Positions 1 to 64,000 of a DNA stretch of 64,000 nt are shown here, piece by piece; the stretch's first letter is position 1; the number at the start of each line of letters is the position of its first letter. The notes beneath the pieces are model-generated. The model was given only the letters and a program-made list of their open reading frames with translations. It was not told where the DNA came from and ran no database searches. Where the stretch lies: the NCBI GenBank assembly GCA_001603805.1, contig LUZY01000010.1, positions 62,001 to 126,000 on the forward strand, written 5' to 3'. Both the position numbers and the translations under genes were made by a program. This DNA is from Deferribacterales bacterium Deferri_01 (GTDB taxonomy: Bacteria; Chrysiogenota; Deferribacteres; Deferribacterales; Geovibrionaceae).

Positions 1-404
1 GCAACATCGGTGATAATGGCAGGATCCCAAACACGTTCTGTAAGCCACAGTCCCTCCGGCATCTGCCCGAAGTGGTTGTTTATATACCGGCTGAGTTTCT
101 CTATCTGCCCTTTTCTGTCTCCTGAGGGTATTGCTGACAGCACAGGCTCATAATATCCGCCTGTGAAAAACTCAATCTGGTTATTGTCAGTGAGTCTCTT
201 CATGTTGTTGAATACAGCCTTATGGTTCTGTCTGATATAGTCCAGAAGCCATCCGCTGTAATGTGCGGCAAAACGAAATTTCGGATACAACAGCGCTGTC
301 TCCATAAAAGGTGCGTAGCAGCGTTCCACTGCCTCATCCACCACATGACTGAAGTTACCCACCGGCTGGTGGCAGTGTATTCCGAAAAGAAAAGGCATTT
401 TCAT
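1..404 (-). CDS. GH57 4-alpha-glucanotransferase-like enzyme, N-terminal part
   Basis: Only the first about 134 codons lie in the window; the gene runs off its left edge. The protein opens MKMPFLFGIHCHQPVGNF, the HQP motif of glycoside hydrolase family 57. It then carries FFTGGYYEPVLSAIP near residue 80 and GLWLTERVWDP around residue 120. The Glu of WLTER is residue 123, the same position I recall for the catalytic nucleophile of the Thermococcus litoralis 4-alpha-glucanotransferase. It probably remodels alpha-1,4-glucans in the cytoplasm. It sits 48 bp downstream of a second GH57 gene and is likely cotranscribed with it. The ATG at 404 is preceded by an AGGGA-like ribosome site. Exact substrate specificity is inferred. 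Confidence 0.85.
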   Translation of the reverse strand, partial: MKMPFLFGIHCHQPVGNFSHVVDEAVERCYAPFMETALLYPKFRFAAHYSGWLLDYIRQNHKAVFNNMKRLTDNNQIEFFTGGYYEPVLSAIPSGDRKGQIEKLSRYINNHFGQMPEGLWLTERVWDPAIITDV

Positions 405-452
405 ATTATTTTCCCTGTTTATAAATGCGGAGCTTGCAGCAACGCAGAGTTT

Positions 453-2552
453 TTATACTATCCAGTCGTCTCCGAAGTTGTCCCAGAGATCGACCTCGAC
501 CATATTGTACTGTGGCGCACGCTCAACGGCCTCACCGTCTTTAATCAGACGAAAAACTATATATATACGTCCGGTGTTGTCAGGCATATTTTTGTGAGGC
601 AGGGCAATTTCTGCTATGCGGTTGATTCCCCAAAGAACACCGCTGCCGTTTCCGCCTGTGCCTGTATCCAGAGGAATCCGGTATTTTGCAGGGCTGCTTC
701 CCGTAATCTCCGCCTCTATTTCGTAGCCATTATCCAGTATTCCGTTGAAACTGCCCTCAATGCGGAGATAAAGGTTTTCTTTGTCATACCCGAAAAAGAG
801 TCTGCGGAGAATATTTGATGAAGCGTGCATGGCTCCGGCGTCAAACTTGAGATCGAACTCCCCTGCACTGAGCCACTCAAAAAAACTTGTTACCTCGCCG
901 TCCGGAACTGCAGTAAGGTAATATTTAGGCTTCCTTATAAGTCCGGATTTGTATGAGCGTTTTATTGGGATGTAAAGTTCCTGCGGAATTTCTGTCCCCA
1001 GTATTTTATATGCATTAATGAGATAGCCTCTGAAAAGTTTGTCAAAAACATCCGCCTGAAGGCTGAAATGGTCATCTCCGAACCACCAGAACCAGTCGCT
1101 TCCTTCTGCTATATGTATCTCATTCATTGCTTTTTCTTTTATTTCAGTTTTTTCTTCCCTGTCAACCGCCAGACGTGCCGCATTAAGCAGACGCCACGCC
1201 TCGTTTTTTTCCCTGTGACCGAGCCAAGTTGTAAAATTGCCGTATATCCATGAACCTGCACGGATTTTATCAAGTTTGCTCTCCGGCACTTCCTGAAGAT
1301 TCATCGCCTCTGACATGGTCACGGTGCTTATCCATTTTTCTTTCTGTATCCTTTCATAAAGGGCACGGAAAAATCTTTCTCCGTTTTCGGGGTAATATTC
1401 CCATGCGTTTTCACCGTCCAGAATTACCGGAACAAGGGTTGACTCATCCACTGACTCATAAATTACTTTCAGCTTCGCCACAAAATCATTCGCAGCCTTA
1501 TCAGCATCCTGACCGCTGTATGTGAAGCCTATGAGGTCACTCAGCAGTTTATCACGGAAGAATATATCAATCCGCCCGCTTTGAGTTCCGTAGTAATGCC
1601 GCCTGTAAAGCTTTTTTCTTTCGGACGATACGGAGAAATTGAACCCTGCGGAACCTGCGAGGACATCCTCATCGCTGGCTATCCATTTTATACCGTTTCC
1701 GGCAAACAATTCTGCCGCCCGTCCGCTTATACTTCCCTCCGCAGGCCACATGCCCGAAGGTTTGCGTTCAAATATCTTTTCATAATACCTGACCGCTTCC
1801 TCCACATGCCACTGCGGATCACGTCCGAAATCGCCGAACGCCGAAGGCATAGGTATCTCCGGCAAAGCTTCCTTTGCAGAGTCCAGATCTATCAGAAGAG
1901 GCAGAATAGGATGGTAAAACGGAGTAACAGATACCTCGATAATCCCTTCATTCTGCAATTCGCTGTAGAGGGGGACAATACGTTTAACCGCCTCGCATAA
2001 GGTTTCCATCAAGCTTACTTTATCATTCTGAGTGAATCCTGCTCCTTTTGATATAAGATTTGCAATCAACGGATATTCCGTTCTGAAGAAATTACCTGTC
2101 CAGCTAAGGAGATAAAGCACCTGCAAATCCAGAATCTCGGCATCGCTGAAAAGCCTTTCTGTGTTCTCGAACATTCCGCTGCGGCTGTTTTTGCTGTAAA
2201 GCTCCGCATATCTGCGGAAAGGAGCTATCATATTGGCAAAATTTGCCATAAAAAGCTGAGGCACAAATCCGCATCTCTCCTCATGTGTGAGATCTGCGGG
2301 TTTTTTCAGCATGGTTTTAAAAAATATGTCGTCAACGTTTATATCTTCGTAGTCCTTAAGCTGAACAAGAAGAGAAGGGACAAGGTTAAAGGTCTGCCTT
2401 ATCCCTTTGTAGTCTTTTAGGTATCGGGGAATCTCATAGTAGTCCTTTATGGCATGAAGAAAAACCCACGGCATGTGGTATGTTCCATTCTGTCCGTCCT
2501 TATAAAAAGGCTGGTGCATATGCCATAAAAAAGCGAGATTCAGTTTCTTCAT
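453..2552 (-). CDS. GH57 family glycosidase (alpha-amylase/alpha-mannosidase-like)
   Basis: This 699-residue protein has the GH57 catalytic (beta/alpha)7 domain over roughly residues 1-520. The first motif is HMHQPFY near residue 12. The likely nucleophile Glu is in GMWPAEGS (E272), and the likely acid/base Asp is in VILDGENAWEYYP (D379). The last 150 residues look beta-rich and may be a carbohydrate-binding or DOMON-like module. There is no signal peptide, so it should act on cytoplasmic alpha-glucan. It starts directly after the stop of the upstream nucleotidyltransferase/phosphomutase gene and is followed by another GH57 gene, suggesting one operon for glycogen-like polymer or maltooligosaccharide handling. 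Family assignment is firm; the actual glycosidic bond cut is unknown. Confidence 0.88.
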   Translation of the reverse strand: MKKLNLAFLWHMHQPFYKDGQNGTYHMPWVFLHAIKDYYEIPRYLKDYKGIRQTFNLVPSLLVQLKDYEDINVDDIFFKTMLKKPADLTHEERCGFVPQLFMANFANMIAPFRRYAELYSKNSRSGMFENTERLFSDAEILDLQVLYLLSWTGNFFRTEYPLIANLISKGAGFTQNDKVSLMETLCEAVKRIVPLYSELQNEGIIEVSVTPFYHPILPLLIDLDSAKEALPEIPMPSAFGDFGRDPQWHVEEAVRYYEKIFERKPSGMWPAEGSISGRAAELFAGNGIKWIASDEDVLAGSAGFNFSVSSERKKLYRRHYYGTQSGRIDIFFRDKLLSDLIGFTYSGQDADKAANDFVAKLKVIYESVDESTLVPVILDGENAWEYYPENGERFFRALYERIQKEKWISTVTMSEAMNLQEVPESKLDKIRAGSWIYGNFTTWLGHREKNEAWRLLNAARLAVDREEKTEIKEKAMNEIHIAEGSDWFWWFGDDHFSLQADVFDKLFRGYLINAYKILGTEIPQELYIPIKRSYKSGLIRKPKYYLTAVPDGEVTSFFEWLSAGEFDLKFDAGAMHASSNILRRLFFGYDKENLYLRIEGSFNGILDNGYEIEAEITGSSPAKYRIPLDTGTGGNGSGVLWGINRIAEIALPHKNMPDNTGRIYIVFRLIKDGEAVERAPQYNMVEVDLWDNFGDDWIV

Positions 2553-2553
2553 A

Positions 2554-5052
2554 CTAGGACTGTTCCTCCAGCCAGAGCTGAATTTTGTCTATGTATTCAT
2601 CCTGCAGCTTCTTTCCTTCGGCTTCGCTCATGGACTCTACATAAACATGGACATTAGCTGAATACTGGTCGGGAACCATATGAACCCAACCTTTTTCAGC
2701 GAACATTATCTTTATGCCGTCCAGAAAAGACGCTTCCTTATCCATTGCCTCTTCACTCATTTTTCTCATAAGGAATCCCTTAAGCTCCAGAGGGCAGTTA
2801 ATAACATTATGCACAAAGTAATACGTGGGAATAAGCTTCATGATATCAGAAACGCTTATATTCACCTTCGCAAGCAACTCAAGAATTTTAACAGAAGCGA
2901 ACATTGAGTCCGTGTTTGTTCCATTATCCGTAAACATGTAGTTGTTGTTCAGGTTGCCTACAAAGTCAAAATTCCTGAGATATTCACTTTTAAGACCTGC
3001 CACTTTGCCTCTCACTATCTCGGTATGCTTCAGTTCAGCATCAAGAACCGTGGGGGCGTAGGCCGGCAGATAGACTTTAATTTTCTTTTTGGCAGTGAGA
3101 TCCATAAGTTTGAGGATAAACATCAGCGCCCTGTCAGAACGCAGGCTTTTTCCCTCATTAGTGATAATATTAAGCCTTTCGCCGTGGGGATATACGACAA
3201 AGCCGAGATCAGCCTCCATAACTTTCACAATATCGGACACCTCTTTTATTGAGGTAGCGAGCTGGTGTATGGTTTTGGAGAGCTTTTTCTCATCCTGATA
3301 AGCGTTAAGGATTACAGAGTCAGTGCCGGTCTTATTCAGAATTTCAGGATAAACGTTATCCGTAGTTCCGTTCATAAGATCTACCACAAGCTTAAATCTG
3401 CGTGCTTTAACCAAAGCCAGGTCTATATTCCGCATGAAGCTTTCACGGTAAAATTCTTTTACCATAGGCTGTTCGTATATCTCACCTATCTCCTCGTGGG
3501 AGGCGCGGCGGAAGTTCTCACGGAAAAAAACACGCTCTATATTTTTCTCAAAATTTGAATCTATCGTTGTTCCATGCTCATCAAAGAATAATATTTCAGT
3601 ATGAGTGGAATCGGTCTGCGACTGGCGGAAATATACACCGGCGACCTCTCCAAAGGTTGAAAGCTTATGAGTCATAACAGGCAGCGGAGACATACGCACA
3701 TCCGTTGCGTTTACACCTGTTGAAAGCAGACCGCCGAGAAAGCAGCGCTTAAGCATCCGTGAGCCCCTGTGGTAATCCCTGCTTAAAAGCACCCTTGAAC
3801 CCGCCGGAAGCTGGCTGCCGAATGCGGAACCAAGCTTGGCTGCAAGTTCCGGACTCATCTCCACATTTGTACGTGCGGAAACCTTGCCGCCTTCAAATAT
3901 AGACTTCTTCCATTTATCGCCCCAGATAAGGTTGCTGCTCACGATTGAGCTTTCTTCTATCTGCTTGTTAGGCCACACCATAACGTCTTTTTCAAAAATG
4001 ACATAATTGCCCACTTCCGTATCCTGAGCGATAATGAATCCGCTTTCGCCCAGAACCTTTTTACCGAGCTTCACACCATTGCAGAGAACAGCATTCTTGA
4101 TATTGCAGGAGTAGCCTATCTCAACATTATTCCAAAGAATAGAGGAGCTTACAGATGTCTCATCACCGATAGAGCTGCCGCTGCCTATCACAGTGTCTTT
4201 GATTTTGGCATTTTTACCCACAGAGCATCCGTCACCAAGAAGTACGAGCCCCTCAAAGACTGTACCCTCACCGACTTCCACATCCTTTCCCATGTAGCAT
4301 ACTCCGCCCGCCTGCTCCTCAGCAGTTCCGTTCAGAGGAAGCTCCACTTCTCCTGCCAGTATATCCTGCAATGCCGCACGGTATGAATCGGGGTTGCCCA
4401 CATCACGCCAGTAGCCTTTTGCATTGTAACCGTAAATCTTTGTTCCGCCTGCCATAAGTTTAGGAAACAGGTCTTTTGAAAAGTCGAAGTTGCTGTTTTC
4501 AGGTATATATTTAAGCACTTCAGGCTCAAAAACATATATTCCCGTATTTATTGTGTCGCTGAAAACTTCACCCCAGCCTGGCTTTTCCAGAAAACGGACT
4601 ATCTGCCCGTCTTTATCAGTAATAACCACACCAAACTGAAGAGGATCAGGCACAGAGGTAAGCGTAATAGTAGCTTTTGACTGTTTGAAATCATGATAGC
4701 CGATTATTTCCTGTATGCTGAAATCCGTAATGAGATCACCGCTTACTACTATAAAGCGCTCATCCAGATATGCTTCCGCTTTTTTAACTGCTCCCGCTGT
4801 TCCGTAATCATCATCCGGCTGAACATAGCGGATGTTTACACCTTTGCTGCTGCCGTCGCCGAAGTAGCTTTTTATTACTTCCGGCTTAAAATAAAGCAGG
4901 ATAACAATATCAACAATCCCTGCATTTTTCAGGGAGTCAATAATGTACTCCATCATAGGTTTGTTCATAACCGGAATCATCGGTTTCGGGACACTGGATG
5001 TCAGGGGCTGAATCCTTGTTCCGAATCCGCCGGCCATAACCACTGCTTTCAT
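2554..5052 (-). CDS. Mannose-1-phosphate guanylyltransferase-like / phosphomannomutase-like fusion
   Basis: This is an 832-residue three-part protein. Residues 1-230 are a nucleotidyltransferase starting MKAVVMAGGFGTRIQPLT, with the usual GG.GTR.PLT nucleotide-binding motif. Residues about 250-370 form hexapeptide repeats of a left-handed beta-helix. Residues 380-832 resemble alpha-D-phosphohexomutases. In the mutase part the usual TASHNP phosphoserine loop is absent: the equivalent stretch reads VYFRQSQTDSTHTE. The mutase activity is therefore doubtful. Known relatives in cyanobacteria and other phyla are annotated as mannose-1-phosphate guanylyltransferases with a PMM-like domain. It heads the operon with the two GH57 genes, so a role in nucleotide-sugar supply for glucan metabolism is plausible. 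Confidence 0.85.
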   Translation of the reverse strand: MKAVVMAGGFGTRIQPLTSSVPKPMIPVMNKPMMEYIIDSLKNAGIVDIVILLYFKPEVIKSYFGDGSSKGVNIRYVQPDDDYGTAGAVKKAEAYLDERFIVVSGDLITDFSIQEIIGYHDFKQSKATITLTSVPDPLQFGVVITDKDGQIVRFLEKPGWGEVFSDTINTGIYVFEPEVLKYIPENSNFDFSKDLFPKLMAGGTKIYGYNAKGYWRDVGNPDSYRAALQDILAGEVELPLNGTAEEQAGGVCYMGKDVEVGEGTVFEGLVLLGDGCSVGKNAKIKDTVIGSGSSIGDETSVSSSILWNNVEIGYSCNIKNAVLCNGVKLGKKVLGESGFIIAQDTEVGNYVIFEKDVMVWPNKQIEESSIVSSNLIWGDKWKKSIFEGGKVSARTNVEMSPELAAKLGSAFGSQLPAGSRVLLSRDYHRGSRMLKRCFLGGLLSTGVNATDVRMSPLPVMTHKLSTFGEVAGVYFRQSQTDSTHTEILFFDEHGTTIDSNFEKNIERVFFRENFRRASHEEIGEIYEQPMVKEFYRESFMRNIDLALVKARRFKLVVDLMNGTTDNVYPEILNKTGTDSVILNAYQDEKKLSKTIHQLATSIKEVSDIVKVMEADLGFVVYPHGERLNIITNEGKSLRSDRALMFILKLMDLTAKKKIKVYLPAYAPTVLDAELKHTEIVRGKVAGLKSEYLRNFDFVGNLNNNYMFTDNGTNTDSMFASVKILELLAKVNISVSDIMKLIPTYYFVHNVINCPLELKGFLMRKMSEEAMDKEASFLDGIKIMFAEKGWVHMVPDQYSANVHVYVESMSEAEGKKLQDEYIDKIQLWLEEQS

Positions 5053-5152
5053 TATATTCCCTCGTTATTTATCTTGTTTTTATCTGCGGGCGCAGTTTCA
5101 GCGCCGTTATATCTATCCTGACAGTCGTATTTATTATTAATTCTCACAGAAA

Positions 5153-5521
5153 TCAGACTTTACTCTTCTTGATCACGGCGGAAATTTCGTTCAGAAGCGA
5201 GTCCAGATCAGAAGGCGACTTAACCCAGTATCCGTCTGCCAGCCATGTGGAGAAGTCGTCCTGATAAGCGCTGTACGCCGTCGCAAGTATAGTTTTGACA
5301 CCTTTATACTTTTTGGTGATTTCCTGAAGAATGTCAATCCCGCTCTCACCTTTAAGTTTTATATCGAGAAGAATAACATCAATTTTCTCTTTCTCAAGAA
5401 CCTTAAAGCACTCGGCACTGTTTGAGGCTTCAAAAACCTTGTAACCGTTGTCTTCAAGCTCTGTGCGGTAAAGCAGCCTTATTTCCGACTCATCGTCGAC
5501 AACCAATACCGAATATGCCAT
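5153..5521 (-). CDS. Single-domain response regulator (CheY-like receiver)
   Basis: The 122-residue protein is only a receiver domain. The acidic pocket is in VVDDESE, the phospho-acceptor Asp is in VILLDIKLKG near residue 52, the switch Thr is in ILATAYSAY, and the conserved Lys is in VKSPSDL. There is no output domain, so it probably relays phosphate to or from another protein. It ends 100 bp before the nucleotidyltransferase fusion on the same strand. That gap is too long to show an operon but leaves cotranscription possible. No cognate kinase is adjacent. Confidence 0.9.
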   Translation of the reverse strand: MAYSVLVVDDESEIRLLYRTELEDNGYKVFEASNSAECFKVLEKEKIDVILLDIKLKGESGIDILQEITKKYKGVKTILATAYSAYQDDFSTWLADGYWVKSPSDLDSLLNEISAVIKKSKV

Positions 5522-5536
5522 ATGTACCTCCTACTT

Positions 5537-5820
5537 AATAACTAAAAAAACTACTTCCTGTGCCTACTTATGATAGTTCTTAAAAACATACGTCCTGTAG
5601 TTTTTAATCACTCGCACCTTGCGGAGCAACACTCCTTAGTGCTCTCACTACGTTGACGTTCCTCACATACGTTGCGGTACGCACTGCGTGGGCACATCCA
5701 TGTGCCTATTTATGACAGTTCTAAAAACATACGTCCTGTAGTTTTTGCCTACTTGTTCGCAAGCCGCACAGCAGGCCTTCGCTACGCACGGCGTAGACAC
5801 TTCCTGTGTCTACCTTAATA
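5537..5820 (+). repeat. Modular hairpin repeat array 1 (degenerate copies)
   Basis: The 581-bp gap between the receiver gene and rpe holds divergent copies of the hairpin repeat family. Visible stems are AAAAAC/GTTTTT around a CGTCCTG loop at 5582-5605 and again at 5723-5746, GGCACAT-CC-ATGTGCC at 5691-5706, and GTAGACAC/GTGTCTAC with loop TTCCT at 5793-5813. The linker TTCGCTACGCACGGCGT is at 5778-5794, and a decayed form TTGCGGTACGCACTGCGT is just upstream of 5691. The remaining 5821-6102 shows no gene I can support; the short open frame across it is made of repeat sequence. Confidence 0.75.
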
Positions 5821-6102
5821 ACAAAAAGCCTGACCCTTCCACGTCATTCTGCCGCAGAAGCAGAACTGTATTAAGACTGAAAATGCCCGAAAACAGCTCA
5901 GTCCTCGAGCGTTTGCCCTACCGCCTGTTTTATTCAGCCTTTTTCTCATGCTTCAACAAAAAGCACCATAAGCAGCTAAAAAAGAAACATAAGTAACTTT
6001 GTAAGAATTATACCATGCTGAAAGAACACTCGGCAACACGATAAGGGATTGTCTTATTTTGAAAAATGTTAAAAAGTGTTAAATGTTAGGGGAAAGCTTA
6101 GA

Positions 6103-6741
6103 CTACTTGAGAGATTTTATTGCGTCAGCGTATGAAGATGCACCAAAAACATAGCTTCCCGCCACGACAGCACCACAACCTGCGTCAGCAAGAATATTTA
6201 CATTTTTGTCTGTAACTCCGCCGTCAACTTCTATTATGAGATCAGGATTAAGAGCTTGTTTCATTTCAGCAAGTTTTGCCACCTTGCTGACTGAGCTTTC
6301 GATAAACTTCTGACCGCCGAATCCCGGGTTCACAGACATAATTAAAACCATATCAAGATACGGGAGAATTTCCTCAAGGGCAGAAACCGGAGTATGAGGA
6401 TTAAGAGACACACCCGCCTTACAGCCGTGAACTTTGATCTCGCTCACTGTTCTGTGAAGGTGTGTGCATGCTTCATAATGCACAGTGATAAGGTTTGAGC
6501 CTGCATCAGCGAAGTCTTTGATATATCTGTCAGGATCGATGATCATAAGATGCACGTCAAAAGGCTTCCGGGTGGTTTTGCGAAGATGTTTCACCACAGG
6601 TGCGCCGAAGGTGATATTAGGCACAAATACGCCGTCCATGACATCAAGGTGGATCCAATCCGCCCCGCCGTCGTCAATGGCTTTTATCTCTTCTGCCAGT
6701 CTCGAAAAATCTGCGCTTAATATAGAAGGTGCAACTATCAT
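6103..6741 (-). CDS. rpe: Ribulose-phosphate 3-epimerase
   Basis: The 212-residue protein matches the ribulose-5-phosphate epimerase TIM barrel along its full length. It opens with APSILSADF. The metal-binding and catalytic segments are HLDVMDGVFVPNI, FDVHLMI, MSVNPGFGGQKF and the final VDGGVTDKN with its catalytic Asp. It interconverts D-ribulose-5-phosphate and D-xylulose-5-phosphate in the pentose-phosphate pathway, in the cytoplasm. It is transcribed divergently from the lytic transglycosylase gene, with 108 bp between the two starts. There is no evidence of an operon on the downstream side, where the hairpin repeats lie. Confidence 0.96.
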   Translation of the reverse strand: MIVAPSILSADFSRLAEEIKAIDDGGADWIHLDVMDGVFVPNITFGAPVVKHLRKTTRKPFDVHLMIIDPDRYIKDFADAGSNLITVHYEACTHLHRTVSEIKVHGCKAGVSLNPHTPVSALEEILPYLDMVLIMSVNPGFGGQKFIESSVSKVAKLAEMKQALNPDLIIEVDGGVTDKNVNILADAGCGAVVAGSYVFGASSYADAIKSLK

Positions 6742-6849
6742 CGGGCTATGATATTCATCAGCGTATGAATGTCAACAAATTAAAAACGCATATGCTGATT
6801 TTACAATTTTTATATAACAACTGTACCTAAAAAGGACGATAATGCTTTT

Positions 6850-7830
6850 ATGAAAAAACTTATTTACACAGTGCTTATTTTGTTCTTAACAAATTCTGCT
6901 GTTTTTGCCGTGCCGCTTACGGAAGAGTCACTTACATTTGCCGATAAACTTCATAAAAAATACGGCATAGACCCGATACAGACGATTCTTCTCATTCAGA
7001 ACGCAGAGTATTCCGACAAGGCGCTGTCTCTCATGGACAGACAGTTTGAGCGCAGCGGCTGGGGAGTTTACAAAAAAGGGATGGTAACTGACTCCAGGAG
7101 CAATAAGGGAGGCAGATTTTATCTGAACCACAGGGCAAGCCTTGAACTTGCCTATGCAGAATATGGTGTGACACCGGAGATAATAGCAGCCATCCTTGCC
7201 GTTGAAACAAATTATGGTGATTACAAGCTGCAGCATAGAGCAGTGGACGTTCTTGCCACGCTTGGATTTTTCTACCCCAGACGTTCAGACTACTTTTTAT
7301 CGGAGCTTGAAGCTCTCATCGCATATACAGAAAAGAACGGAATTGACCCTTTTTCGCTGAAAAGCTCATACGCCGGGGCTGTGGGAATACCGCAGTTTAT
7401 GCCGAGCAACATAAATAAATTCGGCGTGGATTTCGGCGGAGACAAACTTGTTGACCTTGTAAACAGTAGAACAGATGCCATAGGAAGTGTGGCTAACTAC
7501 CTTTCCGAATACGGCTGGCAAAAGGATAAACCCACGGCAATAAAACTTAAAGGCAGCGGTTTTGAAAAATTTCTCGGTCAGGGCTATGAACCTAAATTCA
7601 CAGTAAGAGAACTTGAAGAAAACGGAATAATCTTCGCCCTGCCGGCAGAACCGGATGAAAAAGTCAATGTTATCAAACTCGAAACCGACAGAGGCTTTGA
7701 ACATTGGGCAGTATTCGGAAACTTCAGAACAATTATGCGTTACAACAACAGTGCAAACTATGCTCTGGCTGTTCTACTCATAAGCAAAAATATTGAAGAG
7801 GAACGAAAGAGGCTTGAAAAGGAAAATTAG
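6850..7830 (+). CDS. Lytic murein transglycosylase, MltB type
   Basis: This 326-residue protein has an N-terminal signal peptide (MKKLIYTVLILFLTNSAVFA) followed by an SLT_2-type lytic transglycosylase domain. The catalytic Glu is in ILAVETNYGDY, and the family motif GAVGIPQFMPSN lies further on. The signal ends AVFA with no lipobox cysteine, so it is probably a soluble periplasmic enzyme rather than a lipoprotein. It cleaves peptidoglycan between N-acetylmuramic acid and N-acetylglucosamine, giving anhydro-muropeptides. It lacks an obvious C-terminal peptidoglycan-binding domain. It is a monocistronic gene ending at a strong hairpin shared with the convergent chemoreceptor gene. Confidence 0.92.
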   Translation: MKKLIYTVLILFLTNSAVFAVPLTEESLTFADKLHKKYGIDPIQTILLIQNAEYSDKALSLMDRQFERSGWGVYKKGMVTDSRSNKGGRFYLNHRASLELAYAEYGVTPEIIAAILAVETNYGDYKLQHRAVDVLATLGFFYPRRSDYFLSELEALIAYTEKNGIDPFSLKSSYAGAVGIPQFMPSNINKFGVDFGGDKLVDLVNSRTDAIGSVANYLSEYGWQKDKPTAIKLKGSGFEKFLGQGYEPKFTVRELEENGIIFALPAEPDEKVNVIKLETDRGFEHWAVFGNFRTIMRYNNSANYALAVLLISKNIEEERKRLEKEN

Positions 7831-7866
7831 CGGAAACCCCTGCTTTATTCAGCGTGGGGATTCCGC
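7830..7866. terminator. Hairpin between convergent genes
   Basis: GCGGAAACCCC pairs with GGGGATTCCGC with a single A-A mismatch, and TGCT/AGCG extends the stem around a TTATTC loop. It lies exactly between the convergent ends of the transglycosylase and the chemoreceptor, so it may stop transcription from both sides. There is no long T-run on either strand. Confidence 0.6.
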
Positions 7867-7878
7867 CATTATCTGAAT

Positions 7879-9498
7879 TTATTTAACTTTGAAATAATTC
7901 ATTGAGTTCTGAAGCGATACAGCAAGTTCTGCCAGATTATCAGAAGCGGTATTAACCTCGTTTGCCGCTGCGGCGGCTTCTTCTGATGCCGCTGAAACAG
8001 CCTGAACATCGCCGGATATACCTTCTGCAGTGACAGAAACCTCTTCTATAGATGAAGATATGATTATAAGCTCTTCCGTCAGGTTGTTGAGACTGACAAG
8101 AATCACATTAAACGATTTACCTGTTTCTTCGGACAGTTTTACGCCGGAACTCACTTTATCTGATATCTTTTCCATGGCGTTAACGACATTCTTAACTTCG
8201 CTTCTGATTGCCGTAACTATTCCGGATATCTCAGAAGTGGCGTGGGCACTTTTTTCCGCAAGTTTGCGCACTTCATCAGCAACAACAGCAAATCCTCTTC
8301 CTGCCTCGCCTGCTCTTGCTGCTTCAATGGCTGCATTAAGGGCAAGAAGGTTTGTCTGCTCGCTTATATCCGTAATAACACTGAGGATCTCCTCAATTCG
8401 GAAAGAGTTTTTCTCCAGAGACTGTGAAAGGCTTATGGATGAGTCAACAGTCCTTGCGATGCCTTCAACCTCTTCAATTGATTTTTTAATAATCACATTG
8501 CCTTCTTTAGCAGCGGCAACGGTTTCATTGGCTTTTTTATTCATGTTTGAGGCATTATTAGCAATTCCGTTTATGGTTGTTGAAACTTCCTCAAGAGCTG
8601 AGGCTACCTGAACAATCTTCTCCGTCTGCATACTTGCAGTCTGATTCATTTCATCTGAGCTTACAGAAAGCTGTTGGCTTGCTCCGGCAAGGCTTTCAGA
8701 TATGTACAAAGACTGCTTTACAACTTCGTTAAGTCTGCCCGCAGTGTGATGGAGCGAGTGCGCAAGTCTGGATACTTCATTTTTACCATCCGTATCCACA
8801 GAAATAGTAAGATCTCCGTCTGCAAGTTTATTTGCAGCATCAACTCCTTTAATCAGGCTAGCTGTCAGGTATCTTATAACCGCATAAGAAACAATTGAAG
8901 ATATCAGAAGAGCTGCTATTGAAAGAGAAATTATAACAGACAGGAGAATGCTGTATCTCTTTTTTGAGGTGTTGTACTCATCTGCGGCAACTGTGAGCTG
9001 AATATTCACAAGACCATTAAAAATATCAAGCACCGGATCAATATAAGTATACAAATCATTCTTTATATAGTCATCGAGCGCTTCTAAATTTTTCTCTTTC
9101 AAAATCTTCTGTAGTCTTTCCACGGAAGCGTCAGTCTCTACAAGCAGTATATTAGCCTGATCCGCCAGCCGTTTTTCTTCAGGCACAAGATAGGTTGACA
9201 AATATGCCCCCCACTCTTCTTTAATGACGCTTTCTGCTTTTTCAACTATTTTTAAACCTTCTTCCCACGTTAAGTTACCCTGTTCAATTTTATTAGCTGG
9301 AACAATGATATGCAAAGAATAGGAATCTGCCACAGTTTTAAGACTCTTTAAAGGGATTATTCTGTCATTATAAACAGTTTCAAGAGATCTGTTCACCTGT
9401 CTGATCGAAAAAATCGAATATGCTCCAATAACGAGCAAAAAAAACACAGACAGAGAAACCATCAAATACAATGTGGTTTTGATGCTGATATTTTTCAT
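7879..9498 (-). CDS. Methyl-accepting chemotaxis protein
   Basis: This 539-residue transmembrane chemoreceptor has a first membrane segment at about residues 11-31. A four-helix-bundle-like periplasmic domain follows to about residue 185, then a second membrane segment at about 185-210. A HAMP linker precedes the cytoplasmic signalling helices. The hairpin tip that binds CheA/CheW is intact ([41 protein letters not shown]). It ends YFKVK with no CheR-tethering pentapeptide. The ligand cannot be read from the sequence. It is monocistronic, converging on the transglycosylase gene. The 5' region is AT-rich with no chemotaxis gene nearby. Confidence 0.93.
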
Positions 9499-9782
9499 AA
9501 AGATACCTCTGAGTAAATAATGAACGACTGCTAAACCATCGTCCCAAATTTTGTATATACAGCTAGTGGAAAATTCATCTATTAATTGAGCTGAAGCCCT
9601 TGTAGAAAACCAACTTAACTGTCTTTTTTATGATAATAGCACTCTTTAAAAAAAAAACCATGGATTTAGCTTTTATTTAATAAAAATATTTCTCATTTTT
9701 CTTCAGAAAACTAATATATTATTTGTGATTAAGTAGAATTTTATGAATTTCAGAAATAATTGACAAAGTTTAATAAAAATTT
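9499..9782. other. AT-rich intergenic stretch
   Basis: This is upstream sequence of the chemoreceptor on the minus strand. It is very AT-rich, with several A- and T-runs, and probably holds the chemoreceptor promoter. I see no gene, repeat or convincing structure in it. Confidence 0.4.
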
Positions 9783-9815
9783 AAGGGGTCTTTCTTGTAT
9801 AAAGAAAAACCCCTT
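9783..9815 (-). terminator. Terminator of the amino-acid ABC transporter operon
   Basis: AAGGGGT and CTTTCTT pair with AAGAAA and ACCCCTT around a GTAT loop. On the minus strand the hairpin is followed by AAATTTTTATT, ten bases past the stop of the ATPase gene. Confidence 0.7.
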
Positions 9816-9824
9816 GAGTTGACC

Positions 9825-10550
9825 TTAAAGGATCTGGCTCAAAAACTTTTTAAGCCTTTCATTCTGCGGGTTGTTGTAAATTTCCTCAGGGGTGTTTTCC
9901 TCAATTTTAAGCCCTTCATCCATAAAGACAACACGGTCAGCCACTTCACGGGCAAAGCCCATTTCATGAGTGACAACAACCATTGTCATCCCTTCTCTGG
10001 CAAGGGTTTTGATAACATCAAGCACTTCACCTATCATTTCCGGATCAAGGGCACTTGTGGGTTCATCAAAAAGCATAACCTTGGGGTGCATAGCAAGGGC
10101 ACGGGCTATTGCCACCCTTTGCTGCTGTCCGCCGGAAAGCTGTGACGGGTAGCTGTCTCTCTTATCTGCCAGACCAACTTTCGCAAGCAGACTCTCGGCG
10201 ATTTTAACAGCCTCCGCTTCCTTCATCTTTTTAACTTTCAAAGGAGCAAGGGTGATATTGCCCAGCACTGTTTTATGGGGAAAAAGGTTAAAGCTCTGAA
10301 AAACCATGCCAACATCCTCACGGAGTTTGTTGATATTGGTTTTAGGGTGAGTGAGCGAATTTCCGTCTATTTCAATCTCTCCCTGAGTAACATTCTCAAG
10401 GAGGTTAAGAGTTCTCAGCATTGTGGATTTGCCTGAACCGGAAGGACCGATGATAACCACCACCTCTCCCTGGGCTACATCCAGATCGACCCCTTTAAGC
10501 GCCTGAACGCCGTTGGGATATGTTTTAAAAACTTCTCTTGCTTTAATCAT
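9825..10550 (-). CDS. glnQ: Polar amino-acid ABC transporter ATP-binding protein
   Basis: The ATPase of an amino-acid importer. It has the Walker A motif [10 protein letters not shown]-loop [13 protein letters not shown] signature [15 protein letters not shown], Walker [15 protein letters not shown] and H-loop VVTHEMGFA, all typical of the GlnQ/HisP family. I take the ATG at 10550 ([14 protein letters not shown]) because GGGAGG lies seven bases upstream; a start at 10568 would overlap the permease gene and lacks such a site. It energises uptake by the permease and binding protein encoded just upstream in the same operon. Substrate (glutamine, glutamate or another polar amino acid) is not resolved. 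Confidence 0.94.
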
Positions 10551-10564
10551 TTGTGTGCCTCCCG

Positions 10565-11509
10565 TCAATCACTGCTTGCCATTTTCTTTTCAAGTTTCTG
10601 CACCAGAACAGAAAGACCTGATGTCAGCACAAGATAAAGAAGCGCAACGGTGAACCATGTTTCAAACGGGCTGAAGGTAGTGGCACTTACTTCCCTGCCT
10701 GCTTTGGTGAGATCCGTGATGGAGATGACGGACACAAGGGAAGAGTCCTTTATGAGAGAGATAAACTGCCCCGCCATTGGGGGAAGAGTTCTTTTCACAG
10801 CCTGCGGCAGCACGACATAAATCATCGCCTTGGTGTAGCTCATACCGAGGCTCCGGGCTGCCTCCATCTGTCCCTTATGGACGGACTGTATCCCCGCACG
10901 GACAATCTCCGCCACGTATGCTCCGGTGAAAACTGCGAGAGCAGCCACACCAGCAGTAAAGCGATCCAGAGACAGAACAGTTCCGATAAAAAAGTAGAAG
11001 ATAAATATCTGTACCAGAAGCGGAGTGCCTCTGATAAGCTCAACATAAAGGATGGAGAGCTTTTTAAACATCGGGTTGCTCGAAATTCTGGCAAGACCGG
11101 CAAAAACACCGATTATGACAGCGAAGATAATAGAAAAGAAGGATATTTGAAGTGTGGTGGCAAGCCCGATAAGAAGCGGACCTGCCTTCCACGATTTATT
11201 TACGGCAACAATGTGCCCCTTCAGAACGGTATCTCCGTCACCCAGCCTGCTTGTCTGCGGCTTTTCAACAACGAAGGGGTCTCCTCCGCCGTCGGGGATA
11301 ATGCTTATTCTGCCTTTTTCAACAGCTGCCCTGCCGTCGAAAGGAGCTTTTACCGTTTCCTCCGCAGAATATATAATAAACTGCGGTATCCTGTTCCAGC
11401 GCCATTTATAGTCGATTTTCAGCGTTGCGGCATACAAACCGACCAACGCCGCAGCAATCAGCATATAAAACGCTATATTCCAGATAAGGTTTTTTCCTGA
11501 ACGGGTCAC
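10565..11509 (-). CDS. Polar amino-acid ABC transporter permease with N-terminal insert
   Basis: This 314-residue inner-membrane permease belongs to the HisM/GlnP family. The C-terminal 215 residues carry the usual five membrane segments and the EAA loop ([25 protein letters not shown]) that contacts the ATPase. It is longer than the usual about 220 residues. After a first membrane helix (residues 9-30) comes an about 85-residue probably periplasmic insert before the transport domain begins near residue 108 ([14 protein letters not shown]). Gene order is binding protein, permease, ATPase, with 14-16 bp gaps, so it is one operon. A single permease gene implies a homodimeric pore. Confidence 0.92.
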
Positions 11510-11525
11510 TACTGCCTACTCCGTA

Positions 11526-12362
11526 TTATTCCTGTACGTCTTTAAGCCAGTCGCTGGAGAGGAACCATTTGTTATATGTGTCCTCATAGAAACCGTCGCC
11601 TTTAACCTGAGCGAGGAAGTTGTTCAGCCAGTTCATGAAATCATAGTCGCCTTTTCTGATCGCCCATGCGAGTGGCTCGTAAGTGAAGGGATCATCAAGA
11701 AAAACAAGGTTTTCACTGTTCTGAGAGTAGAAAGATGCGTTGTAGGGAAGGTCATAAACAAAAGCATCTGCTTTGCCGTTGATAACTTCCATAACAGCTT
11801 CCTGCTCTGTTTCAAACAGTCTGATTGTTGCATTGGGCATATATCTCTTAGTGGCATAATCAGCGGTAACTCCGAGTTTTGTGGAGATTATGTATTTAGG
11901 GTCGTTAAGATCTTTGTAGCTTTTTATTACGTCAGCGTGTTTCTTGTGTATAAGAATAGTCTGACCGATTGTAATGTAGGGGTTTGCAAAGTTAACCTGA
12001 ATATTTCTTTCAGGAGTGATTGTCATGCCTGACATGATGATGTCAAATTTCTTTGTGAGCAGTGAAGGGATGATGCCGTCCCATGCTGTGTTAACAAGAA
12101 CAAGCTTAACTCCGAGGTCTTTAGCCATTCTTTCAGCCATATCCACATCGAAACCAACTATATCGCCCTGTTTGTTTTTGAGTTCAAAGGGCATATAGCC
12201 TGCTTCAAGACCAACGTGAAGTTCGCCTCTTTTCACTATTTCATCAAGAACAGATGTCGCCGCAGCGGGCGCAGCAGCCCCTGAAGCATCGGCCTCTTTT
12301 TTTTCAGATGAGCAGGCAAAGCTCATCACCATTACGGCAAGAATTACCAGTAATTTTTTCAT
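11526..12362 (-). CDS. Amino-acid ABC transporter substrate-binding lipoprotein
   Basis: The 278-residue protein starts MKKLLVILAVMVMSFACSSE. A lipobox with Cys17 indicates a lipoprotein, followed by an Ala-rich linker. The rest is an SBP_bac_3 fold: ELHVGLEAGYMPFELKNKQGDIVGFDVDMAE, then the MSGMTITPERN hinge segment and the DAFVYDLPYN region. It captures a polar amino acid in the periplasm and delivers it to the permease encoded 16 bp downstream. It starts 10 bp after a small zinc-ribbon gene, so that gene is probably the first of the operon. Confidence 0.93.
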   Translation of the reverse strand: MKKLLVILAVMVMSFACSSEKKEADASGAAAPAAATSVLDEIVKRGELHVGLEAGYMPFELKNKQGDIVGFDVDMAERMAKDLGVKLVLVNTAWDGIIPSLLTKKFDIIMSGMTITPERNIQVNFANPYITIGQTILIHKKHADVIKSYKDLNDPKYIISTKLGVTADYATKRYMPNATIRLFETEQEAVMEVINGKADAFVYDLPYNASFYSQNSENLVFLDDPFTYEPLAWAIRKGDYDFMNWLNNFLAQVKGDGFYEDTYNKWFLSSDWLKDVQE

Positions 12363-12372
12363 ATTACTCCTC

Positions 12373-12543
12373 CTAATAGGATTTTCCTTCTTCGAGAATT
12401 TCTGAAATAATCATGTTGGAGCCGCATTCGGGACATTTGCCGATCTGCTCTTTAGGGATGTATTTGATCTGGGTAAACTCGCACTTGGGACACTTAACTT
12501 CGACGGCCTGAACCTTTTCGGAATCTGAATCCTTTTTACTCAT
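12373..12543 (-). CDS. Small two-CxxC zinc-ribbon protein
   Basis: The 56-residue protein reads MSKKDSDSEKVQAVEVKCPK and onward, with two CPxC knuckles (CPKC, then CPEC about 18 residues later). This is a rubredoxin- or zinc-ribbon-like treble fold. I chose the ATG at 12543 because GGGAG lies just upstream, whereas the longer open frame reads through low-quality hydrophobic sequence. It is 10 bp upstream of the binding-protein gene on the same strand and so likely shares its transcript. I do not recognise a specific family. A zinc-binding regulatory or chaperone role is only a guess. Confidence 0.65.
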   Translation of the reverse strand: MSKKDSDSEKVQAVEVKCPKCEFTQIKYIPKEQIGKCPECGSNMIISEILEEGKSY

Positions 12544-12722
12544 CCCTGAAACTCCCTTAAATAAATTGGTCTTACCCCTGTAAAAACTGCATAGTATAAT
12601 AAAACTGTTAAAAAATAAAGCTAATTGTGGCATAACACCTGATGTCTGTAGCATAACACAGTTCAAGGAGCCTTAAAATTAAACTGATAAAAAAACTTCT
12701 GCGAATCGGCGGAAGACCCACT

Positions 12723-13349
12723 ATGGAGAAAGGTGCGGAAGCTCTTGAGGAAAAGAATTTTTCCAAGGCATACCGCATATTTTCAACCCTTGCGGATGAG
12801 AATATACCTGAAGCTGTGTTTGCTCTGGGGACAATGTATGAAAACGGATTCGGTCTTCCCCACGATCTGAGGCGTGCCCTTAAGCTGTATATAGCCTCTG
12901 CCAAAAGGGGCGTTAATGAAGGGGCATACAGGGCGGCAATGATACTGATAAAGGGAGATACGGGGCATAAAGACCCTCTGCTGGCTGTGAAACTTCTTGA
13001 GGAAGCGGCGGAAAGAGGGCACGACAGAGCGCAGTATAAGCTCGGATTCTATTATCAGTCGGCAAAGCATGTTCTGAGAGACTACGATAAAAGCTTTGAT
13101 TACTACCATAGGGCGGCTGTACAGGGAAATGCAGAAGCGCAAAACAAGCTGGGACTAATGCATGCAGCGGGTAAAGGGACGATGAAAAACTATGAAGAAG
13201 CGGTCAGATGGCTCACAATGGCGGCAGGTCAGCGCCACCCGGAAGCTCTTTATAACCTCGCCTGTATGTATCACGAGGGAAAAGGGGTAAAGGCGGATCT
13301 GAAAAAAGCTGTCCGCCTGTTCAAACTCGCCGCAAAAGCATATGGTTAA
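12723..13349 (+). CDS. Sel1-like repeat protein
   Basis: The 208-residue product is built of tandem Sel1-like (SLR, TPR-related) repeats, for example AVFALGTMYENGFGLPHDLRRALKLY, AQNKLGLMHAAGKGT and ALYNLACMYHEGKGV, each about 36 residues. Such proteins act as scaffolds for protein contacts. No signal peptide is visible from the ATG at 12723. The same frame is open upstream to an ATT at 12678 that sits seven bases after a perfect AAGGAG, whereas the ATG has only a weak GGAAG. The true start may therefore be a rare ATT or CTG codon adding about 15 residues (IKLIKKLLRIGGRPT). The gene converges on dnaA. Confidence 0.85.
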   Translation: MEKGAEALEEKNFSKAYRIFSTLADENIPEAVFALGTMYENGFGLPHDLRRALKLYIASAKRGVNEGAYRAAMILIKGDTGHKDPLLAVKLLEEAAERGHDRAQYKLGFYYQSAKHVLRDYDKSFDYYHRAAVQGNAEAQNKLGLMHAAGKGTMKNYEEAVRWLTMAAGQRHPEALYNLACMYHEGKGVKADLKKAVRLFKLAAKAYG

Positions 13350-13384
13350 TCTGCGCCGGCAATGGCGATATACTATCTGAACTG

Positions 13385-14722
13385 TTATGAGTAAAGACTC
13401 TTTTCCAGCGTGGCTATAATCTCCTGAATTTCTTTATCTTCTTTGCTTTTCTTCTCGATGGACTGAACAGAGTGCAGAACAGTGGAGTGGTCTCTCCCTC
13501 CGAACAGCTCACCCACTTCCTGCAAGGAAATGTTCAGCTTATTACGGAGTATATACATTGCGATCTGGCGGGGAAGCGAGATGCTTTTCGTACGCTTCTT
13601 TGACTTGAGGTCGCTCATCTTCACATTGAAATAGCCTGTAACCGCATCGATAATATTGTCTTCCGTCACCATTTTATCCTTGCGTACCAAAAATTTATCC
13701 AGCGATTTCCTCGCAAGGGCGATACTCAGCGGTTCGTTATGGAAGGATGCGTATGCGCTTAAACGCACCAATGCACCGATAAGCTCCCTGATATTTTCGG
13801 TCTTAATATTTTCCGCAAGGAAAATACCAAGCTCGTCAGACAGTTTCAGCCCCATAATATCCGCACGCTTCATTATGATAGCTGCTTTTTCCTCCGTTGA
13901 CGGAGCCTGAATATCTGCTATGAGTCCCCATGCGAAGCGGCTTCTCATTCGTTCTTCAAGATCGGGTATCTCACTTGGGGTCTTGTCGCTGGTAAGAATA
14001 ATCTGTTTCTGTGATTCATAAAGCGTGTTGAATGTGTAAAAGAACTCTTCCGTGCTGCGCTGTTTCCCAGCAAGGAACTGCACATCATCAAAAAGAAGCA
14101 TATCTATATTGCGGTATTTGCTCCTGAATTCGTCCATTTTCTTTGTTTTAAGAGACTGAATCATCTCATTGGTAAATGTTTCTGATGTTATGTAAAGCAC
14201 TTTCAGTTTAGGAAATTTTTCCATAATTCTGTTTCCGGCCGCCTGCATGAGGTGAGTCTTCCCCAAACCAACACCGCCATATATAAAAAGAGGGTTATAC
14301 ATTTGGAAATGCCCTTCGGAAACAGCAAGACATGCCGCATGGGAAAACTGGTTTGAGCTTCCCACGACAAAGTTTTCAAAAATATAGTCTCTGTTAAGGT
14401 TTGATGTTGCAGGAATCCTGTAGTCAGACACGGGAGCAGAGGCAGTCACAACCGGAGATGCCGCCTGAGCCTTCGGGGCGTCACCCGTTATTATACGTAC
14501 ATCAGCATCAATGGAAAGCCCTTCCCTAAAAATTGTTCTCAGAGTATCGAGGTATTTCTCCTCAACCCAGTTTTTGTAAAACCTGTTGGGAGCCTGAAGG
14601 GTAATCAGATCCCCTCTCGCTTCAACCATCTGAAGGGGCTTTATCCATGTTGACACCACATCGTCAGAGCAGTGTTTCTTTGCTTCTTTGAGAACCTCTT
14701 CCCAGATCTTTACATCTTCCAT
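13385..14722 (-). CDS. dnaA: Chromosomal replication initiator DnaA
   Basis: A full-length DnaA. The N-terminal oligomerisation domain (residues 1-80) is followed by a short linker. The AAA+ domain has Walker A GGVGLGKTHL, Walker B LLFDDVQFLAG and sensor ILTSDKTPSEI. The C-terminal DNA-binding domain has the signature GGRDHSTVLHSVQSIEK. It opens oriC by binding DnaA boxes as an ATP-bound filament. A TTG at 14737 would add five residues; the ATG at 14722 (MEDVKIWEEVL) fits the family better. The usual dnaN-recF neighbours are absent; it sits between a Sel1 gene and an aminotransferase, and no DnaA-box cluster is visible next to it. Confidence 0.96.
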   Translation of the reverse strand: MEDVKIWEEVLKEAKKHCSDDVVSTWIKPLQMVEARGDLITLQAPNRFYKNWVEEKYLDTLRTIFREGLSIDADVRIITGDAPKAQAASPVVTASAPVSDYRIPATSNLNRDYIFENFVVGSSNQFSHAACLAVSEGHFQMYNPLFIYGGVGLGKTHLMQAAGNRIMEKFPKLKVLYITSETFTNEMIQSLKTKKMDEFRSKYRNIDMLLFDDVQFLAGKQRSTEEFFYTFNTLYESQKQIILTSDKTPSEIPDLEERMRSRFAWGLIADIQAPSTEEKAAIIMKRADIMGLKLSDELGIFLAENIKTENIRELIGALVRLSAYASFHNEPLSIALARKSLDKFLVRKDKMVTEDNIIDAVTGYFNVKMSDLKSKKRTKSISLPRQIAMYILRNKLNISLQEVGELFGGRDHSTVLHSVQSIEKKSKEDKEIQEIIATLEKSLYS

Positions 14723-14832
14723 ATATCGCAATTCCAATAATAAATTTTCTTAAACCCTGTACCGGATAATAACAGATGAGAGCATCTAAACAGTATAGGG
14801 CTTTTTACGCTCCCCGAAAAGGGTTAATAGAC

Positions 14833-14872
14833 AAAAAATACTGCGAAGCCCTTCCGGAAAACTCCGCAGTAT
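14833..14872 (-). terminator. Terminator after the aminotransferase gene
   Basis: ATACTGCG pairs with CGCAGTAT around a CTTCCGGAA-containing loop. On the minus strand it is followed by TTTTTTG. It sits downstream of the aminotransferase stop at 14923 and upstream of dnaA, so dnaA should have its own promoter in 14723-14832. Confidence 0.7.
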
Positions 14873-14922
14873 CTATATGCTGTTTAAGTTAAAAAACCCC
14901 GCTTATGCAGCGGATGCAAACT

Positions 14923-16227
14923 TTACTTTGCGGATTCTACATATTCCACAATCTTTTCTGCAAGTTTGCGCACCATAAACTCGAACCTGTCCGCATCACG
15001 CTCAAGGAGAGTCATACGGAAGCCGGGCTTGCTGGTGAAGAAAGAAGTAAGCGGAACAACACAGATACCTGTGGCTCCGAGCAGATAATACACAAAACGC
15101 TTGTCGTTTTCTATACTTGAGCCTGTGATGCTCTCCACATAGTGCCTCACATCATCATTTTCGATGTGCAGTTTCTGTTTGGGGTTGAGAACAGCCTCGT
15201 TAAAAACAACGGACATGTAGAATGCTCCGTTTGTTCTGTTCACAACAACATAGGGAATATCACGGAGAATGCTGTAGGCAATATTTGAAAGTTTTTCGTA
15301 GTGCTTTATCTTTTCAGCGAGATAAGGCTTGTAGTTAGGGTGTGACATTATACGGGGAATAGACATCTGAGGAAAAGTTGTGGAACATACTTCAGACATC
15401 TTCTGCGTAAGAATAGCGTCCACATATCTCTGGAAAGCAGGGTCTTTATCATAATTATAAACTTCAATCCAGCCGCATCTTGCGCCGGGCCAAGGGTATT
15501 CCTTGCTTATTCCCTTCATGCTTATTCCGGGAACATCGCCGATTATATCAGACAGAAGAACAGTTTTTGAGCCGTTGTATGACATGTTTGCGTATATTTC
15601 ATCAAAAACAAGCATCAGGTCATACTCTTTTGCAATGCGTACTATCTGCCTCAGCCCCTCTTCAGTGTGGACATAGCCCGTTGGGTTGTCAGGGTTGATG
15701 ACAAGTATGCCTACAATTGAGCGGAAGCTTCTCACCTTGCTCTCAAGCTCATCAAGATCAGGAGCCCAGTGCTTGTAAGGGTTCATCTGATATGTGTTTG
15801 GCGGGAAGGATGCGTGAAGCACCTCAGCCAGAAGGTGAGTGGAGTATGTGGGTTCGGGCATGATGATTCTCGCATCAACCCTTATTGCGCTGTATGATCT
15901 CGCTATGGCATCTCCCAGACCGTTGAAGAAGATGATATCTTCAGCGGTTATCTGCGCTCCGCCCCGTGCGTTAACCTGCTCTGCTATGTACTCTCTGGTT
16001 TCCAGAACACCCTTTGTAGGAGAATAGGCATAGGTGTTGTTGTCCATGATAATTTTTGCAAGTTCCTCTTTCATCCAGTCCGGAAGAACTTCGCCTTTGA
16101 CAATGGGATCGCCTATGTTTTCCCAGTAAATATCCACGCCTGCCTCACTGAGCTTGTTAGCAACACTTACAATATTGCGTATCTCGTAAGTCAGACCGTT
16201 TCCGCTTTTGGCAAGATCATACCTCAT
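14923..16227 (-). CDS. Pyridoxal-phosphate aminotransferase (class I/II)
   Basis: This 434-residue fold-type I aminotransferase has VINPDNPTGYVH for the Asn/Pro cofactor segment, MLVFDEIYANMSYNG for the pyridine-binding Asp, SMKGISKEYPWPGARCGW with the Schiff-base Lys, and a C-terminal GFRMTLLERD containing the substrate-carboxylate Arg. It resembles the aspartate/alanine aminotransferase branch that acts on small amino acids. The amino donor cannot be fixed from sequence alone. It is monocistronic, ending at a clear terminator. The protein is slightly longer than typical enzymes of about 400 residues, with an extra segment near residues 340-360. Confidence 0.9.
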   Translation of the reverse strand: MRYDLAKSGNGLTYEIRNIVSVANKLSEAGVDIYWENIGDPIVKGEVLPDWMKEELAKIIMDNNTYAYSPTKGVLETREYIAEQVNARGGAQITAEDIIFFNGLGDAIARSYSAIRVDARIIMPEPTYSTHLLAEVLHASFPPNTYQMNPYKHWAPDLDELESKVRSFRSIVGILVINPDNPTGYVHTEEGLRQIVRIAKEYDLMLVFDEIYANMSYNGSKTVLLSDIIGDVPGISMKGISKEYPWPGARCGWIEVYNYDKDPAFQRYVDAILTQKMSEVCSTTFPQMSIPRIMSHPNYKPYLAEKIKHYEKLSNIAYSILRDIPYVVVNRTNGAFYMSVVFNEAVLNPKQKLHIENDDVRHYVESITGSSIENDKRFVYYLLGATGICVVPLTSFFTSKPGFRMTLLERDADRFEFMVRKLAEKIVEYVESAK

Positions 16228-16375
16228 TAATTTACCCTCACATAATATGACCGCTGAATACCCGTTTTACGGGTAAATCATCGTTTATATAATAATATTT
16301 ATATACTTTCAATAAGCAGTTTGCCCTTTTAAAAAACATAACAGAAAGCTTATTTTCCGGCGTTTTTTTGACCAT

Positions 16376-16417
16376 AAAAACAAAAAAACGCCGCTGCCCA
16401 CGGTTGGGGAAACGGCG
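16376..16417 (-). terminator. Terminator of der
   Basis: On the minus strand CGCCG and inner CCCC pair with GGGC and CGGCG, followed by TTTTTTTGTTTTT. The T-run also pairs with a second T-run further downstream (16358-16369), giving a larger symmetric element. The 223-bp gap between the aminotransferase and der holds only this; the short open frame across it is not convincing. Confidence 0.75.
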
Positions 16418-16450
16418 CATTAAACTCTTTTACCTTTATACAAAAGAGGC

Positions 16451-17779
16451 TTAAGCTTCTTTCTTTTCGCCTCTTTGTCTTATGAACAGCTTTATGGGAA
16501 TTCCTTCAAACCCGAAGTACTCCCTTATTATATTCACAACAAATCGTTGGTAAGAAAAATGCACCGAATCAGCATAGTTTGCGAAGATAACAAATTGCGG
16601 CGGGCACGCCGCCGCCTGTGTCATGAAGTAGAGTTTCAGTCTTCTTCCCTTCACAACCGGAGGCTGATGGCGCTCGAGTGCAGCCTGAAGAACACGGTTC
16701 GCTTCTCCGGTTCCAACCCTTTTGGTATATTCCTTATAAAGCCCTTTAGCGGCCTCAAATATTTTATAGACATTCTTGCCGGACATTGCAGAAGCAAATA
16801 TAACAGGCGGGTTGTTAAGGAACTGGAGTTTATATTCTATATCATCTCTCAGAGCCTTGGCTGCCTCATCCTTATTTTCCACTGCGTCCCATTTGTTTAC
16901 TACGATGATCACCGGTCTGCCCGCTTCCCATGCGTCTGCTATGACCTTTACGTCACGCTCGTTCAGTCCTTCCAGCCCGTCAATAAGGCATACTGCTATA
17001 TCTGCACGGGAGACTGCGTCTTCCCAGCGGTAATAGCCGTATTTCTCTATTCTGTCCTTGAACATTACGGATTTCTTTCTGATTCCCGCCGTGTCAATAA
17101 GAACATACTTCTCACTGCCGTGTTCAAAAAGAGTATCAACAGCATCCCTTGTGGTACCGGGGATATCGGTCACTATCAGCCTTTCCTCGCCAAGCCAGCG
17201 GTTAATCATGCTGGACTTGCCCACGTTAGGGCGTCCGGTGACGATGAGCTTTATGCGCCCTTCATAGCTGAAGTCTTCCTCTTTTTCATCTTCCGGCAGA
17301 CGTGATATTATCTCATCCATAAGATCACCGACATTACGTCCGTGTGTTGCACTTATGGGAAAAACTTTTTCAACACCAAGCGAATAGAAATCGAGAGCAA
17401 GCATATCTGCCGATTCAGAGTCGATCTTATTTACAGCGACCATAAAGTCCTTCCCGCTTTCACGGAGAAGTCCGCAGACTATTTCATCAAGGGGGTGAAC
17501 ACCCTCACGCCCGTCAACCATGAGTATAAAGAAATCTGCCTCTTCAAGAGAATACATGAACTGACGCTGCATCTCTTTTTTTACAATCTCTTCCTTCATG
17601 TCATATCCGGCGGTGTCCACAACACGGAAACGCCTTCCGAGCCATTCGGCGGTAAATTCTATTCTGTCACGGGTTACGCCCGCCATGTCGTCCACGATGG
17701 CGATTCTTTGCCCCGCCAGTCTGTTAAAAAGTGTGGACTTGCCTACGTTCGGGCGTCCTATTATTCCGATTTTTTTCAT
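16451..17779 (-). CDS. der: Ribosome-associated GTPase Der (EngA)
   Basis: Der has two tandem GTPase domains and a C-terminal KH-like domain, all seen here in 442 residues. The first domain has GRPNVGKSTL, DTAGYD and NKID. The second, near residue 180, has GRPNVGKSSM, DTAGIRKK and NKWD. The C-terminal domain from about residue 350 ends in a basic tail. Der acts in 50S ribosomal subunit assembly. It is the last gene before a terminator; on its upstream side the hairpin repeat array 2 separates it from gltX, and the 5' end of the transcript may run through that array. Confidence 0.97.
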   Translation of the reverse strand: MKKIGIIGRPNVGKSTLFNRLAGQRIAIVDDMAGVTRDRIEFTAEWLGRRFRVVDTAGYDMKEEIVKKEMQRQFMYSLEEADFFILMVDGREGVHPLDEIVCGLLRESGKDFMVAVNKIDSESADMLALDFYSLGVEKVFPISATHGRNVGDLMDEIISRLPEDEKEEDFSYEGRIKLIVTGRPNVGKSSMINRWLGEERLIVTDIPGTTRDAVDTLFEHGSEKYVLIDTAGIRKKSVMFKDRIEKYGYYRWEDAVSRADIAVCLIDGLEGLNERDVKVIADAWEAGRPVIIVVNKWDAVENKDEAAKALRDDIEYKLQFLNNPPVIFASAMSGKNVYKIFEAAKGLYKEYTKRVGTGEANRVLQAALERHQPPVVKGRRLKLYFMTQAAACPPQFVIFANYADSVHFSYQRFVVNIIREYFGFEGIPIKLFIRQRGEKKEA

Positions 17780-17796
17780 TCCGATTCCTATCTTAA

Positions 17797-18315
17797 TCTA
17801 TAGTTCTGAAACGGTACATCCTGTCCGTTTCATCACACGCTCGCGGCGGTCTGAAACCGCCTTCGCTGCGCACGGCGCAACATCTTATCTTTATAATCCA
17901 AAATTTATCATCCTGAAAATTTTGGATACACGCTCGCGGCAGGCTGAACCTGCCTTCGCTGCGCACGGCGCAACTCCATCCGTGGAGTTGTATATCTATA
18001 TTAATTTTCAGTTTTAATCTATAGTTCTGAAACGGTACATCCTGTCCGTTTCATCACACGCTCGCGGCAGGCTGAACCTGCCTTCGCTGCGCACGGCGCA
18101 ACATCTTATCTTTATAATCCAAAATTTATCGTCCTGAAAATTTTGGATACACGCTCGCGGCGGTCTGAAACCGCCTTCGCTGCGCACGGCGCAACATCTT
18201 ATCTTTATAATCCAAAATTTATCGTCCTGAAAATTTTGGATACACGCTCGCGGCGGTCTGAAACCGCCTTCGCTGCGCACGGCGCAACTCCATCCATGGA
18301 GTTGTGTATATGGGT
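17797..18315 (+). repeat. Modular hairpin repeat array 2 (five core units)
   Basis: The 557-bp gap between der and gltX is filled by five cores at 17835-17880, 17928-17974, 18056-18102, 18149-18195 and 18242-18288. Each reads ACACGCTCGC, a hairpin, then CTTCGCTGCGCACGGCGCAAC. The hairpin is GGCGGT-CTGAA-ACCGCC in units 1, 4 and 5 and GGCAGG-CTGAA-CCTGCC in units 2 and 3, a paired change that keeps the stem. Between cores lie second-type hairpins with TCC loops: GAAACGG/CCGTTTC, CCAAAATTT/AAATTTTGG, and CAACTCCA/TGGAGTTG at 17971-17990 and 18285-18304. The open frames across it are repeat translations, not genes. Confidence 0.92.
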
Positions 18316-18336
18316 GGCTCACAGGCAAAAAGTAAT

Positions 18337-19779
18337 TTAGGCTGTGATTTCTATAGCAGCGTCCAGCCTTCTCAGCAGCTCATCCACAGGCATCAGTGTT
18401 GCCATCTTATCGATTTCCGGTCCTTTAACAGAACCTGATATTCCCACCCTGATCGCCATGAAGAGCGGTTTGCCCTTTGTGCCTGTTTCCTGCTGAACAG
18501 ATTTGGGTATGCTCTTGTAATCCTCTTCGCTTATATATCCGCTGAAAACGGAGATCTTTTCACGAAATGCCTTAAGTACGGCAGGCGTAGTCTCAAGCTT
18601 AAGATACTCCATGGCCTCTTCATCCGGTGTCTGGTACTGAAAGTAAACCTTCATAACTTCCGGAGCATCACCTAAAAGCTCCATCTTGCTGGCTATGGAG
18701 GCTATCATTTTAACATAGATTTCCCTCTCAAGCCTGTCAGCAGGAAGACCGGCTTCAATGAGGAAAGGCATGCAGAGATCTGCAAGCTCCTCCGGTGTTT
18801 TCATGCGTATGTACTGACCGTTCAACCACTTAAGCTTACCAAAGTCAAAAACTGCTGCGCTTGTGGAAACACGGTCAAGGCTGAATGATTTGATAAGCTC
18901 GTCTTTGGAGAGAATCTCCCTCTCCTTTTCATCAGACCAGCTGAGAAAAGCCAGAAAGTTGAACAGCGCATCGTTCAGGTATCCCTGTGAGCGGAACTGT
19001 TCGATACTTGTATTGCCGTGACGTTTGGAAAGCTTTGATCTGTCCTCACCCAGAATCATGGGGATATGGACAAATTCAGGGCGCTCAAATCCCAGAGCAT
19101 CAAATATCAATGCCTGCTTCGGAGTATTGCTCAGGTGATCGTCACCTCTGATCACCTGACTGATTTTCATCAGGGCATCATCAATCACAACCACATAGTT
19201 GTAAACAGGTACACCATCAGGACGCACAATGATAAAATCACCGAAAACGCCTGTTTCAAAATCTATTTCACCTTTTATCTTATCAGAAACGTGTACAACA
19301 TCTTTCTCAACTTTAAAACGGATTGCATAAGGTGCGCCGGATGCTTCAAGTTCAGCCTTCTGCTCTGCTGAAAGATGTCTGCATTTGCCGCTGTAAACAG
19401 GCTGACGGTTTTCGATACGGGCTTTTTCCCTCTCGGCGTCAAGCTCTTCCTTGCTGCACCAGCATTTATAAGCATGCCCCTTGTCGAGGAGTTCATCTGT
19501 ATATTTCTTATATATATCAAATCTTTCTGACTGCCTATAAGGGCCGTGTTCACCGCCCTTCACAGGACCCTCATCCCAGTCCATAAGAAGCCATTTCATA
19601 TCTTCGTAAATAAGCTCCTCACTAGCAAGGGTGGAGCGGTCAAAATCCGTGTCCTCTATCCTAAGAATGAAAGTGCCCCCTGTGCTGCGTGCATAAAGGT
19701 AATTGAAAAGAGCCGTTCTGGCATTTCCAACGTGAATGTGCCCTGTGGGGCTGGGTGCGAATCTCACTCTAACTGACAT
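18337..19779 (-). CDS. gltX: Glutamyl-tRNA synthetase
   Basis: A class I aminoacyl-tRNA synthetase of 480 residues. The HIGH-type motif is HIHVGN within RFAPSPTGHIHVGNARTA. The KMSKS-type motif is SKLSKRHG near residue 245. The Cys-rich insert around CWCSKEELDAER is the zinc-binding region found in many GluRS proteins. It charges tRNA-Glu, or both tRNA-Glu and tRNA-Gln if the organism uses the transamidation route. I prefer the ATG at 19779 over 19788, because AGGAG lies ten bases before 19779 but only one base before 19788. The gene ends 22 bp before hairpin repeat array 2. Confidence 0.96.
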   Translation of the reverse strand: MSVRVRFAPSPTGHIHVGNARTALFNYLYARSTGGTFILRIEDTDFDRSTLASEELIYEDMKWLLMDWDEGPVKGGEHGPYRQSERFDIYKKYTDELLDKGHAYKCWCSKEELDAEREKARIENRQPVYSGKCRHLSAEQKAELEASGAPYAIRFKVEKDVVHVSDKIKGEIDFETGVFGDFIIVRPDGVPVYNYVVVIDDALMKISQVIRGDDHLSNTPKQALIFDALGFERPEFVHIPMILGEDRSKLSKRHGNTSIEQFRSQGYLNDALFNFLAFLSWSDEKEREILSKDELIKSFSLDRVSTSAAVFDFGKLKWLNGQYIRMKTPEELADLCMPFLIEAGLPADRLEREIYVKMIASIASKMELLGDAPEVMKVYFQYQTPDEEAMEYLKLETTPAVLKAFREKISVFSGYISEEDYKSIPKSVQQETGTKGKPLFMAIRVGISGSVKGPEIDKMATLMPVDELLRRLDAAIEITA

Positions 19780-19917
19780 ATCTGACATACTCCTACAAAT
19801 TTAAAGCGCCCTTTTTCGGGCAGCGCATAGTTTCTCAAGGTATGTAACTTTATCGCTTTTGTAAAATTGATCAAGTAAAATCCGGCAGAAGAACAATAAT
19901 TCATTATCCAAGCCGCC

Positions 19918-19947
19918 TTGACAGTGTTATTTACCATCCCTTATAAT
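19918..19947 (+). promoter_or_regulatory. Sigma-70-type promoter of the heme chemoreceptor
   Basis: TTGACA at 19918-19923 and TATAAT at 19942-19947 match consensus perfectly, with an 18-bp spacer. Transcription should start near 19954, about 90 bases before the chemoreceptor ATG. Confidence 0.7.
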
Positions 19948-20043
19948 TTACTGTACCAAGACATTTAATCACCTAATGACTATTATCTATTTCCGGTCTT
20001 TTTTTCATCTGATAACACCCAAATATCTCTGAAGGAGTTATAC

Positions 20044-21765
20044 ATGAAATTAAGTACTAAAATGGCGATATTCATTAACCTTTTTCTTGTGGTAAGCTTC
20101 AGCATTGTGTTTATCATCAATGCTAAACATGCTCAAAGACTTGCATTTGAAGCTGAAATAGACAAAGCAAGAAAAGTAATTACTATGGCTGAAGGTGTCA
20201 GAGAGTACGCCAGTTCTCTCTTTGAAAACGAAACCTACGATCTCAAAACACTTAAAAATGATGTGCATAGGTTCATAGAAGTGGTACCAGTAGTCACAGC
20301 AATGAGAGTTGCCGAGTCCAAAGCACAACTCACCGGCATGAGCTTTAAAGTTCCTAAAATATCTCCGCGCAATCCGAAGAACAAACCTGACGAAATCGAC
20401 CTTTCGTCACTGAAAATCTTAGAAAGCTTAGATTCAGGTAAAGGAGAAACGCCCGAACACATAGTCTACGATTACGGTTTAGGGGTGATACGTTATTATA
20501 AGGCGGTACGGCTTACAAAAGAGTGTGAACTCTGCCACGGCGATCCTGCCATGTCCCGCGAACTATGGAACAACGATCAGGGACTAGACCCGACAGGGAT
20601 TAAAATGGAAAACTGGAGGGCGGGTCAAATACACGGAGCATTTGAATTTATGATACCGATTGACCCTATCAATGCAGCTGTCCGCAAAAACCTTATGTCC
20701 GATATAACAGCCCTTCTAGTTATTCTGATAATACTTGCCGTATCTGCACTTTATGTCAGTAATAAGCTCATATTCAGCAAACTCGCAGTTGTAGGAACAA
20801 GATTGGGCAATATCGCATCAGGCAACGGAGACCTCACAAAACAGATGGAGTATAGCAAAAAAGATGAGATAGGCGAAATAGCCACCAATTTCAATAACTT
20901 TCTTAATTATATAAAATCAATCGTAACTGATGTGCAGGAGCAGGCAGAGTATATGACAGGTTCAAGCAGCATGTTGAACGAAAATGTTGAAAAAATAACC
21001 CTCGGTGTTTGTGTACAAAAGGAAGATACAGCAAACCTTAACAGCGCAGTGGATGAAATCGAGGCGAGTATTGTAAATATTGCCGCCAACTCAAGACAGA
21101 CACTTCTCAAAGCTGAACAAACAAGCAGCACCGCCAATAAAGGCGATAAGGCTGTGACGGATATGATTGCGAAGATGTATGAACTCACCGAATCCATTAA
21201 CGAATCATCACGAATGGTTGAGGAGCTGAAAGGTTCTACAGACAAAATCGGCGACATAATAGAGGTGATAAACGATATAGCAGACCAGACAAACCTGCTT
21301 GCCCTCAACGCATCTATAGAAGCAGCCAGAGCAGGTGAACACGGGCGTGGGTTTGCTGTGGTTGCCGATGAGGTCAGAAAACTGGCGGAACGCACACAAA
21401 ACGCCACCAAGGAAATTTCGTCAATGATTATTGCGCTCCAGCATGAATCACAGAATGCGGCATCAAACATACTCAGCTCCGTGGGTAAAGTTGAACAAGG
21501 CAGCAAAGTTGCATCAATAGCAGGAGAAGCACTGAAAGAGATTATTAAAGATTCAGGCGAGTCCCGTGAAATGGTTAATGAAATCCAGTCCTCAGTGTCT
21601 GAGCAGGAGAATTCCATAAGTGTTGTTTCCGAAAATGCCTCCAAGATTAATCATGTTGCTGATGAAACATTTGAAATATTGCAGGAAATAGGGGACGCCG
21701 CTAATACGCTGAACCAGAGAGCGCTGGATCTCGCATCCAAGGTTCAGTCATTTAAAACAAAATAA
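20044..21765 (+). CDS. Methyl-accepting chemotaxis protein with periplasmic heme-binding sensor domain
   Basis: This 573-residue receptor has a first membrane helix at about residues 7-27. The periplasmic domain (DUF3365/Tll0287-like) carries CELCHGDP at residues 161-165, a c-type heme attachment motif, near [12 protein letters not shown] second membrane helix follows at about residues 220-241. A HAMP linker and a signalling domain with an intact tip ([39 protein letters not shown]) come next. Heme-containing receptors of this type are known in Geobacter and relatives as redox or gas sensors. It probably drives aerotaxis or energy taxis towards electron acceptors. It is monocistronic with a consensus promoter. 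Confidence 0.92.
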
Positions 21766-21774
21766 TACAATATA

Positions 21775-21807
21775 CCTGCCCTCCGGTTTTGAACACCGGA
21801 GGGCAGG
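21775..21807 (+). terminator. Strong hairpin after the heme chemoreceptor
   Basis: CCTGCCCTCCGG pairs perfectly with CCGGAGGGCAGG over twelve bases, ten bases after the stop codon. There is no T-run, so termination is inferred from position and stem strength. Confidence 0.6.
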
Positions 21808-21814
21808 CTGATTC

Positions 21815-21851
21815 AGCTTACATGTATCTGCCGACTGCAAGTGCCACGGCT
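21815..21851. repeat. 37-bp direct repeat, left copy (copy of the DAHP synthase 3' end)
   Basis: These 37 bases are identical to 22078-22114, which hold the stop codon and last eleven codons of the DAHP synthase gene plus one extra base (AGCTTACATGTATCTGCCGA and onward). The copy lies outside the gene on the far side of hairpin array 3, so the array is bracketed by a direct repeat. Confidence 0.9.
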
Positions 21852-21859
21852 AATCTGTC

Positions 21860-22060
21860 TTTACAATAAAAAATTCTCCTTCCATGGGAATTTTTTATAC
21901 ACGCTCACGCCGTGATAAACACGGCTTCGCTACGCACGGCGTGCCCCCATCTGTCTTTACAATAAAAAATTCTCCCTCCATGGGAATTTTTTATACACGC
22001 TCGCGCCGTGATAAACACGGCTTCGCTACGCACGGCGTGCCCCCATCCATGGGGGCAAAG
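21860..22060 (+). repeat. Modular hairpin repeat array 3 (two core units)
   Basis: Two cores at 21899-21942 and 21995-22038 have the pattern ACACGCTC-CG, hairpin GCCGTG-ATAAA-CACGGC, then TTCGCTACGCACGGCGT. The stem sequence differs from array 2 but the flanking linkers are the same. Each core is preceded by an AAAAATTC/GAATTTTT hairpin whose loop contains CTTCCATG or CTCCATG. The array ends with GCCCCCAT-CC-ATGGGGGC near 22038-22056. The segments CTGTCTTTACAATAAAAAATTC recur in both units, about 96 bp apart. There is no gene in this 315-bp interval. Confidence 0.9.
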
Positions 22061-22077
22061 AAATATCTGCGGTAAAT

Positions 22078-22114
22078 AGCTTACATGTATCTGCCGACTG
22101 CAAGTGCCACGGCT
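22078..22114. repeat. 37-bp direct repeat, right copy (in DAHP synthase 3' end)
   Basis: This is the genuine copy overlapping the stop codon of the DAHP synthase gene, identical to 21815-21851. The 226 bp between the two copies is entirely hairpin array 3. Confidence 0.9.
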
Positions 22115-23097
22115 CTCATTTCACCCATAAGCTGAATGAAGTGTTCGGGGCTGATGGTCTGTGCTGCATCGCTCCATGCTTTATCAGGTTCGGGATGAAC
22201 TTCTATTATCACACCGTCTGCGCCAACAGCTACAGCAGCCTTGGAAAGAGCGGAAACATACTGCCTGTGACCGCCGGAATGGCTGGGATCTATGATTATC
22301 GGAAGATGGGACTTATCCTTAACAACAGGAACACAGCTTATATCAAGTGTATTTCTTGTTGCGGTCTCAAATGTTCTTATACCTCTTTCACAAAGGATAA
22401 CTCTCTGGTTTCCTTCACTTAATATATATTCTGCCGCCATAAGGAATTCTTCTATTGTTGTGGACATTCCTCTTTTCAGCAGGACAGGTTTATCCGTTTG
22501 CCCCAGCATGGTGAGGAGAGCGAAGTTCTGTATGTTGCGTGCGCCTACCTGAAACATATCTGTGTATTTGTACACAAGTTCAACATTTCTCGGATTTACA
22601 ACCTCCGTACAAATAGGAAGTCCTGTTTCCTGCCTTGCCGCTGCAAGGTATTTCAGCCCCTCTTCGCCATGTCCCTGGAAGGCATATGGGCTTGTTCTGG
22701 GCTTGAAAGCACCGCCACGGAGTATTTTTGCACCTGCCGCTTTGACCATCTGTGCGGAACGGACTATCTGCTCTTCTGATTCCACAGAGCATGGACCTGC
22801 GATTATGGGAATTTCTCCGCCGCCGAATTTTACTCCGCATACGTCAACTATTGATGTTTCAGGTTTAACTTCTTTACTGGCGAGCTTGTAAGGTTTGCTG
22901 ATAGGAACTATGTTATCGACACCGGGCATTTCAGAAATAACGCATACACTGTCCTTTTTGACATTAGCGCCCACAAGTCCGATAACGTTTCTTTCCTTTC
23001 CGAAGATGACGTGAGGACTGAAACCAAGCTGTTCCGCTCTTGCCACCACGTCATTAAGATGTTGTTCTTCTGCGTCCATCCTCATTACTACTATCAT
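22081..23097 (-). CDS. aroF: 3-deoxy-7-phosphoheptulonate (DAHP) synthase
   Basis: A 338-residue type I-beta DAHP synthase. It condenses phosphoenolpyruvate and erythrose-4-phosphate, the first step of the shikimate pathway. Residues 1-70 form the ferredoxin-like regulatory domain seen in the Thermotoga enzyme, which confers feedback inhibition by Tyr/Phe. The catalytic barrel follows: PIIAGPCSVES, GGAFKPRTSPYAFQG, GARNIQNF, LLKRGM and IIDPSHSGGHR, including the metal-binding Cys and His. Upstream lie a Phe/Tyr-rich leader peptide and an intrinsic terminator, so expression should respond to aminoacyl-tRNA-Phe/Tyr supply. The ribosome site CGGAGG lies just before the ATG. Its 3' end is duplicated beyond the hairpin array. 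Confidence 0.95.
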   Translation of the reverse strand: MIVVMRMDAEEQHLNDVVARAEQLGFSPHVIFGKERNVIGLVGANVKKDSVCVISEMPGVDNIVPISKPYKLASKEVKPETSIVDVCGVKFGGGEIPIIAGPCSVESEEQIVRSAQMVKAAGAKILRGGAFKPRTSPYAFQGHGEEGLKYLAAARQETGLPICTEVVNPRNVELVYKYTDMFQVGARNIQNFALLTMLGQTDKPVLLKRGMSTTIEEFLMAAEYILSEGNQRVILCERGIRTFETATRNTLDISCVPVVKDKSHLPIIIDPSHSGGHRQYVSALSKAAVAVGADGVIIEVHPEPDKAWSDAAQTISPEHFIQLMGEMRAVALAVGRYM

Positions 23098-23155
23098 AAT
23101 TTTCCTCCGAAAATTTTCGGCGGCAGGAGAGAGAAAAGACCCCTTATGCGGACAG

Positions 23156-23193
23156 AAAAAAAAAGGCCGCGGGGCTTTCTGCTGCCCGCGGCC
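23156..23193 (-). terminator. Attenuator terminator in the DAHP synthase leader
   Basis: On the minus strand GGCCGCGGG pairs with CCCGCGGCC across a loop with GCAGCAGAAAG, followed by nine T residues. It lies between the Phe/Tyr leader peptide and the DAHP synthase start, so it would end transcription before the gene unless an alternative fold forms. The loop's GCAGCAG can pair with CTGCT at the end of the leader peptide, a possible antiterminator. Confidence 0.85.
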
Positions 23194-23230
23194 GTGTTAT
23201 TTTATACAAGTCCTGTATTTTAACTACACC

Positions 23231-23308
23231 TTAAGCAGCTTCTCCAAAGAAGAAGTAAAAATAATAGCTGCTAAAAAAGAAGTTAAAATAAGCCTTTACA
23301 TTTTTCAT
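23231..23308 (-). CDS. Phe/Tyr-rich leader peptide of DAHP synthase
   Basis: This 25-codon open frame starts MKNVKAYFNFFF and continues with two Ser, then YYFYFFF and GEAA. Eight of 25 codons are Phe and four are Tyr, closely packed and just upstream of an intrinsic terminator. This is the layout of ribosome-mediated attenuation, as in the E. coli pheA leader. AGCAGCT within the Ser/Tyr codons and AGCTGCT at the end are complementary, giving a 1:2 hairpin that a ribosome stalled on Phe/Tyr codons would block. Start context: GAGGAG lies 13 bases upstream. A TTGACA/CATTAT pair (17 bp) overlaps this start, so the promoter could also lie further upstream. Confidence 0.85.
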   Translation of the reverse strand: MKNVKAYFNFFFSSYYFYFFFGEAA

Positions 23309-23376
23309 GGAGACTATAATGCTCCTCGGTTTGGAGTATGTCAATATATTATTTTGAACGTGACGTAAATTAATTG

Positions 23377-24093
23377 TCAAATCCAAACCTTTTCCACTGC
23401 ACCCTTAACTTTTCTTGTACCTATGCCGTGGGCTATGCAGTCCGCCGCTGCCCTAAAATCAAGTATTTTAGACCCTGCCAGATGCCATCCGCCGTCTATA
23501 AGATGCTGAGACATAGGCGTTGTGGGACCAAGTATAATCTTAAGGGCATTCTTTCCTATATGCGGTGTGTATGTATGGAATGTCTTGTTGATGAATGTTA
23601 CCCCTGTTATCAAGACCACATCGCAATGAGGCATGATCTCCGGTGCGGCTTCAGGTTTGTAAGTGCCTTCAATATCCTTAAGCTCGAAAATCTTCAGATC
23701 TGCCTCTGCTTCCTTCATCATGTCAAGCATGGGACGGAACCAGCCGACCATACCAACCTTCTTCCCCCTGAATGTATCTGGGTGCAGGAAGTCTTTGCAG
23801 GCAGAAGCTCTGTTATTCAGGGCGGAGTTTATCACCGCAAGCCCTATCCCTGCTTCAAAGCTGTTGCTGGAGAAGTAATATTTTTCCGCAATCTTCAGAG
23901 CGTTTTCACCCCGCAGATCACTCCCCATTATATTCGCCAGACCGCCCGCAGAGACTTCATTGCGAAAAGTATACGCCATTCCGCTGCCTGCGTCCGTCTG
24001 TACTGCTATATAATCGAGACCTAAGATATAATCCTGAATCTTTGCGTTTTTGAGACGAGCGGCTGCCTCTTCAAATATATGAGTGTAAATCAT
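23377..24093 (-). CDS. DUF364/DUF4213 protein (putative heavy-metal chelation domain)
   Basis: The 238-residue protein matches the family with an enolase-like N-terminal domain (DUF4213) and a C-terminal DUF364 'putative heavy-metal chelation' domain. Visible landmarks are ILGLDYIAVQT, KVGMVGWFRPML, VLITGVTFINKTF and ILGPTTPMSQHLI. Structural work on a Desulfitobacterium member suggested a pterin-deaminase-like fold and metal binding; function is unknown. Its ATG overlaps the hisE stop (ATGA), so it is translationally coupled to the histidine genes. No catalytic residues can be assigned. Confidence 0.8.
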   Translation of the reverse strand: MIYTHIFEEAAARLKNAKIQDYILGLDYIAVQTDAGSGMAYTFRNEVSAGGLANIMGSDLRGENALKIAEKYYFSSNSFEAGIGLAVINSALNNRASACKDFLHPDTFRGKKVGMVGWFRPMLDMMKEAEADLKIFELKDIEGTYKPEAAPEIMPHCDVVLITGVTFINKTFHTYTPHIGKNALKIILGPTTPMSQHLIDGGWHLAGSKILDFRAAADCIAHGIGTRKVKGAVEKVWI

Positions 24094-24392
24094 TTTCTTA
24101 TGCCGGATTTGCCGAAACGGTTCTCCAGAACACCAAGCACAGACTCAAACGCCACGCCCCTGTATTCCAGAGCAACTACCATGTGATAAATTATGTCCGC
24201 AGCCTCACCCGCAACAGCATCATCACTCTCTTTCAAAAAAGCCCTGATAAACTCTGCGTTTTCCTCTCCAAGCTTCTTCACAAGCTTGTTTTCTCCCGCT
24301 TCCAGAAGTTTACATGTGTATGAATCGTCCTGCGGGTTGCGTTTTCTTTCTCTGACTGTTTCTACAAGTTTTCCAATTATTTCAGTGTTCAT
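24090..24392 (-). CDS. hisE: Phosphoribosyl-ATP pyrophosphatase
   Basis: The 100-residue protein is a complete HisE of the MazG-like all-alpha NTP pyrophosphatase fold. The metal-binding motif is KKLGEENAEF followed by EAADIIYHMVVAL. It hydrolyses phosphoribosyl-ATP to phosphoribosyl-AMP in histidine biosynthesis, the second step. It starts directly after the hisF stop and overlaps the following DUF364 gene by four bases, so it belongs to a hisF-hisE-DUF364 unit. HisI (the cyclohydrolase partner) is not fused to it and is not in the window. Confidence 0.94.
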   Translation of the reverse strand: MNTEIIGKLVETVRERKRNPQDDSYTCKLLEAGENKLVKKLGEENAEFIRAFLKESDDAVAGEAADIIYHMVVALEYRGVAFESVLGVLENRFGKSGIRK

Positions 24393-25157
24393 TTATACCA
24401 TCCTTACCGGAACATTCCTGTCTGCGAGGTACTGCTTTACCTCTGCTATGGAATATTCCTTATAGTGAAATATACTCGCCGCAAGCACGGCATCTGCGCC
24501 GCCTTCCGTAACTCCTTCATACATATGCTGAGGGTTGCCCGCTCCGCCGGAAGCGATCACGGGAATGCTCACCGCATCCGCAACGGCACGGGTCAGCTTA
24601 AGGTCAAAACCGTCCTTAACACCGTCTTTATCCATACTGGTCAGCAGAATCTCCCCGCTGCCGTATTTTTCCATAAGCACAGCCCACTCAACAACATCAA
24701 TTCCAGTTGCCTTGCGCCCGCCGTGGGTGTAAACCTCCCATCCGCTGCCGTCCGCCTTCATCTTGGCATCAATGGCAACAACAGTGCATTGAGAACCGAA
24801 CCTGAGCGCTGCCTCGCTTACAAATTCCGGTCTTGCCACTACGGCAGAGTTTATGGAGACCTTGTCAGCACCGGAATTAAGCAGGTTGCGAATATCTTCC
24901 AGAGTACGGACTCCGCCGCCCACCGTCACAGGCATAAAAACGCATTCCGCTGTTTTTGCCACGACATCAAGAATTATACTCCTGTTGTCAGAACTGGCTG
25001 TTATATCAAGGAAAGTGAGTTCATCTGCACCTTGCTCATCATAAACCTTTGCCACTTCCACCGGGTCACCCGCATCACGCAGATTAACAAAGTTTGTACC
25101 CTTTACTACTCTTCCGTCTTTAACATCCAGACAGGGAATAATTCTTTTCGCCAGCAT
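24393..25157 (-). CDS. hisF: Imidazole glycerol phosphate synthase subunit HisF
   Basis: A (beta/alpha)8 cyclase subunit of 254 residues. It starts with [19 protein letters not shown], with the catalytic Asp at residue 11. Other conserved segments are [37 protein letters not shown] with the second catalytic Asp, and VIASGGAG. With HisH it makes imidazole glycerol phosphate and AICAR, joining histidine and purine synthesis. It is followed with no gap by hisE. HisH is not adjacent, so the his genes are split in this genome. Confidence 0.96.
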
Positions 25158-25166
25158 ATCAGTTCC

Positions 25167-26984
25167 TTAAAATATTATTCTTTCTATCCCGACATCTTTA
25201 AGAAAAGACTTAACTTCGGGATCATCCATATCAACCTTATCAGGCTCCGGCAGTTTATAGCTTGCTTCTTTTACAAAAAAGTCATTCTCCACCAGATCCA
25301 TGGGCTCATCATCGCCATATTCAGTCTTGAAATGATTATGCAGAGCAAGCAGAAAACAGAGTGCCTTATTCCGCAGATCCTCCGTCACACCTTCCGCCAT
25401 GAAGGTAAGCTTCGGAGAGGTATTGGACATACCGTACATTATGAATCCGTCCGCCCAGTCAGCACGTATCTGTCCTTCAAACTCTACAGTTTCAAAGCCG
25501 CTGCGTCCGCCGAAAGTATTACGTATCACTTTCACTATTTCGTTTGTTATCTGTTCTTTCGCCTCGTTACTTACAGAGGTTGTCCTTATCTCTTTCGTGA
25601 TAAAGCGTGAGGGCACAGAGGCAAAATATTCGTTCAGGCTTTTTATCCCTGATTCTGCAAATATCTGTTCCAGAACAAATATATTTTCCACAGCATCATC
25701 ACGGGGCATTCCGTCCTCGACATCTGTTGTGAAAAAATGCAGAGATGCCTCTATCTGATAATCCCGGTAGCCTGTAGATTTCACAAAGCTTGTTATGCTG
25801 TCATACCCGGCAAGCTCTGCCATCCTGCCCATATTTGCAGTGATGGTTTCCTTCCAGAGGGAGTGACCCTTCGTATGAAAAACTGTTTTCCCGCCAAGGG
25901 CTTCCACATAGCTTTTTACGCCGCTGGTGTAGCGGGCGTCTATATAAACTGTTTCCGCAATATCCTTAATTTCAGCGCTGTTCTCCACGGAAACGCCCTT
26001 CAGTGAAAGCTTCTCCAATAACGCCGGTACACATTTTTTTAGTTTGTAGTCGGCGAGTATATACGCCAGAGCATCACCGAGATAATGCCCTTCTGCCCCT
26101 GTTTTCAGAGCATCAGCACCGGATGTGACCGAGCCTCTGTCCGCATCCAGATCAAACGAATGTATACGGTATCCTTTTTTCAAAGCTTCTGTAAAGCCGT
26201 CCACCCGCTCAATCATCTCTTTTCGGGTTGGGTCAGCCAGAGCAGCACCGGAATTCACATCCAGATCCTCGCCGAGAATAAGGGTATCTCCCCCAAGTAT
26301 CTCACGGAAAAGGCCGGCATATTTGCATCCTGTGCCGCCGAAAAGATTCACGGCAATTTTAGATGTGTCCTTACCTGCAAAATATGCCTTATATATTTTC
26401 ACCATTTTATTGAAATAAACGGTGTATGCTTCGTCTGTTTTGTCGATGATGTTCCCTTTCTTATCACCGAAGCGCACTTCTGAGTTATTTTTCAACGCCT
26501 CGTTCATCTGCTTCAGCAAATAAGTATGTATCCCCTGCATGCCTATGCCGAATTTGGCACCGTTTGTAGTCACCTCAACATGGGAGCGGGTTATCTGTAC
26601 ATGTGCCTGTGCGCCGAGCTGGCTTTGGTTCTGATAAACCTGACCGGAACCTGAAATACCTGTCAGATAGACATTTACTCCTGTTTCAGATAATCCGGCA
26701 GCAAAAGATTCCGCCAATTTTTTTGATGTCGGTCCGTTGTCATACCCTATAACACAGGCTTCACCTTCTTTCAGAGCAACACTGCCACCGCTTCGGAGCT
26801 GAAAAGTCAGACCGCCCATGAGGACACCTGCGGTGTATGCCGCATCAGGAGTAAAAACGGCTTTCGCACCAAAAAAATCACCCGCTTCGCCTACGTAGGC
26901 TCTTATATCATATGAGGCAGGCTTAAATAACTTATCCGCATTCTTAACTACGCTTTCAGGCGCATTCACAGGCTTAAACGGCAT
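25167..26984 (-). CDS. Divergent phosphohexomutase (PMM/PGM superfamily)
   Basis: A 605-residue protein of the alpha-D-phosphohexomutase superfamily. The catalytic-serine loop reads QITRSHVEVTTNGAKFGIG, keeping Ser-His and Asn-Gly but lacking the usual NP. The metal loop is FDLDADRGSV. The sugar-binding loop region is YQIEASLHFFTTD, and the phosphate-binding loop is GMSNTSPKLTFMAEG. These are recognisable but unusual versions of each family motif. I take the ATG at 26984 (MPFKPVNAP), preceded by GGGGGT, rather than the upstream 27032 start. It lies 9 bp before hisF and is probably cotranscribed. Substrate (mannose-, glucose- or glucosamine-phosphate) is unknown. Confidence 0.82.
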   Translation of the reverse strand: MPFKPVNAPESVVKNADKLFKPASYDIRAYVGEAGDFFGAKAVFTPDAAYTAGVLMGGLTFQLRSGGSVALKEGEACVIGYDNGPTSKKLAESFAAGLSETGVNVYLTGISGSGQVYQNQSQLGAQAHVQITRSHVEVTTNGAKFGIGMQGIHTYLLKQMNEALKNNSEVRFGDKKGNIIDKTDEAYTVYFNKMVKIYKAYFAGKDTSKIAVNLFGGTGCKYAGLFREILGGDTLILGEDLDVNSGAALADPTRKEMIERVDGFTEALKKGYRIHSFDLDADRGSVTSGADALKTGAEGHYLGDALAYILADYKLKKCVPALLEKLSLKGVSVENSAEIKDIAETVYIDARYTSGVKSYVEALGGKTVFHTKGHSLWKETITANMGRMAELAGYDSITSFVKSTGYRDYQIEASLHFFTTDVEDGMPRDDAVENIFVLEQIFAESGIKSLNEYFASVPSRFITKEIRTTSVSNEAKEQITNEIVKVIRNTFGGRSGFETVEFEGQIRADWADGFIMYGMSNTSPKLTFMAEGVTEDLRNKALCFLLALHNHFKTEYGDDEPMDLVENDFFVKEASYKLPEPDKVDMDDPEVKSFLKDVGIERIIF

Positions 26985-27122
26985 ACAAAACCCCCGTGGA
27001 ATCTGATAAGACTTTATAGCCCAAAACACCAAGCCAGATCAAATATATATTGCCGCTGGCGGGTTATTTGGCAGGTGTCGGAAAGTTATTTCAGAATAAA
27101 TATTTTTTTCGTTATTTTTTTG

Positions 27123-27151
27123 TTGACAAAGGGCACCTGCTTTAGTAATTT
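27123..27151 (+). promoter_or_regulatory. Promoter of tRNA-Phe
   Basis: TTGACA at 27123-27128 and TAATTT at 27146-27151 with a 17-bp spacer, 13 bases upstream of the tRNA. Confidence 0.7.
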
Positions 27152-27164
27152 AGCGTTCCACGTT

Positions 27165-27240
27165 GCCCAGGTAGCTCAGTCGGTAGAGCAGTGGACTGAA
27201 AATCCACGTGTCGATGGTTCGATTCCGTCCCTGGGCACCA
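27165..27240 (+). tRNA. tRNA-Phe (GAA)
   Basis: The 76 bases form a standard cloverleaf. Acceptor stem GCCCAGG pairs with CCTGGGC, the D-arm is AGCTCAGTCGGTAGAGC, and the anticodon stem GTGGA/TCCAC encloses CTGAAAA with anticodon GAA. The T-arm has GGTTCGATTCC, and CCA is encoded. The 3' end is the integration site of the downstream mobile element; the element restores the complete tRNA end. Confidence 0.97.
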
Positions 27241-27243
27241 TTT
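27221..27243 (+). repeat. Left attachment site
   Basis: GATTCCGTCCCTGGGCACCA plus TTT, spanning the T-arm 3' side and acceptor 3' strand of tRNA-Phe. It matches the right copy at 36276-36297 except for one extra G. Confidence 0.85.
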
Positions 27244-27405
27244 CTATTTCCAGCATGTTCCAATAACTTCCTAAAACCTTTACAAACCCCTTTAGATACT
27301 GTATTTTAGAGTATATTAACGTCTATTAAATTCCAACATGTTCCAGACCTTTCTGTTGGTATGCTTGTTGGTATTTACGATGTTCATGGCAGGAGATACC
27401 AACAT

Positions 27406-28587
27406 ATGAGCCTGACTGATACTCAAATCAAATCTATTAAGTTCGAAGATAAGGCTATTAAGCTTTCTGACGGAAAAGGGTTATATCTACTAGTAAATAA
27501 GACTGGCAAGTATTTCAGATATAACTACCGTTATGCAGGGAAGCAAAAAACCTTAGCATTAGGCGTATATCCTGAAACATCATTGAAGAAAGCCCGTGAA
27601 AGACTTGATGAAGCCAGAAAGCTGTTAGCTGATGGTATTGATCCTTCCGAAGCTAAAAAGAACTTCAAGCTTGGTTTATTGGACAGTGCTGAAAACAGCT
27701 TCGAGAAAGTAGCTAAAGACTGGCATATCAGACAAACTCCCAAATGGACACCTGGACATTGTGCAGCAGTATGGAGAAAACTTGAAAAAGATGTTCTTCC
27801 CTGGTTGGGTAATAAACCGATAAATACCATCACACCTAAAGAAATGCTGTTGGTACTTAGGCGCATAGAAGCCAGAGGGAAACATGAAACAGCTCATAAG
27901 ACTAAGCAGGTATGCAGTCAGATATTTACCTACGCAATCATAGAAGGCAAAGTTGAACGTAATCCATGCTCAGATCTTCAAGGTGCTTTAACTCCTGTTG
28001 TGAATAACAACTACCCTACCATAACAAACCCTAAAGAAGTAGGCACACTGCTACAACTGATAGATGAATATAAAGGCTCTCATATAGTACGCTATGCACT
28101 TAAACTTGCTCCTTTGGTCTTCGTCCGTCCTGGTGAACTAAGGCAAGCTGAATGGTCTGAAATAGACCTTGAAAAGAAGCTATGGAAGATACCTGGAGAA
28201 AAGATGAAGATGAAGACTCCTCATCTTGTACCTTTGTCGACACAGGCAATAGCTATACTTAAAGAGATTTACCCTTTAACATCTAAAAGCAGGTATGTAT
28301 TTCATTCAGAGCGTACTTTTGACAGACCTATGAGTGATAACACACTCAATGCTGCTTTGAGAAAAATAGGCTATAGTAAAGATGAAATGGTTGCTCATGG
28401 CTTCAGAGCTATGGCATCTACCCTATTACATGAAAATAAATGGAATACTGAGTATATAGAAAGACAGCTTGCACACTCAGAAAGAAATAAGGTTAAAGCA
28501 GCCTATAACCATGCTGAATATCTTGAAGAACGAACTAAGATGATGCAATGGTGGGCAGATTATCTGGATGGATTGAAAAAGAAGTAA
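27406..28587 (+). CDS. Tyrosine site-specific integrase (P4-like, DUF4102 N-terminus)
   Basis: The enzyme that inserts and excises the element at tRNA-Phe. The N-terminal DUF4102 domain (residues 1-85, with LSDGKGLYLLVNKTGKYFRYNYR) is followed by a core-binding helical domain and the catalytic domain. The first catalytic Arg is in FVRPGELRQAEW, the HxxR box is VAHGFRAMAS, and the Tyr nucleophile is in KAAYNHAEY. I take the ATG at 27406 (MSLTDTQIKSIKFEDK), with AGGAG ten bases upstream, rather than the earlier frame start at 27361. It reads away from the tRNA into the element, as is normal for this class. Repeats of CAACATGTTCCA and GTTGGTAT between tRNA and gene may be arm-type binding sites. 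Confidence 0.93.
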   Translation: MSLTDTQIKSIKFEDKAIKLSDGKGLYLLVNKTGKYFRYNYRYAGKQKTLALGVYPETSLKKARERLDEARKLLADGIDPSEAKKNFKLGLLDSAENSFEKVAKDWHIRQTPKWTPGHCAAVWRKLEKDVLPWLGNKPINTITPKEMLLVLRRIEARGKHETAHKTKQVCSQIFTYAIIEGKVERNPCSDLQGALTPVVNNNYPTITNPKEVGTLLQLIDEYKGSHIVRYALKLAPLVFVRPGELRQAEWSEIDLEKKLWKIPGEKMKMKTPHLVPLSTQAIAILKEIYPLTSKSRYVFHSERTFDRPMSDNTLNAALRKIGYSKDEMVAHGFRAMASTLLHENKWNTEYIERQLAHSERNKVKAAYNHAEYLEERTKMMQWWADYLDGLKKK

Positions 28588-28601
28588 AAATATGGTGTAC
28601 A

Positions 28602-29237
28602 ATGTGCGATTTAGAATTTTGGAAAAACTTTGATTTTCTCAAAGTAGATGAATTCATGTGTTTGGTAATGGGATACGAACCAGGAAGTTACGTATTTGAT
28701 TTCTTTTCTCGCCAAAAAGATAAGGCGTGGCCAGAAGGAGCAGAATTAATTTATAAACTTCTTGTTCAGGATATTAATATGGATAGATTTGTATTGTCAT
28801 ACGATACCCCAGCGGATATCACCGATGCCCCTTTCATAAAGATGACTGATTATCCATGGTGGCACGGAGGTCAAATCAAACAAAAAGCGCTGAAAGCATG
28901 GGTTGAAAAAAGAAAAATCAAATCTAAATATTTTGGAACAGATCTTTCAGACAATTCAAGCAATACAAATGCTACTCCAGATTATTTAAATCCTAAAAAT
29001 CCGAATTATTCATTTAAGCTTGCAGCTGCTATTAAAGCATGGGAAGCTCTGACAGCTAATCCTGAGTTGCTTAGAGGTAAGGGTTGCAAAGATGCTGTAG
29101 TAGACTGGCTTGAAGATAATATAAATTTATTAGATATTCCTGAGGGGAGTCAGCTAAGTAATAACTTAAAAGAACATATATCTTTCATTGTTAATTGGAA
29201 TTTGAGTGGTGGAGCACCTAAGACACCTGTCAAATAA
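28602..29237 (+). CDS. Uncharacterised element protein downstream of integrase
   Basis: A 211-residue soluble protein starting MCDLEFWKNFDFLKVDEFMC. I do not recognise a named family. The N-terminal part is Trp- and Asp-rich; a poorly conserved Ser/Asn linker at about residues 120-140 separates it from a helical C-terminal segment (KLAAAIKAWEALTANPELLRGKGCKDAVVDWLEDN). Similar helical tails are found in small proteins next to P4-type integrases, so a role in element biology is plausible but unproven. It starts 14 bp after the integrase stop with a weak ribosome site, suggesting cotranscription. Codon use is AT-rich, as in the rest of the element. Confidence 0.6.
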   Translation: MCDLEFWKNFDFLKVDEFMCLVMGYEPGSYVFDFFSRQKDKAWPEGAELIYKLLVQDINMDRFVLSYDTPADITDAPFIKMTDYPWWHGGQIKQKALKAWVEKRKIKSKYFGTDLSDNSSNTNATPDYLNPKNPNYSFKLAAAIKAWEALTANPELLRGKGCKDAVVDWLEDNINLLDIPEGSQLSNNLKEHISFIVNWNLSGGAPKTPVK

Positions 29238-29381
29238 AAACATATATACCAATAGCTTTTGGGACAACATTGTTGATTTTCTTAAAACATACCCTCCCCT
29301 TTTATCCTTAACCATACTACCCCTAATCTGCATGTGCTCCAATTGTTTACAGAGTCTTTAAATATTATTGTTTGCCTAGAA

Positions 29382-29411
29382 GTTCTGGCCAGAACCTAAA
29401 TAATATTTAGG
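29382..29411. promoter_or_regulatory. Two adjacent perfect palindromes before a small element gene
   Basis: GTTCTGGCCAGAAC at 29382-29395 is a perfect 14-bp palindrome, and CCTAAATAATATTTAGG at 29395-29411 is a perfect 17-bp one. The second ends inside the AGGAG ribosome site of the frame starting at 29421. They could be an operator pair, or RNA hairpins that mask the ribosome site. Confidence 0.6.
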
Positions 29412-29420
29412 AGAACCCTT

Positions 29421-29730
29421 ATGAGTAAAACAAAAATTATTAGAAGACTTGAAGTTGAAACCATGACAGGCCTTAAGAGAAGAAATAGCTAGGATGCCTG
29501 AAAAAGGCTTTCCAGGAAAGCATAAGAAGGATCTTGAGTACTATGAGAAAGAATGTCCCGTATCTTCGGGAAGAACACAGTATATCAGGTATCTAAAAGG
29601 AGAAGAGCTTACTTATAGAGAAGCACTATTGGCAAAATGTGCAGAGTGCAACTCAGGGTATGTTGATGGAAGAAATGACTGTAAAGCGTCCAAATGTTCC
29701 CTTTATCCGTTTATGCCATACAAAGAGTAG
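29421..29730 (+). pseudogene. Cys-rich phage/element protein with an N-terminal frameshift
   Basis: The frame from ATG 29421 has a strong AGGAG site and reads MSKTKIIRRLEVETMTGL, then stops at 29492. The +1 frame continues LREEIARMPEKGFPGKHKKD through to 29730. Skipping one A at CTT-A-AGA joins them into a 102-residue protein. The C-terminal part (KCAECNSGYVDGRNDCKASKCSLYPFMPY) resembles a small Cys-rich protein often seen in phages and islands, probably zinc-binding. Without the frameshift, the only start is ATG 29494, which has no ribosome site. It may be a broken gene, a sequencing slip, or a recoding site, because CTT-A can slip to TTA. Confidence 0.65.
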
Positions 29731-29784
29731 GGATAGTAACTCTAGGAGGTCAATATCAGGGCTTCCAGTAATATGAAACAATAG

Positions 29785-29813
29785 GGTAAGGTTTAACCTT
29801 ACCTTGTTTGTTT
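29785..29813 (+). terminator. Intrinsic terminator
   Basis: GGTAAGG-TTTAA-CCTTACC followed by TTGTTTGTTT; the flanking AACAA/TTGTT extends the stem. It closes the integrase-proximal transcript. Nothing else is recognisable in 29731-29948. Confidence 0.75.
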
Positions 29814-29948
29814 CGTATCGACTAAACGCATATATAGGCTTCTTGCTGATAGAATAGCTTATTTTGAGATGTGTTATTTATCATACAGACTTGCTTATAT
29901 ATTTCGTAAGAAATTGTATTTATAGGTTTTTCAATAGGAGTTTATTTT

Positions 29949-30509
29949 ATGTATTTCAGGAAAAAACAGTTAGTTGATAATCAGCTAAAGATTGATATTA
30001 GAGATTTAAAGAAAAAAGGATTTAAATATGGAGCCGAACTTTCTGGTACAGTAACCATGACATCAAAGGGTTCTTTTGCATTTTCGATTGATGAGAATAA
30101 TTTGTTCCTTATGTACTCGTATAGAGACGAACGTAACAATTTAGAACCCGTAAGGCAGGAAATTAAACTTAATAGCTCTGAATGTCATTATGGAGGTATG
30201 AGAGCATATTTCATATGTTCTAAGTGCGAAAGAAAAGTAATGGCTTTATATTTGTCTGATAAATACTTTTATTGTCGCTCATGCTGTAACTTGGCATATA
30301 AATCTCAACAAGAAAATAAAGTTGATAGGTTATTACGTAAAGCTAGAAAGATAAGAGAAAAGCTTAATGCTGAAAATGACATGTTAGGCATTATATGGCA
30401 CAAGCCTAAAGGTATGCATCATAAAACCTTCAACAGGTTATCAGATGAGAGCAACACCTTAATGAAAAAATACTTCAGTGGATTATTAAACACTCTAAGG
30501 AGGAAATGA
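29949..30509 (+). CDS. Zinc-ribbon protein of unknown function
   Basis: The 186-residue protein has a basic N-terminal half and a central treble-clef or zinc ribbon. CSKC at about residues 95-98 and CRSCC at about residue 117 are spaced by an aromatic strand (KVMALYLSDKYFYCRSCC). A coiled, very basic C-terminus follows (NLAYKSQQENKVDRLLRKARKIREKL). The motif FxCxxC...ALYL...FxCRxC..LAYxSQ recurs in island proteins of many proteobacteria, but no function is established. Nucleic-acid binding is likely from charge and fold. It has a GGAG-type site (TAGGAG) ten bases before the ATG and its stop overlaps the next gene's start. Confidence 0.7.
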   Translation: MYFRKKQLVDNQLKIDIRDLKKKGFKYGAELSGTVTMTSKGSFAFSIDENNLFLMYSYRDERNNLEPVRQEIKLNSSECHYGGMRAYFICSKCERKVMALYLSDKYFYCRSCCNLAYKSQQENKVDRLLRKARKIREKLNAENDMLGIIWHKPKGMHHKTFNRLSDESNTLMKKYFSGLLNTLRRK

Positions 30510-30895
30510 TGGAAGATATAAAAAAAGGACGCAAAAAGAAATACAGTAATAGAGCTGTCATAGATAAGTACCAGAGTGGAGATGTATACCGAATTCCTCG
30601 GTTAGAACTTGAAGATGCTATAAAGGAACTGACAGGAAATGAACTTAAGTTATTTCTGTATTATCAGACTAAAGGCAATGGGTGGAGATTCAAAGATAGC
30701 GAAATTGCTGACTTTCTTGGAGTTACTGAAAAAACAATATCAAAAAACAGACAGGGATTGATAGATAAAGCATTTTTGTTGATTTCCGAAGGGAAGAAAA
30801 TAGATAATTACTTTCTAGGGAAGAGAAAAGTTAATAAGTGGCTTTTAGCTGATTATGAAATAAACATGCCAGATAATAATGTTGAGGAAGAATAG
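30509..30895 (+). CDS. Winged-helix DNA-binding protein
   Basis: A 128-residue protein with a basic N-terminus (EDIKKGRKKKYSN). The middle looks like a replication-initiator or transcription-factor winged helix: LTGNELKLFLYYQTKGNGWRFKDSEIADFLGVTEKTISKNRQGLIDKAF has the spacing of a helix-turn-helix with TEKTISKNR as the recognition helix. It overlaps the upstream zinc-ribbon gene (ATGATGG), and the second ATG has the better distance to AAGGAGG. It may regulate element genes or start element replication. No enzymatic motif is present. Confidence 0.7.
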   Translation: MEDIKKGRKKKYSNRAVIDKYQSGDVYRIPRLELEDAIKELTGNELKLFLYYQTKGNGWRFKDSEIADFLGVTEKTISKNRQGLIDKAFLLISEGKKIDNYFLGKRKVNKWLLADYEINMPDNNVEEE

Positions 30896-31038
30896 CATAT
30901 TTTTAATATTTAAATTGACGTTTAATAGAAGATTTAGGCTCTTATTTAAACACTAAAAGATATTATATATCTATTTAAACTATTGATATATAGGTTATTT
31001 AATTAAAATCACTAATTATGTATATATAATGATTAAAG

Positions 31039-31215
31039 CACAAAGAATTTTTGCCTTAAAATAGGCTGTCGTCAGACAGTCTGTTTTAAGGTTGAGGTTC
31101 TTTGCAAGGCTAAGAATCCTATGAGCGGCAGTGAGCGAAGCGAACAGTGAATAGGACTTCGAAAGCCGAAGCAATGTAACCTCAATATCTGCTTAGCGCA
31201 GCTTCGATATTTTAA
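31039..31215 (+). ncRNA. Highly structured noncoding segment of the element
   Basis: The 485-bp gap after the winged-helix gene holds nested inverted repeats. CAAAGAA (31040) pairs with TTCTTTG (31099). Inside, CCTTAAAATAGGCTGTC pairs with GACAGTCTGTTTTAAGG around GTCA. TTGAGGTT (31092) can instead pair with AACCTCAA (31178). GGCTAAG pairs with CTTAGCG near 31193, TCCTAT with ATAGGA, and CTTCG-AAAGC-CGAAG closes a small hairpin. It could be a structured RNA, an element origin, or a transfer or recombination site. I cannot match it to a known RNA family. 30896-31038 and 31216-31380 are AT-rich and show nothing. Confidence 0.5.
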
Positions 31216-31380
31216 AGTTAACTAAGTTGAATTGTATAAAGTGTTTAAAAGATACTAACTCAACAACTCCAGGGGGGTATTTGATTCTGGCAAGCTGAAA
31301 CAGTAAGTACCACACTAAGACAAAATTATAAAAATTTGTAATAGGCTTCATGAAACTGCACAAAGCCTATTACAATTAAA

Positions 31381-31944
31381 TCAGTGTTCCCTGACTTCTT
31401 CATACTCATGATTTTTAAATAAAGTGAATGGTTTCCAACCCGCTTTAAGCTGAACAAGGGTTTTCTCTTTTGAGTCTTCTTCAAATTCATTCTTATCTCT
31501 GAATTCAAGAGTTGACACAGGCTGTAAAAGAAAGCCAGGAATACAGATAAAGCTTACTGCAAGGTAGTATTCTTTTCCATTCTCTAATCTGGCTGTCTGC
31601 ATACGATCTCCGAGAAATGAGAAGGTATGTATGCCACTTGGAAGATTTATTTTGCTGTATATACTTCGATTAGCAATGAGTAATTCATTTTTATCAAAGA
31701 AATCTTTTCCTCTGTACCCGATATAGTCTTCTGGCAGGTCTTCTTTTTCCTTAAAATTGATTACAACAATCTTATCACCCCAGCTTGCTGTTCCGCATAA
31801 ATCTTTTGAGCGATAGAAAAAGACTGTTGCATTATCTTTATCATTACTCAAAGAGCCATTAGGAATAACAGGTTTATGAACTGTACCTTTGGCACAAGCT
31901 CCTAAAAGCAAAGATGCAACCAGAGCAAATATAAATGATCTCAT
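31381..31944 (-). CDS. Lipoprotein, DUF2846-like
   Basis: The 187-residue protein starts MRSFIFALVASLLLGACAKG, a signal peptide with lipobox Cys17. The body is mostly beta (ATVFFYRSKDLCGTASWGDKIVVIN, and ANRSIYSKINLPSGIHTFSF), the pattern of the DUF2846 lipoproteins. These have a conserved FYR...L.GS...V.ING segment and unknown function. It lies eight bases after a second lipoprotein gene on the same strand and is likely cotranscribed. Both are cargo of the integrative element. It is probably attached to the inner or outer membrane facing the periplasm. Confidence 0.7.
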   Translation of the reverse strand: MRSFIFALVASLLLGACAKGTVHKPVIPNGSLSNDKDNATVFFYRSKDLCGTASWGDKIVVINFKEKEDLPEDYIGYRGKDFFDKNELLIANRSIYSKINLPSGIHTFSFLGDRMQTARLENGKEYYLAVSFICIPGFLLQPVSTLEFRDKNEFEEDSKEKTLVQLKAGWKPFTLFKNHEYEEVREH

Positions 31945-31952
31945 ATTGCCGC

Positions 31953-33056
31953 CTAATCAGGAATTTGAAGGGATTGAATAGTTAGAGGATCCGAGGAAGA
32001 ACCGTGATGAAATACAACTACATAGGTTCCCTTTTCTAAATAAGTTATTCTGTCCAGGTCACCAATATAGTTTAAATCTGTGTCATAAAGCCTGCTGGGT
32101 GTTCCCATGCCATAATTGTCATGGAATATGATATTACCATTATCAACCATTGTTAGGTTATAAAAAACAGTGCCTTTGTTTACAGTAGTACCATTTTTTA
32201 ATTGAGGAAAAGATGTTTGATTGAACAATTCTGGCGAATTAATAATAATCGTGCTGTCTTGGCTAGTATTATGGCGAAGTTCTAAAATATATGTTCCTTT
32301 TGATATATCCGTAACCTGTGCTCTCTTAGCGATCTTTACTAACTTCATATCCAAGTCATATACGAACACTCCTGACTCCCAACCGTTCATTTGTAGTGCA
32401 ATATTATAGGATGAACTGGTATTTTGAAAAGAGTACAATCTGGTATCATTTTCCAGTCTCATAAGCAGGTATTTATATCCTGTAGCAATGTTGTAGATTT
32501 TATCTATAGGTTTATATTTGCTGTAAGCAAGTATATATTTCCTCATATTGTTTTCTGCTGTAGACGCATCTACAAGAGCATAGTTAGCAGATGTTATGGA
32601 TTCAGCAGCTTGAATGATTCTTTCAAGGTCTTGTTCATATGAAAAATCAACATTATCCACAGAAAGAGCGTTTAAGGCAGAAGGAATTCTGATTGATACG
32701 TTATCTGAATTATTAGCATCAAGTGTCTGTAAAAGACGAGCTATATTGACAGCCTTAGTGCTTATGTTGTTTATATCAGTATCTCCTGTCAGCGTCAAAG
32801 GAGTTACGATGTCTGAACCTTTTGCACTTCCTATAGGCATATTGCCTATCTTGAAAGTGACTGTTTCTCCGCTCTTATATCTAAAAGAACCATAGGTATC
32901 TGTTTTACCAGAGAATGAAGGTGTTTCATAATTAAGACCTTCAACAGGAGCATCAATGAAAAGTCCAGTCTTAACTTGTGAACTACTTTCATCTCCTCCG
33001 CTTCCGCAAGCATTTAGTAAAAATACAGCCAGCAATAAAACTAAAATGTTTTTCAT
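31953..33056 (-). CDS. Lipoprotein of unknown function with beta-sandwich repeats
   Basis: The 367-residue protein begins MKNILVLLLAVFLLNACGSGG, with lipobox Cys17 followed by a Ser/Gly/Asp linker. Residues 30-80 (FIDAPVEGLNYETPSFSGKTDTYGSFRYKSGETVTFKIG) resemble a transthyretin- or carboxypeptidase-regulatory-like beta fold seen in secreted proteins. The C-terminal 200 residues have two similar beta-rich blocks, each ending in a GTY.(L/V)xxxHxxS motif (GTYILELRHNTSQDS and GTYVVVFHHGSSSDP), suggesting an internal duplication. I know no function. It diverges from the ribbon-helix-helix gene across a 13-bp inverted repeat and may be controlled by that regulator. Confidence 0.65.
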   Translation of the reverse strand: MKNILVLLLAVFLLNACGSGGDESSSQVKTGLFIDAPVEGLNYETPSFSGKTDTYGSFRYKSGETVTFKIGNMPIGSAKGSDIVTPLTLTGDTDINNISTKAVNIARLLQTLDANNSDNVSIRIPSALNALSVDNVDFSYEQDLERIIQAAESITSANYALVDASTAENNMRKYILAYSKYKPIDKIYNIATGYKYLLMRLENDTRLYSFQNTSSSYNIALQMNGWESGVFVYDLDMKLVKIAKRAQVTDISKGTYILELRHNTSQDSTIIINSPELFNQTSFPQLKNGTTVNKGTVFYNLTMVDNGNIIFHDNYGMGTPSRLYDTDLNYIGDLDRITYLEKGTYVVVFHHGSSSDPLTIQSLQIPD

Positions 33057-33109
33057 AATTCACTCCATTCATCAGTTTTCTGTCATTAGTAACAGTATGA
33101 CAAATTGAG

Positions 33110-33143
33110 CCCATATTGCAAGCATTTTATCTTGCAATATGGG
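33110..33143. promoter_or_regulatory. 13-bp perfect inverted repeat, probable operator
   Basis: CCCATATTGCAAG at 33110-33122 and its exact complement CTTGCAATATGGG at 33131-33143, eight bases apart, between the divergent lipoprotein and ribbon-helix-helix genes. The position suits an operator controlling both. A further TATGGG copy follows at 33151. Confidence 0.65.
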
Positions 33144-33199
33144 TCTATATTATGGGTCTGTTTAGATGCACTTTTGAAGCTATAGCGGGGTGCATAAAT

Positions 33200-33382
33200 A
33201 TGTTTAAAATACAGAAAGGATATGATAGTGAGAGTAAAACTTTTAGATTACCTGTTGAGCTTATAAAACGTCTTGAAGCATTGGCAGCACAAAATAAATT
33301 ATCACTTAATCAGCTTGTTATACAGTGTTTGAATTACTCATTAGATAATCTTGAAAATGAGGGGAAATCGAAAGATAAGTGA
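33200..33382 (+). CDS. Ribbon-helix-helix (Arc-like) DNA-binding protein
   Basis: The 60-residue protein reads MFKIQKGYDSESKTFRLP and then ELIKRLEALAAQNKLSLNQL. The beta strand KTFRLP followed by two helices, with SLNQLV at the start of the second, is the MetJ/Arc fold. Such proteins bind palindromic operators as dimers, and a 13-bp inverted repeat lies 57 bases upstream. I take the ATG at 33200; the longer frame to 33116 reads through the operator. It has no toxin partner next to it on the same strand, so it is not an obvious antitoxin. Confidence 0.75.
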   Translation: MFKIQKGYDSESKTFRLPVELIKRLEALAAQNKLSLNQLVIQCLNYSLDNLENEGKSKDK

Positions 33383-33536
33383 ATGTTTAATTTATCTCTA
33401 TGTAATCACTACTACAAGCCTGTATGCGAAAAGTGATATATTATTTTAATCCTATTCTTAATGGTTAGTAAATTATTAATGCTCTGTTTAGGCTGAAACT
33501 ATTATTTACTTCTTGTATCAGCGAGAAATAATAGAA

Positions 33537-34577
33537 TTAAATGAGAATAGGTATTCCAAATTCAAGCTTTAATTTCTTGATGTGTTTCAAGACTTCAGAC
33601 TCAATTGCCTCTGGTGAGTATTCTTCACTTTCATTTCTAGTTTGATTATCAAATTTTGAGATGATACTCAATTTCTTTATAGTTTGTCTGTATCTATCAA
33701 ATTGGATATTGGAAAGTTCTTCAGGAAACATGTGAAATAAAATGTGAGGGTATGTTATTTTATATAAATAGTCATCTGTATTTGAAATATTGAACATAGG
33801 CAAGATATTTAAAGTATGGAAAAATATAGCTGGATCCTTAATGAATGGAATAACTCCAGAATCAAGAAAATTACATGCAATAATGTATGCTTGTTCCCAT
33901 CTAGTTACTGTATAATGGAAAAAAATAAAGGATTCGTTGCTTAATGTCGGTAAAATATCTTTATTCGCTGAATTTTGAAAAATTTCATCAGAAAAAATAT
34001 GCGGGATTCTTTTGTAAGCATCTTTTAACCCCTTATAAACATCTGCTTTTGTTTTTATTTTCGTTATGTACTCTTCAAGAGTATAATATTCTTCTTTAAA
34101 TAGAGAGAAAAATATCTTCAAGCCAGTTTTTCTAATTTCATTATAGTCAGCTGAAAGTCCAAATCTCATTGGTAATATATGGATATAATGTCCATATTTT
34201 TCCATAATATCAATATGTAGCTTTATGACCACTGTTGTTAGGTGAGCAAAAATTGAAATCTTGTCATCAATGTCTGGATATGAAGATGTTTCTAAAAGTT
34301 GAAAAATTGGTTCGGCAATAAGATGTTTATTCCCAATCGCTAAGAGAGGGTAAATATCGTTATTGTTTATACTAAAGTTCGCATCTGTAAATACATAAGT
34401 TTCAACATCTTCGGATATGGCTTTTAAATAAAGAGTTATGCTTTTATGGTGCGAATACCAAAAATACGAAAGAGTTTTAATTATATTTTTGGTATCTGAT
34501 GCCTTTAATAATTCTTTGAGAAGCTTTAAATAATCTTTTTGAATAGTAATGATTTCTTGCTCAAGGATTTTCAACAT
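33537..34577 (-). CDS. Unknown protein, second gene of an element cargo pair
   Basis: A 346-residue protein with no signal peptide and no membrane segment. I recognise no domain. The predicted fold is mostly helical: MLKILEQEIITIQKDYLKLLKELL opens with a coiled-coil-like helix and IESEVLKHIKKLKLEFG closes it. The ATG at 34577 lies inside the end of the upstream gene (17-base overlap), so translation is coupled; an alternative GTG at 34586 would add three residues. Codon use is strongly AT-rich. Its place as the last gene pair next to the right attachment site is where defence cargo often sits, but no known defence motif is visible. Confidence 0.6.
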   Translation of the reverse strand: MLKILEQEIITIQKDYLKLLKELLKASDTKNIIKTLSYFWYSHHKSITLYLKAISEDVETYVFTDANFSINNNDIYPLLAIGNKHLIAEPIFQLLETSSYPDIDDKISIFAHLTTVVIKLHIDIMEKYGHYIHILPMRFGLSADYNEIRKTGLKIFFSLFKEEYYTLEEYITKIKTKADVYKGLKDAYKRIPHIFSDEIFQNSANKDILPTLSNESFIFFHYTVTRWEQAYIIACNFLDSGVIPFIKDPAIFFHTLNILPMFNISNTDDYLYKITYPHILFHMFPEELSNIQFDRYRQTIKKLSIISKFDNQTRNESEEYSPEAIESEVLKHIKKLKLEFGIPILI

Positions 34578-36063
34578 AGTGAACACCAGTTAATAATCTT
34601 TGAGGTATACCATATAAATTTTCATGTAACTTCAAAATCTTATTCATAATTAATTTGCAATCACCCCATACACTAGGTAAAATCTGACTCATGTAAACAT
34701 CAGGTAAGCAATGATAAAGATGAGCTGATGATTTACATCTTATTAACGCACTTTCTCTTACTGCACCCCAAAGTCCATGCTCAAAATGTGAATCATAATC
34801 ATAATAAAGTCCATAAAGTTCCTCTTCTCCAATTTCTTTTGCTTTTATTCGTATATTTTTTTTGTCAAAATATGAGGTATCCATATTTAGAAACTCTTCA
34901 TTAATAAACTCTCCCACAATCATCTCTAGATATTTATAGTCCACATGACTATTTGACAAATCTTTATCAACATCTCTCCTACGAGAGACTATAAGTTTTG
35001 TTAACCCAATTCCATAATATTGGTATTCTTCCCAGATATCTTTATGTTCATTTTCTATATGAAGCAAATACTTCATTAAAATGTAGCATTCTGTCATGCA
35101 TCTGAAAGCACTGCGTCCGCTAATAGCATTAAATAAATTATGTGAAAAAACTTCAAACATACGCTTATAGGCATATGTGGATAAACCGAGTAGAACATGC
35201 ATTTTTTTATCTAATGGATTAATCGAGGTTAATAGTTCGGAAAGGTATTCAAATATTTCTTGTAAGTTTGCAATATAATGGAAATCATCTTCTTTAATTT
35301 CTTCCATATCTCTGGCTATTTGATATAGCTCACAATTAGCACAACGGCTTATAATATCCCAGAATGACTCTGACATCTTATCCTGAATATCTGTACTGTT
35401 TTGCAAAGAGGATGGTTCTGGAGCAGACATCTTTGCTGCCATTTCCATTGAGCGAATCAATGGTCTTATAATACGCATTTCTTCACAAGAATGGTCTAAC
35501 GTTGGATATTTAATCAATTCCTGTATTTGTTTTTCAAGAACATGCAATTTTCCCGACAGTATCATATGCATCACGACAACATAGCGCATATCTGTTGCAA
35601 TATGTGATTGATGAAAGGCTGCATCATTAAGCACTTTGACGATTGTGTTAGTAATTTCTTCTGGTGTTTTTAAACATTCTCGGAACAAGATATTAGAAGC
35701 TTGATTTTCTTGAGTTGGTGTAAATAGCGTTAGCGGATACAACACATTTACATCAATTATGTCCTTCATCTTAAGATATATTATACCTTGCAAGTCACAG
35801 GGCAATGCATTAATTTCAAACCATGAGGGACGTGTTAAAGCAGGGACATTTTCAATAAGAACTTGGAGTACTTCTCTTATTTTGTTTAAACCTTGGTTTC
35901 TTCCGTAGTGTTTTATAATTAAAGCTAACCACAAATATTCAGGTAATCTTTCATAGAGCCATGAGTCTAAACGAAGTTTATCCCCTAGCGAATTATTAAA
36001 AGGGCTGATAAATTTACCTTTTTTAAAATGATGTTCCTCAAGCTTACTTTTAAAATTCATCAC
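34561..36063 (-). CDS. Unknown helical protein with DUF5677-like C-terminal half
   Basis: This 500-residue, mostly helical protein lacks a signal peptide. The second half has features I associate with DUF5677: ISGRSAFRCMTECYILMKYLL (a conserved Arg then Glu helix) and, about 100 residues on, YYDYDSHFEHGLWGAVRESALIRC (Tyr, Ser, His and Gly). The N-terminal 250 residues match nothing I know. DUF5677 has no established biochemical role. It overlaps the following gene by 17 bases, forming a two-gene unit transcribed inward from the right attachment site. The pairing of a unique long protein with a partner at an island edge suggests an antiphage or similar accessory system, as inference only. Confidence 0.55.
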   Translation of the reverse strand: MMNFKSKLEEHHFKKGKFISPFNNSLGDKLRLDSWLYERLPEYLWLALIIKHYGRNQGLNKIREVLQVLIENVPALTRPSWFEINALPCDLQGIIYLKMKDIIDVNVLYPLTLFTPTQENQASNILFRECLKTPEEITNTIVKVLNDAAFHQSHIATDMRYVVVMHMILSGKLHVLEKQIQELIKYPTLDHSCEEMRIIRPLIRSMEMAAKMSAPEPSSLQNSTDIQDKMSESFWDIISRCANCELYQIARDMEEIKEDDFHYIANLQEIFEYLSELLTSINPLDKKMHVLLGLSTYAYKRMFEVFSHNLFNAISGRSAFRCMTECYILMKYLLHIENEHKDIWEEYQYYGIGLTKLIVSRRRDVDKDLSNSHVDYKYLEMIVGEFINEEFLNMDTSYFDKKNIRIKAKEIGEEELYGLYYDYDSHFEHGLWGAVRESALIRCKSSAHLYHCLPDVYMSQILPSVWGDCKLIMNKILKLHENLYGIPQRLLTGVHYVENP

Positions 36064-36275
36064 AACCTCTGTGCATAAGATAAACTTAAATAAGCATAAT
36101 ATAAGTTTTGTTTAATAGCTATGATTCCTAATCTTTTGAGATATTACTTTCAGCTAAATTTATTTCAAAAAAATGTTTTTAATATGCACTACCATTTAGT
36201 TGGTATTTTTGCTGGTATGTGCTGAAGCTGTGTAATATTTAAATACTTATTATAAATAAAATATATGATTTTTTT

Positions 36276-36297
36276 GATTCCGTCCCTGGCACCATTT
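36276..36297 (+). repeat. Right attachment site
   Basis: GATTCCGTCCCTGGCACCAT plus TT repeats the tRNA-Phe 3' end lacking one G, marking the right end of the element. It is followed by 30 bases and then the stranded tRNA terminator. The 200 bases before it are AT-rich and include GTTGGTATTTTTGCTGGTAT, similar to the GTTGGTATGCTTGTTGGTAT next to the integrase. Confidence 0.85.
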
Positions 36298-36327
36298 AAA
36301 TCTATAGCTATATGAACGATTTATAAG

Positions 36328-36358
36328 ACCCCTCAGTTTTGAGGGGTTTTTTCTTTTG
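36328..36358 (+). terminator. Intrinsic terminator, probably the original tRNA-Phe terminator
   Basis: ACCCCTCA-GTTT-TGAGGGGT followed by TTTTTCTTTT. It now lies 31 bases beyond the right attachment site, about 9 kb from the tRNA, as expected if the element split the tRNA gene from its terminator. I see nothing else in 36359-36464. Confidence 0.8.
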
Positions 36359-36464
36359 TCTCGTATTTACCTTGCTCGGTATATTAAGTCTTTATTCATT
36401 AGCTTTATGCCTAGGTTAGTTTAATTAAAAAACGTTAGGGTTATACCGCAACAATGACTATTGA

Positions 36465-36492
36465 TTGACAACGTTTTGAGCCTTTGTAATAC
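36465..36492 (+). promoter_or_regulatory. Promoter of the leader peptide and MFS gene
   Basis: TTGACA at 36465-36470 and TAATAC at 36487-36492 with a 16-bp spacer. AAAACGTT and AACGTTTT flank the -35 region as an inverted pair about 40 bases apart, and AAAACGTT recurs near 36601, a possible operator. Confidence 0.55.
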
Positions 36493-36515
36493 TTATACAA
36501 AAAGGAATTATAATA

Positions 36516-36566
36516 ATGAATTTAAATCATCGCTTTAGCCTCACTCCTCCCCCTCCGACTGCCTGA
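36516..36566 (+). CDS. Proline-rich leader peptide of the MFS gene
   Basis: A 16-codon open frame MNLNHRFSLTPPPPTA with an AGGA ribosome site nine bases upstream and a promoter 24 bases upstream. Four consecutive proline codons are a strong ribosome-stalling sequence. The last codons form the left arm of a hairpin (CCGACTGCC at 36555-36563 with GGCATTCGG at 36577-36585, one mismatch). Leader peptides with stall sequences control several antibiotic-efflux and methylase genes by translational attenuation. The downstream gene is an efflux-type transporter. The regulatory role is inferred. Confidence 0.6.
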   Translation: MNLNHRFSLTPPPPTA

Positions 36567-36621
36567 TTTATTAATCGGCATTCGGGATCCGTTTTAATTC
36601 AAAAACGTTACATAAAACGTG

Positions 36622-36652
36622 CTCCTGAGATTGTGTCTATTTATCAAAGGAG
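36622..36652 (+). promoter_or_regulatory. Possible Shine-Dalgarno-masking hairpin of the MFS gene
   Basis: CTCCT at 36622-36626 is complementary to the MFS ribosome site AGGAG at 36648-36652. CTCC also occurs in the proline codons of the leader peptide, so alternative pairings with a stalled ribosome are possible. Confidence 0.4.
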
Positions 36653-36660
36653 TTATTATT

Positions 36661-37797
36661 ATGTCATCCACACGCAACATAATTGCTGTGAACAGCAGTA
36701 TATTTGTCATAATGTTCGGACTGGGCAGCTGCTTTACCTATCTGCCGGATAAAATGACTTATTTATCAGGCTCTGTTAATATGAGCGGATTTTTGGCATC
36801 CGCTTTCGGTATAGCTTATATCATTGCTCAGTATCCACTTGGAAAAATTGCAGATCTCTTTGGTTTCAGGAAAATTATTATTGCCGGTTTTCTTTTATGC
36901 AGCTTGTCCGGCATAATCTACTATGCCGCAGACTCCACACATGAATTAATCATCGGTCGTATAATTCAGGGAATTGGAGAAGCTCCATTATGGTCACTTT
37001 CTCCTATATTTTTAACATTGCTTTATCCTGAAAACAAAGCACGAGTGCTGGGCTGGTATACAGCTTCTTTTCATTTCGGTCTTACTGCAGGCCCAATCGC
37101 AGGAACTTATATTGCAGATTTCCTCGGAGTGCAAATAATGTTTCTTACATTTTCTGCGGCGTCTGCACTCGGTGGATTAATTATACTGGCATTTGTTTCA
37201 CCACAATATCATGCGCCTAAAAAGAATAATGACAGCATTAATATAATGAGTATCATCAAACCACTCAATAAATCTGTCCTTGCAGGCATAGTTATGTACG
37301 GTGCATCATATGGATTAATTGTCAGCGTTATTCCTGCATTTATGCTGTCAGTAAAAAATTTGGATCACAGTTCTGTGAATGCGGCGTTCTCTGCCAGCTT
37401 TTTTCTTCTGGGTATAATTCAAATTTTATCAGGGAATATCTTAACAAAACATAATATGAAACGAATGTTGTTGGCAGGAATGTCTTTTCTGGGAGTAGGT
37501 TTACTGATTATTATTTATAGCAGCGAAAACCTGTTGATTACCGGATTGCTGATGCACACAGCCGGGCTTGGAGTATTTAGTATAGCATCGATGTTCTATC
37601 TTCAGCTTAAAACTGATTCAGCACACGCAGGAGTTTCATCTGGAATATACTTTCTGTTTTGGGGTATTGGATATTTTATTTTTCCATTTTTAATAGGAAT
37701 CTTCAATTTTACGAACCTGTTAAATAGTGTACTTTTACTACTGACAATAATGTTTTTTGCTGTTATTGCAGTTATGTCCAAAACTTTAAAGAATTAA
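36661..37797 (+). CDS. Major facilitator superfamily transporter
   Basis: A 378-residue inner-membrane protein with about 12 transmembrane helices. Helices 2-3 hold the MFS signature GKIADLFGFRKIIIAG, and a motif-C-like GLTAGPIAGTYIADFLG lies in helix 5. These are features of proton-driven efflux pumps of the DHA family. The ATG at 36661 follows AAGGAG by eight bases; the upstream frame to 36619 overlaps the regulatory hairpin. Drug or metabolite export is likely but the substrate is unknown. It lies just outside the mobile element on its right side, and its 5' leader has a stall-type peptide. Confidence 0.88.
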   Translation: MSSTRNIIAVNSSIFVIMFGLGSCFTYLPDKMTYLSGSVNMSGFLASAFGIAYIIAQYPLGKIADLFGFRKIIIAGFLLCSLSGIIYYAADSTHELIIGRIIQGIGEAPLWSLSPIFLTLLYPENKARVLGWYTASFHFGLTAGPIAGTYIADFLGVQIMFLTFSAASALGGLIILAFVSPQYHAPKKNNDSINIMSIIKPLNKSVLAGIVMYGASYGLIVSVIPAFMLSVKNLDHSSVNAAFSASFFLLGIIQILSGNILTKHNMKRMLLAGMSFLGVGLLIIIYSSENLLITGLLMHTAGLGVFSIASMFYLQLKTDSAHAGVSSGIYFLFWGIGYFIFPFLIGIFNFTNLLNSVLLLLTIMFFAVIAVMSKTLKN

Positions 37798-37969
37798 ATT
37801 TACTGCTCTGCCCCTGATAACGGCAGGGCAGTAACCACAACTTCTATTATGCAACTTCTTCATTTTTCATGTTCTTTAAATATCCTTATATCAATTTATA
37901 CAATCGTTTATACTTCCATACCTATCAGGTGTTATAATTACGAATATTCATCATGTTAAAGAGGCAGTT

Positions 37970-38361
37970 ATGGCTATAATGCAGGAGCTTAAAAAGTTCG
38001 CAATGCGCAGCAATGTTGTTGATATGGCAGTAGGTATCATTATCGGCGGCGCTTTTGGCAAAATCGTTTCAAACCTTGTGGCTGATGTGCTTATGCCCCC
38101 TCTTGTTTTTTTTGTGCGGCAATAAATTTCAGTGAGCTTGCCTTAACCCTGAAAGAAGCTCCCGGCGATGTGGCGGCAGTAACCGTCAATTACGGAAAAT
38201 TCACGCAGACAGTGCTTGATTTTGTGATAATGGCTTTTGCTGTATTTATGCTTATAAAAGGCATGAATAGCCTGAAAAAGAAAGAAGAGCAAGCTCCCGC
38301 TGCACCTTCTAAGAAAGACCGACTCCTCACTGAAATAAGAGATCTTCTAAAAAACAAATAG
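37970..38361 (+). pseudogene. mscL: Large-conductance mechanosensitive channel, frameshifted
   Basis: The frame from ATG 37970 (AGAGG site upstream) reads [20 protein letters not shown] and [20 protein letters not shown], the first membrane helix of MscL, then stops at 38126. The continuation [27 protein letters not shown] and the second helix, ending in the cytoplasmic [16 protein letters not shown] bundle, is in another frame. A run of eight T residues at 38106-38113 needs one more T to join them into a normal 130-residue protein. MscL is an emergency pressure-release channel. The lesion may be a true mutation, reversible slippage in the T-run, or a sequencing error. Confidence 0.85.
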
Positions 38362-38428
38362 GCATTTATCCATGATGACATGGATATTCATTTATGCTAT
38401 TTTGCTTTTATTTAACGGAGGATAATGT

Positions 38429-38965
38429 ATGAAAACAATTCAGCGCTTTATTCTGCTAACTCTCCTTATTTTTGCTGTAACAGCATGCTGGGGAACAGAT
38501 GAAGACGACGACAACAGTACGTCAGGCGGAAACACCCTGACAGCCATAAGGCTGGGGCAAGCCAAAACTCTCAGAGGTAAGTACGACATAACGAAGTATG
38601 TTGAAACTTATGATAACGGCACTGTTGACAGCAAAAACACAACAAGCTTTCTGGGCGAAATGGAAATTGAAACTCAAACAACAACCAAAACAATGAATTA
38701 TGCAGTTTCATATATTCTTGACGGCAGAAGCGGTTCGGCATCCGAAAAATTTATCCTGAAAACTGACTCATCAGAAAAACTTCAGATAGACGGAGATAAA
38801 ATAAGTCCTGAACCGGAAGAGGTTCATAATCTTGATTCAGAAGAAAACTACTATCTTATAATACAGGTGGACGGGATGGAAAAAACCGGTTCAAGTGCAA
38901 AATACGATCTGTACATCAAAGCAAGAAAGATGTCCGATAATCCGGACTACGAAATAAGAGACTGA
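38429..38965 (+). CDS. Small lipoprotein of unknown function
   Basis: The 178-residue protein starts MKTIQRFILLTLLIFAVTACWG, with a signal peptide and lipobox Cys20. A very acidic linker (TDEDDDNSTSGGN) follows, the kind often seen after outer-membrane lipoprotein cysteines. The rest is beta-rich with no motif I recognise (LRGKYDITKYVETYDNGT, and NYAVSYILDGRSG). It has a GGAGG ribosome site and ends at a strong terminator shared with the convergent antiporter gene. No function can be proposed. Confidence 0.75.
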   Translation: MKTIQRFILLTLLIFAVTACWGTDEDDDNSTSGGNTLTAIRLGQAKTLRGKYDITKYVETYDNGTVDSKNTTSFLGEMEIETQTTTKTMNYAVSYILDGRSGSASEKFILKTDSSEKLQIDGDKISPEPEEVHNLDSEENYYLIIQVDGMEKTGSSAKYDLYIKARKMSDNPDYEIRD

Positions 38966-38970
38966 AAACA

Positions 38971-38992
38971 GGGGCTCGCAAGAGCCCCTTTC
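38971..38992. terminator. Bidirectional terminator
   Basis: GGGGCTC-GCAA-GAGCCCC, with TTTCT on the plus side and TGTTTTC on the minus side, between convergent genes. Confidence 0.75.
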
Positions 38993-38995
38993 TGC

Positions 38996-40177
38996 TTAAT
39001 CCGCAAAATTTTCCTTACTGTAAAGAGCCCTAACTATAGCCTTGCTGAGAACCGGATATATAATAGCCGTCAGCACAGCGCATATAATCAACGAAGCGGA
39101 AGTTTCGTCACTCATCATCTCGTACTGCTTTCCGAGGGTAGCGACAGTGACCATAAGAGTGAGCGGGAATGACAAAGCAAACGGAGTCACCATTATTATT
39201 TTCCGGGGCAGCGCAGAGAAGAACATGGGAATAACGGAAAGCACTCTTATGCTGAGTAAAACTGCAGCAATGGCAAACCCCTGGGAGACAACTGCAAAGT
39301 TTTTAAGATTACTTAAGTCAAACCCAAGACCCACATGTATGAAAAAGACAGGAATGAGAAAACCGTTTCCCACCCCGCTGAAGATGTCCACAATATTTTC
39401 CTTTGTGAAAAACAGCATTGAAAAAAGCATACCGCCGATAAAAGCACCGACAATAGGTTCTATATCCATAAAAACAGCAGCAGCCACAAACACAAACATA
39501 TTAACAAAGTTTGCTCTTATTCCCATTTCAGAGAGATTTCCTGTGGTAGTAAAAATAGCGGCTATCTTCGGAAACCACCATATCATAAGCCTTAAAAGTT
39601 TTGTCACGGCATATACAAAGAAAATAAATGCACCTATTTTCAGTATATGTATTCCGGCTTCAACGGTTATTCCATAACGGTAATAAAGAACAGCAAAAGT
39701 CAGCCCCAGAAGGCTGAATACTTCACCTATTCCCCCTATAACAAGGAGCGCCTGCCCTTCCTTTGTGCTGATAAGCCCAGTATCCTGCAATACAGGAAAA
39801 AGAAGACCTATAGCAACCGTCATATAAGCCACAGCCATAATAGGTTCATCACCAAGCATATAAGCAATAATCAACGAAAAAAACACAATAAGCAGCGCCA
39901 CTGCCCCGTAACTGGCGAGATCCCGCTTCGGCAGAGTGCGGATGTTCTCAAAATCTATCTCCATTCCGGCAAGATACATAAGGACAAGAAATCCGAGTTC
40001 AGCGAGGAAGCCTATGATCTCTTTGCTGTACTGAACATCAGCAAAGAACCAGCCGAGTGCGATGCCAAGCAGAATTTCTCCCACGGCAACGGGAATCATC
40101 ATACGTTTTGATATAAACGGGGCAAAATAAGCCCCCATACAGAAAGCGAGGAGAATAAAAGCCTCGCTGCTATGCAT
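38996..40177 (-). CDS. CPA2-type cation:proton antiporter
   Basis: The 393-residue membrane protein has about 12 helices and belongs to the monovalent cation:proton antiporter-2 family (KefB/NapA type). Landmarks are PVAVGEILLGIALGWF in helix 2, GFLVLMYLAGMEIDF in helix 3, and FIGGMLFSMLFF with FFIHVGLGFDLSNL near residue 290. I take the ATG at 40177 (MHSSEAFILLAF), with GGGAG seven bases upstream. The gene overlaps the stop of the upstream RCK gene by eight bases. That RCK protein is probably its regulatory subunit, so the pair forms a ligand-gated K+ or Na+/H+ antiporter. Confidence 0.85.
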   Translation of the reverse strand: MHSSEAFILLAFCMGAYFAPFISKRMMIPVAVGEILLGIALGWFFADVQYSKEIIGFLAELGFLVLMYLAGMEIDFENIRTLPKRDLASYGAVALLIVFFSLIIAYMLGDEPIMAVAYMTVAIGLLFPVLQDTGLISTKEGQALLVIGGIGEVFSLLGLTFAVLYYRYGITVEAGIHILKIGAFIFFVYAVTKLLRLMIWWFPKIAAIFTTTGNLSEMGIRANFVNMFVFVAAAVFMDIEPIVGAFIGGMLFSMLFFTKENIVDIFSGVGNGFLIPVFFIHVGLGFDLSNLKNFAVVSQGFAIAAVLLSIRVLSVIPMFFSALPRKIIMVTPFALSFPLTLMVTVATLGKQYEMMSDETSASLIICAVLTAIIYPVLSKAIVRALYSKENFAD

Positions 40178-41606
40178 TTTTCTCTCCCACAGGAACAGCA
40201 AGAACACTGCAATCTGCATTGCGGGCAAGTAAATAAGGCACGTTCGGGGCAAATATGCCGATTTTTTCTTTCGGATCAAATGTCAGTACAAGCAAAAGCT
40301 TTTCGCCTTCAAACTCCTTGATCCGGCTTAAAGTCTCGAAGACGGGATTCCCTTCTTTTACGGTAAAATCCAGCTTTACCCCTTCGGATATTTCATAGTC
40401 TGCCACAATATTTTTTCTGAAATTGAGATATTCAGTCTCTTTCTGCCCCCGCATAGCCTCGGAAGCACATATATATATAATTTCGTATGGTCTTTTCAGA
40501 AGCCCCGCAAGTTCAATACCTGTTTCAAGAGCAAATGAAGGAGTCTCCGAGTTGAGGCTTATCAGTACCCTGTCATAGTTTTCATAACCTTTTGCAAAAA
40601 GAACAGGAGCCGAAGCCACTCTGAAATAGCCTTTATAATATAAATCAATGCCGAAAACTCTTCTTTTGGGAATAACAAGAACCCCTCTGTCATAACTACG
40701 AAGGTCTTTGAGGCTGGCGATTGTATCTCCTGTTTCAAATTCAAGTTTTCTTCCTTTTATTTCATCGGCAAGCCCCTTAATCCCTTTGCCTAAATGGGGA
40801 ATGAGGGTGAGTTTTTTTGAAAGAGTGTTTGTGTGCAGCAAAACTGCCTCGTTGACTATCTCAGGATATGCTGCTGAAATATACACGGACAGGGTCTGCC
40901 CGAAACGCAGCGGGAAGTTAGGCACACCCTTGGAGAGAGTATCCACTATACTCTTAACCACCTGCGGATCACCTACGATTATCAGACGGTCGCCTATGTT
41001 GATCCTGCTCTCGTTGTTCGGAAGAAGTATTTTACCCTTGGAGTAAATAAGCGCAACATTCCAGTTACTGGGACGCAGGTGCTTAAGCCTCACCCCCACA
41101 AGGTGCGAGTATCTAAGCACCTGAACCTCAACGATTTCACCTGCACCTTTTCCGATATTTACAGGCCATGCGACATTCTTTTCTATCATGGAGGCAATAA
41201 TCTCAATGCCTACATTGAGAGGATGGACAATATTCACATTATAGCTATCAAGTATCGAATCATCGTAATTGCCGTATGAAAGAACAATTATCTGCACATC
41301 AAGGCTATACACCTCACGGGCGATGCGGCAGCATTCCATAACCACATCAGGATCTTTTATGGTGATTATGATGTTCATAATCTCGTTTGTACTGATCTTT
41401 TTCCATGTGACAATGCTGCTTGCATCGCCGTTTATCAGCTCAACGCCTTTAAGACTTTCCCTGACAGAATCCTGATAATCCCTGCGTATATCAACGACTT
41501 TAAGCTTTTTTCTCTCACGCAGAAAGCGCACAAGCTCTATCTCGAAATAGCCGAGTCCGAAAATCAGCGTAAACTTTTCCTTAAGCCCGTTAGTAGTTTC
41601 TTTCAT
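40170..41606 (-). CDS. RCK (TrkA-N/TrkA-C) regulatory subunit with USP-like C-terminus
   Basis: The 478-residue soluble protein begins with a Rossmann RCK_N domain (FTLIFGLGYFEIELVRFLRERKKLKVVD, GxGxxE nucleotide motif). An RCK_C domain lies at about residues 150-235 (EIVEVQVLRYSHLVGVRLKHL, INIGDRLIIVGDPQ). The last 240 residues look like a universal-stress-protein fold (RVLISLNSETPSFALETGIEL, LLLVLTFDPKEKIG). RCK domains bind NAD(H), nucleotides or cations and gate ion channels and antiporters. Translation is coupled to the antiporter gene downstream. This is consistent with a two-gene antiporter in which sensor and pore are separate chains. Confidence 0.82.
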   Translation of the reverse strand: MKETTNGLKEKFTLIFGLGYFEIELVRFLRERKKLKVVDIRRDYQDSVRESLKGVELINGDASSIVTWKKISTNEIMNIIITIKDPDVVMECCRIAREVYSLDVQIIVLSYGNYDDSILDSYNVNIVHPLNVGIEIIASMIEKNVAWPVNIGKGAGEIVEVQVLRYSHLVGVRLKHLRPSNWNVALIYSKGKILLPNNESRINIGDRLIIVGDPQVVKSIVDTLSKGVPNFPLRFGQTLSVYISAAYPEIVNEAVLLHTNTLSKKLTLIPHLGKGIKGLADEIKGRKLEFETGDTIASLKDLRSYDRGVLVIPKRRVFGIDLYYKGYFRVASAPVLFAKGYENYDRVLISLNSETPSFALETGIELAGLLKRPYEIIYICASEAMRGQKETEYLNFRKNIVADYEISEGVKLDFTVKEGNPVFETLSRIKEFEGEKLLLVLTFDPKEKIGIFAPNVPYLLARNADCSVLAVPVGEKNA

Positions 41607-41623
41607 AGGCAGTTCCTGAATTA

Positions 41624-42010
41624 TTACGGCAGCTTACCGCTCCGCAGTTCCTGATTACCGGGCAGAGGAACAGGCGTTCCGTCCGCATCAATAGCCACAA
41701 ATTTGACATTAGTGGAGAAAACCTCCACAACTTCTTTTGAACCCGGGGCATCAGCTTCCACAGCCACATTATAACTGACGGATGTCCGCCCTATTTTTTC
41801 CGGCAAAACTATAAATTTGAGAATCGAACCGTTTTCGACCCTATGCTTAAAAATAACCCTGTCCATTGATACAGTGACAAGAGAATAACCGGGAAAATCC
41901 ATGGAGGCGGCAAGCCAGGCTATTTCGTCAATCCATTTCAGCATCATACCGCCGAAAAGATATCCATAGTGGTTCAGGTGTTCCGGTCTTACGAGCACGT
42001 AATTATCCAT
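41624..42010 (-). CDS. Acyl-CoA thioesterase (hotdog fold)
   Basis: The 128-residue protein fits the BFIT/YciA-type hotdog thioesterase family. The active region is LNHYGYLFGGMMLKWIDEIAWLAASM, with the conserved Asn-His...Gly-Gly and the catalytic Asp in WIDE, followed by VTVSMDRVIFKHRVENG. It hydrolyses acyl-CoA to free acid and CoA in the cytoplasm. Chain-length preference is unknown. It is 17 bp upstream of the RCK gene and on the same strand, so these three genes probably form one operon although the functional link is unclear. Confidence 0.85.
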   Translation of the reverse strand: MDNYVLVRPEHLNHYGYLFGGMMLKWIDEIAWLAASMDFPGYSLVTVSMDRVIFKHRVENGSILKFIVLPEKIGRTSVSYNVAVEADAPGSKEVVEVFSTNVKFVAIDADGTPVPLPGNQELRSGKLP

Positions 42011-42658
42011 AAAACCTCCGTTCGGTTGATAATATATAGCATGTTTGCAAGCTGCACCGCCATAGCTTATCTTAAAAAGATTGCCCTTGTACCAAAAATA
42101 CAGATAAATAATATCCGCTGAAAATCATTTAACTATCCCATATATCGACAATCATAATAATATATTCCCCATCCGTTTTATATGATTTAATCTGTTATTT
42201 TATAGTTACTTATGTAAACAACCACGAAACATGACGAATTATGCACAAAAAACGGTATCCGGTTAATTCATATTTAACAGACAAAAGGTGAATTATAATT
42301 TTGCTTTCAATAAGTTACATTTTATTCATGTGTTCTTTTGCTCATTAAAAATTATTGTAAAATAAGGAATTTACACCTATTTCACCTATCGGATCAACAT
42401 TCACTTCTTTCTTGTAAGTCAAATAAAAAAGCTATCCACACAAACCACATAAGGCATATTAATGAACTTTATATCACCTTTAGCACTCTTCGTTGTTTAA
42501 TAGCACATAAAAAATTTATTTTTTTTACCTAATCTTTACCTGGAACATTCATGGGCACAAACAATAAAGTGTATATTATAAATATTTTAGACTAATTCTT
42601 AAATATTTAAATATCTGCATTATCCATATTAACCTACATTTTTATTTGTGAGAATTTA
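42011..42658. other. Long AT-rich noncoding region with DnaA-box-like sites
   Basis: No gene is supported here; the short open frames lack ribosome sites. The stretch is markedly AT-rich. It contains TTATGCACA at 42239-42247, a perfect match to the DnaA box TTATNCACA, and CTATCCACA at 42432-42440, one mismatch. It lies between the thioesterase gene (divergent) and the promoter of the electron-transfer cluster. Confidence 0.4.
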
Positions 42659-42687
42659 TTGACATTTCAATCCAACATGCAGATAAT
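42659..42687 (+). promoter_or_regulatory. Promoter of the extracellular electron-transfer cluster
   Basis: TTGACA at 42659-42664 and GATAAT at 42682-42687 with a 17-bp spacer. The implied 5' leader of about 165 bases contains an imperfect hairpin (CGCTTTGTCA with TGACAAGCG) near 42706-42744 and an isolated AGGAGG at 42796 with no start codon after it. Confidence 0.6.
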
Positions 42688-42858
42688 CAATCAATAAAAA
42701 GGAACGCTTTGTCACATTTTATTTAACATACTGACAAGCGAAGCCTTCACGAATGTATTTAATTTTTAATTGCCGTTATAGAGAATACCAATAGGAGGTC
42801 AACCAACAGCTCTATTCGGCATAAATTCCTGTAAAGCAGCAAAATAACGGAGGAAATT

Positions 42859-44202
42859 ATGAAGTTCTGCAGTGTAAGGAAATTTTATTCTTTCATTTTA
42901 CTCGCAACACTCACAGCTCTTTTGAGCTTGACCGCGGCTTGCGGCAGTGGCGGCTCGGTCGACACGTCTTTTGAAGCTAACCCCCCTGCCTATTCATGGT
43001 GGGAAGGCTACAACACAAATGAACAAGGTCTTGTAGACGCAGCAGTAGTTGCCGCATGGATTAACAACGACTTCAAAACAGAATCAGGAAGCCCCGTGGT
43101 TGTATTTGACACAATGACCGATTTCACAGGCACAGCAAACAGAATCTACGGTTCAATATCAAAAGCTGTTATCGGAGACTTCGACATTAATGAAACCAGA
43201 GCAGAAGGTCCTATCGATCCTACACTCCTTGGGCATAACTCAAGTTCCAGCAATAGCATCAAAGGCGCAAGGGTGGATGCTATAATTCAGGATCTTGGTC
43301 TTACTCATGACACTGTACTTGTACTTGCCGGAAATGGCGGTGCACAGTGGGCTGTCTGGAGATTTTACTGGGAACTCGTTTACTGGGGTTTTGATAAATC
43401 TAAAATAAAAGTTCTTGACGGCGGCGTAGCAGCTTTAGCTGTGGAAGACGCTTCCTTGGTTGATACAACTTGGCCTGGCTATGACCCTAACGACAGCACT
43501 TTCAGCGTCAGGGATCTTCCCAAAATGAAACAGTCTGCAAGAGTATCAATGAAACAGGTTATTGACGCTGTGAAAGGCGGCAATGTCGTTATCTTCTCTC
43601 AGAGTACAGCAGACACAGGCAGAATTGTTGCGACTGAAAACTCCTTCTTCCTCGGAGCAAGCCAGACAAACGTTAATGGTCTCTTTAATGATGCCGACAC
43701 GCTCAAAGCAACAATTATAGCTAACATGAACGCTTCATGGGCGGCAGACGGTCTCACCAAAACTGTTTCCACATGGGAAGAAGTTACAGCACTTCTCAAA
43801 GGTAAAAAAGTGATTGTTCACTGCGTGAGTGGTTCTTCTGCATCAGCACTTTATATGGCTTTCACGGAAGTTCTCGGAATAGACGTTGCTCTTTATGACG
43901 GCTCAAGAAACCAGTGGTACTCATACAGAGCAGGCGCAGCCGATTCTGTTGACCCTGCTGAAGTTGCATTTCAGGCTGTTCTCGGCGAGTACAACACAAC
44001 TCTTTACAGCATACCAGCCAATACTGTAGGTGTTTCCGACCTTATCGGAAGCTATGATACTGACCCCCGTATAGTAGTTGAACACCCCTACACTGGCACA
44101 GGTAATGAAATAGCCGAAGAAGACCTTGAATACTTCAATACAAAAAGCATTAACAGCGGTAATGAAGGACTTCAGGACGGCGGCGCATCCGGCGGCTGCT
44201 AA
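42859..44202 (+). CDS. extH: Tandem rhodanese-domain lipoprotein (ExtH-like)
   Basis: The 447-residue protein has a signal peptide and lipobox (LLSLTAACGSGG, Cys28). Two rhodanese-like domains follow. The first (VVVFDTMTDFTGT to VLVLAGNGGAQWAVW, about residues 70-200) lacks the active-site Cys. The second has VIVHCVSGSSASALYMAF, with Cys322 as the likely sulfur-carrying residue. The protein ends GGASGGC, with Cys as the last residue. Type and position match the rhodanese lipoprotein that heads the extHIJKL conduit of Geobacter. The family's role there is in outer-membrane electron transfer. Whether it moves sulfur, selenium or helps assemble the conduit is unknown. Confidence 0.75.
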   Translation: MKFCSVRKFYSFILLATLTALLSLTAACGSGGSVDTSFEANPPAYSWWEGYNTNEQGLVDAAVVAAWINNDFKTESGSPVVVFDTMTDFTGTANRIYGSISKAVIGDFDINETRAEGPIDPTLLGHNSSSSNSIKGARVDAIIQDLGLTHDTVLVLAGNGGAQWAVWRFYWELVYWGFDKSKIKVLDGGVAALAVEDASLVDTTWPGYDPNDSTFSVRDLPKMKQSARVSMKQVIDAVKGGNVVIFSQSTADTGRIVATENSFFLGASQTNVNGLFNDADTLKATIIANMNASWAADGLTKTVSTWEEVTALLKGKKVIVHCVSGSSASALYMAFTEVLGIDVALYDGSRNQWYSYRAGAADSVDPAEVAFQAVLGEYNTTLYSIPANTVGVSDLIGSYDTDPRIVVEHPYTGTGNEIAEEDLEYFNTKSINSGNEGLQDGGASGGC

Positions 44203-44225
44203 TTAATTTAAGAGGGAGATAAAAC

Positions 44226-45458
44226 ATGAGAAATATAAAATTTTTGACACTTTTTCTGGTTGTTATGCTCATGGCAAGCTCGGCTTTCGCCTTCAAACCC
44301 ATTGAAGTAAGCGAAGGCAAATACCTGAAATTCTTCTATGAAGGTCAGTTCGGTCTTACCATGAGAAACACAGGTTCAGGCGACGGTAACGAAGACGATA
44401 CTTCTGACTTCAACTTCAGAAGAAACAGATTCGGCTTCATCGGCACTTACAACGACAGACTCAGCTTTTATGTTCAGACAGAATATATAGATGACAAATC
44501 AGTCAACGCTCTCACAGTGAAAGATTCTCTCACTGATGACGAAAACTTCTATATACTTGACGCTCAGATCAGATACGTACACAACAATGCTTTCAAAGTT
44601 ACTCTGGGTAAGTTTAAACACAACCTCACAAGGGAAAACCTTGAAGGCTGCTTCACTCCCCTGAACTTCGACCGCTCGCTGTTCGTTGCTGCTCCTTTCA
44701 AAACAAGCAGAGACTACGGTGTGACAGTTTTCGGCAACCTTGCCAGCGACTATCTTCAGTACAGGTTTGACGTAATGGAAGGACGTGAATCCGGCGGCGA
44801 AGGCGACAGCAGATACGTTCCCAACTCCGGCTTCCGCTACACAGGACGCGTTCACTTCACTATGTTTGATAAAGAAACAGGATACGGCTATCAGGGCTCC
44901 TACCTTGGTGAGAAAAAGGTCCTCACCGTGGGCGCTTCTTACCAGTACGAAGCAGATGTTGCCTACAAAGACGCAGTTAACAGATCAGATGAAGTAGACT
45001 ACAACGCTTACTCTCTTGACTTCTTCACTGAAATGCCCACATCAGCAGGTACTTTCACTCTTTCAGCAGCTTACCTCAACATAGACCTTGATGATCTTGA
45101 TGAAGGTGCAAACCCTGACACAGCACTCACTGATGATGTTGCCAACGGCATATTCAACGGTAACGCAGGTCAGAGAGAAGGCTACTATGTGAAAGCCGGC
45201 TACATGCTCCCCATGGAAATCGGACCCGGAAAACTTCAGTTCTTCGGCAGATATGACAGCTTTGAATACGCTACTCTCAACGGCTATAAAGATAACACAG
45301 TTGATTTCTACGCTTTCGGCGCAAACTACTACCTCGCCGGAAACGATATTAAAATCGTAGGTCAGTATTCAATTACCGATTTCGAAGATGAAGTCGGAGC
45401 AGATACCAACAGGCAGGACTTCGACACTTTTGAAATGTTCCTGCAGGTAAGATTCTAA
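44226..45458 (+). CDS. extI: Outer-membrane beta-barrel porin (ExtI-like)
   Basis: The 410-residue protein has a cleaved signal peptide (MRNIKFLTLFLVVMLMASSAFA). The rest is alternating beta strands with aromatic girdles, ending in DTFEMFLQVRF, a terminal Phe typical of BAM substrates. Strands such as DFNFRRNRFGFIGTYNDRLSFYVQTEY resemble phosphate-selective/DcaP-type porins. In Geobacter, ExtI is the predicted barrel that holds cytochromes in the outer membrane and has been linked to selenite reduction. Here it lies 23 bp after the rhodanese gene and 19 bp before a small periplasmic protein gene, consistent with the same conduit. Orthology rests on gene order and size, not on alignment. Confidence 0.78.
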   Translation: MRNIKFLTLFLVVMLMASSAFAFKPIEVSEGKYLKFFYEGQFGLTMRNTGSGDGNEDDTSDFNFRRNRFGFIGTYNDRLSFYVQTEYIDDKSVNALTVKDSLTDDENFYILDAQIRYVHNNAFKVTLGKFKHNLTRENLEGCFTPLNFDRSLFVAAPFKTSRDYGVTVFGNLASDYLQYRFDVMEGRESGGEGDSRYVPNSGFRYTGRVHFTMFDKETGYGYQGSYLGEKKVLTVGASYQYEADVAYKDAVNRSDEVDYNAYSLDFFTEMPTSAGTFTLSAAYLNIDLDDLDEGANPDTALTDDVANGIFNGNAGQREGYYVKAGYMLPMEIGPGKLQFFGRYDSFEYATLNGYKDNTVDFYAFGANYYLAGNDIKIVGQYSITDFEDEVGADTNRQDFDTFEMFLQVRF

Positions 45459-45477
45459 TATTAAGGAGGAAGAAGAG

Positions 45478-45696
45478 ATGAAAAAGAAAATTACTGTAAT
45501 TGCACTTGCACTTACACTTGTTGTGGCGGGAGCGGCTTTTGCTGCTGTTAAACAGTCCAAAGGTAAAGTGACCGAGAAAAACGGCACAACAATAACTATC
45601 AAACTCGACAAAGACATCGATGTTAAAAAAGGCGACGATGTAAAAGTTGAAGCACTTGGTTCCCCCAAAGGCGGTTTCCAGCTTCAGGGCTGCTAA
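45478..45696 (+). CDS. extJ: Small periplasmic protein (ExtJ-like)
   Basis: The 72-residue precursor starts MKKKITVIALALTLVVAGAAFA, leaving a mature peptide of about 50 residues. It is predicted as a short beta-rich domain (KGKVTEKNGTTITIKLDKDIDVKKGDDVKVE) resembling a small OB- or SH3-like barrel. It ends GGFQLQGC, again with a C-terminal Cys, as in the rhodanese lipoprotein two genes upstream. A small periplasmic protein occupies the same place in the Geobacter cluster. The function is unknown. A terminator follows directly. Confidence 0.68.
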   Translation: MKKKITVIALALTLVVAGAAFAAVKQSKGKVTEKNGTTITIKLDKDIDVKKGDDVKVEALGSPKGGFQLQGC

Positions 45697-45723
45697 CCGG
45701 CTGTTCTTTAAGGTTATATTTTT

Positions 45724-45758
45724 GGCGGAGCGTCTTTGTACGCTCCGCCTTCTTTTTA
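45724..45758 (+). terminator. Terminator inside the electron-transfer cluster
   Basis: GGCGGAGCG-TCTTTGTA-CGCTCCGCC followed by TTCTTTTT, between the small periplasmic protein and the first cytochrome. It would make the first three genes more abundant than the cytochromes unless a promoter lies in 45759-45802. Confidence 0.85.
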
Positions 45759-45802
45759 CCCGTTTATCTTTTAAAAAACTAAATAAATGTATAAGATGAT
45801 TT

Positions 45803-47659
45803 ATGTTTAGAGCGATACTTTTAACCCTGCCGTTAATGATACTTATGTTTTCCGCAAATGCCTTCACCGCATCAGCCAGAGATGCGCAGTCCTGTACCGT
45901 GCCTGAATGCCATGCAGGGATAGAAGACACTTCCGAAAACCATAAGATAGCCTGTATTGAGTGCCACGAAGGGAATCCGAACACAAAAGATAAAGACGCT
46001 GCCCACAAGGATATGCTGGGCGGGAGAAACCCGTCAGACCCATCCGTATGGGACAAAGGCTGCGGAAAATGCCACCAGTACCAGCATGACAGAGTGAACA
46101 CCACCCTCATGTACACCAATGCCGGAATGATCAAAAACGCTCAGCAGGCATGGGATGATTACAAAGGGCAGCATTACAGCACCGCAGGCTCAAAAGGTGT
46201 TGATGCGGAAGGTAATTCCGTGGAGTTTCCTTCTGTAACCGAGCTGGAGGAACTGTCCGGCGAGCTTTACCGTAAATTTTGTTCAACATGCCATATTGGC
46301 TTTGACAAACTCATCGGCTATCGTTCCCACCATTCCTCAGGGTGTTCAGCCTGCCATTTCAGCCATAGTATAGACGGCGCATACACTGGCGGCGACAAAA
46401 CTATTCAGGGCAAAAAACCTTATCCTGAAAAGCACGTAATTAATCCGCTGCCGGAGGATGATGTCTGTCTCACATGCCACAACCGCAGCGGACGTATAGC
46501 TCTCTCCTACAGAGGCGAATACGACGGCAATAACTCACTCGTACCCACTAACGGCGGCATCCCCGGACCGGAGCTAATGGACGGAATAAGAAGCATACGC
46601 CACATGCAGGCGGACATTCACAAGGAATACGGCATGGACTGCATAGACTGCCACACATCAAGGGATATGATGGGTGACGGCTACCTCTACGAGAACATGT
46701 TCCAGCAGCTTGAAGTAACCTGCGAGGACTGCCACGGTACGGAAAATGAACTTCCCAAAACAGCTAAAATAACCAAAGAGAGTGATTCTCCCCTGCGTGA
46801 GTCTCGGCATTACGCAGTCAAGGCAAAATTCGGCGATGAGATGGTGCTTACCTCAAAAGGGCGCATGTATTCAAATGTAAAAAAAGAAGGGGACAAGTTT
46901 GTTCTTTACACCAAGAGAAAAGGGAAACGCCTTGAAATAAAAACAGTTACTGATACAGCAGATCACATGGTTTACGGTCATGAAAAAATGGAATGCTACA
47001 CATGCCACTCCAAAACCGTTGTTCAGTGCTACGGATGCCACACAACCTATGACAAGTCCCAGACGATGATGGACTGGGTGAAAATGGAGGAAACGAAGGG
47101 GCTTTTCAGTGAAAAGGAGGACTTCCGCTCGTTTTTCCCCTTTCCCATGGGTATAAACCAGAAAGGAAAAATAGCTCCTGTTACCCCCGGATGTCAGACT
47201 TTCCTTACCGTACTTGATGAAAATGAAAATGTTGTTCTTAAAGAACATATCTTCAACTACAAAGGGGGCAAAAAATTCAAATTTGCCCCGTTCTTCGGGC
47301 ACAACACAGGCAAAAAAGCCATAACCTGCCGCAAGTGCCACGCAGACCTTATGTTTGCAGGTTTCGGACAGGGGCTTGTATCTGTCACAAAGAAAAATAT
47401 AGACAGCTCATACATGTGCGAGCAGTGTGACAAACCGCTGGATTCGCTTTATACGCTGAAAAACGGCAGAATGTCCGTGACGTCTGACATAGTGCGGGAT
47501 AAATCCAGAGTGTTCACCCCTGATGAAATAAGCAGGATATTTGATGCAAACCGCTGCATAATCTGCCACAACAAGGGTGATAAAAAAATCTACGGGAAAA
47601 AGATAGACTATGAAAAAATACTTTCCGATTCTGTGCATAAGCCTCTTCTTGCTGACTAG
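45803..47659 (+). CDS. extK: Periplasmic dodecaheme c-type cytochrome (ExtK/L-like)
   Basis: The 618-residue precursor has a signal peptide (MFRAILLTLPLMILMFSANAF). Eleven CxxCH heme motifs are present: CIECH, CGKCH, CSTCH, CSACH, CLTCH, CIDCH, CEDCH, CYTCH, CYGCH, CRKCH and CIICH. The first motif, CTVPECH, is a CX4CH site as in some cytochromes c3, giving 12 likely hemes. A thirteenth site reads CEQCD, with Asp replacing the heme-ligating His. Pairs such as CYTCHSKTVVQCYGCH resemble multiheme respiratory cytochromes. It likely moves electrons across the periplasm to the porin. Its end overlaps the next cytochrome gene by 50 bases. Confidence 0.82.
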   Translation: MFRAILLTLPLMILMFSANAFTASARDAQSCTVPECHAGIEDTSENHKIACIECHEGNPNTKDKDAAHKDMLGGRNPSDPSVWDKGCGKCHQYQHDRVNTTLMYTNAGMIKNAQQAWDDYKGQHYSTAGSKGVDAEGNSVEFPSVTELEELSGELYRKFCSTCHIGFDKLIGYRSHHSSGCSACHFSHSIDGAYTGGDKTIQGKKPYPEKHVINPLPEDDVCLTCHNRSGRIALSYRGEYDGNNSLVPTNGGIPGPELMDGIRSIRHMQADIHKEYGMDCIDCHTSRDMMGDGYLYENMFQQLEVTCEDCHGTENELPKTAKITKESDSPLRESRHYAVKAKFGDEMVLTSKGRMYSNVKKEGDKFVLYTKRKGKRLEIKTVTDTADHMVYGHEKMECYTCHSKTVVQCYGCHTTYDKSQTMMDWVKMEETKGLFSEKEDFRSFFPFPMGINQKGKIAPVTPGCQTFLTVLDENENVVLKEHIFNYKGGKKFKFAPFFGHNTGKKAITCRKCHADLMFAGFGQGLVSVTKKNIDSSYMCEQCDKPLDSLYTLKNGRMSVTSDIVRDKSRVFTPDEISRIFDANRCIICHNKGDKKIYGKKIDYEKILSDSVHKPLLAD

Positions 47660-48872
47660 CGCAGCATACGGCGAGGTCATTGACACACAAGGCAAAACCT
47701 GTACCGACTGTCACAAGGTCACAATCACTGACGCCCATAAGAGTGCATCCTGCGAATCATGCCATATAAAAAATGACACCCACTACGCAAAAGCAGCCGA
47801 ATTCAGAACCGGCGCCAAAGGCTGCCTCACCTGTCACAAAGGCTATGAGGGCATGCTTAACAGCCCCATGCACAAACGCACGGCGGAGCAGAAGTTCGCA
47901 CATGAGTCTTACGGCACAAAGGACCCTGCCTTTTACGCCAAAAACTGCTCATCCTGCCATGTTAACTCCTGCACAGACTGCCACAAGGGAAAAAGCGTGC
48001 ATAACATTGTGCGCCCCAAAACAGACACATGCACCACATGCCACAGCGGCTACTACACAGGCATAGAGTATAAAGGGCTTGGGGTTCGTGACGATCACGA
48101 AAGATACGGCAGAGGCATAGAATACAACGATGAATACTATGCAAAAATGCTTCCCGATATACACCATGAAAAAGGAATGGAATGTTCTGCATGCCATTCA
48201 ATGAAAAGCCTTGCAGAAGGCAAGCCCTTCTCCAAAACATGCACAGACTGCCACAAGGTGAACAAAAATTCATCCATAGAGCATTCAATACCGGAGCATA
48301 TGGAAAAAATGGAATGCTACACATGCCACTCGGCATGGGCTGCACAGGAGTACGGCACATTCTGGATACGATTCCGCAATACCGAATACGACGACTATTT
48401 CCGCTGGGTAAAAACCCCGAATAATGAATATGCCAAAAGCAGCCACACCAAGGACTATACACCGCCTCCCATTGCAATAAATTCACGGGGCAAGTATTCA
48501 CCCGTGCGCCCGCAGTATGTTGCTTTTTTTACATTTGTGGTCGGCGAAGGAGCAAAAGGAAAAGAGAACGAAATGCTCGCCAATAATTATAAAACTCTTT
48601 TCCCGCATACAGTAAGGCGTGAAGTTGTTATGTGCGAGAGCTGCCATAAAAATAACAAGCGCCTGATGAGAGAGACAGAGGAAGAGCGGATTTTTGACCT
48701 GAGAAAAGACGGTCTGGAGATTGACAGCTTCCACAACGGAAAAGATTTCAAAGTGACAAACGGACGCTTTATAAATGATGAAGAATACCGGATAATTACA
48801 GATGATGATCCCCGCTATCAAAAGCTTTCCGTAAAAAAATGGAAGCAGATCAAAGATATATTTAAAAAATAA
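47610..48872 (+). CDS. extL: Periplasmic decaheme c-type cytochrome (ExtL-like)
   Basis: The 420-residue precursor starts [21 protein letters not shown]. Ten CxxCH motifs are visible: CTDCH, CESCH, CLTCH, CSSCH, CTDCH, CTTCH, CSACH, CTDCH, CYTCH and CESCH. The first eight crowd the N-terminal 240 residues. The C-terminal 150 residues resemble the corresponding part of the upstream cytochrome (TPPPIAINSRGKYSPVRPQ against MGINQKGKIAPVTPG), so the two genes may be distant paralogues. It starts inside the upstream gene (50-base overlap), so translation is coupled. It is the last member of the electron-transfer cluster. Confidence 0.82.
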   Translation: MKKYFPILCISLFLLTSAAYGEVIDTQGKTCTDCHKVTITDAHKSASCESCHIKNDTHYAKAAEFRTGAKGCLTCHKGYEGMLNSPMHKRTAEQKFAHESYGTKDPAFYAKNCSSCHVNSCTDCHKGKSVHNIVRPKTDTCTTCHSGYYTGIEYKGLGVRDDHERYGRGIEYNDEYYAKMLPDIHHEKGMECSACHSMKSLAEGKPFSKTCTDCHKVNKNSSIEHSIPEHMEKMECYTCHSAWAAQEYGTFWIRFRNTEYDDYFRWVKTPNNEYAKSSHTKDYTPPPIAINSRGKYSPVRPQYVAFFTFVVGEGAKGKENEMLANNYKTLFPHTVRREVVMCESCHKNNKRLMRETEEERIFDLRKDGLEIDSFHNGKDFKVTNGRFINDEEYRIITDDDPRYQKLSVKKWKQIKDIFKK

Positions 48873-48959
48873 ATACACAAAATAATGTATATCAGTATGA
48901 AAATCATCGAAATATCAGCTATAATAATTCAGCGTTATCTTTGATTTAACGGAGTCATT

Positions 48960-51185
48960 ATGCTGCCGGTCTCAAAAAAAGTATCCGCTTTTGTTACTTT
49001 TTTGATTCTTGTACTTTGTGCTTATTTCATCGGTTCTTCTCTGCTCAGAAATCAACACGCTTTTGATCTTTTGACAGAGAGAGATAAGGTGCGCCTTCAC
49101 GCTTTTGCAGAAAATCTCCCGGAGCGTTTTTCCGATATACTCCGCAACACGAACACAAATATTCTGTCAAACAGAGAGATTATTGACGCTTTCTATGATC
49201 AGGACAGAGAGAAAACAGCCACTCTTCTAGACCCTTATTACAGGCAGCTAAAAGGCGATTTCGGTAATGTTAACGTCGTCATGCAGTTTCAGCTCCCCGA
49301 TGGCAGATCTTTTTACCGTGCCCATAAGCCTGATCAATATAATGACCAGCTTCTCGAAATACGTCCTATGCTCCGGGCAACACTGGAAACACAAAAAGAA
49401 CAGACCGGCTTTGAGATAGGCAGATACGGACTTGCGTTCCGTGTAATGACCCCTGTTTACAGAAACGGAGAGATGATAGGCGCCTTTGAAACAGGTATTG
49501 ACATAAGCTTTGTTGCAAAACGTCTCTCAAATCTCACATCGTACGCCTCCAGCATTCTTATCAATATGCAGAGTTCCACCCACTACAGTCTTAAACTGGA
49601 AAATAAGGTATCATTCAACAGGTTTGAAATCTTCAATACAAATCCGGAACTGTTTCAAAGCATTTATTCAGAACTAAAAGGCGGAACACTGCCTGAACTG
49701 CTTAGGATTAAAGATAAAACCTATTTTATAATAAGTGATATACAGATAAATCAATTCAGCGGGGAAAATGCGGGTATTTATGTATTTGCTCTTGATGTCA
49801 CAGAAGAAAAAAGGTGGGTGAGAGGCTATCTGTATAAGAGCGCAGCCGCCACAGTGCTTATTGTCCTGCTGATTATATTCATAATACGCAAAGGTTTCAG
49901 GGAAATGATAGGCGGTCTGGAGAAGAAGTACGCAAGAACAATAAAGGAACTGGAACGAAAAGAAATTCAATGCAGAGGATACATAATAAACGCCCCCCTT
50001 GCTGTTTTTGTGACGGACACCAAGCTGAACCTTCTGGAAACCAACCCGGCCGCCGAAAAACTCACGGGGTACACAGATTCGGAAATGATGCTGATGAACT
50101 TTATCTCCCTGTGCCATTACGAATCACCGGAAGTGCAGGGGAAAATAAGGGAATCACTCATGTCGGAAGGCTCGCTTCGAGGCATATTCACTTTCAAAAC
50201 AAAAGACGGAAAACGTATTCAGGTTCAGGCGGACGGAGCTTCCATAGCTTCCCATAAGATGAATATTATATTCTGCCGTGATGTTACCGAAGAAAACAGG
50301 CTGAAAGTCAGGCTCGAAAATGCGTACGCAGATCTTGAAGACATGAACCGCCACCTTGCAGCCAAAGTTGAAGAGGAAATAGAAAAGAGACAAAAAACTG
50401 AAAAACATCTTGAGCTGCAAAAAAAATTCTCCGACATGGGACAGATGATAAATGCAATCGCCCACCAATGGCGCCAGCCCCTTAATGCCCTCGGTATTTA
50501 TATTCAGGACACTGCGGAGCGGATAAGAGAAAACCTGCTTACGGATAAAGATCTTGATGAGTTTGAATCTGTTTCAATGACTCTTGTTTCCCAGATGTCT
50601 GACACAATAGATAATTTCCGTTCCTTCTTTCTCCCGTCAAAAGAGCAGGAGCGCTTCAATGTGGCGGAGGAAACAGCAGGTCTTCTCAAGATGATGAGTG
50701 CCCAGATTGCTTCAAAAAATATCAACCTCACATATACATGTGAATGTGACGGCAACAAATTCGACTGCATGGATGAATACAGCATGCCTGTGTGCAGATC
50801 AGCTTATATATCGGCTTTCGGATATGTAGGCGAGTTCAGACAGGCGCTTATGAATATTATCAGCAACTCAATTTACGCAGTGGAAGAGATAACTTCTTTA
50901 AAAAAAGATCTAAAAGGGATGATTAATATAGATTTATCCTGCTATAATGGGATCATAAAACTTATTGTGAAAGATAACGGTACGGGCATCAACAGTGAAA
51001 CACTTTCAAAAGTCTTTGATCCTTACTACACCACCAAGCCTCAGGGAAGGGGCACTGGCATAGGTCTGTATGTTACTAAGCTTCTCATAGAAAAACATAT
51101 GGGAGGCAAAATCCGAATCTACAACAACCCTGAAGGCGGGGCGAGTGTGGAGATAACACTGAGTCAGGATATAACAGATGAATGA
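48960..51185 (+). CDS. Membrane-bound sensor histidine kinase
   Basis: A 741-residue kinase with two membrane segments (about residues 9-29 and 298-316) around a large periplasmic sensor domain of double-Cache type (DGRSFYRAHKPDQYND, GFEIGRYGLAFRVMTPVYRNGEMIGAFETGID). A PAS domain (NAPLAVFVTDTKLNLLETNPAAEKLTGY) and a coiled coil follow. The phospho-acceptor His is in MINAIAHQWRQPLNAL. The ATP-binding domain has QALMNIISNSIYAVEE, VKDNGTGI and GRGTGIGLYVTKLL. The kinase overlaps its receiver partner by eight bases. It lies directly after the cytochrome cluster, so it may control it, which is inferred from position only. Confidence 0.9.
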   Translation: MLPVSKKVSAFVTFLILVLCAYFIGSSLLRNQHAFDLLTERDKVRLHAFAENLPERFSDILRNTNTNILSNREIIDAFYDQDREKTATLLDPYYRQLKGDFGNVNVVMQFQLPDGRSFYRAHKPDQYNDQLLEIRPMLRATLETQKEQTGFEIGRYGLAFRVMTPVYRNGEMIGAFETGIDISFVAKRLSNLTSYASSILINMQSSTHYSLKLENKVSFNRFEIFNTNPELFQSIYSELKGGTLPELLRIKDKTYFIISDIQINQFSGENAGIYVFALDVTEEKRWVRGYLYKSAAATVLIVLLIIFIIRKGFREMIGGLEKKYARTIKELERKEIQCRGYIINAPLAVFVTDTKLNLLETNPAAEKLTGYTDSEMMLMNFISLCHYESPEVQGKIRESLMSEGSLRGIFTFKTKDGKRIQVQADGASIASHKMNIIFCRDVTEENRLKVRLENAYADLEDMNRHLAAKVEEEIEKRQKTEKHLELQKKFSDMGQMINAIAHQWRQPLNALGIYIQDTAERIRENLLTDKDLDEFESVSMTLVSQMSDTIDNFRSFFLPSKEQERFNVAEETAGLLKMMSAQIASKNINLTYTCECDGNKFDCMDEYSMPVCRSAYISAFGYVGEFRQALMNIISNSIYAVEEITSLKKDLKGMINIDLSCYNGIIKLIVKDNGTGINSETLSKVFDPYYTTKPQGRGTGIGLYVTKLLIEKHMGGKIRIYNNPEGGASVEITLSQDITDE

Positions 51186-51534
51186 TAAAACTATTCTATA
51201 CGCAGAAGATGACATAATTATACAAAAGATTCTGGGCAAATTTATCAGCAAGAAATACCCGGACACTCTTATTGCCAGCAACGGACGAGACGCTCTTTCC
51301 CTCTTTGAAAGCAACAAGGTCGATGCTGTGGTTACTGATCTTTCAATGCCTGTGATGAGCGGTTTTGAGCTTATCAGAAAAATCAGGGAACAAAATACCG
51401 TAACGCCTATAATTGTCACCACAGCATACAGAGACGAGGCAAAGCAGATCAGCGACGCAGGGGTTACTATTCTCTATAAACCCATAGACACGAAAGAACT
51501 TATGAAAAGTCTGGAAGCAGCATTCGCCTGCTGA
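51178..51534 (+). CDS. Response regulator receiver protein
   Basis: This 118-residue stand-alone receiver has acidic residues in YAEDD, phospho-acceptor Asp in AVVTDLSMPVMSG, Thr in IIVTTAYRD and Lys in ILYKPIDTKE. There is no DNA-binding output, so it likely acts by protein contacts or relays to another regulator. Its ATG overlaps the kinase stop, so they form a cognate pair. The target is not in the window. Confidence 0.92.
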   Translation: MNDKTILYAEDDIIIQKILGKFISKKYPDTLIASNGRDALSLFESNKVDAVVTDLSMPVMSGFELIRKIREQNTVTPIIVTTAYRDEAKQISDAGVTILYKPIDTKELMKSLEAAFAC

Positions 51535-51553
51535 CGGTCTGCACGGAGCCCTC

Positions 51554-52150
51554 TTGAAAGAAGATCTTTTTCCTGAAAATATTCAGATCACCGACTGCAC
51601 AGAGTCAGACTATATAAGCCTCCGCAGAATGAGCTACACACAGAAAGGCATAGCCAAAAACTGGGATTTTATCAAAGTGCATGACAGTGTGGCAGTTATC
51701 CTCGCAGATATGGCACGCAGGGAGCTGATACTGGTGCGCCAGTTCCGTCCTCCCGTATTTATAAGGGAAAAAACAGGAATAACCTTTGAACTCTGCGCAG
51801 GCATAACGGACAAAGACCTGACTCCGGAAGAAACTGTCCGTGAAGAGATATCAGAGGAAACCGGCTACGACATACCCCTTGAAAAGATTGAACGGGTCAC
51901 ATCCTTTTTCACTGCTGTCAGCTTCGCCGGAAGCAGACAGACTCTCTATTATGCAGAAGTGAGTGATGCTGAGAAAATAAGCGAAGGCGGCGGAGTCGGG
52001 ACAGAGAAGCTTGAGGTGATAAGACTGCCTTTTGATGATGCAGAGTCGTTCATGATGGATGAGTCCAAGCCTAAGACTCCCGGTCTGCTGTTCGGGTTAA
52101 TCTGGTTTATTCGGAACAAAATGCCTAATCTGCCGGAAGACTCACTGTAA
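51554..52150 (+). CDS. Nudix hydrolase, UDP-sugar/ADP-ribose pyrophosphatase type
   Basis: The 198-residue protein has a slightly divergent Nudix box, GITDKDLTPEETVREEISEETGYDI, with the metal-binding EExxEE-like core. The preceding TFELCAGITDK segment resembles the NUDT14 UDP-sugar diphosphatase family. It should hydrolyse a nucleoside diphosphate-sugar to a sugar phosphate and a nucleotide. The start is a TTG at 51554 with GGAG five bases upstream; no ATG or GTG in this frame fits. It follows the receiver gene by 19 bp and overlaps the 3' end of a convergent kinase gene by 26 bases, an unusually tight arrangement. Confidence 0.8.
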   Translation: MKEDLFPENIQITDCTESDYISLRRMSYTQKGIAKNWDFIKVHDSVAVILADMARRELILVRQFRPPVFIREKTGITFELCAGITDKDLTPEETVREEISEETGYDIPLEKIERVTSFFTAVSFAGSRQTLYYAEVSDAEKISEGGGVGTEKLEVIRLPFDDAESFMMDESKPKTPGLLFGLIWFIRNKMPNLPEDSL

Positions 52151-53498
52151 TATAAGTAACCCCTTCTCCGGTATTAAGCGATATACTTCCGCCGTGGGCT
52201 TCTGTAAGCAGCCTTGCGGAATATGTGCCCAAGCCCGTTCCTCCGGTTTTTCCCTTAGTGACATATTTATCAAAAAACCTGCCGACTATTTCAGGGTGAA
52301 CATTCCCCCTGTTGCTTACAGTGATAACATCGCGGTCATCCAGCTTTTCACATTCAATTATGACTGATTCCCCTTCGGGAGAAGCCTCAATGGCATTTCT
52401 CACCAGATTAGACAAGCAGGAATATATAAGGAGATCATCGGCATATATCATGAACCCGCCGAAGAAGCCTGCGGGGAAAACTTTTTTTAAATTAACCCTG
52501 TGGGATGCGGCAAGCCCTTCAAGATGTGTGCAGACCCTTCCTAAAAGCTCGTTAAGGAGAACTTCACGCTTTAGTATGGTGTAGTCATTCTTCTCCAGGC
52601 TGTAAAGCACCTGTGAAAGATTGATCATTGCATTAAGCTGAAAGCATGACTCAATTATTTTTGAAGCGAAAAAGCGTGTGTCTTCAGACTCACCGGAGGA
52701 TTCCAGAGCCTGACCGAGAAGATAGATAGAGTTCAGCGGTGTTTTTAAATCGTGGCGCATAATGCGTTCGACATCATCTTTAAGCAGTTCGGCTTTTTTC
52801 CGCTCATCAATATCATGGGCAATAATAAGCCTTGCTGTTTGCCCGTTTTCCCAGTGGATAAGCCTTCCGGTTTTTAAATACCACCTGCCGTTTCTGCGGT
52901 TCATTACTTCATCTGTGCGTACTTCCGAAAAATTTTCTGTTCCGCAGCTGCAGAAGCTGCATTTTTCATCACTTCCGTGTATAACTTTCCAGCATTTTTC
53001 GCCCTTCCATATGCCTTTTATCCCAAGCATGCTAAGAGCATGGCTGTTCGCATATAAAACAGAATTATCTGCCGGATCAATCACATAAACCATGGAAGAC
53101 AGGCTGTTGAGCATATCAGGCATATTTACGCTGCCATTTGTACAGTCAGCGGCACCGTCCGCCTGCCGTACGGCACAAACCAGCCTTTCTTCAGATCCGT
53201 ATTCCGGTACGGAAAAAGGATAAAGCTCCAGCATTACTCTGACGGAATCACCCGCCGGAGTTTTATGCACTGTACCGTGAGTTATCTTCTGTTTAAAGCC
53301 GCCGGAAAAAAGACTGGAGAAAGAACTCATCCTGCACGTTTTTGAGCAGAGAGAGCAAATCGTCATTTTTCCTGTATCTGCCTCACACAGTGAATACATA
53401 TCGGACGCCTGCTTATTAAATCCGAGAATATTTCCTTCACCATCAAGCAGAAAAAGCGGCTTATCGGATATCTCCGCAATCAATTTAAAGCTTTCCAT
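52125..53498 (-). CDS. Cytoplasmic sensor histidine kinase with Cys-rich PAS domains
   Basis: The 457-residue kinase has no membrane segment. Two PAS domains occupy residues 1-210. The first contains CSLCSKTC near residue 50. The second contains CWKVIHGSDEKCSFCSCG, the Cys pattern seen in a group of PAS domains thought to bind metal or an iron-sulfur cluster or to sense redox state. The phospho-acceptor His is in ERIMRHDLKTPLNSIYLLG; the ATP-binding domain has NLVRNAIEASPEG, VSNRGN and GKTGGTGLGTYSARLL. No receiver gene is adjacent on the same strand; the stand-alone receiver at 51178 is a possible but unproven partner. Redox sensing is inferred. Confidence 0.85.
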   Translation of the reverse strand: MESFKLIAEISDKPLFLLDGEGNILGFNKQASDMYSLCEADTGKMTICSLCSKTCRMSSFSSLFSGGFKQKITHGTVHKTPAGDSVRVMLELYPFSVPEYGSEERLVCAVRQADGAADCTNGSVNMPDMLNSLSSMVYVIDPADNSVLYANSHALSMLGIKGIWKGEKCWKVIHGSDEKCSFCSCGTENFSEVRTDEVMNRRNGRWYLKTGRLIHWENGQTARLIIAHDIDERKKAELLKDDVERIMRHDLKTPLNSIYLLGQALESSGESEDTRFFASKIIESCFQLNAMINLSQVLYSLEKNDYTILKREVLLNELLGRVCTHLEGLAASHRVNLKKVFPAGFFGGFMIYADDLLIYSCLSNLVRNAIEASPEGESVIIECEKLDDRDVITVSNRGNVHPEIVGRFFDKYVTKGKTGGTGLGTYSARLLTEAHGGSISLNTGEGVTYITVSLPAD

Positions 53499-53634
53499 AG
53501 CCCGCCTTTGAGAATAATCATATTAAGTTTATCACAAAAAAACAATACGGGAAGGTCACATAGAGTTAAAATCATTATATATAGTGATCAGAAGAAAAAA
53601 TGCTGATGCTGCCCGCACCAGCCACGGAGGACTT

Positions 53635-54567
53635 TTATCTGCCTGAGGGCGATTTAAGATGGCTAAACCCGGTGCCGCCCCATGCCTGCTGTGCGGTGCC
53701 TATCACCAGAAATGCTTTGGGGTCTATTGCTGAAACAAGGTATTTCAGGTCAGAAACCTGCGAACGCCTTACAGTGCAGTAAAGCATGGTACGTTCCGTA
53801 TCTGAATAGGCGCCTGTCATCTGCCACATGCTAACCCCTCGCTGAAGCTCTGCCATGAGAGTGCGGCTCATAACCTTCGGATGATCTGTAATTATCCACG
53901 CTATGCGAACCTGACTTACGCCTTCAAGGACAAAATCCGAAGCCATCCCGCCCAGAAGCAGGGTAAGCAGCGCAAGCATTGCCTTTTCCCAGCTGAAAGC
54001 GAATCCGGCGAGAACAATAACAATCATGTCCGTATAAAGATATGACTGGCTCAGGGGGAATCCCATACGTTTCTGAAGGATGCGTGCAGGTATGCTTGTT
54101 CCGCCCATGCTGCCGCCGGCACGGTATATAATACCCGCACCAAGCCCCACGGAAACACCTGCATAAATACAGTTGAGCAGCAGATCCTCCGATACAGGGT
54201 AAACTTTCATATACAGAGGGAGAAGGCGTACAAATATATCAGATGCAATGGAGAAAGTTATAACTGAATTAATAGTGGAGAGGATAAACTTAAATCCTCC
54301 CAGCTGGAAATATCCGACAATTATCAGAGGTATATTAAGAATAAAATACAGCATACCCACAGTAAGCCCTGTGTACTCATTAAATATTATGGCAAGACCG
54401 CTTACGCCCCCTGCCGCTATCTGAAAAGGAACCTGAAATACTACATAACCGAACGCTGCCAGAATGCTGCCGATAATAATCAGTAACTGGTTGTAGGCAA
54501 ACCTGAGAATAAAGTCTTTTTTGGGAACAACATAGCGATGCAGCCCCTTAGGTTGTCTCTGCTGCAT
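53635..54567 (-). CDS. YitT family membrane protein (DUF161/DUF2179)
   Basis: The 310-residue inner-membrane protein has five or six helices (DUF161: FQVPFQIAAGGVSGLAIIFNEYTGLTVGM, GLGAGIIYRAGGSMGGTSIPARIL). A cytoplasmic C-terminal DUF2179 domain follows (WIITDHPKVMSRTLMAELQRGVSMWQMTGAYSDTERTMLYCTV). This two-part layout is the YitT/YqfU family, common in bacteria and of unknown function. It stands alone with 136 bp to the next gene downstream. The tail is slightly longer than usual. Confidence 0.88.
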   Translation of the reverse strand: MQQRQPKGLHRYVVPKKDFILRFAYNQLLIIIGSILAAFGYVVFQVPFQIAAGGVSGLAIIFNEYTGLTVGMLYFILNIPLIIVGYFQLGGFKFILSTINSVITFSIASDIFVRLLPLYMKVYPVSEDLLLNCIYAGVSVGLGAGIIYRAGGSMGGTSIPARILQKRMGFPLSQSYLYTDMIVIVLAGFAFSWEKAMLALLTLLLGGMASDFVLEGVSQVRIAWIITDHPKVMSRTLMAELQRGVSMWQMTGAYSDTERTMLYCTVRRSQVSDLKYLVSAIDPKAFLVIGTAQQAWGGTGFSHLKSPSGR

Positions 54568-54772
54568 TTATCTCCTGTGGCATAAATTATTTAATATATG
54601 AAATAATCCCACTAATAACCTTTAAGCGAAATAATTGCAAGCCAAAGCAACAAAACCTTCCCGTGTCTGTTTCTTTTTCTTATTTTTTGGATAATTCTGC
54701 GAACCATTTTTTTCATATAAACGTATTTTTTTCGATTTCTATGGACATGCCCCGGGCGTTTCTGTATCATTT

Positions 54773-55873
54773 ATGAAAAATAATATCAGGAGTTGCTTAA
54801 GCACCTGTATGCTAACCCTTTTAGTTTACGTTTTCATAGCCTTAGGGCTATCCTTCATCTGCTCTGTAATGGAAGCGGTTCTGCTCAGTATGACACCGGT
54901 TTATGCGATTCAGCTTGAACAGAAAAATCCAAAAGCGGGCAAAATCTACACCGAACTCAAAAAAGATATCGAAGCACCTCTGGCGGCCATATTAAGCCTT
55001 AATACCATAGCCCACACCATAGGTGCCGCAGGCGCAGGCGCACAGGCAACCAAACTTTTTGGAGATGCCTATCTCGGCGTAATTTCCGTTATACTTACTC
55101 TTCTGATCCTTATTCTTTCGGAAATACTGCCCAAAACACTCGGTGCGGTATTCTGGAAAAAAATTGCCGTCCCCATGCTTCCTGTCCTCAGATTCACCAT
55201 GTTCAGCATGAAACCGCTGGTTTTCATGTCAAATATGATGACAAGAATACTCCCCAAGAGCAAGGAATCTAATGTAATAAACCATGATGAATTCCTGATT
55301 CTTACACAGCAGGGGATAAAGGGAGGAGTCTTCAACGAGCAGGAATCCCTTATTCTCACAAATCTTTTTATGCTGAGAAAGCTTACCGTAAAACATATAA
55401 TGACCCCGCGTACTGTCATGTTCGCCCTCAGAGAGGACACAACAGTGGAGGAAGTGCTGGTGAGGCACCCGGAAATAATCTTCTCACGCATACCTTTATA
55501 TAAAACCGATCTGGATGATATCACCGGCTTTGTTTTAAGGAGCGACATCCTTCTCTACGCAGTCAGAGGGATGAAAACCACCCCGCTTTCTGATTTCAGA
55601 CGCCCCATAACCGCCGTGCCGGAATCTCTTTCTATCAGCAGGCACTTTACAGGGCTCATAAAGGACAGAGCGCACATCTCCCTTGTTATTGATGAATACG
55701 GCGGAGCAGCAGGAATCGTAACCCTTGAAGATGTCATTGAAACTCTCATAGGCATTGAAATTGTAGATGAGCATGACAAGGTAAAAGATCTCCAGAACCT
55801 AGCCAGACAGCAGTGGAGCAACAGAATACGCAAGATGGGTCTGAACCCTGCCGACTACGACTTTGACAGATAA
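54773..55873 (+). CDS. CNNM/CBS-domain membrane protein (hemolysin-like, no CorC domain)
   Basis: The 366-residue protein has an N-terminal DUF21 (CNNM) membrane domain (about residues 10-175: LGLSFICSVMEAVLLSMTPVYAI, AILSLNTIAHTIGAAGAG, ILILSEILPKTLGAVFWKK). A tandem CBS pair follows (LTVKHIMTPRTVMFALRE, HISLVIDEYGGAAGIVTLEDVIETLIG). It lacks the C-terminal CorC_HlyC domain of longer relatives. CNNM proteins are implicated in Mg2+ or Na+ transport and bind ATP-Mg at the CBS pair. The ATG at 54773 has no clear ribosome site; an ATG at 54809 (MLTLLVYVF) follows AGGAG at a long distance and is also possible. Confidence 0.85.
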   Translation: MKNNIRSCLSTCMLTLLVYVFIALGLSFICSVMEAVLLSMTPVYAIQLEQKNPKAGKIYTELKKDIEAPLAAILSLNTIAHTIGAAGAGAQATKLFGDAYLGVISVILTLLILILSEILPKTLGAVFWKKIAVPMLPVLRFTMFSMKPLVFMSNMMTRILPKSKESNVINHDEFLILTQQGIKGGVFNEQESLILTNLFMLRKLTVKHIMTPRTVMFALREDTTVEEVLVRHPEIIFSRIPLYKTDLDDITGFVLRSDILLYAVRGMKTTPLSDFRRPITAVPESLSISRHFTGLIKDRAHISLVIDEYGGAAGIVTLEDVIETLIGIEIVDEHDKVKDLQNLARQQWSNRIRKMGLNPADYDFDR

Positions 55874-55943
55874 TAATCCATTTATTATGTAAAATTTTGT
55901 AACTTTCTATACATTTCCATTGCCTTAACTCCCGCCGGCACTA

Positions 55944-55983
55944 TAATGACTTTATAGTCATCTTAATGACCATAAAGTCATTA
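55944..55983. promoter_or_regulatory. 40-bp palindromic operator of the TetR gene
   Basis: TAATGACTTTAT at 55944-55955 pairs with ATAAAGTCATTA at 55972-55983, and the inner GTCAT/ATGAC pair continues the symmetry with few mismatches. The element ends 13 bases before the TetR ATG, so the regulator should bind here and repress itself. The two ATGAC/GTCAT blocks suggest binding of two dimers. Confidence 0.75.
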
Positions 55984-55996
55984 CGTGGAGTTTGCC

Positions 55997-56599
55997 ATGC
56001 ACAGAATAGACAGACGGCAGATTGTTAACAAACTGATTAAAGACACTGTTTACGACAGTGTTATGGAGATATTACACGAATCGGGCAACGAAAAGCTGAC
56101 CATGGACGAAGTTGCCTCAAAGGCAGGAGTCTCCAAGGGGACTCTCTATAACTATTTCAAGAATAAAGAAGATCTCATGGCTTTTGTTGAACAGCAAACT
56201 ATAGATCCGATCATAGAAGGACTTGGAGAAATACGGGAACGAAATATCAGCGCATCGGAAAAGCTGAAAGAGACTGCAAAATTCATCTTTGAAATATTCA
56301 AAACCCGCAAGGATTATGCAAAATACCATAAAGAAATTATCTCCTATAAAGACAGTGTTGAAGTATCCCGCCGTATAGGTGACGAACATTTCAGCTCTAT
56401 CTGGGCTCAGGGAACGCTTGAAGGTGATTTTAAAAATATTGATCCGCTGGTGTTCAGGGCGGTAACCGGCGGAGCTTTTGCATTCTTAATGGATACATGG
56501 ATATTTGACGATGAGGATAAACCAGATTTCGATAAAGTTCTTGCAGGGCTTGAACGGTTTTATAACGAAGGACTTATTGACAAAAACAAAGAAAAGTAA
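55997..56599 (+). CDS. TetR/AcrR family transcriptional regulator
   Basis: The 200-residue regulator has an N-terminal TetR domain (VMEILHESGNEKLTMDEVASKAGVSKGTLYNYFKNKEDLMAFV) with recognition helix GVSKGTLYNYF, and a helical ligand-binding domain. I take the ATG at 55997 (MHRIDRRQIVNK) with GGAG six bases upstream, rather than the GTG at 55985. A near-perfect 40-bp palindrome just upstream indicates autorepression. A terminator follows, so the secreted protein gene downstream is in a separate transcript. No transporter or enzyme target lies next to it; the ligand is unknown. Confidence 0.88.
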   Translation: MHRIDRRQIVNKLIKDTVYDSVMEILHESGNEKLTMDEVASKAGVSKGTLYNYFKNKEDLMAFVEQQTIDPIIEGLGEIRERNISASEKLKETAKFIFEIFKTRKDYAKYHKEIISYKDSVEVSRRIGDEHFSSIWAQGTLEGDFKNIDPLVFRAVTGGAFAFLMDTWIFDDEDKPDFDKVLAGLERFYNEGLIDKNKEK

Positions 56600-56668
56600 A
56601 CTTTTTTAACTATAAATGCGTCTTAGTATGTATAGCAAAGACGGGCTCAAAAAGCTCTCTTTAATAAA

Positions 56669-56720
56669 AAAGCCCGCAGGGGGTTTATGACCAGTTTTCC
56701 TTCTGCGGGCTTTATTTTTT
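56669..56720 (+). terminator. Terminator after the TetR gene
   Basis: AAAGCCCGCAG pairs with CTGCGGGCTTT around a 23-base loop, followed by ATTTTTT. Confidence 0.75.
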
Positions 56721-56851
56721 CTCCGGCATATAAAATAATTTTGACATGAATGATCATTTTATCTGCTTAAGTGGTAAATTATAATTATCGGAACGAGTGT
56801 TCAATAACTTGTGTTTTTATCATCGTCCCAAAAAATTATGCGGAGAAAAAA

Positions 56852-57676
56852 ATGAAGAAACTGATTCTTATTGCGACATCTTTTATACTCTTGATTTCTG
56901 CCGGTTCATTCGCAGCCGACTCACCTTTCAAGCCCAAAGCTCCTTTTAAAGCAGCAGTTATAAGTTACGAAATCACCGGAACTGAAAGCGGTACGGAAAC
57001 ACTTTATATCAAAGACAGCGGTGAGTATGAAACCAAACACCGCAAGACGACCATGAAAATGTTCGGAATATCCAGAAAAACAGAAACAATGGACATAACA
57101 ACACCTGAATGGGTTTACAGCATCGATTTAACAGAAAAAGAAGGTACAAAAAGCGTAAACCCCATTGTTTATATGAATGAGGAGTACAGCAAGCTTTCTA
57201 AAAATGAACAGAAAAAAGTCAGGGAAAATGCTGAAAAAATGGGTATTGCGTACATGAAAAACTTTAACGGAGAGTTGGTCAAAAACGCTGAAACAATACA
57301 GGGCTACAAATGCGATCTTGTAACAATGATGGGAGTGCAGGTTTATTCCATAAGCGGAACAGGCATTGCTCTCAAAACCGTGTCAGATGTGATGGGCGTT
57401 AAAAGCCAGCAAGCAGCAGTATCCATAGACAAAAAAACTCCGCCCTCTTCGGTGTTTGAAGTTCCGGCGGGTATTAAAATAACTCACGACCCCAGAGGTG
57501 ACGACATGTCCCGTGATTTTGCAAGGACAACTGTCCGCAGCCTTGTGGAGGGGAAAGATCCTGTTCAGGCAAATACGCAGGATGCAATACGCAAATCCGC
57601 TGCAGAAAACGGCGAGGAAATGCCCTCGGAAGAAGAGATGAAAAATATACTGAATATGTTCGGCGGACAAAAATAG
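56852..57676 (+). CDS. Secreted protein of unknown function
   Basis: The 274-residue precursor starts MKKLILIATSFILLISAGSFA, a cleavable signal peptide without a lipobox. The mature part begins ADSPFKPKAPFKAAVISYEITG and has alternating beta strands with a charged central segment (SKLSKNEQKKVRENAEKMG). The C-terminal tail is acidic (ENGEEMPSEEEMKNILNMFGG). I recognise no family. The ATG at 56852 follows GGAG by seven bases; the upstream frame start at 56771 has none. It ends at a hairpin (AAGGCAGGG/CCCTGCCTT at 57684-57708). Confidence 0.7.
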   Translation: MKKLILIATSFILLISAGSFAADSPFKPKAPFKAAVISYEITGTESGTETLYIKDSGEYETKHRKTTMKMFGISRKTETMDITTPEWVYSIDLTEKEGTKSVNPIVYMNEEYSKLSKNEQKKVRENAEKMGIAYMKNFNGELVKNAETIQGYKCDLVTMMGVQVYSISGTGIALKTVSDVMGVKSQQAAVSIDKKTPPSSVFEVPAGIKITHDPRGDDMSRDFARTTVRSLVEGKDPVQANTQDAIRKSAAENGEEMPSEEEMKNILNMFGGQK

Positions 57677-57708
57677 TTTCAACAAGGCAGGGCAACCGAC
57701 CCTGCCTT

Positions 57709-58012
57709 CACCCCTTAACTTTCTTTTATGGCTCTGATTCACTCTTTTACATATATTATCAGTAACTAAGCCTGAACATTGCTGTCTGCGGACTTTCGCA
57801 CCGGAACAAACTCAAAAAAATAAAAAATATTCAAAAAATTAAACCCGATATGAAGCATTTTTACAGAAAAATGGCATAAAATGTTCAAAGAATATTAATG
57901 GATCACATGACTGTAAGCATAAATACTCAACTTTCGCAAAATATGACTTTTTCCTGAAACTTTTCAAGCCCATGCGAAATAAGAGTTTTCGGAGGCTTAA
58001 CACATAATTTTA
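57709..58012. other. Noncoding region upstream of the polyamine operon
   Basis: This 304-bp stretch is AT-rich with runs of A. No gene or known riboswitch is recognisable. GCGAAA and TTTCGC repeats occur several times (near 57794, 57934, 57974), without a clear fold. Confidence 0.35.
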
Positions 58013-58041
58013 TTGACACCTTCGCTCTTTTTTCGTAAATA
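58013..58041 (+). promoter_or_regulatory. Promoter of the polyamine operon
   Basis: TTGACA at 58013-58018 and TAAATA at 58036-58041 with a 17-bp spacer; AAGGAGG lies further on, 11 bases before the speA start. Confidence 0.6.
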
Positions 58042-58078
58042 AACCTGTTTTTACCATTTTAAGGAGGCATCGGATTAA

Positions 58079-60004
58079 ATGTGGCGAAATCCTGAGCTGA
58101 TAAAAAACTGGACAGTTGCAAATGCCGAAGAATTGTACGGCATAAACAAATGGGGAGCTGACTACTTCTCTATAAACAAAAAAGGTCATGTGGTGGTAAC
58201 TCCGTTCGGAAAAGAGAACGGACCGCAGATCAGTCTCCATGAAATAGCAAAAGAAGTCGAGGACAGAGGGCTGGCTATGCCTGTCATACTGCGTATCGAG
58301 AATATACTCGGCTCACAGATTAAGCTTCTCCACAACACCTTCAGGGAAGTGATAAAAGCCACAGGCTATAAAAACGAATATAAAGGTGTTTTCCCCATAA
58401 AAGTGAACCAGCAGGAGCAGGTTGTTGAAGCCATTGCCGAATTCGGAAAAGACTTCAACCACGGTCTTGAGGCGGGCAGCAAGCCTGAACTCATAGCCGC
58501 CATTTCCATGCTCCAGAACAGGGACGCCTGTCTGATATGCAACGGCTATAAGGATGAAGAGTTCATAGACCTCGGTCTGTACGCTGTGAAAATGGGTTTT
58601 AAATGCTTTTTCGTTATTGAAGTTCCCGGTGAGCTGGAGCTTATCCTTGAGAGAGCTAAAAAGCTTAAGGTACGCCCATACCTCGGCGTCCGCATTAAGC
58701 TTTCCACCCATGCGGAAGGGCAGTGGAGCGAATCAAGCGGCGATGCAAGCGTCTTCGGGCTGAACATCAGCCAGGTTATTGACGTTATAGACAGGCTTAA
58801 ACAGTCCGACATGCTGGACTGCCTTCAGCTTCTGCATTATCACATCGGCTCTCAGATCCCCAACATCCGTGATATACGTGCGGGCGCTTTTGAAGCATGC
58901 CGCATTTATCAGGAGCTGGTAAACGAAGGCGCAAAGATGGGCTATATCGACTTCGGCGGCGGTCTTGCAGTGGATTATGACGGCTCAAACACAAACTATC
59001 ACTCAAGCCGTAACTACTCTGTGGAGGAATACTGCTATGACATAGTGGAGTCCATAATCGCCGTACTTGACAAGCATGATATCCCCCACCCTGTTATAAT
59101 AACAGAGTCAGGCAGGGTAACGGTTGCCTACTACTCCGTTTTGCTGTTTAACGTGCTGGATGTTTCTTCCTTCCACCCCAGTCCCTTGCCGGAGAACATA
59201 AAAAACTACCAGAGCGAACTGATACAGAACCTTTTAAGCACTTACGACATGATCTCGCCCAAAGCGATACAGGAGTGCTGTAACGATGCCCTCTACTACC
59301 GGAATCAGGCACGGCAGCTTTTTAAACACGGGCAGATTAACCTGCGGGACCGTGCCCTTGCGGAGAACCTTGTCCGGCATATTCTTATAAAAATATCCAC
59401 GGTCGGCTCCGAGCTTAAACATGTTCCGAAAGACGTGCAGGACATTGACCGCCTTCTTTATGATGTGTACTACGGCAACTTCAGCCTTTTTCAGTCGCTT
59501 CCGGATGTATGGGCAATAAATCAGGTTTTCCCTGTTATGCCCATCCACAGGCTTAATGAGGCTCCGACACACCCGGCGATTATCTCTGACATCACCTGCG
59601 ATTGTGACGGCAAAATAGATAACTTCCCCGACTATGCCCATGATAAGAACGCCCTTATGCTTCATGAACTCAAGGACGGTGAGGAATATTACCTCGGTGT
59701 TTTCCTTGTTGGCGCATATCAGGAGACACTGGGCGATCTCCACAACCTCTTCGGGGACACAAACGTTGCCACTATCCATGTAAATGATGACGGCGGCTAT
59801 CAGGTTATAAAAGAGCTTGAAGGGGACTCTGTGGCAGATGTTCTCTCATACGTGGAATATGACGTTAAAGGTATTAAGAAAAGCCTGAAACAGCTTGCGG
59901 AAGACTCCATAAACAAAGGCTTCATCACCCCCAAGGAACGTAAGCAGATCCTCGAAAGCTTTGAAGAAGGCTTAAGGGGCTACACATACTTTGAAAGGGA
60001 ATAA
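58079..60004 (+). CDS. speA: Biosynthetic arginine decarboxylase
   Basis: A 641-residue, PLP-dependent fold-type III arginine decarboxylase. The cofactor Lys is K108 in GVFPIKVNQQEQVVEA. Further conserved segments are HGLEAGSKPELIAA, LHYHIGSQIPNIRD and YIDFGGGLAVDYDGS for the barrel, and ITESGRVTVAYYSVL. It ends with the extra C-terminal helical domain typical of SpeA. It converts arginine to agmatine, the first step towards putrescine. The next two genes make longer polyamines, and all three run in the same direction with short gaps. No agmatinase or agmatine deiminase lies in this window, so that step must be elsewhere. Confidence 0.95.
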   Translation: MWRNPELIKNWTVANAEELYGINKWGADYFSINKKGHVVVTPFGKENGPQISLHEIAKEVEDRGLAMPVILRIENILGSQIKLLHNTFREVIKATGYKNEYKGVFPIKVNQQEQVVEAIAEFGKDFNHGLEAGSKPELIAAISMLQNRDACLICNGYKDEEFIDLGLYAVKMGFKCFFVIEVPGELELILERAKKLKVRPYLGVRIKLSTHAEGQWSESSGDASVFGLNISQVIDVIDRLKQSDMLDCLQLLHYHIGSQIPNIRDIRAGAFEACRIYQELVNEGAKMGYIDFGGGLAVDYDGSNTNYHSSRNYSVEEYCYDIVESIIAVLDKHDIPHPVIITESGRVTVAYYSVLLFNVLDVSSFHPSPLPENIKNYQSELIQNLLSTYDMISPKAIQECCNDALYYRNQARQLFKHGQINLRDRALAENLVRHILIKISTVGSELKHVPKDVQDIDRLLYDVYYGNFSLFQSLPDVWAINQVFPVMPIHRLNEAPTHPAIISDITCDCDGKIDNFPDYAHDKNALMLHELKDGEEYYLGVFLVGAYQETLGDLHNLFGDTNVATIHVNDDGGYQVIKELEGDSVADVLSYVEYDVKGIKKSLKQLAEDSINKGFITPKERKQILESFEEGLRGYTYFERE

Positions 60005-60069
60005 GTGTCCGCATAAAATGCGGCTGTGGTCATGAAAAAAATGAATAAAAAAATACAGGGAGTTTGCAA

Positions 60070-61287
60070 ATGTCAAAAGTGCTTATAATCGGAGCAGGCG
60101 GCGTAGGGAATGTTGTTGTTAAAAAGTGTGCCCAGCATCCGGACGTATTCAGTGAAATTTTCCTTGCCAGCAGAACAAAGGAAAAATGTGACGCCATAGC
60201 TGCGGAAGTTAAGAGCATGTACGGCGTTGACGTTAAGACCTATCAGGTAGATGCAGACGTGGTGAGCGACATAGTCCGTGTTATCAAAGAATGCAGACCC
60301 GAACTTGTGCTTAATGTTGCCCTGCCCTATCAGGATCTCGCAATAATGGACGCATGCCTTGAAACAGGCGTAAACTACCTTGACACTGCCAACTATGAAC
60401 CCAAGGACGAAGCCAAGTTTGAATATTCATGGCAGTGGGCTTATCAGGATAAATTTAAAGAGAAAGGGCTTATGGCTGTTCTGGGATGCGGCTTTGACCC
60501 CGGTGTAACAAACATCTTCTGCGCCTACGCACAGAAGCACCTTTACGACAGCATACGCACTATCGACATACTGGACTGCAACGCAGGAGACCACGGGCAT
60601 CCATTTGCCACAAACTTCAACCCCGAAATCAACATCCGTGAAGTAACGCAGGTTGTGCGCCACTGGAAAGACGGAAAATGGGTTGAAACTCCCGCAATAC
60701 TTGACGACAGCTGCGTTCACTTCACATTCGACTACCCCGAAGCCGGACCCAAGGAGAGCTATCTTCTCTTCCACGAGGAGATGGAATCGCTTGTGAAGAA
60801 CATAAAAGGGCTCGAGCGTATCCGTTTCTGGATGACATTCTCCCAGAACTACATCACTCACCTCAAAGTGCTTGAAAACGTCGGTATGACACGCATTGAC
60901 GAAGTGGACTTCAACGGTTGCAAGGTGATACCCCTTCAGTTTCTGAAAGCACTTCTCCCCGATCCGGGCAGCCTCGGCACAAACTACAAAGGGCTTGCCG
61001 TTATCGGCTGCGTTTTTGACGGTGAAAAAGACGGTAAAAAAATAAAGAAATACATATACAACATATGCGACCACGCCGAAGCATACAAAGAGGTTCAGGC
61101 ACAGGCGGTGTCATATACCACAGGTGTTCCCGCTATGATCGGCGCCATGATGATGCTTAAGGGCGTATGGAAAGGTGAAGGGGTGTTCAACGTTGAGCAG
61201 CTTGACCCCGACATGTTTATGGATGAGCTTAACAAATGCGGTCTGCCATGGCAGGTTGTGGACTTTGAAGGTCAGCTCCCCGAATGA
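60070..61287 (+). CDS. Carboxynorspermidine/carboxyspermidine dehydrogenase
   Basis: The 405-residue protein belongs to the saccharopine dehydrogenase family and starts MSKVLIIGAGGVGNVVVKKC, with a GxGGVG NAD(P)-binding motif. VLGCGFDPGVTNIFCAYAQ and FNPEINIREVTQ follow the pattern of the CASDH branch. It reductively condenses aspartate semialdehyde with putrescine or diaminopropane to give carboxyspermidine or carboxynorspermidine. The next gene encodes the matching decarboxylase, overlapping by four bases, which decides this identity over lysine metabolism. The ATG at 60070 follows GGAG by seven bases; a TTG at 60064 is disfavoured. Confidence 0.9.
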   Translation: MSKVLIIGAGGVGNVVVKKCAQHPDVFSEIFLASRTKEKCDAIAAEVKSMYGVDVKTYQVDADVVSDIVRVIKECRPELVLNVALPYQDLAIMDACLETGVNYLDTANYEPKDEAKFEYSWQWAYQDKFKEKGLMAVLGCGFDPGVTNIFCAYAQKHLYDSIRTIDILDCNAGDHGHPFATNFNPEINIREVTQVVRHWKDGKWVETPAILDDSCVHFTFDYPEAGPKESYLLFHEEMESLVKNIKGLERIRFWMTFSQNYITHLKVLENVGMTRIDEVDFNGCKVIPLQFLKALLPDPGSLGTNYKGLAVIGCVFDGEKDGKKIKKYIYNICDHAEAYKEVQAQAVSYTTGVPAMIGAMMMLKGVWKGEGVFNVEQLDPDMFMDELNKCGLPWQVVDFEGQLPE

Positions 61288-62450
61288 TAAATAATCAGGC
61301 ACTGAAAGACTTTCCCAGAGAGATAACAGACAGGGCGAAGACGCCCTGCTACCTTATCAGCGAGGATGTGATCAGGCGCAACTGCGAAATCCTCGACTCT
61401 GTGCAGAAACGCACCGGAGCCAAGATTATGCTTGCTCTCAAGGCGTTTGCTCTGCCTAAGGTATTTCCGCTTATCTCGTCCTATCTCCACGGAGTATGCG
61501 CCAGCGGACCCATCGAAGCGCAGCTCGGCTATGAGGAGTTTAAGAGGGAAACACATACATATTCGCCGGCCTTCACAGACTCGCAGATGGAACGGACTAT
61601 TAAGTTTTCCGACCATATAGTCTTTAACTCAATCAGCCAGTGGCATCTCCATAGGGATAAAATAAAGGCAGGCGGTAAGCATATAGAAATCGGTCTCCGT
61701 GTAAATCCCGGACATGCGGAGGTCGAGGTTGAGCTTTATAATCCATGCCTCCCCGGTTCACGCTTCGGAGTGAGCCCGCAGGACTTGGGGGGAGTTGATC
61801 TCACAGGAATAGACGGTCTGCATTTCCATGCAATGTGTGAGCAGAATTCAGATGTTCTGGAAAGGGTTCTTGCTTCCTTTGAAAAACGTTTCGGGCACCT
61901 CATCCCCCAGATGAAATGGATTAACTTCGGCGGCGGACACCATATAACAAGGGAAGATTATGACCTTGAACTCCTCTGTCGTCTGATTAATGATTTCAGG
62001 AAGAAATATAATAATATTCAGGTTTACCTTGAGCCGGGCGAAGCGGTTGTGCTGAATGCAGGGGTTTTTGTCACTTCCGTGCTGGACACTATCCATAACG
62101 GAATGGACATAGCCGTATGTGACTGTTCGGCGGAAACCCATATGCCCGATGTGCTTGCCATGCCGTACAGACCCAAACTCATCGGCGAGCCTGAAACTGG
62201 GAAATATACTTACCGCCTCGGCGGAATCTCCTGCCTTTCAGGAGATGTCATAGGCGACTATAAATTCAATGAGCCGCTGAAAAGAGGTGACAGACTTGTT
62301 TTCACTGATATGGCTCTGTATTCGTTTGTGAAAAACACAAACTTCAACGGCGTGGAGCTGCCGTCACTCATTACATTCAGTCTGGAAAAAGGCACATTTG
62401 AAGTTGTCAGAAAATTTGGCTACGAAGATTATAAAAACAGAATAAGCTGA
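61284..62450 (+). CDS. nspC: Carboxynorspermidine decarboxylase
   Basis: The 388-residue fold-type III PLP enzyme is related to ornithine and diaminopimelate decarboxylases. The cofactor Lys is K53 in TGAKIMLALKAFALP. HFHAMCEQNSD and WINFGGGHHITREDYD form the phosphate-binding region, and CDCSAETHMPD contains the active-site Cys. It removes CO2 from carboxynorspermidine or carboxyspermidine to yield norspermidine or spermidine, completing the S-adenosylmethionine-independent route. The start overlaps the dehydrogenase stop (ATGA). A poly-GAA/GAAGAA tract follows the stop, then hairpin array 4. Confidence 0.93.
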   Translation: MINNQALKDFPREITDRAKTPCYLISEDVIRRNCEILDSVQKRTGAKIMLALKAFALPKVFPLISSYLHGVCASGPIEAQLGYEEFKRETHTYSPAFTDSQMERTIKFSDHIVFNSISQWHLHRDKIKAGGKHIEIGLRVNPGHAEVEVELYNPCLPGSRFGVSPQDLGGVDLTGIDGLHFHAMCEQNSDVLERVLASFEKRFGHLIPQMKWINFGGGHHITREDYDLELLCRLINDFRKKYNNIQVYLEPGEAVVLNAGVFVTSVLDTIHNGMDIAVCDCSAETHMPDVLAMPYRPKLIGEPETGKYTYRLGGISCLSGDVIGDYKFNEPLKRGDRLVFTDMALYSFVKNTNFNGVELPSLITFSLEKGTFEVVRKFGYEDYKNRIS

Positions 62451-62461
62451 AAGAAGAAGAA

Positions 62462-62734
62462 GAAGAAGCCCGACAGGACGTACGGGCGTGGAACATTCAA
62501 AATAACGTAATCTATACTTATGTTCTCATGGATAGGAACACGCCGTGCGGAGCGAAGACGAACGAAGTTCGACGCGAGCGGTTAGGCAGCCCGACAGGAC
62601 GTACGGGCGTGGAATACTCAAAACAACGTAATCTATTCTTATGTTCCCACGGATGGGAACACGCCGTGCGGAGCGAAGGATTGCTCTGCAATCCGCGAGC
62701 GGTTAAGGCAGCCCGACAGGACGTACGGGCTGCC
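62462..62734 (-). repeat. Modular hairpin repeat array 4 (two core units, inverted orientation)
   Basis: Two cores at 62540-62580 and 62661-62701 are reverse-strand copies of the family. Read on the minus strand they give CGCTCGCG, hairpin, CTTCGCTCCGCACGGCG. The hairpins are CGAAC-TTC-GTTCG (62559-62571) and GGATTGC-AGA-GCAATCC (62678-62694), unrelated in sequence to each other and to arrays 2 and 3. Between them, second-type hairpins GCCCG-TACGTCCTGT-CGGGC occur at 62468-62487, 62589-62608 and, with a nine-base stem, 62707-62734. TGTTCCCA-TCCG-TGGGAACA lies near 62642-62661. The two about 120-bp units are near-copies of each other. Confidence 0.9.
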
Positions 62735-62741
62735 AATATAA

Positions 62742-64000
62742 TTAGAAATCCATAGTCATAGACAACCAGTAAGATCTTCCCGGTTCATTATAGGTATATG
62801 CATTTGCCTTTTCAGCACCGTCTGCGGATGCTGAAGCGGAAGCAGAATTACCTTTACGGTGTATCTGCTTATCAAAAAGGTTGTTTATACCCGCTCTGAA
62901 CTTTACATTTTCGATGATCTGATACTGTGCGCTGATTCCCACAAGAGCATAGGGGTCAAGAGTATCCTTCTCAATTTCCCTTTCAGTTCTGATCTCCAGA
63001 GTGGGAGTTTCCTGCTTGCCGTAAAGAGTGGCATTAACACCGAGAGAAAGCTTGTCTGTGGCTCTCCAGTCGATGAAAGTGTTTACAGTATATTCAGGCA
63101 CTATACTGAGAGGCTGACCTGTTCTTTTCAGTTCAGACTCAATCATATATGTTACGTTTGTGTTGAAATCGACATCCTTGCCGAGAGCAACAAACACATT
63201 ACCTTCAACACCTTCAATTACAGCGTCTCCGGCATTTTCCCATTTGTAAACATCTCTGTTGCCGGAAACAGTGGCAACACTTGTTTTGCCTGCGAATACC
63301 TTGTTCTCATAATCGTTATGGAAATAGGTTGCACTTGCCCTGAAACTGTCAGAATCATACGCAAGTCCGATCTCTTTGTTTATGCTTGTTTCGGGGTCAA
63401 GATCATCGTTACCCTGAAGGTAGCACCCGCCGCCCAGTGAGCTTGAACCACCGTAGCATCCTGTTCCCCTGCTGTAAAGCAGGTAGTTGGGGTTGCCTTG
63501 ATAAAGGTTCGGCGCCTTATATGCTTTGGCGATACCGCCTTTTATCGTCCAGTTTTCGTTTATGTCATAGTATGCGTTCAGACTGGGACTTACGTTTGTG
63601 CCGAATTTTTCATGCTCGTCAATGCGGACTCCCGGAGTAACGGTCACGCCGTGTCCGAGGTAGATATTGTCCTCTACATAGAAAGCGTAGCTGTAAACCT
63701 CTTCGTCGGTTTTACCGGGTGTAAAGCCTTCAAGGTCAATATTAAGCCATGTCATCGCAGATGAGTTTCGGAGAGAACCTTTATCGTCAAGCTGCTCGTT
63801 CAGATATTCTGCACCAACGGTAACTGTCTGTGCGAAGCCGAAAATATTAAGAGGAATATCCGCCTGAACAGAAGTGAGGAAGCTGTTAAGCTCTGACTCC
63901 ACCATTCCGGGGTCATAGTTGGGGTTATCTGTAATCTCGCCTTCAAGACCGCCGGCAAGACCTTCATTCATACGGGTATTTGTGGTGCGGTCATAGCTCA
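62742..64000 (-). CDS. TonB-dependent siderophore receptor, FepA-like, C-terminal part
   Basis: The window holds the C-terminal about 419 residues of an outer-membrane TonB-dependent receptor; the frame is open to the window edge, so the plug domain lies outside. The sequence is strongly similar to enterobactin receptor FepA/PfeA as I recall it: KAYKAPNLYQGNPNYLLYSR, CYLQGNDDLDPETSINKEIGL, LSIVPEYTVNTFIDW, AGINNLFDKQIHRKGN and AYTYNEPGRSYWLSM. It ends in a terminal Phe (MTMDF). The family imports ferric catecholate siderophores with TonB energy. An Ala-Ser repeat (SASASASADG) in a late extracellular loop is unusual. No iron-regulation site can be seen because the 5' end is missing. Confidence 0.88.
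   Translation of the reverse strand, partial: SYDRTTNTRMNEGLAGGLEGEITDNPNYDPGMVESELNSFLTSVQADIPLNIFGFAQTVTVGAEYLNEQLDDKGSLRNSSAMTWLNIDLEGFTPGKTDEEVYSYAFYVEDNIYLGHGVTVTPGVRIDEHEKFGTNVSPSLNAYYDINENWTIKGGIAKAYKAPNLYQGNPNYLLYSRGTGCYGGSSSLGGGCYLQGNDDLDPETSINKEIGLAYDSDSFRASATYFHNDYENKVFAGKTSVATVSGNRDVYKWENAGDAVIEGVEGNVFVALGKDVDFNTNVTYMIESELKRTGQPLSIVPEYTVNTFIDWRATDKLSLGVNATLYGKQETPTLEIRTEREIEKDTLDPYALVGISAQYQIIENVKFRAGINNLFDKQIHRKGNSASASASADGAEKANAYTYNEPGRSYWLSMTMDF

Follow-up and report, generated by a model that had tools for sequence, protein, structure and literature searches.

A dispersed RNA element with paired A(N)GGA-loop hairpins, a probable intercistronic CsrA-binding element, in Deferribacterales

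We describe a family of structured repeats dispersed between the genes of a member of the Deferribacterales, which we interpret, with a probability of about 0.65 and from sequence comparisons, as a previously undescribed RNA element, intercistronic and spreading, that binds CsrA. The fold of the RNA is near certain; its transcription, binding of CsrA, regulatory effect, and mechanism of spread are features that we infer. The pattern as a whole is most simply explained by selection for paired A(N)GGA hairpins in a structured RNA, with the repeats serving as putative dispersed CsrA sites at operon joints.

The unit is about 100 nt long and consists, in sense order, of a GGA-loop hairpin (C), a GCGNAGCGA-type linker, a variable hairpin (A), a GAGCG linker, and a second GGA-loop hairpin (B). 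In the stretch of 64,000 nucleotides that we analyzed (the window), the most prominent example is a five-unit array on the minus strand (17795 to 18304; units at 17795-17892, 17888-17990, 18016-18113, 18109-18206, and 18202-18304), which lies between gltX (stop at 18337) and der (start at 17779) and is sense with both genes. Its sense linkers are CGCCGTGCGCAGCGAAG between C and A and GCGAGCGTGT between A and B, and a complete hairpin C is missing in three of the five units. The full unit used for folding (18202 to 18304, minus strand; 109.9 bits) comprises C at 18285-18304 (CAACUCCAUGGAUGGAGUUG), A at 18252-18268, and B at about 18210-18241, with the hairpin B loop CAGGACG, and its sense strand has a minimum free energy of -38 kcal/mol (z = -3.8). 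Hairpin B is about 12 bp long with a one-base bulge, and hairpin C is about 8 bp long. Folding of both window units on the sense strand displays the GGA loops; the opposite strand also folds well, as palindromes should, and folding energy therefore does not choose the strand.

An earlier note on this DNA, which read the other strand, had reported five cores at 17797-18315 with the linkers ACACGCTCGC and CTTCGCTGCGCACGGCG, inner stems GGCGGT/ACCGCC in three cores and GGCAGG/CCTGCC in two, and further stems GCCGTG/CACGGC (21.9 kb) and GGATTGC/GCAATCC and CGAAC/GTTCG (both at 62.6 kb); all of these are present. The linkers, said to be identical across the window, proved near-identical instead: position 8 of the long linker varies among A, C, G, and T, and the 62.6-kb copies read TAACCGCTCGC. 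A second hairpin type with variable stems and a TCC loop does exist as described but is really two hairpins: in that orientation, B precedes the short linker and C follows the long one. The functional strand is the opposite of the one described, and the TCC loops are GGA in the sense RNA.

A covariance model built from 50 loci (R1) finds 11 units in the window, grouped in four arrays that are all sense relative to genes. A two-unit array (21858 to 22057, minus strand) lies 3' of the DAHP synthase gene (22081-23097, minus strand), with a convergent MCP gene on the opposite side; it is flanked by a 37-bp direct repeat (21815-21851) that is 100% identical to the native copy at 22078-22114, which contains the DAHP synthase stop codon. 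Two diverged units (5568 to 5812, minus strand) are sense between the minus-strand open reading frames (ORFs) 6103-6741 and 5153-5521, and a two-unit array (62521 to 62744), sense on the plus strand, lies 3' of ORF 61284-62450 and converges on ORF 62742-63971. A related repeat that has the same TCC/GGA hairpins but different linkers (CTCTCACTACGTT...TGCGGTACGCACTGCGTGGG) is seen at 5625-5695 in the window and at the loci L074, L077, and L080; it adjoins or sits inside arrays of the element and forms a putative second subfamily.

Allowing up to two mismatches, the long linker is matched 114 times across the 2.85-Mb genome, against 0 for the reversed control pattern. Eight matches of the short linker were counted, a number that none of 100 shuffles reached. 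R1 recovers about 146 units (E ≤ 0.1), which bears out the proposal of a dispersed modular family, and a congener with a complete genome (G002) holds far more copies, with 307 linker matches. Most loci have their own set of three stems, which tandem copies within a locus mostly share; identical A hairpins recur at many loci.

The claim that the stems change as pairs in a maintained structure is upheld by several comparisons. Among units picked by their linkers only, hairpin A is paired in 94.8% of cells versus 50.9% (maximum, 59.8%) once whole arms are randomly shuffled between loci; this is the cleaner test for hairpin A, as many of the 50 R1 loci were chosen with hairpins visible. For the three hairpins together, 89.3% of cells are paired versus 53.8% after shuffling, with covariation scores of 0.832 and 0.219, respectively, and sliding the partner by one column leaves a score of ≤0.27. 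All 20 of 20 stem pairs change on both sides somewhere. Distant relatives show 93.5% of cells paired versus 64.3% shuffled in an alignment that was fitted to the model. Both G.U (G.T) and A.C are very rare in the covarying stems (alignment A1, hairpins A to C), so that wobble asymmetry favors neither strand. A slowly drifting RNA stem should contain more G.U than is seen, and the scarcity suggests that arms are often replaced in a single event. Orthologous loci in the congener differ in the same manner: a C arm reads CAGUUUC/GAAACUG versus CAGCUUC/GAAGCUG with GGA kept, a hairpin B pair is T-A versus A-T, and whole A hairpins are exchanged while B and C stay. Covariation is strong. Simple duplication, which the earlier note had set aside, also contributes: at many loci the element is tandemly repeated together with its flank, and the stems hardly differ within an array. 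The family represents a rare natural experiment, in which one fold has been rewritten many times per genome and gained or lost between species whose DNA is about 80% identical.

The orientation of the repeats relative to genes distinguishes the strands. Of 162 pooled loci, a few of which occur in two sets, 128 are sense and just 3' of a stop codon (pooled P = 2.5 × 10−14), and 34 are antisense or between divergent genes. With ORFs called mechanically, the gene on the hairpin C side runs opposite to the orientation read in the earlier note at 52 of 62 loci (about ten of them from relatives), at 50 of 67 loci in 1.2 Mb of the congener G002, and at 26 of 33 in distant genera. Between co-oriented genes, 60 elements are sense versus 18 antisense; among the other gene pairs of G002, 22 elements are convergent versus 5 divergent, against a background of 73 versus 117. 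We take the GGA-loop strand to be the likely RNA strand from this orientation. Of the two kinds of structure previously entertained, RNA or extruded DNA, gene position and orientation thus point to RNA, and extruded DNA is not favored. The elements frequently sit directly behind stop codons, with hairpin B often close to the ribosome-binding site of the next gene. By eye, no U runs follow them, so they do not appear to be ordinary terminators.

The sense-strand loops of the two hairpins (CAGGAUG, CAGGACG, or CAUGGAUG) contain the A(N)GGA motif of CsrA/RsmA sites. They fit the published CsrA site, ruACArGGAugu with GGA in the loop (PMC5694010), and the ANGGA found in 324 of 328 Campylobacter jejuni CsrA targets, for the most part in the loops of hairpins and also at sites between the genes of polycistrons (PMC4894983). 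A(N)GGA lies in the predicted loop of hairpins C and B, respectively, in 75 of 81 and 76 of 86 units of this genome (G000), 62 of 75 and 75 of 85 in G002, and 29 of 31 and 29 of 31 in distant relatives; as a control, GGA, a looser criterion, lies in 9.5% of random 21-mer loops. A full unit therefore carries two A(N)GGA-loop hairpins on the strand taken, from gene orientation, as transcribed. The csrA gene of this genome is intact and follows fliW. Within the order, csrA is present in 23 of 23 element-bearing genomes, and the 9 genomes without csrA, some of which are incomplete, have no element (P = 0.0015 without phylogenetic correction, the co-occurrence being clustered by clade); fourteen csrA-positive genomes are without detectable elements. 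A weak copy, apparently antisense, lies at the 3' end of csrA in the congener (G002:C1:452793-452891), where G000 has none.

By R1 together with a second model built from diverged copies (R2), 23 of the 51 phylum genomes carry the element; these fall into three families of Deferribacterales. The bearers include 11 of 12 genomes of the family of the window (taken to be the one with Denitrovibrio, Geovibrionaceae in NCBI), all 10 of 10 genomes of one genus in another family (7 to 69 matches each), and single genomes elsewhere. Distant relatives have different linkers and keep the order GGA hairpin, GCG..AGCGA, hairpin A, GAGCG, and GGA hairpin; the other families retain the A(N)GGA loops and the sense orientation despite the different linkers. 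Exact linker matches in two other members of the phylum (G048 and G050) lie in ordinary sequence without a flanking element and are attributable to chance, as is one in G039. The exact pattern has no match in the viral contigs searched, and no plasmid matched; carriage by phages or plasmids was rejected on this basis.

Spread within the genus is suggested by loci with both flanks anchored in the two genomes (80% identity over 677 kb): of 43 such G002 loci, the element is in both genomes at 13 and the site is empty in G000 at 30, presence in G000 being scored by R1 matches, which badly decayed copies may escape. In G002, some elements start immediately behind a TAA stop. Direct repeats of 20 to 60 bp border several single elements, and in arrays the element recurs together with its flank. 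At G002:C1:1130046-1130146, the ribosome-binding site, ATG, and some 45 nt of the gene downstream are present in a second copy that flanks the element, which is thereby preceded by a short decoy reading frame. These empty sites, the duplicated flanks in an X-E-X arrangement, and the tandem arrays would also suit a MITE- or REP-like DNA element, whose hairpins would extrude in single-stranded DNA and be recognized by shape by a transposase, the sense bias arising because transcription ends are preferred targets and the GGA loops serving as recognition letters; the very few G.U pairs and the recurrence of the same A hairpins fit this as well. We consider it unlikely, as Y1_Tnp is absent from G000, G001, and G002 and RVT_1 from G001 and the complete G002 (one is present in G000), so that no transposase, a kind of protein that the earlier note had proposed to look for, tracks the repeat. 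A Y1/RAYT or IS200/605 origin is rejected for the genus. Reverse transcription is rejected on the absence of RVT_1 from the complete G002, for all its linker matches. Moreover, flank duplications vary in length between about 20 and more than 60 bp, with many loci having none, and the loops and orientation persist across families with different linkers. MITEs end in inverted repeats that do not vary in sequence and have short target duplications of constant size, whereas here the stems differ between loci and the flank duplications are long, variable, or absent; we therefore did not assign the elements to the MITEs.

Still less probable is a generic stabilizer or processing element of mRNA 3' ends (REP/BIME-like), in which strong hairpins would block exonucleases and the loop letters would be incidental. 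The stable fold, the location directly 3' of stop codons, and the excess between convergent genes agree with such a role, but it leaves aside why A(N)GGA is kept across the order while the stems are rewritten, and the lack of visible U runs sets the elements apart from ordinary terminators. Template switching (quasipalindrome correction) could perfect the arms, making covariation the product of a mutational process rather than selection; the joint rarity of G.U and A.C mismatches and the replacement of entire hairpins at orthologous loci are what it would produce. As the sole cause it is very improbable, since fixed loops, conserved linkers, sense bias, and order-wide persistence go unexplained, though it may act together with selection.

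In the preferred CsrA-binding interpretation, an RNA of about 100 nt would be made within mRNAs, and right after the stop codon its two hairpins, separated by the conserved linkers and the variable central hairpin, would present A(N)GGA loops that a CsrA dimer could bind together. Locally, this would control translation or stability at operon joints; globally, hundreds of transcribed sites would titrate CsrA, making them a distributed counterpart to CsrB in an organism with FliW-CsrA. For binding, only the fold and loops would matter, and the stems could thus drift by paired change and whole-hairpin replacement, with new loci arising by copying events that frequently duplicate the flanks. CsrA binding does not account for the conserved plan of hairpin A and the linkers. 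Homologs of CsrB-type sponge small RNAs are missing in many csrA-bearing bacteria (PMC4894983), and hundreds of dispersed CsrA-type sites would offer another means of buffering or wiring this regulator. A fuller version, which we put somewhat short of even odds, is that a phylum-specific, still-active RNA element places paired CsrA sites at hundreds of operon joints, that the CsrA buffer is this dispersed, fast-evolving repeat rather than a dedicated small RNA, and that its spread rewrites stems and duplicates ribosome-binding sites.

The repeat letters of CsrB are CAGGA(U/C/A)G, and CsrB/CsrC and RsmX/Y/Z, like the element, have several hairpins with such or ANGGA loops; however, they are stand-alone small RNAs of Gammaproteobacteria, whereas the element is scattered over hundreds of operon joints and has a core of linkers and hairpin A. 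The TwoAYGGAY RNA (RF01731) and the reverse strand of Bacillaceae-1 (RF01690) have two GGA-loop hairpins and are proposed to bind CsrA (PMC4333381). The element shares these paired hairpins but occurs in different taxa. To our knowledge, neither RNA is dispersed as the element is. The arrays have no Rfam match at the gathering score, and when the 17797-18315 array was searched permissively, at E up to 10, neither CsrB/RsmZ families nor RF01731 or RF01690 were returned. No similar repeat in Deferribacteres turned up in a literature search; the earlier note likewise knew of no described family with this pattern. REP/BIME elements with RAYT are intergenic, palindromic, clustered, and frequent at gene 3' ends; the element likewise forms clustered intergenic palindromes at gene 3' ends but is found in a genus without Y1 transposase and has three variable stems and GGA loops. 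Mitochondrial double-hairpin elements are mobile organellar hairpins and resemble the element in their variable stems and fixed loops; we know of no GGA loops in them and of no bearing on CsrA. Separately, CxxCH-like motifs (TGCACAGACTGCCACAAGG) recur in internal repeats at 46600-48350 of the window, as would fit a multihaem cytochrome gene.

Follow-up and report, generated by a model that had tools for sequence, protein, structure and literature searches.

Ribosome-mediated attenuation ahead of a DAHP synthase gene has been described for Corynebacterium glutamicum, where the leader peptide aroR, containing Phe-Tyr-Phe, precedes the gene aroF; in the accessible text of the two reports this attenuation depends on Phe, and the availability of Tyr is without effect (PMC11802643, PMC4046766). 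The locus analysed here resembles aroR/aroF in that a leader peptide with both Phe and Tyr lies directly before a DAHP synthase gene. It differs in that 12 of its 25 leader codons are aromatic, instead of only Phe-Tyr-Phe, and in that it belongs to a different phylum. C. glutamicum aroF probably also encodes another type of DAHP synthase than the one found here; the original paper on aroR attenuation is Neshat 2014. The enteric leaders of pheA (pheL) and pheST combine a Phe-rich peptide with a terminator, an antiterminator and ribosome stalling, according to the available part of a recent account (PMC11802643); they control other genes, and leaders of the type described here look leaderless. 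The first-pass annotation of this DNA had called joint attenuation by Phe and Tyr at this step unusual outside enteric bacteria. This comparison was misplaced, as the DAHP synthases of E. coli are described in the accessible text of the same account as controlled by TyrR/TrpR, and the known attenuated case is that of C. glutamicum (PMC11802643).

Leaderless leader peptides have also been reported. In the available parts of the respective papers, the trpL RNA of Sinorhizobium meliloti has the leader ATG as its 5' end (PMC7298713) and a leaderless start is assumed for the leader of C. glutamicum ilvBNC (PMC11857589). Both resemble in this respect what is predicted for the present leader, and differ from it in carrying codons for Trp or branched-chain amino acids and in controlling the corresponding operons instead of DAHP synthase. 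In its accessible portion, a survey of Actinobacteria reports that Phe and Tyr operons had no conserved RNA structures (PMC1262725). Our literature search, which lay mostly outside subscription papers, yielded no DAHP synthase attenuator outside C. glutamicum, and hence none in Deferribacterota or planctomycetes. Attenuation of DAHP synthase and leaderless leader peptides are thus each known, and there is weak evidence that their combination in these phyla is new. The probable attenuator described below is of a known kind, with a leaderless start as the likely variant; of more interest is the wider family, on account of its members with Trp.

Leader peptide gene and terminator

The window, that is, the whole stretch of 64,000 nucleotides that was analysed, contains a DAHP synthase gene which, to judge from the sequence, is with high probability preceded by a ribosome-mediated transcription attenuator. 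The gene and the main elements upstream of it are:

22081..23097, minus strand: DAHP synthase gene (338 aa; PRK08673 / TIGR01361; DAHP_snth_FXD domain; single-gene unit)
23104..23108, minus strand: GGAGG, ribosome-binding site of the DAHP synthase gene, as read
23156..23164, minus strand: T tract of the terminator, nine T, as read
23165..23193, minus strand: hairpin of the intrinsic terminator, formed by segments 3 and 4, -21.2 kcal/mol, 37 nt past the leader stop
23231..23308, minus strand: leader peptide gene, ATG at 23308 and TAA at 23233-23231, 25 codons with 8 Phe and 4 Tyr

The first-pass annotation had proposed a 25-codon frame with eight Phe and four Tyr codons upstream of DAHP synthase, and this was exact when the ORF and its coordinates were rechecked. 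Its translation, read on the minus strand, is MKNVKAYFNFFFSSYYFYFFFGEAA. The short ORF is rich in codons for products of the pathway, a property kept in 24 of 24 orthologues; four of its 12 control codons are Tyr codons, two of them consecutive. The leader RNA folds better than shuffled sequences (z -2.90). The perfect GC-rich terminator with nine T before DAHP synthase was also borne out. Its stem, GGCCGCGGG/CCCGCGGCC, consists of nine perfect G+C pairs (23193-23165) and is followed by the T tract at 23164-23156. A simple terminator scan of the window did not list the hairpin at 23193-23165 because its loop exceeds the 3-8 bases of the scan. Terminators were present in all 35 leaders of the first set, nearly always 24-37 nt past the leader stop, those of L029 and L055 having been placed by hand. 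The terminator lies between the leader and the gene, and its helix itself covaries. The leader very probably controls the single-gene unit at 22081..23097. The encoded enzyme is a DAHP synthase of the Thermotoga type with a ferredoxin-like regulatory domain (matches to NCBIfam PRK08673 and TIGR01361), and 1rzm, which we take to be the Thermotoga-type DAHP synthase, is among its closest solved relatives.

Conservation in the order and phylum

A match at 1e-30 or better was found in 52 of 59 relatives. Upstream regions were scored by a rule that asks for a short ORF in which some stretch of 10 residues contains at least five F/Y/W and, after it, a terminator. All 23 orthologous upstream regions in the order, each of them read in its entirety, scored, and a truncated 24th (L167) also has the leader and the terminator. 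Among the controls, the rule was satisfied by one of 255 dinucleotide shuffles, one of 45 cyanobacterial loci and none of 22 other DAHP synthase loci (1/67 control loci). None of the four loci examined, out of many matches, for DAHP synthases of the second type scored, and three of 12 extra regions were positive. Absence of the leader frame from relatives had been named at the outset as grounds for refuting the attenuator; the Phe-rich leader and the terminator are kept in 24 of 24 orthologues of the order.

In the best 16-residue stretches of these 24 leaders, Phe occurs in all, Tyr in 23 and Trp in none; Phe outnumbers Tyr 192 to 62, and L010 is the leader without Tyr. Among close relatives, aromatic residues were lost 5 times in 191 comparisons of codons, and at other codons the amino acid was changed in 80 of 352. 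All three leaders of family f10, which belongs to the same phylum and is presumably the Chrysiogenes group, contain Phe, Tyr and Trp. The three f10 loci (L027, L029 and L030) also have a second terminator-like hairpin between attenuator and gene, as if the attenuators were in tandem. In family f5, which has a more divergent DAHP synthase, the leaders of L168 and L169 end in NYFFYGWY and NNYFFGWY, with Trp. No leader was found at L036 and L037, though their DAHP synthase is 72-73% identical. These two are MAG contigs, one labelled Thermodesulfovibrionales, and their DAHP synthase is nested among those of Deferribacterales; perhaps the gene was transferred or the contigs are mislabelled.

Pairing of the leader segments

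Three segments of the minus strand take part in the putative switch:

23266..23288, minus strand: segment 1, within the Phe/Tyr codons; predicted to pair with segment 2 if not covered by a ribosome (fold and duplex)
23217..23239, minus strand: segment 2, spans the leader stop; 23239-23228 pairs with segment 3 (duplex and covariation)
23181..23192, minus strand: segment 3, the terminator 5' arm and the start of the loop, target of segment 2 (duplex and covariation)

The pairing of AGCAGCT (23272-23266) with AGCTGCT (23240-23234) suggested earlier is possible and was confirmed. The switch pairing suggested with it stood as far as the existence of an antiterminator is concerned; CTGCT with AGCAG in the terminator loop turned out not to be the best register, which is longer and extends into the terminator 5' arm. 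The best antiterminator pairs GCTGCTT (23239-23233) with GGGCAGC (23187-23181) and GGT (23230-23228) with GCC (23192-23190). For segments 1 and 2 of the window locus, 10 of 200 shuffles pair as well, compared with 0-1 of 200 at L005-L007, and in all 12 leaders of the window's family, f1, no more than 10 of 200 shuffles are as good. Across the 35 loci this level (at most 10/200) was reached for segments 1 and 2 in 14, the other 21 being no better than shuffles, and for segments 2 and 3 in 24. The 11 loci with more shuffles as good for segments 2 and 3 include all three of f10, in which segment 2 sits further downstream than the stretch that was tested. At L001, 7 of 31 segments taken from other families pair equally well in the 2:3 combination.

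Covariation of the 2:3 pairing was assessed in three alignments, A2, A3 and A4, the single 23-row alignment A1 having been set aside because two families pair in another register. Since the tested structures were derived from the same sequences, they are somewhat favoured in this test, in which 88.3% of 120 cells were paired in A2 (15 rows), compared with at most 51.3% in slid versions, and 8 cells were changed on both sides (0/500 shuffles). In A4, made up of nine planctomycete rows, 91.0% of cells were paired (14/500 shuffles). The eight rows of A3 had 95.0% paired, yet covariation was weak (60/500 shuffles).

Folding was then considered with a ribosome in place. A ribosomal footprint reaching 13 nt beyond the A-site codon was assumed in folds in which the transcript ended before the terminator 3' arm and the ribosome was placed at each aromatic codon. 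In 31 of 35 leaders, upstream RNA held segment 3 wherever among the aromatic codons the ribosome was stalled; each of the other four had a single codon as exception. Stalls at Tyr codons gave the same fold as stalls at Phe codons. When the ribosome was instead placed at the stop codon and the full hairpin was present, no more than 3 nt were held upstream in the 35 leaders. For a stalled ribosome and a complete hairpin, the minimum-energy fold of the window leader contained the antiterminator at none of its 12 aromatic codons, and in 24 of 35 leaders there was likewise no aromatic codon at which it did; in planctomycete leaders the antiterminator often remains the best fold even with the 3' arm complete. 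As the terminator of the window is the more stable structure once its 3' arm is complete, the switch must act kinetically. Equilibrium folding was accordingly rejected as proof of the switch, failing for Deferribacterales, where the terminator is favoured. A ribosome-dependent antiterminator that excludes the terminator is supported by covariation and by the folds stopping before the 3' arm; equilibrium folding of the whole leader favours the terminator.

Predicted promoter and start of the leader transcript

A predicted promoter lies immediately upstream of the leader peptide gene:

23316..23321, minus strand: -10 box CATTAT, 17-nt spacer, 7 nt before the ATG
23339..23344, minus strand: TTGACA, -35 box of this promoter, 36 nt before the ATG

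In the first set, 27 of 35 leaders have TTGAC[A/T] at a distance of 35-37 nt ahead of an in-frame ATG, namely 18/23 of Deferribacterales, 9/9 of planctomycetes and 0/3 of f10. As a control, a box at 33-39 nt was found at one of 77 ORF starts in the window (at least 100 codons) and at 7 of 2350 ATGs. Of 54 leaders in a wider set, 42 have the box 34-39 nt before the ATG and were classed as leaderless-type. Three members of this class, all from the window's genus, carry a Shine-Dalgarno core, which lies 13 nt away, and the remaining 39 have none in range; six of the other 12 leaders have one, and in genus g3 there are five leaders with an ordinary UTR and GGAG/AGGA. The conserved distance between -35 box and ATG places the predicted transcription start at the ATG. 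The leader mRNA is apparently leaderless, with a predicted start no more than about two bases away from the ATG at 23308.

No other obvious leaderless leader peptide was recognised in the window by promoter spacing. In the organism's own genome the pattern had 85 matches, compared with 54 in a reversed control, and the first 30 loci, when read, contained no evident leader peptide. A 212-aa ORF at 6741 of the window (minus strand) has TTGAC[A/T] 34 nt before its ATG and may be leaderless; from its first residues we take it to be ribulose-phosphate 3-epimerase-like.

Proposed mechanism and alternative explanations

Conservation, covariation and geometry together make a strong case for a leader peptide and attenuator ahead of DAHP synthase. 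From the leader, the terminator, the conserved aromatic codons, the covarying 2:3 pairing and the promoter-to-ATG spacing, all of which can be read in the sequence, we infer the following course of transcription start, stalling and readthrough. RNA polymerase would start at or next to the leader ATG, and a ribosome would load on the leaderless end and translate the 25 codons. With plentiful charged tRNA-Phe (and tRNA-Tyr) the ribosome would reach the stop codon and cover segment 2, so that the terminator could form and the DAHP synthase gene would remain untranscribed. If Phe (or Tyr) were short, the ribosome would stall in the aromatic run, covering segment 1 and leaving segment 2 free; segment 2 could then capture the terminator 5' arm before the 3' arm is made, and transcription would continue into the gene for DAHP synthase. 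Translation would thereby directly govern the first step of aromatic biosynthesis, in phyla in which amino acid control has hardly been studied.

It is conceivable that the terminator is constitutive or the ORF a decoy, the TTT codons coming from a pyrimidine-rich, T-rich stretch, and TTT is indeed the commonest aromatic codon (240/501). However, the remaining aromatic codons are supplied by TTC, TAT, TAC and TGG, aromatic residues are kept while the codons vary, and the stop codon, the spacing and the antiterminator are all kept. With one of 255 shuffles scoring and aromatic residues lost in 5 of 191 comparisons, chance or a T-rich artefact was rejected and is most improbable. Just as little credit can be given to a T-box or metabolite riboswitch in place of ribosome stalling. 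Terminator/antiterminator switches before amino acid genes are common to these elements and to attenuators, but the conserved unit here is the peptide frame, and a comparison of the window and 20 related loci with the leader and riboswitch families of Rfam, T-box included, returned nothing at the curated cut-offs except tRNA. The T-box or riboswitch was rejected on this lack of an Rfam match. The enteric-type leader families, of which the one for enteric Phe leaders is named Phe_leader, likewise had no match in the window or the 20 related loci.

The two other alternatives leave attenuation in place and modify its details. The leader might have a longer 5' UTR with GAGGAG (23327-23322) as Shine-Dalgarno sequence and a promoter-like site at 23380-23351, in which case attenuation would be real and the mRNA not leaderless. 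This second promoter-like site, the GGAG that stands 13 nt from the ATG in the three genomes representing the window's genus and the ordinary UTRs of the five g3 leaders speak for it. However, 13 nt is a long Shine-Dalgarno spacing, 39 of 42 leaderless-type leaders lack GGAG/GAGG/AGGA in range, and in 27 of 35 leaders the distance of 35-37 nt from -35 box to ATG is maintained, and we consider a longer UTR unlikely. A stronger case can be made for the sensing of Phe alone, with Tyr codons as tolerated replacements that have no regulatory role. The proposal that Phe and Tyr act together is partly supported, Phe being in excess of Tyr by 192 to 62 over 24 leaders and one leader doing without Tyr; for C. 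glutamicum aroR, too, with its Phe-Tyr-Phe, the available text reports that limitation of Phe matters and that of Tyr does not (PMC11802643). Against this, the order keeps Tyr in 23 of its 24 leaders and the planctomycete set in 25 of 26; in the window Tyr makes up four of the 12 control codons, two of them in a row, and stalls at Tyr codons fold like those at Phe codons. Sensing of Phe alone is therefore a serious possibility, although we do not prefer it to a leader that reads both amino acids.

Related leaders in planctomycetes

Eight of 11 named planctomycete loci scored under the rule, and L046 was added by eye; it fails the terminator rule on the fold criterion, yet was counted in the residue composition. 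In the planctomycete class of G059, taken to be Phycisphaerae, 17 of the 48 loci examined among the matches listed scored. L115-L117 duplicate other loci and were left uncounted. Of 26 planctomycete leaders, all have Phe, 25 have Tyr and 25 have Trp, as in FFFGYFWF, YWFAYFYFF and RFWFYYF. Because codons for Trp, Phe and Tyr occur together, the pathway could be opened by a lack of any one of the aromatic amino acids. The leaders form a natural series from Phe only through Phe/Tyr to Phe/Tyr/Trp, either apparently leaderless or with Shine-Dalgarno sequences. It could be used to study how several amino acids are read by one leader peptide and why a leaderless start is so frequent among leaders of this sort.

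A tree of 97 rows was constructed without L142 and L147-L166 and with 7 of the 45 cyanobacterial loci. All 47 leader-bearing rows fell within one branch of 68 rows (support 97/96), with none among the 29 rows outside, and at least nine gains or losses of the leader are required inside this branch. One old origin with losses is therefore allowed, not proven. Tentatively, there may be an ancient lineage of attenuators of Thermotoga-type DAHP synthase in Deferribacterota, a related class and the planctomycete class, mostly leaderless and acting as an OR gate on the charging of Phe, Tyr and Trp tRNA, from which the window's order would have dropped Trp. If so, the shikimate pathway would be opened throughout such a lineage by shortage of any aromatic amino acid.

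Other features of the genome

The genome encodes a second DAHP synthase, 52% identical to that of the window, in a cluster with the order pheA, hisC-like, DAHP synthase, tyrA and aroA, the last named by reading. No aromatic leader was found before this second DAHP synthase gene in its pheA-tyrA-aroA cluster. Just downstream of the DAHP synthase gene of the window, at 21853-22044, there are two tandem copies, 98% alike, of a 96-nt repeat. It is an interspersed, palindrome-bearing repeat with 52 matches in the organism's own genome.
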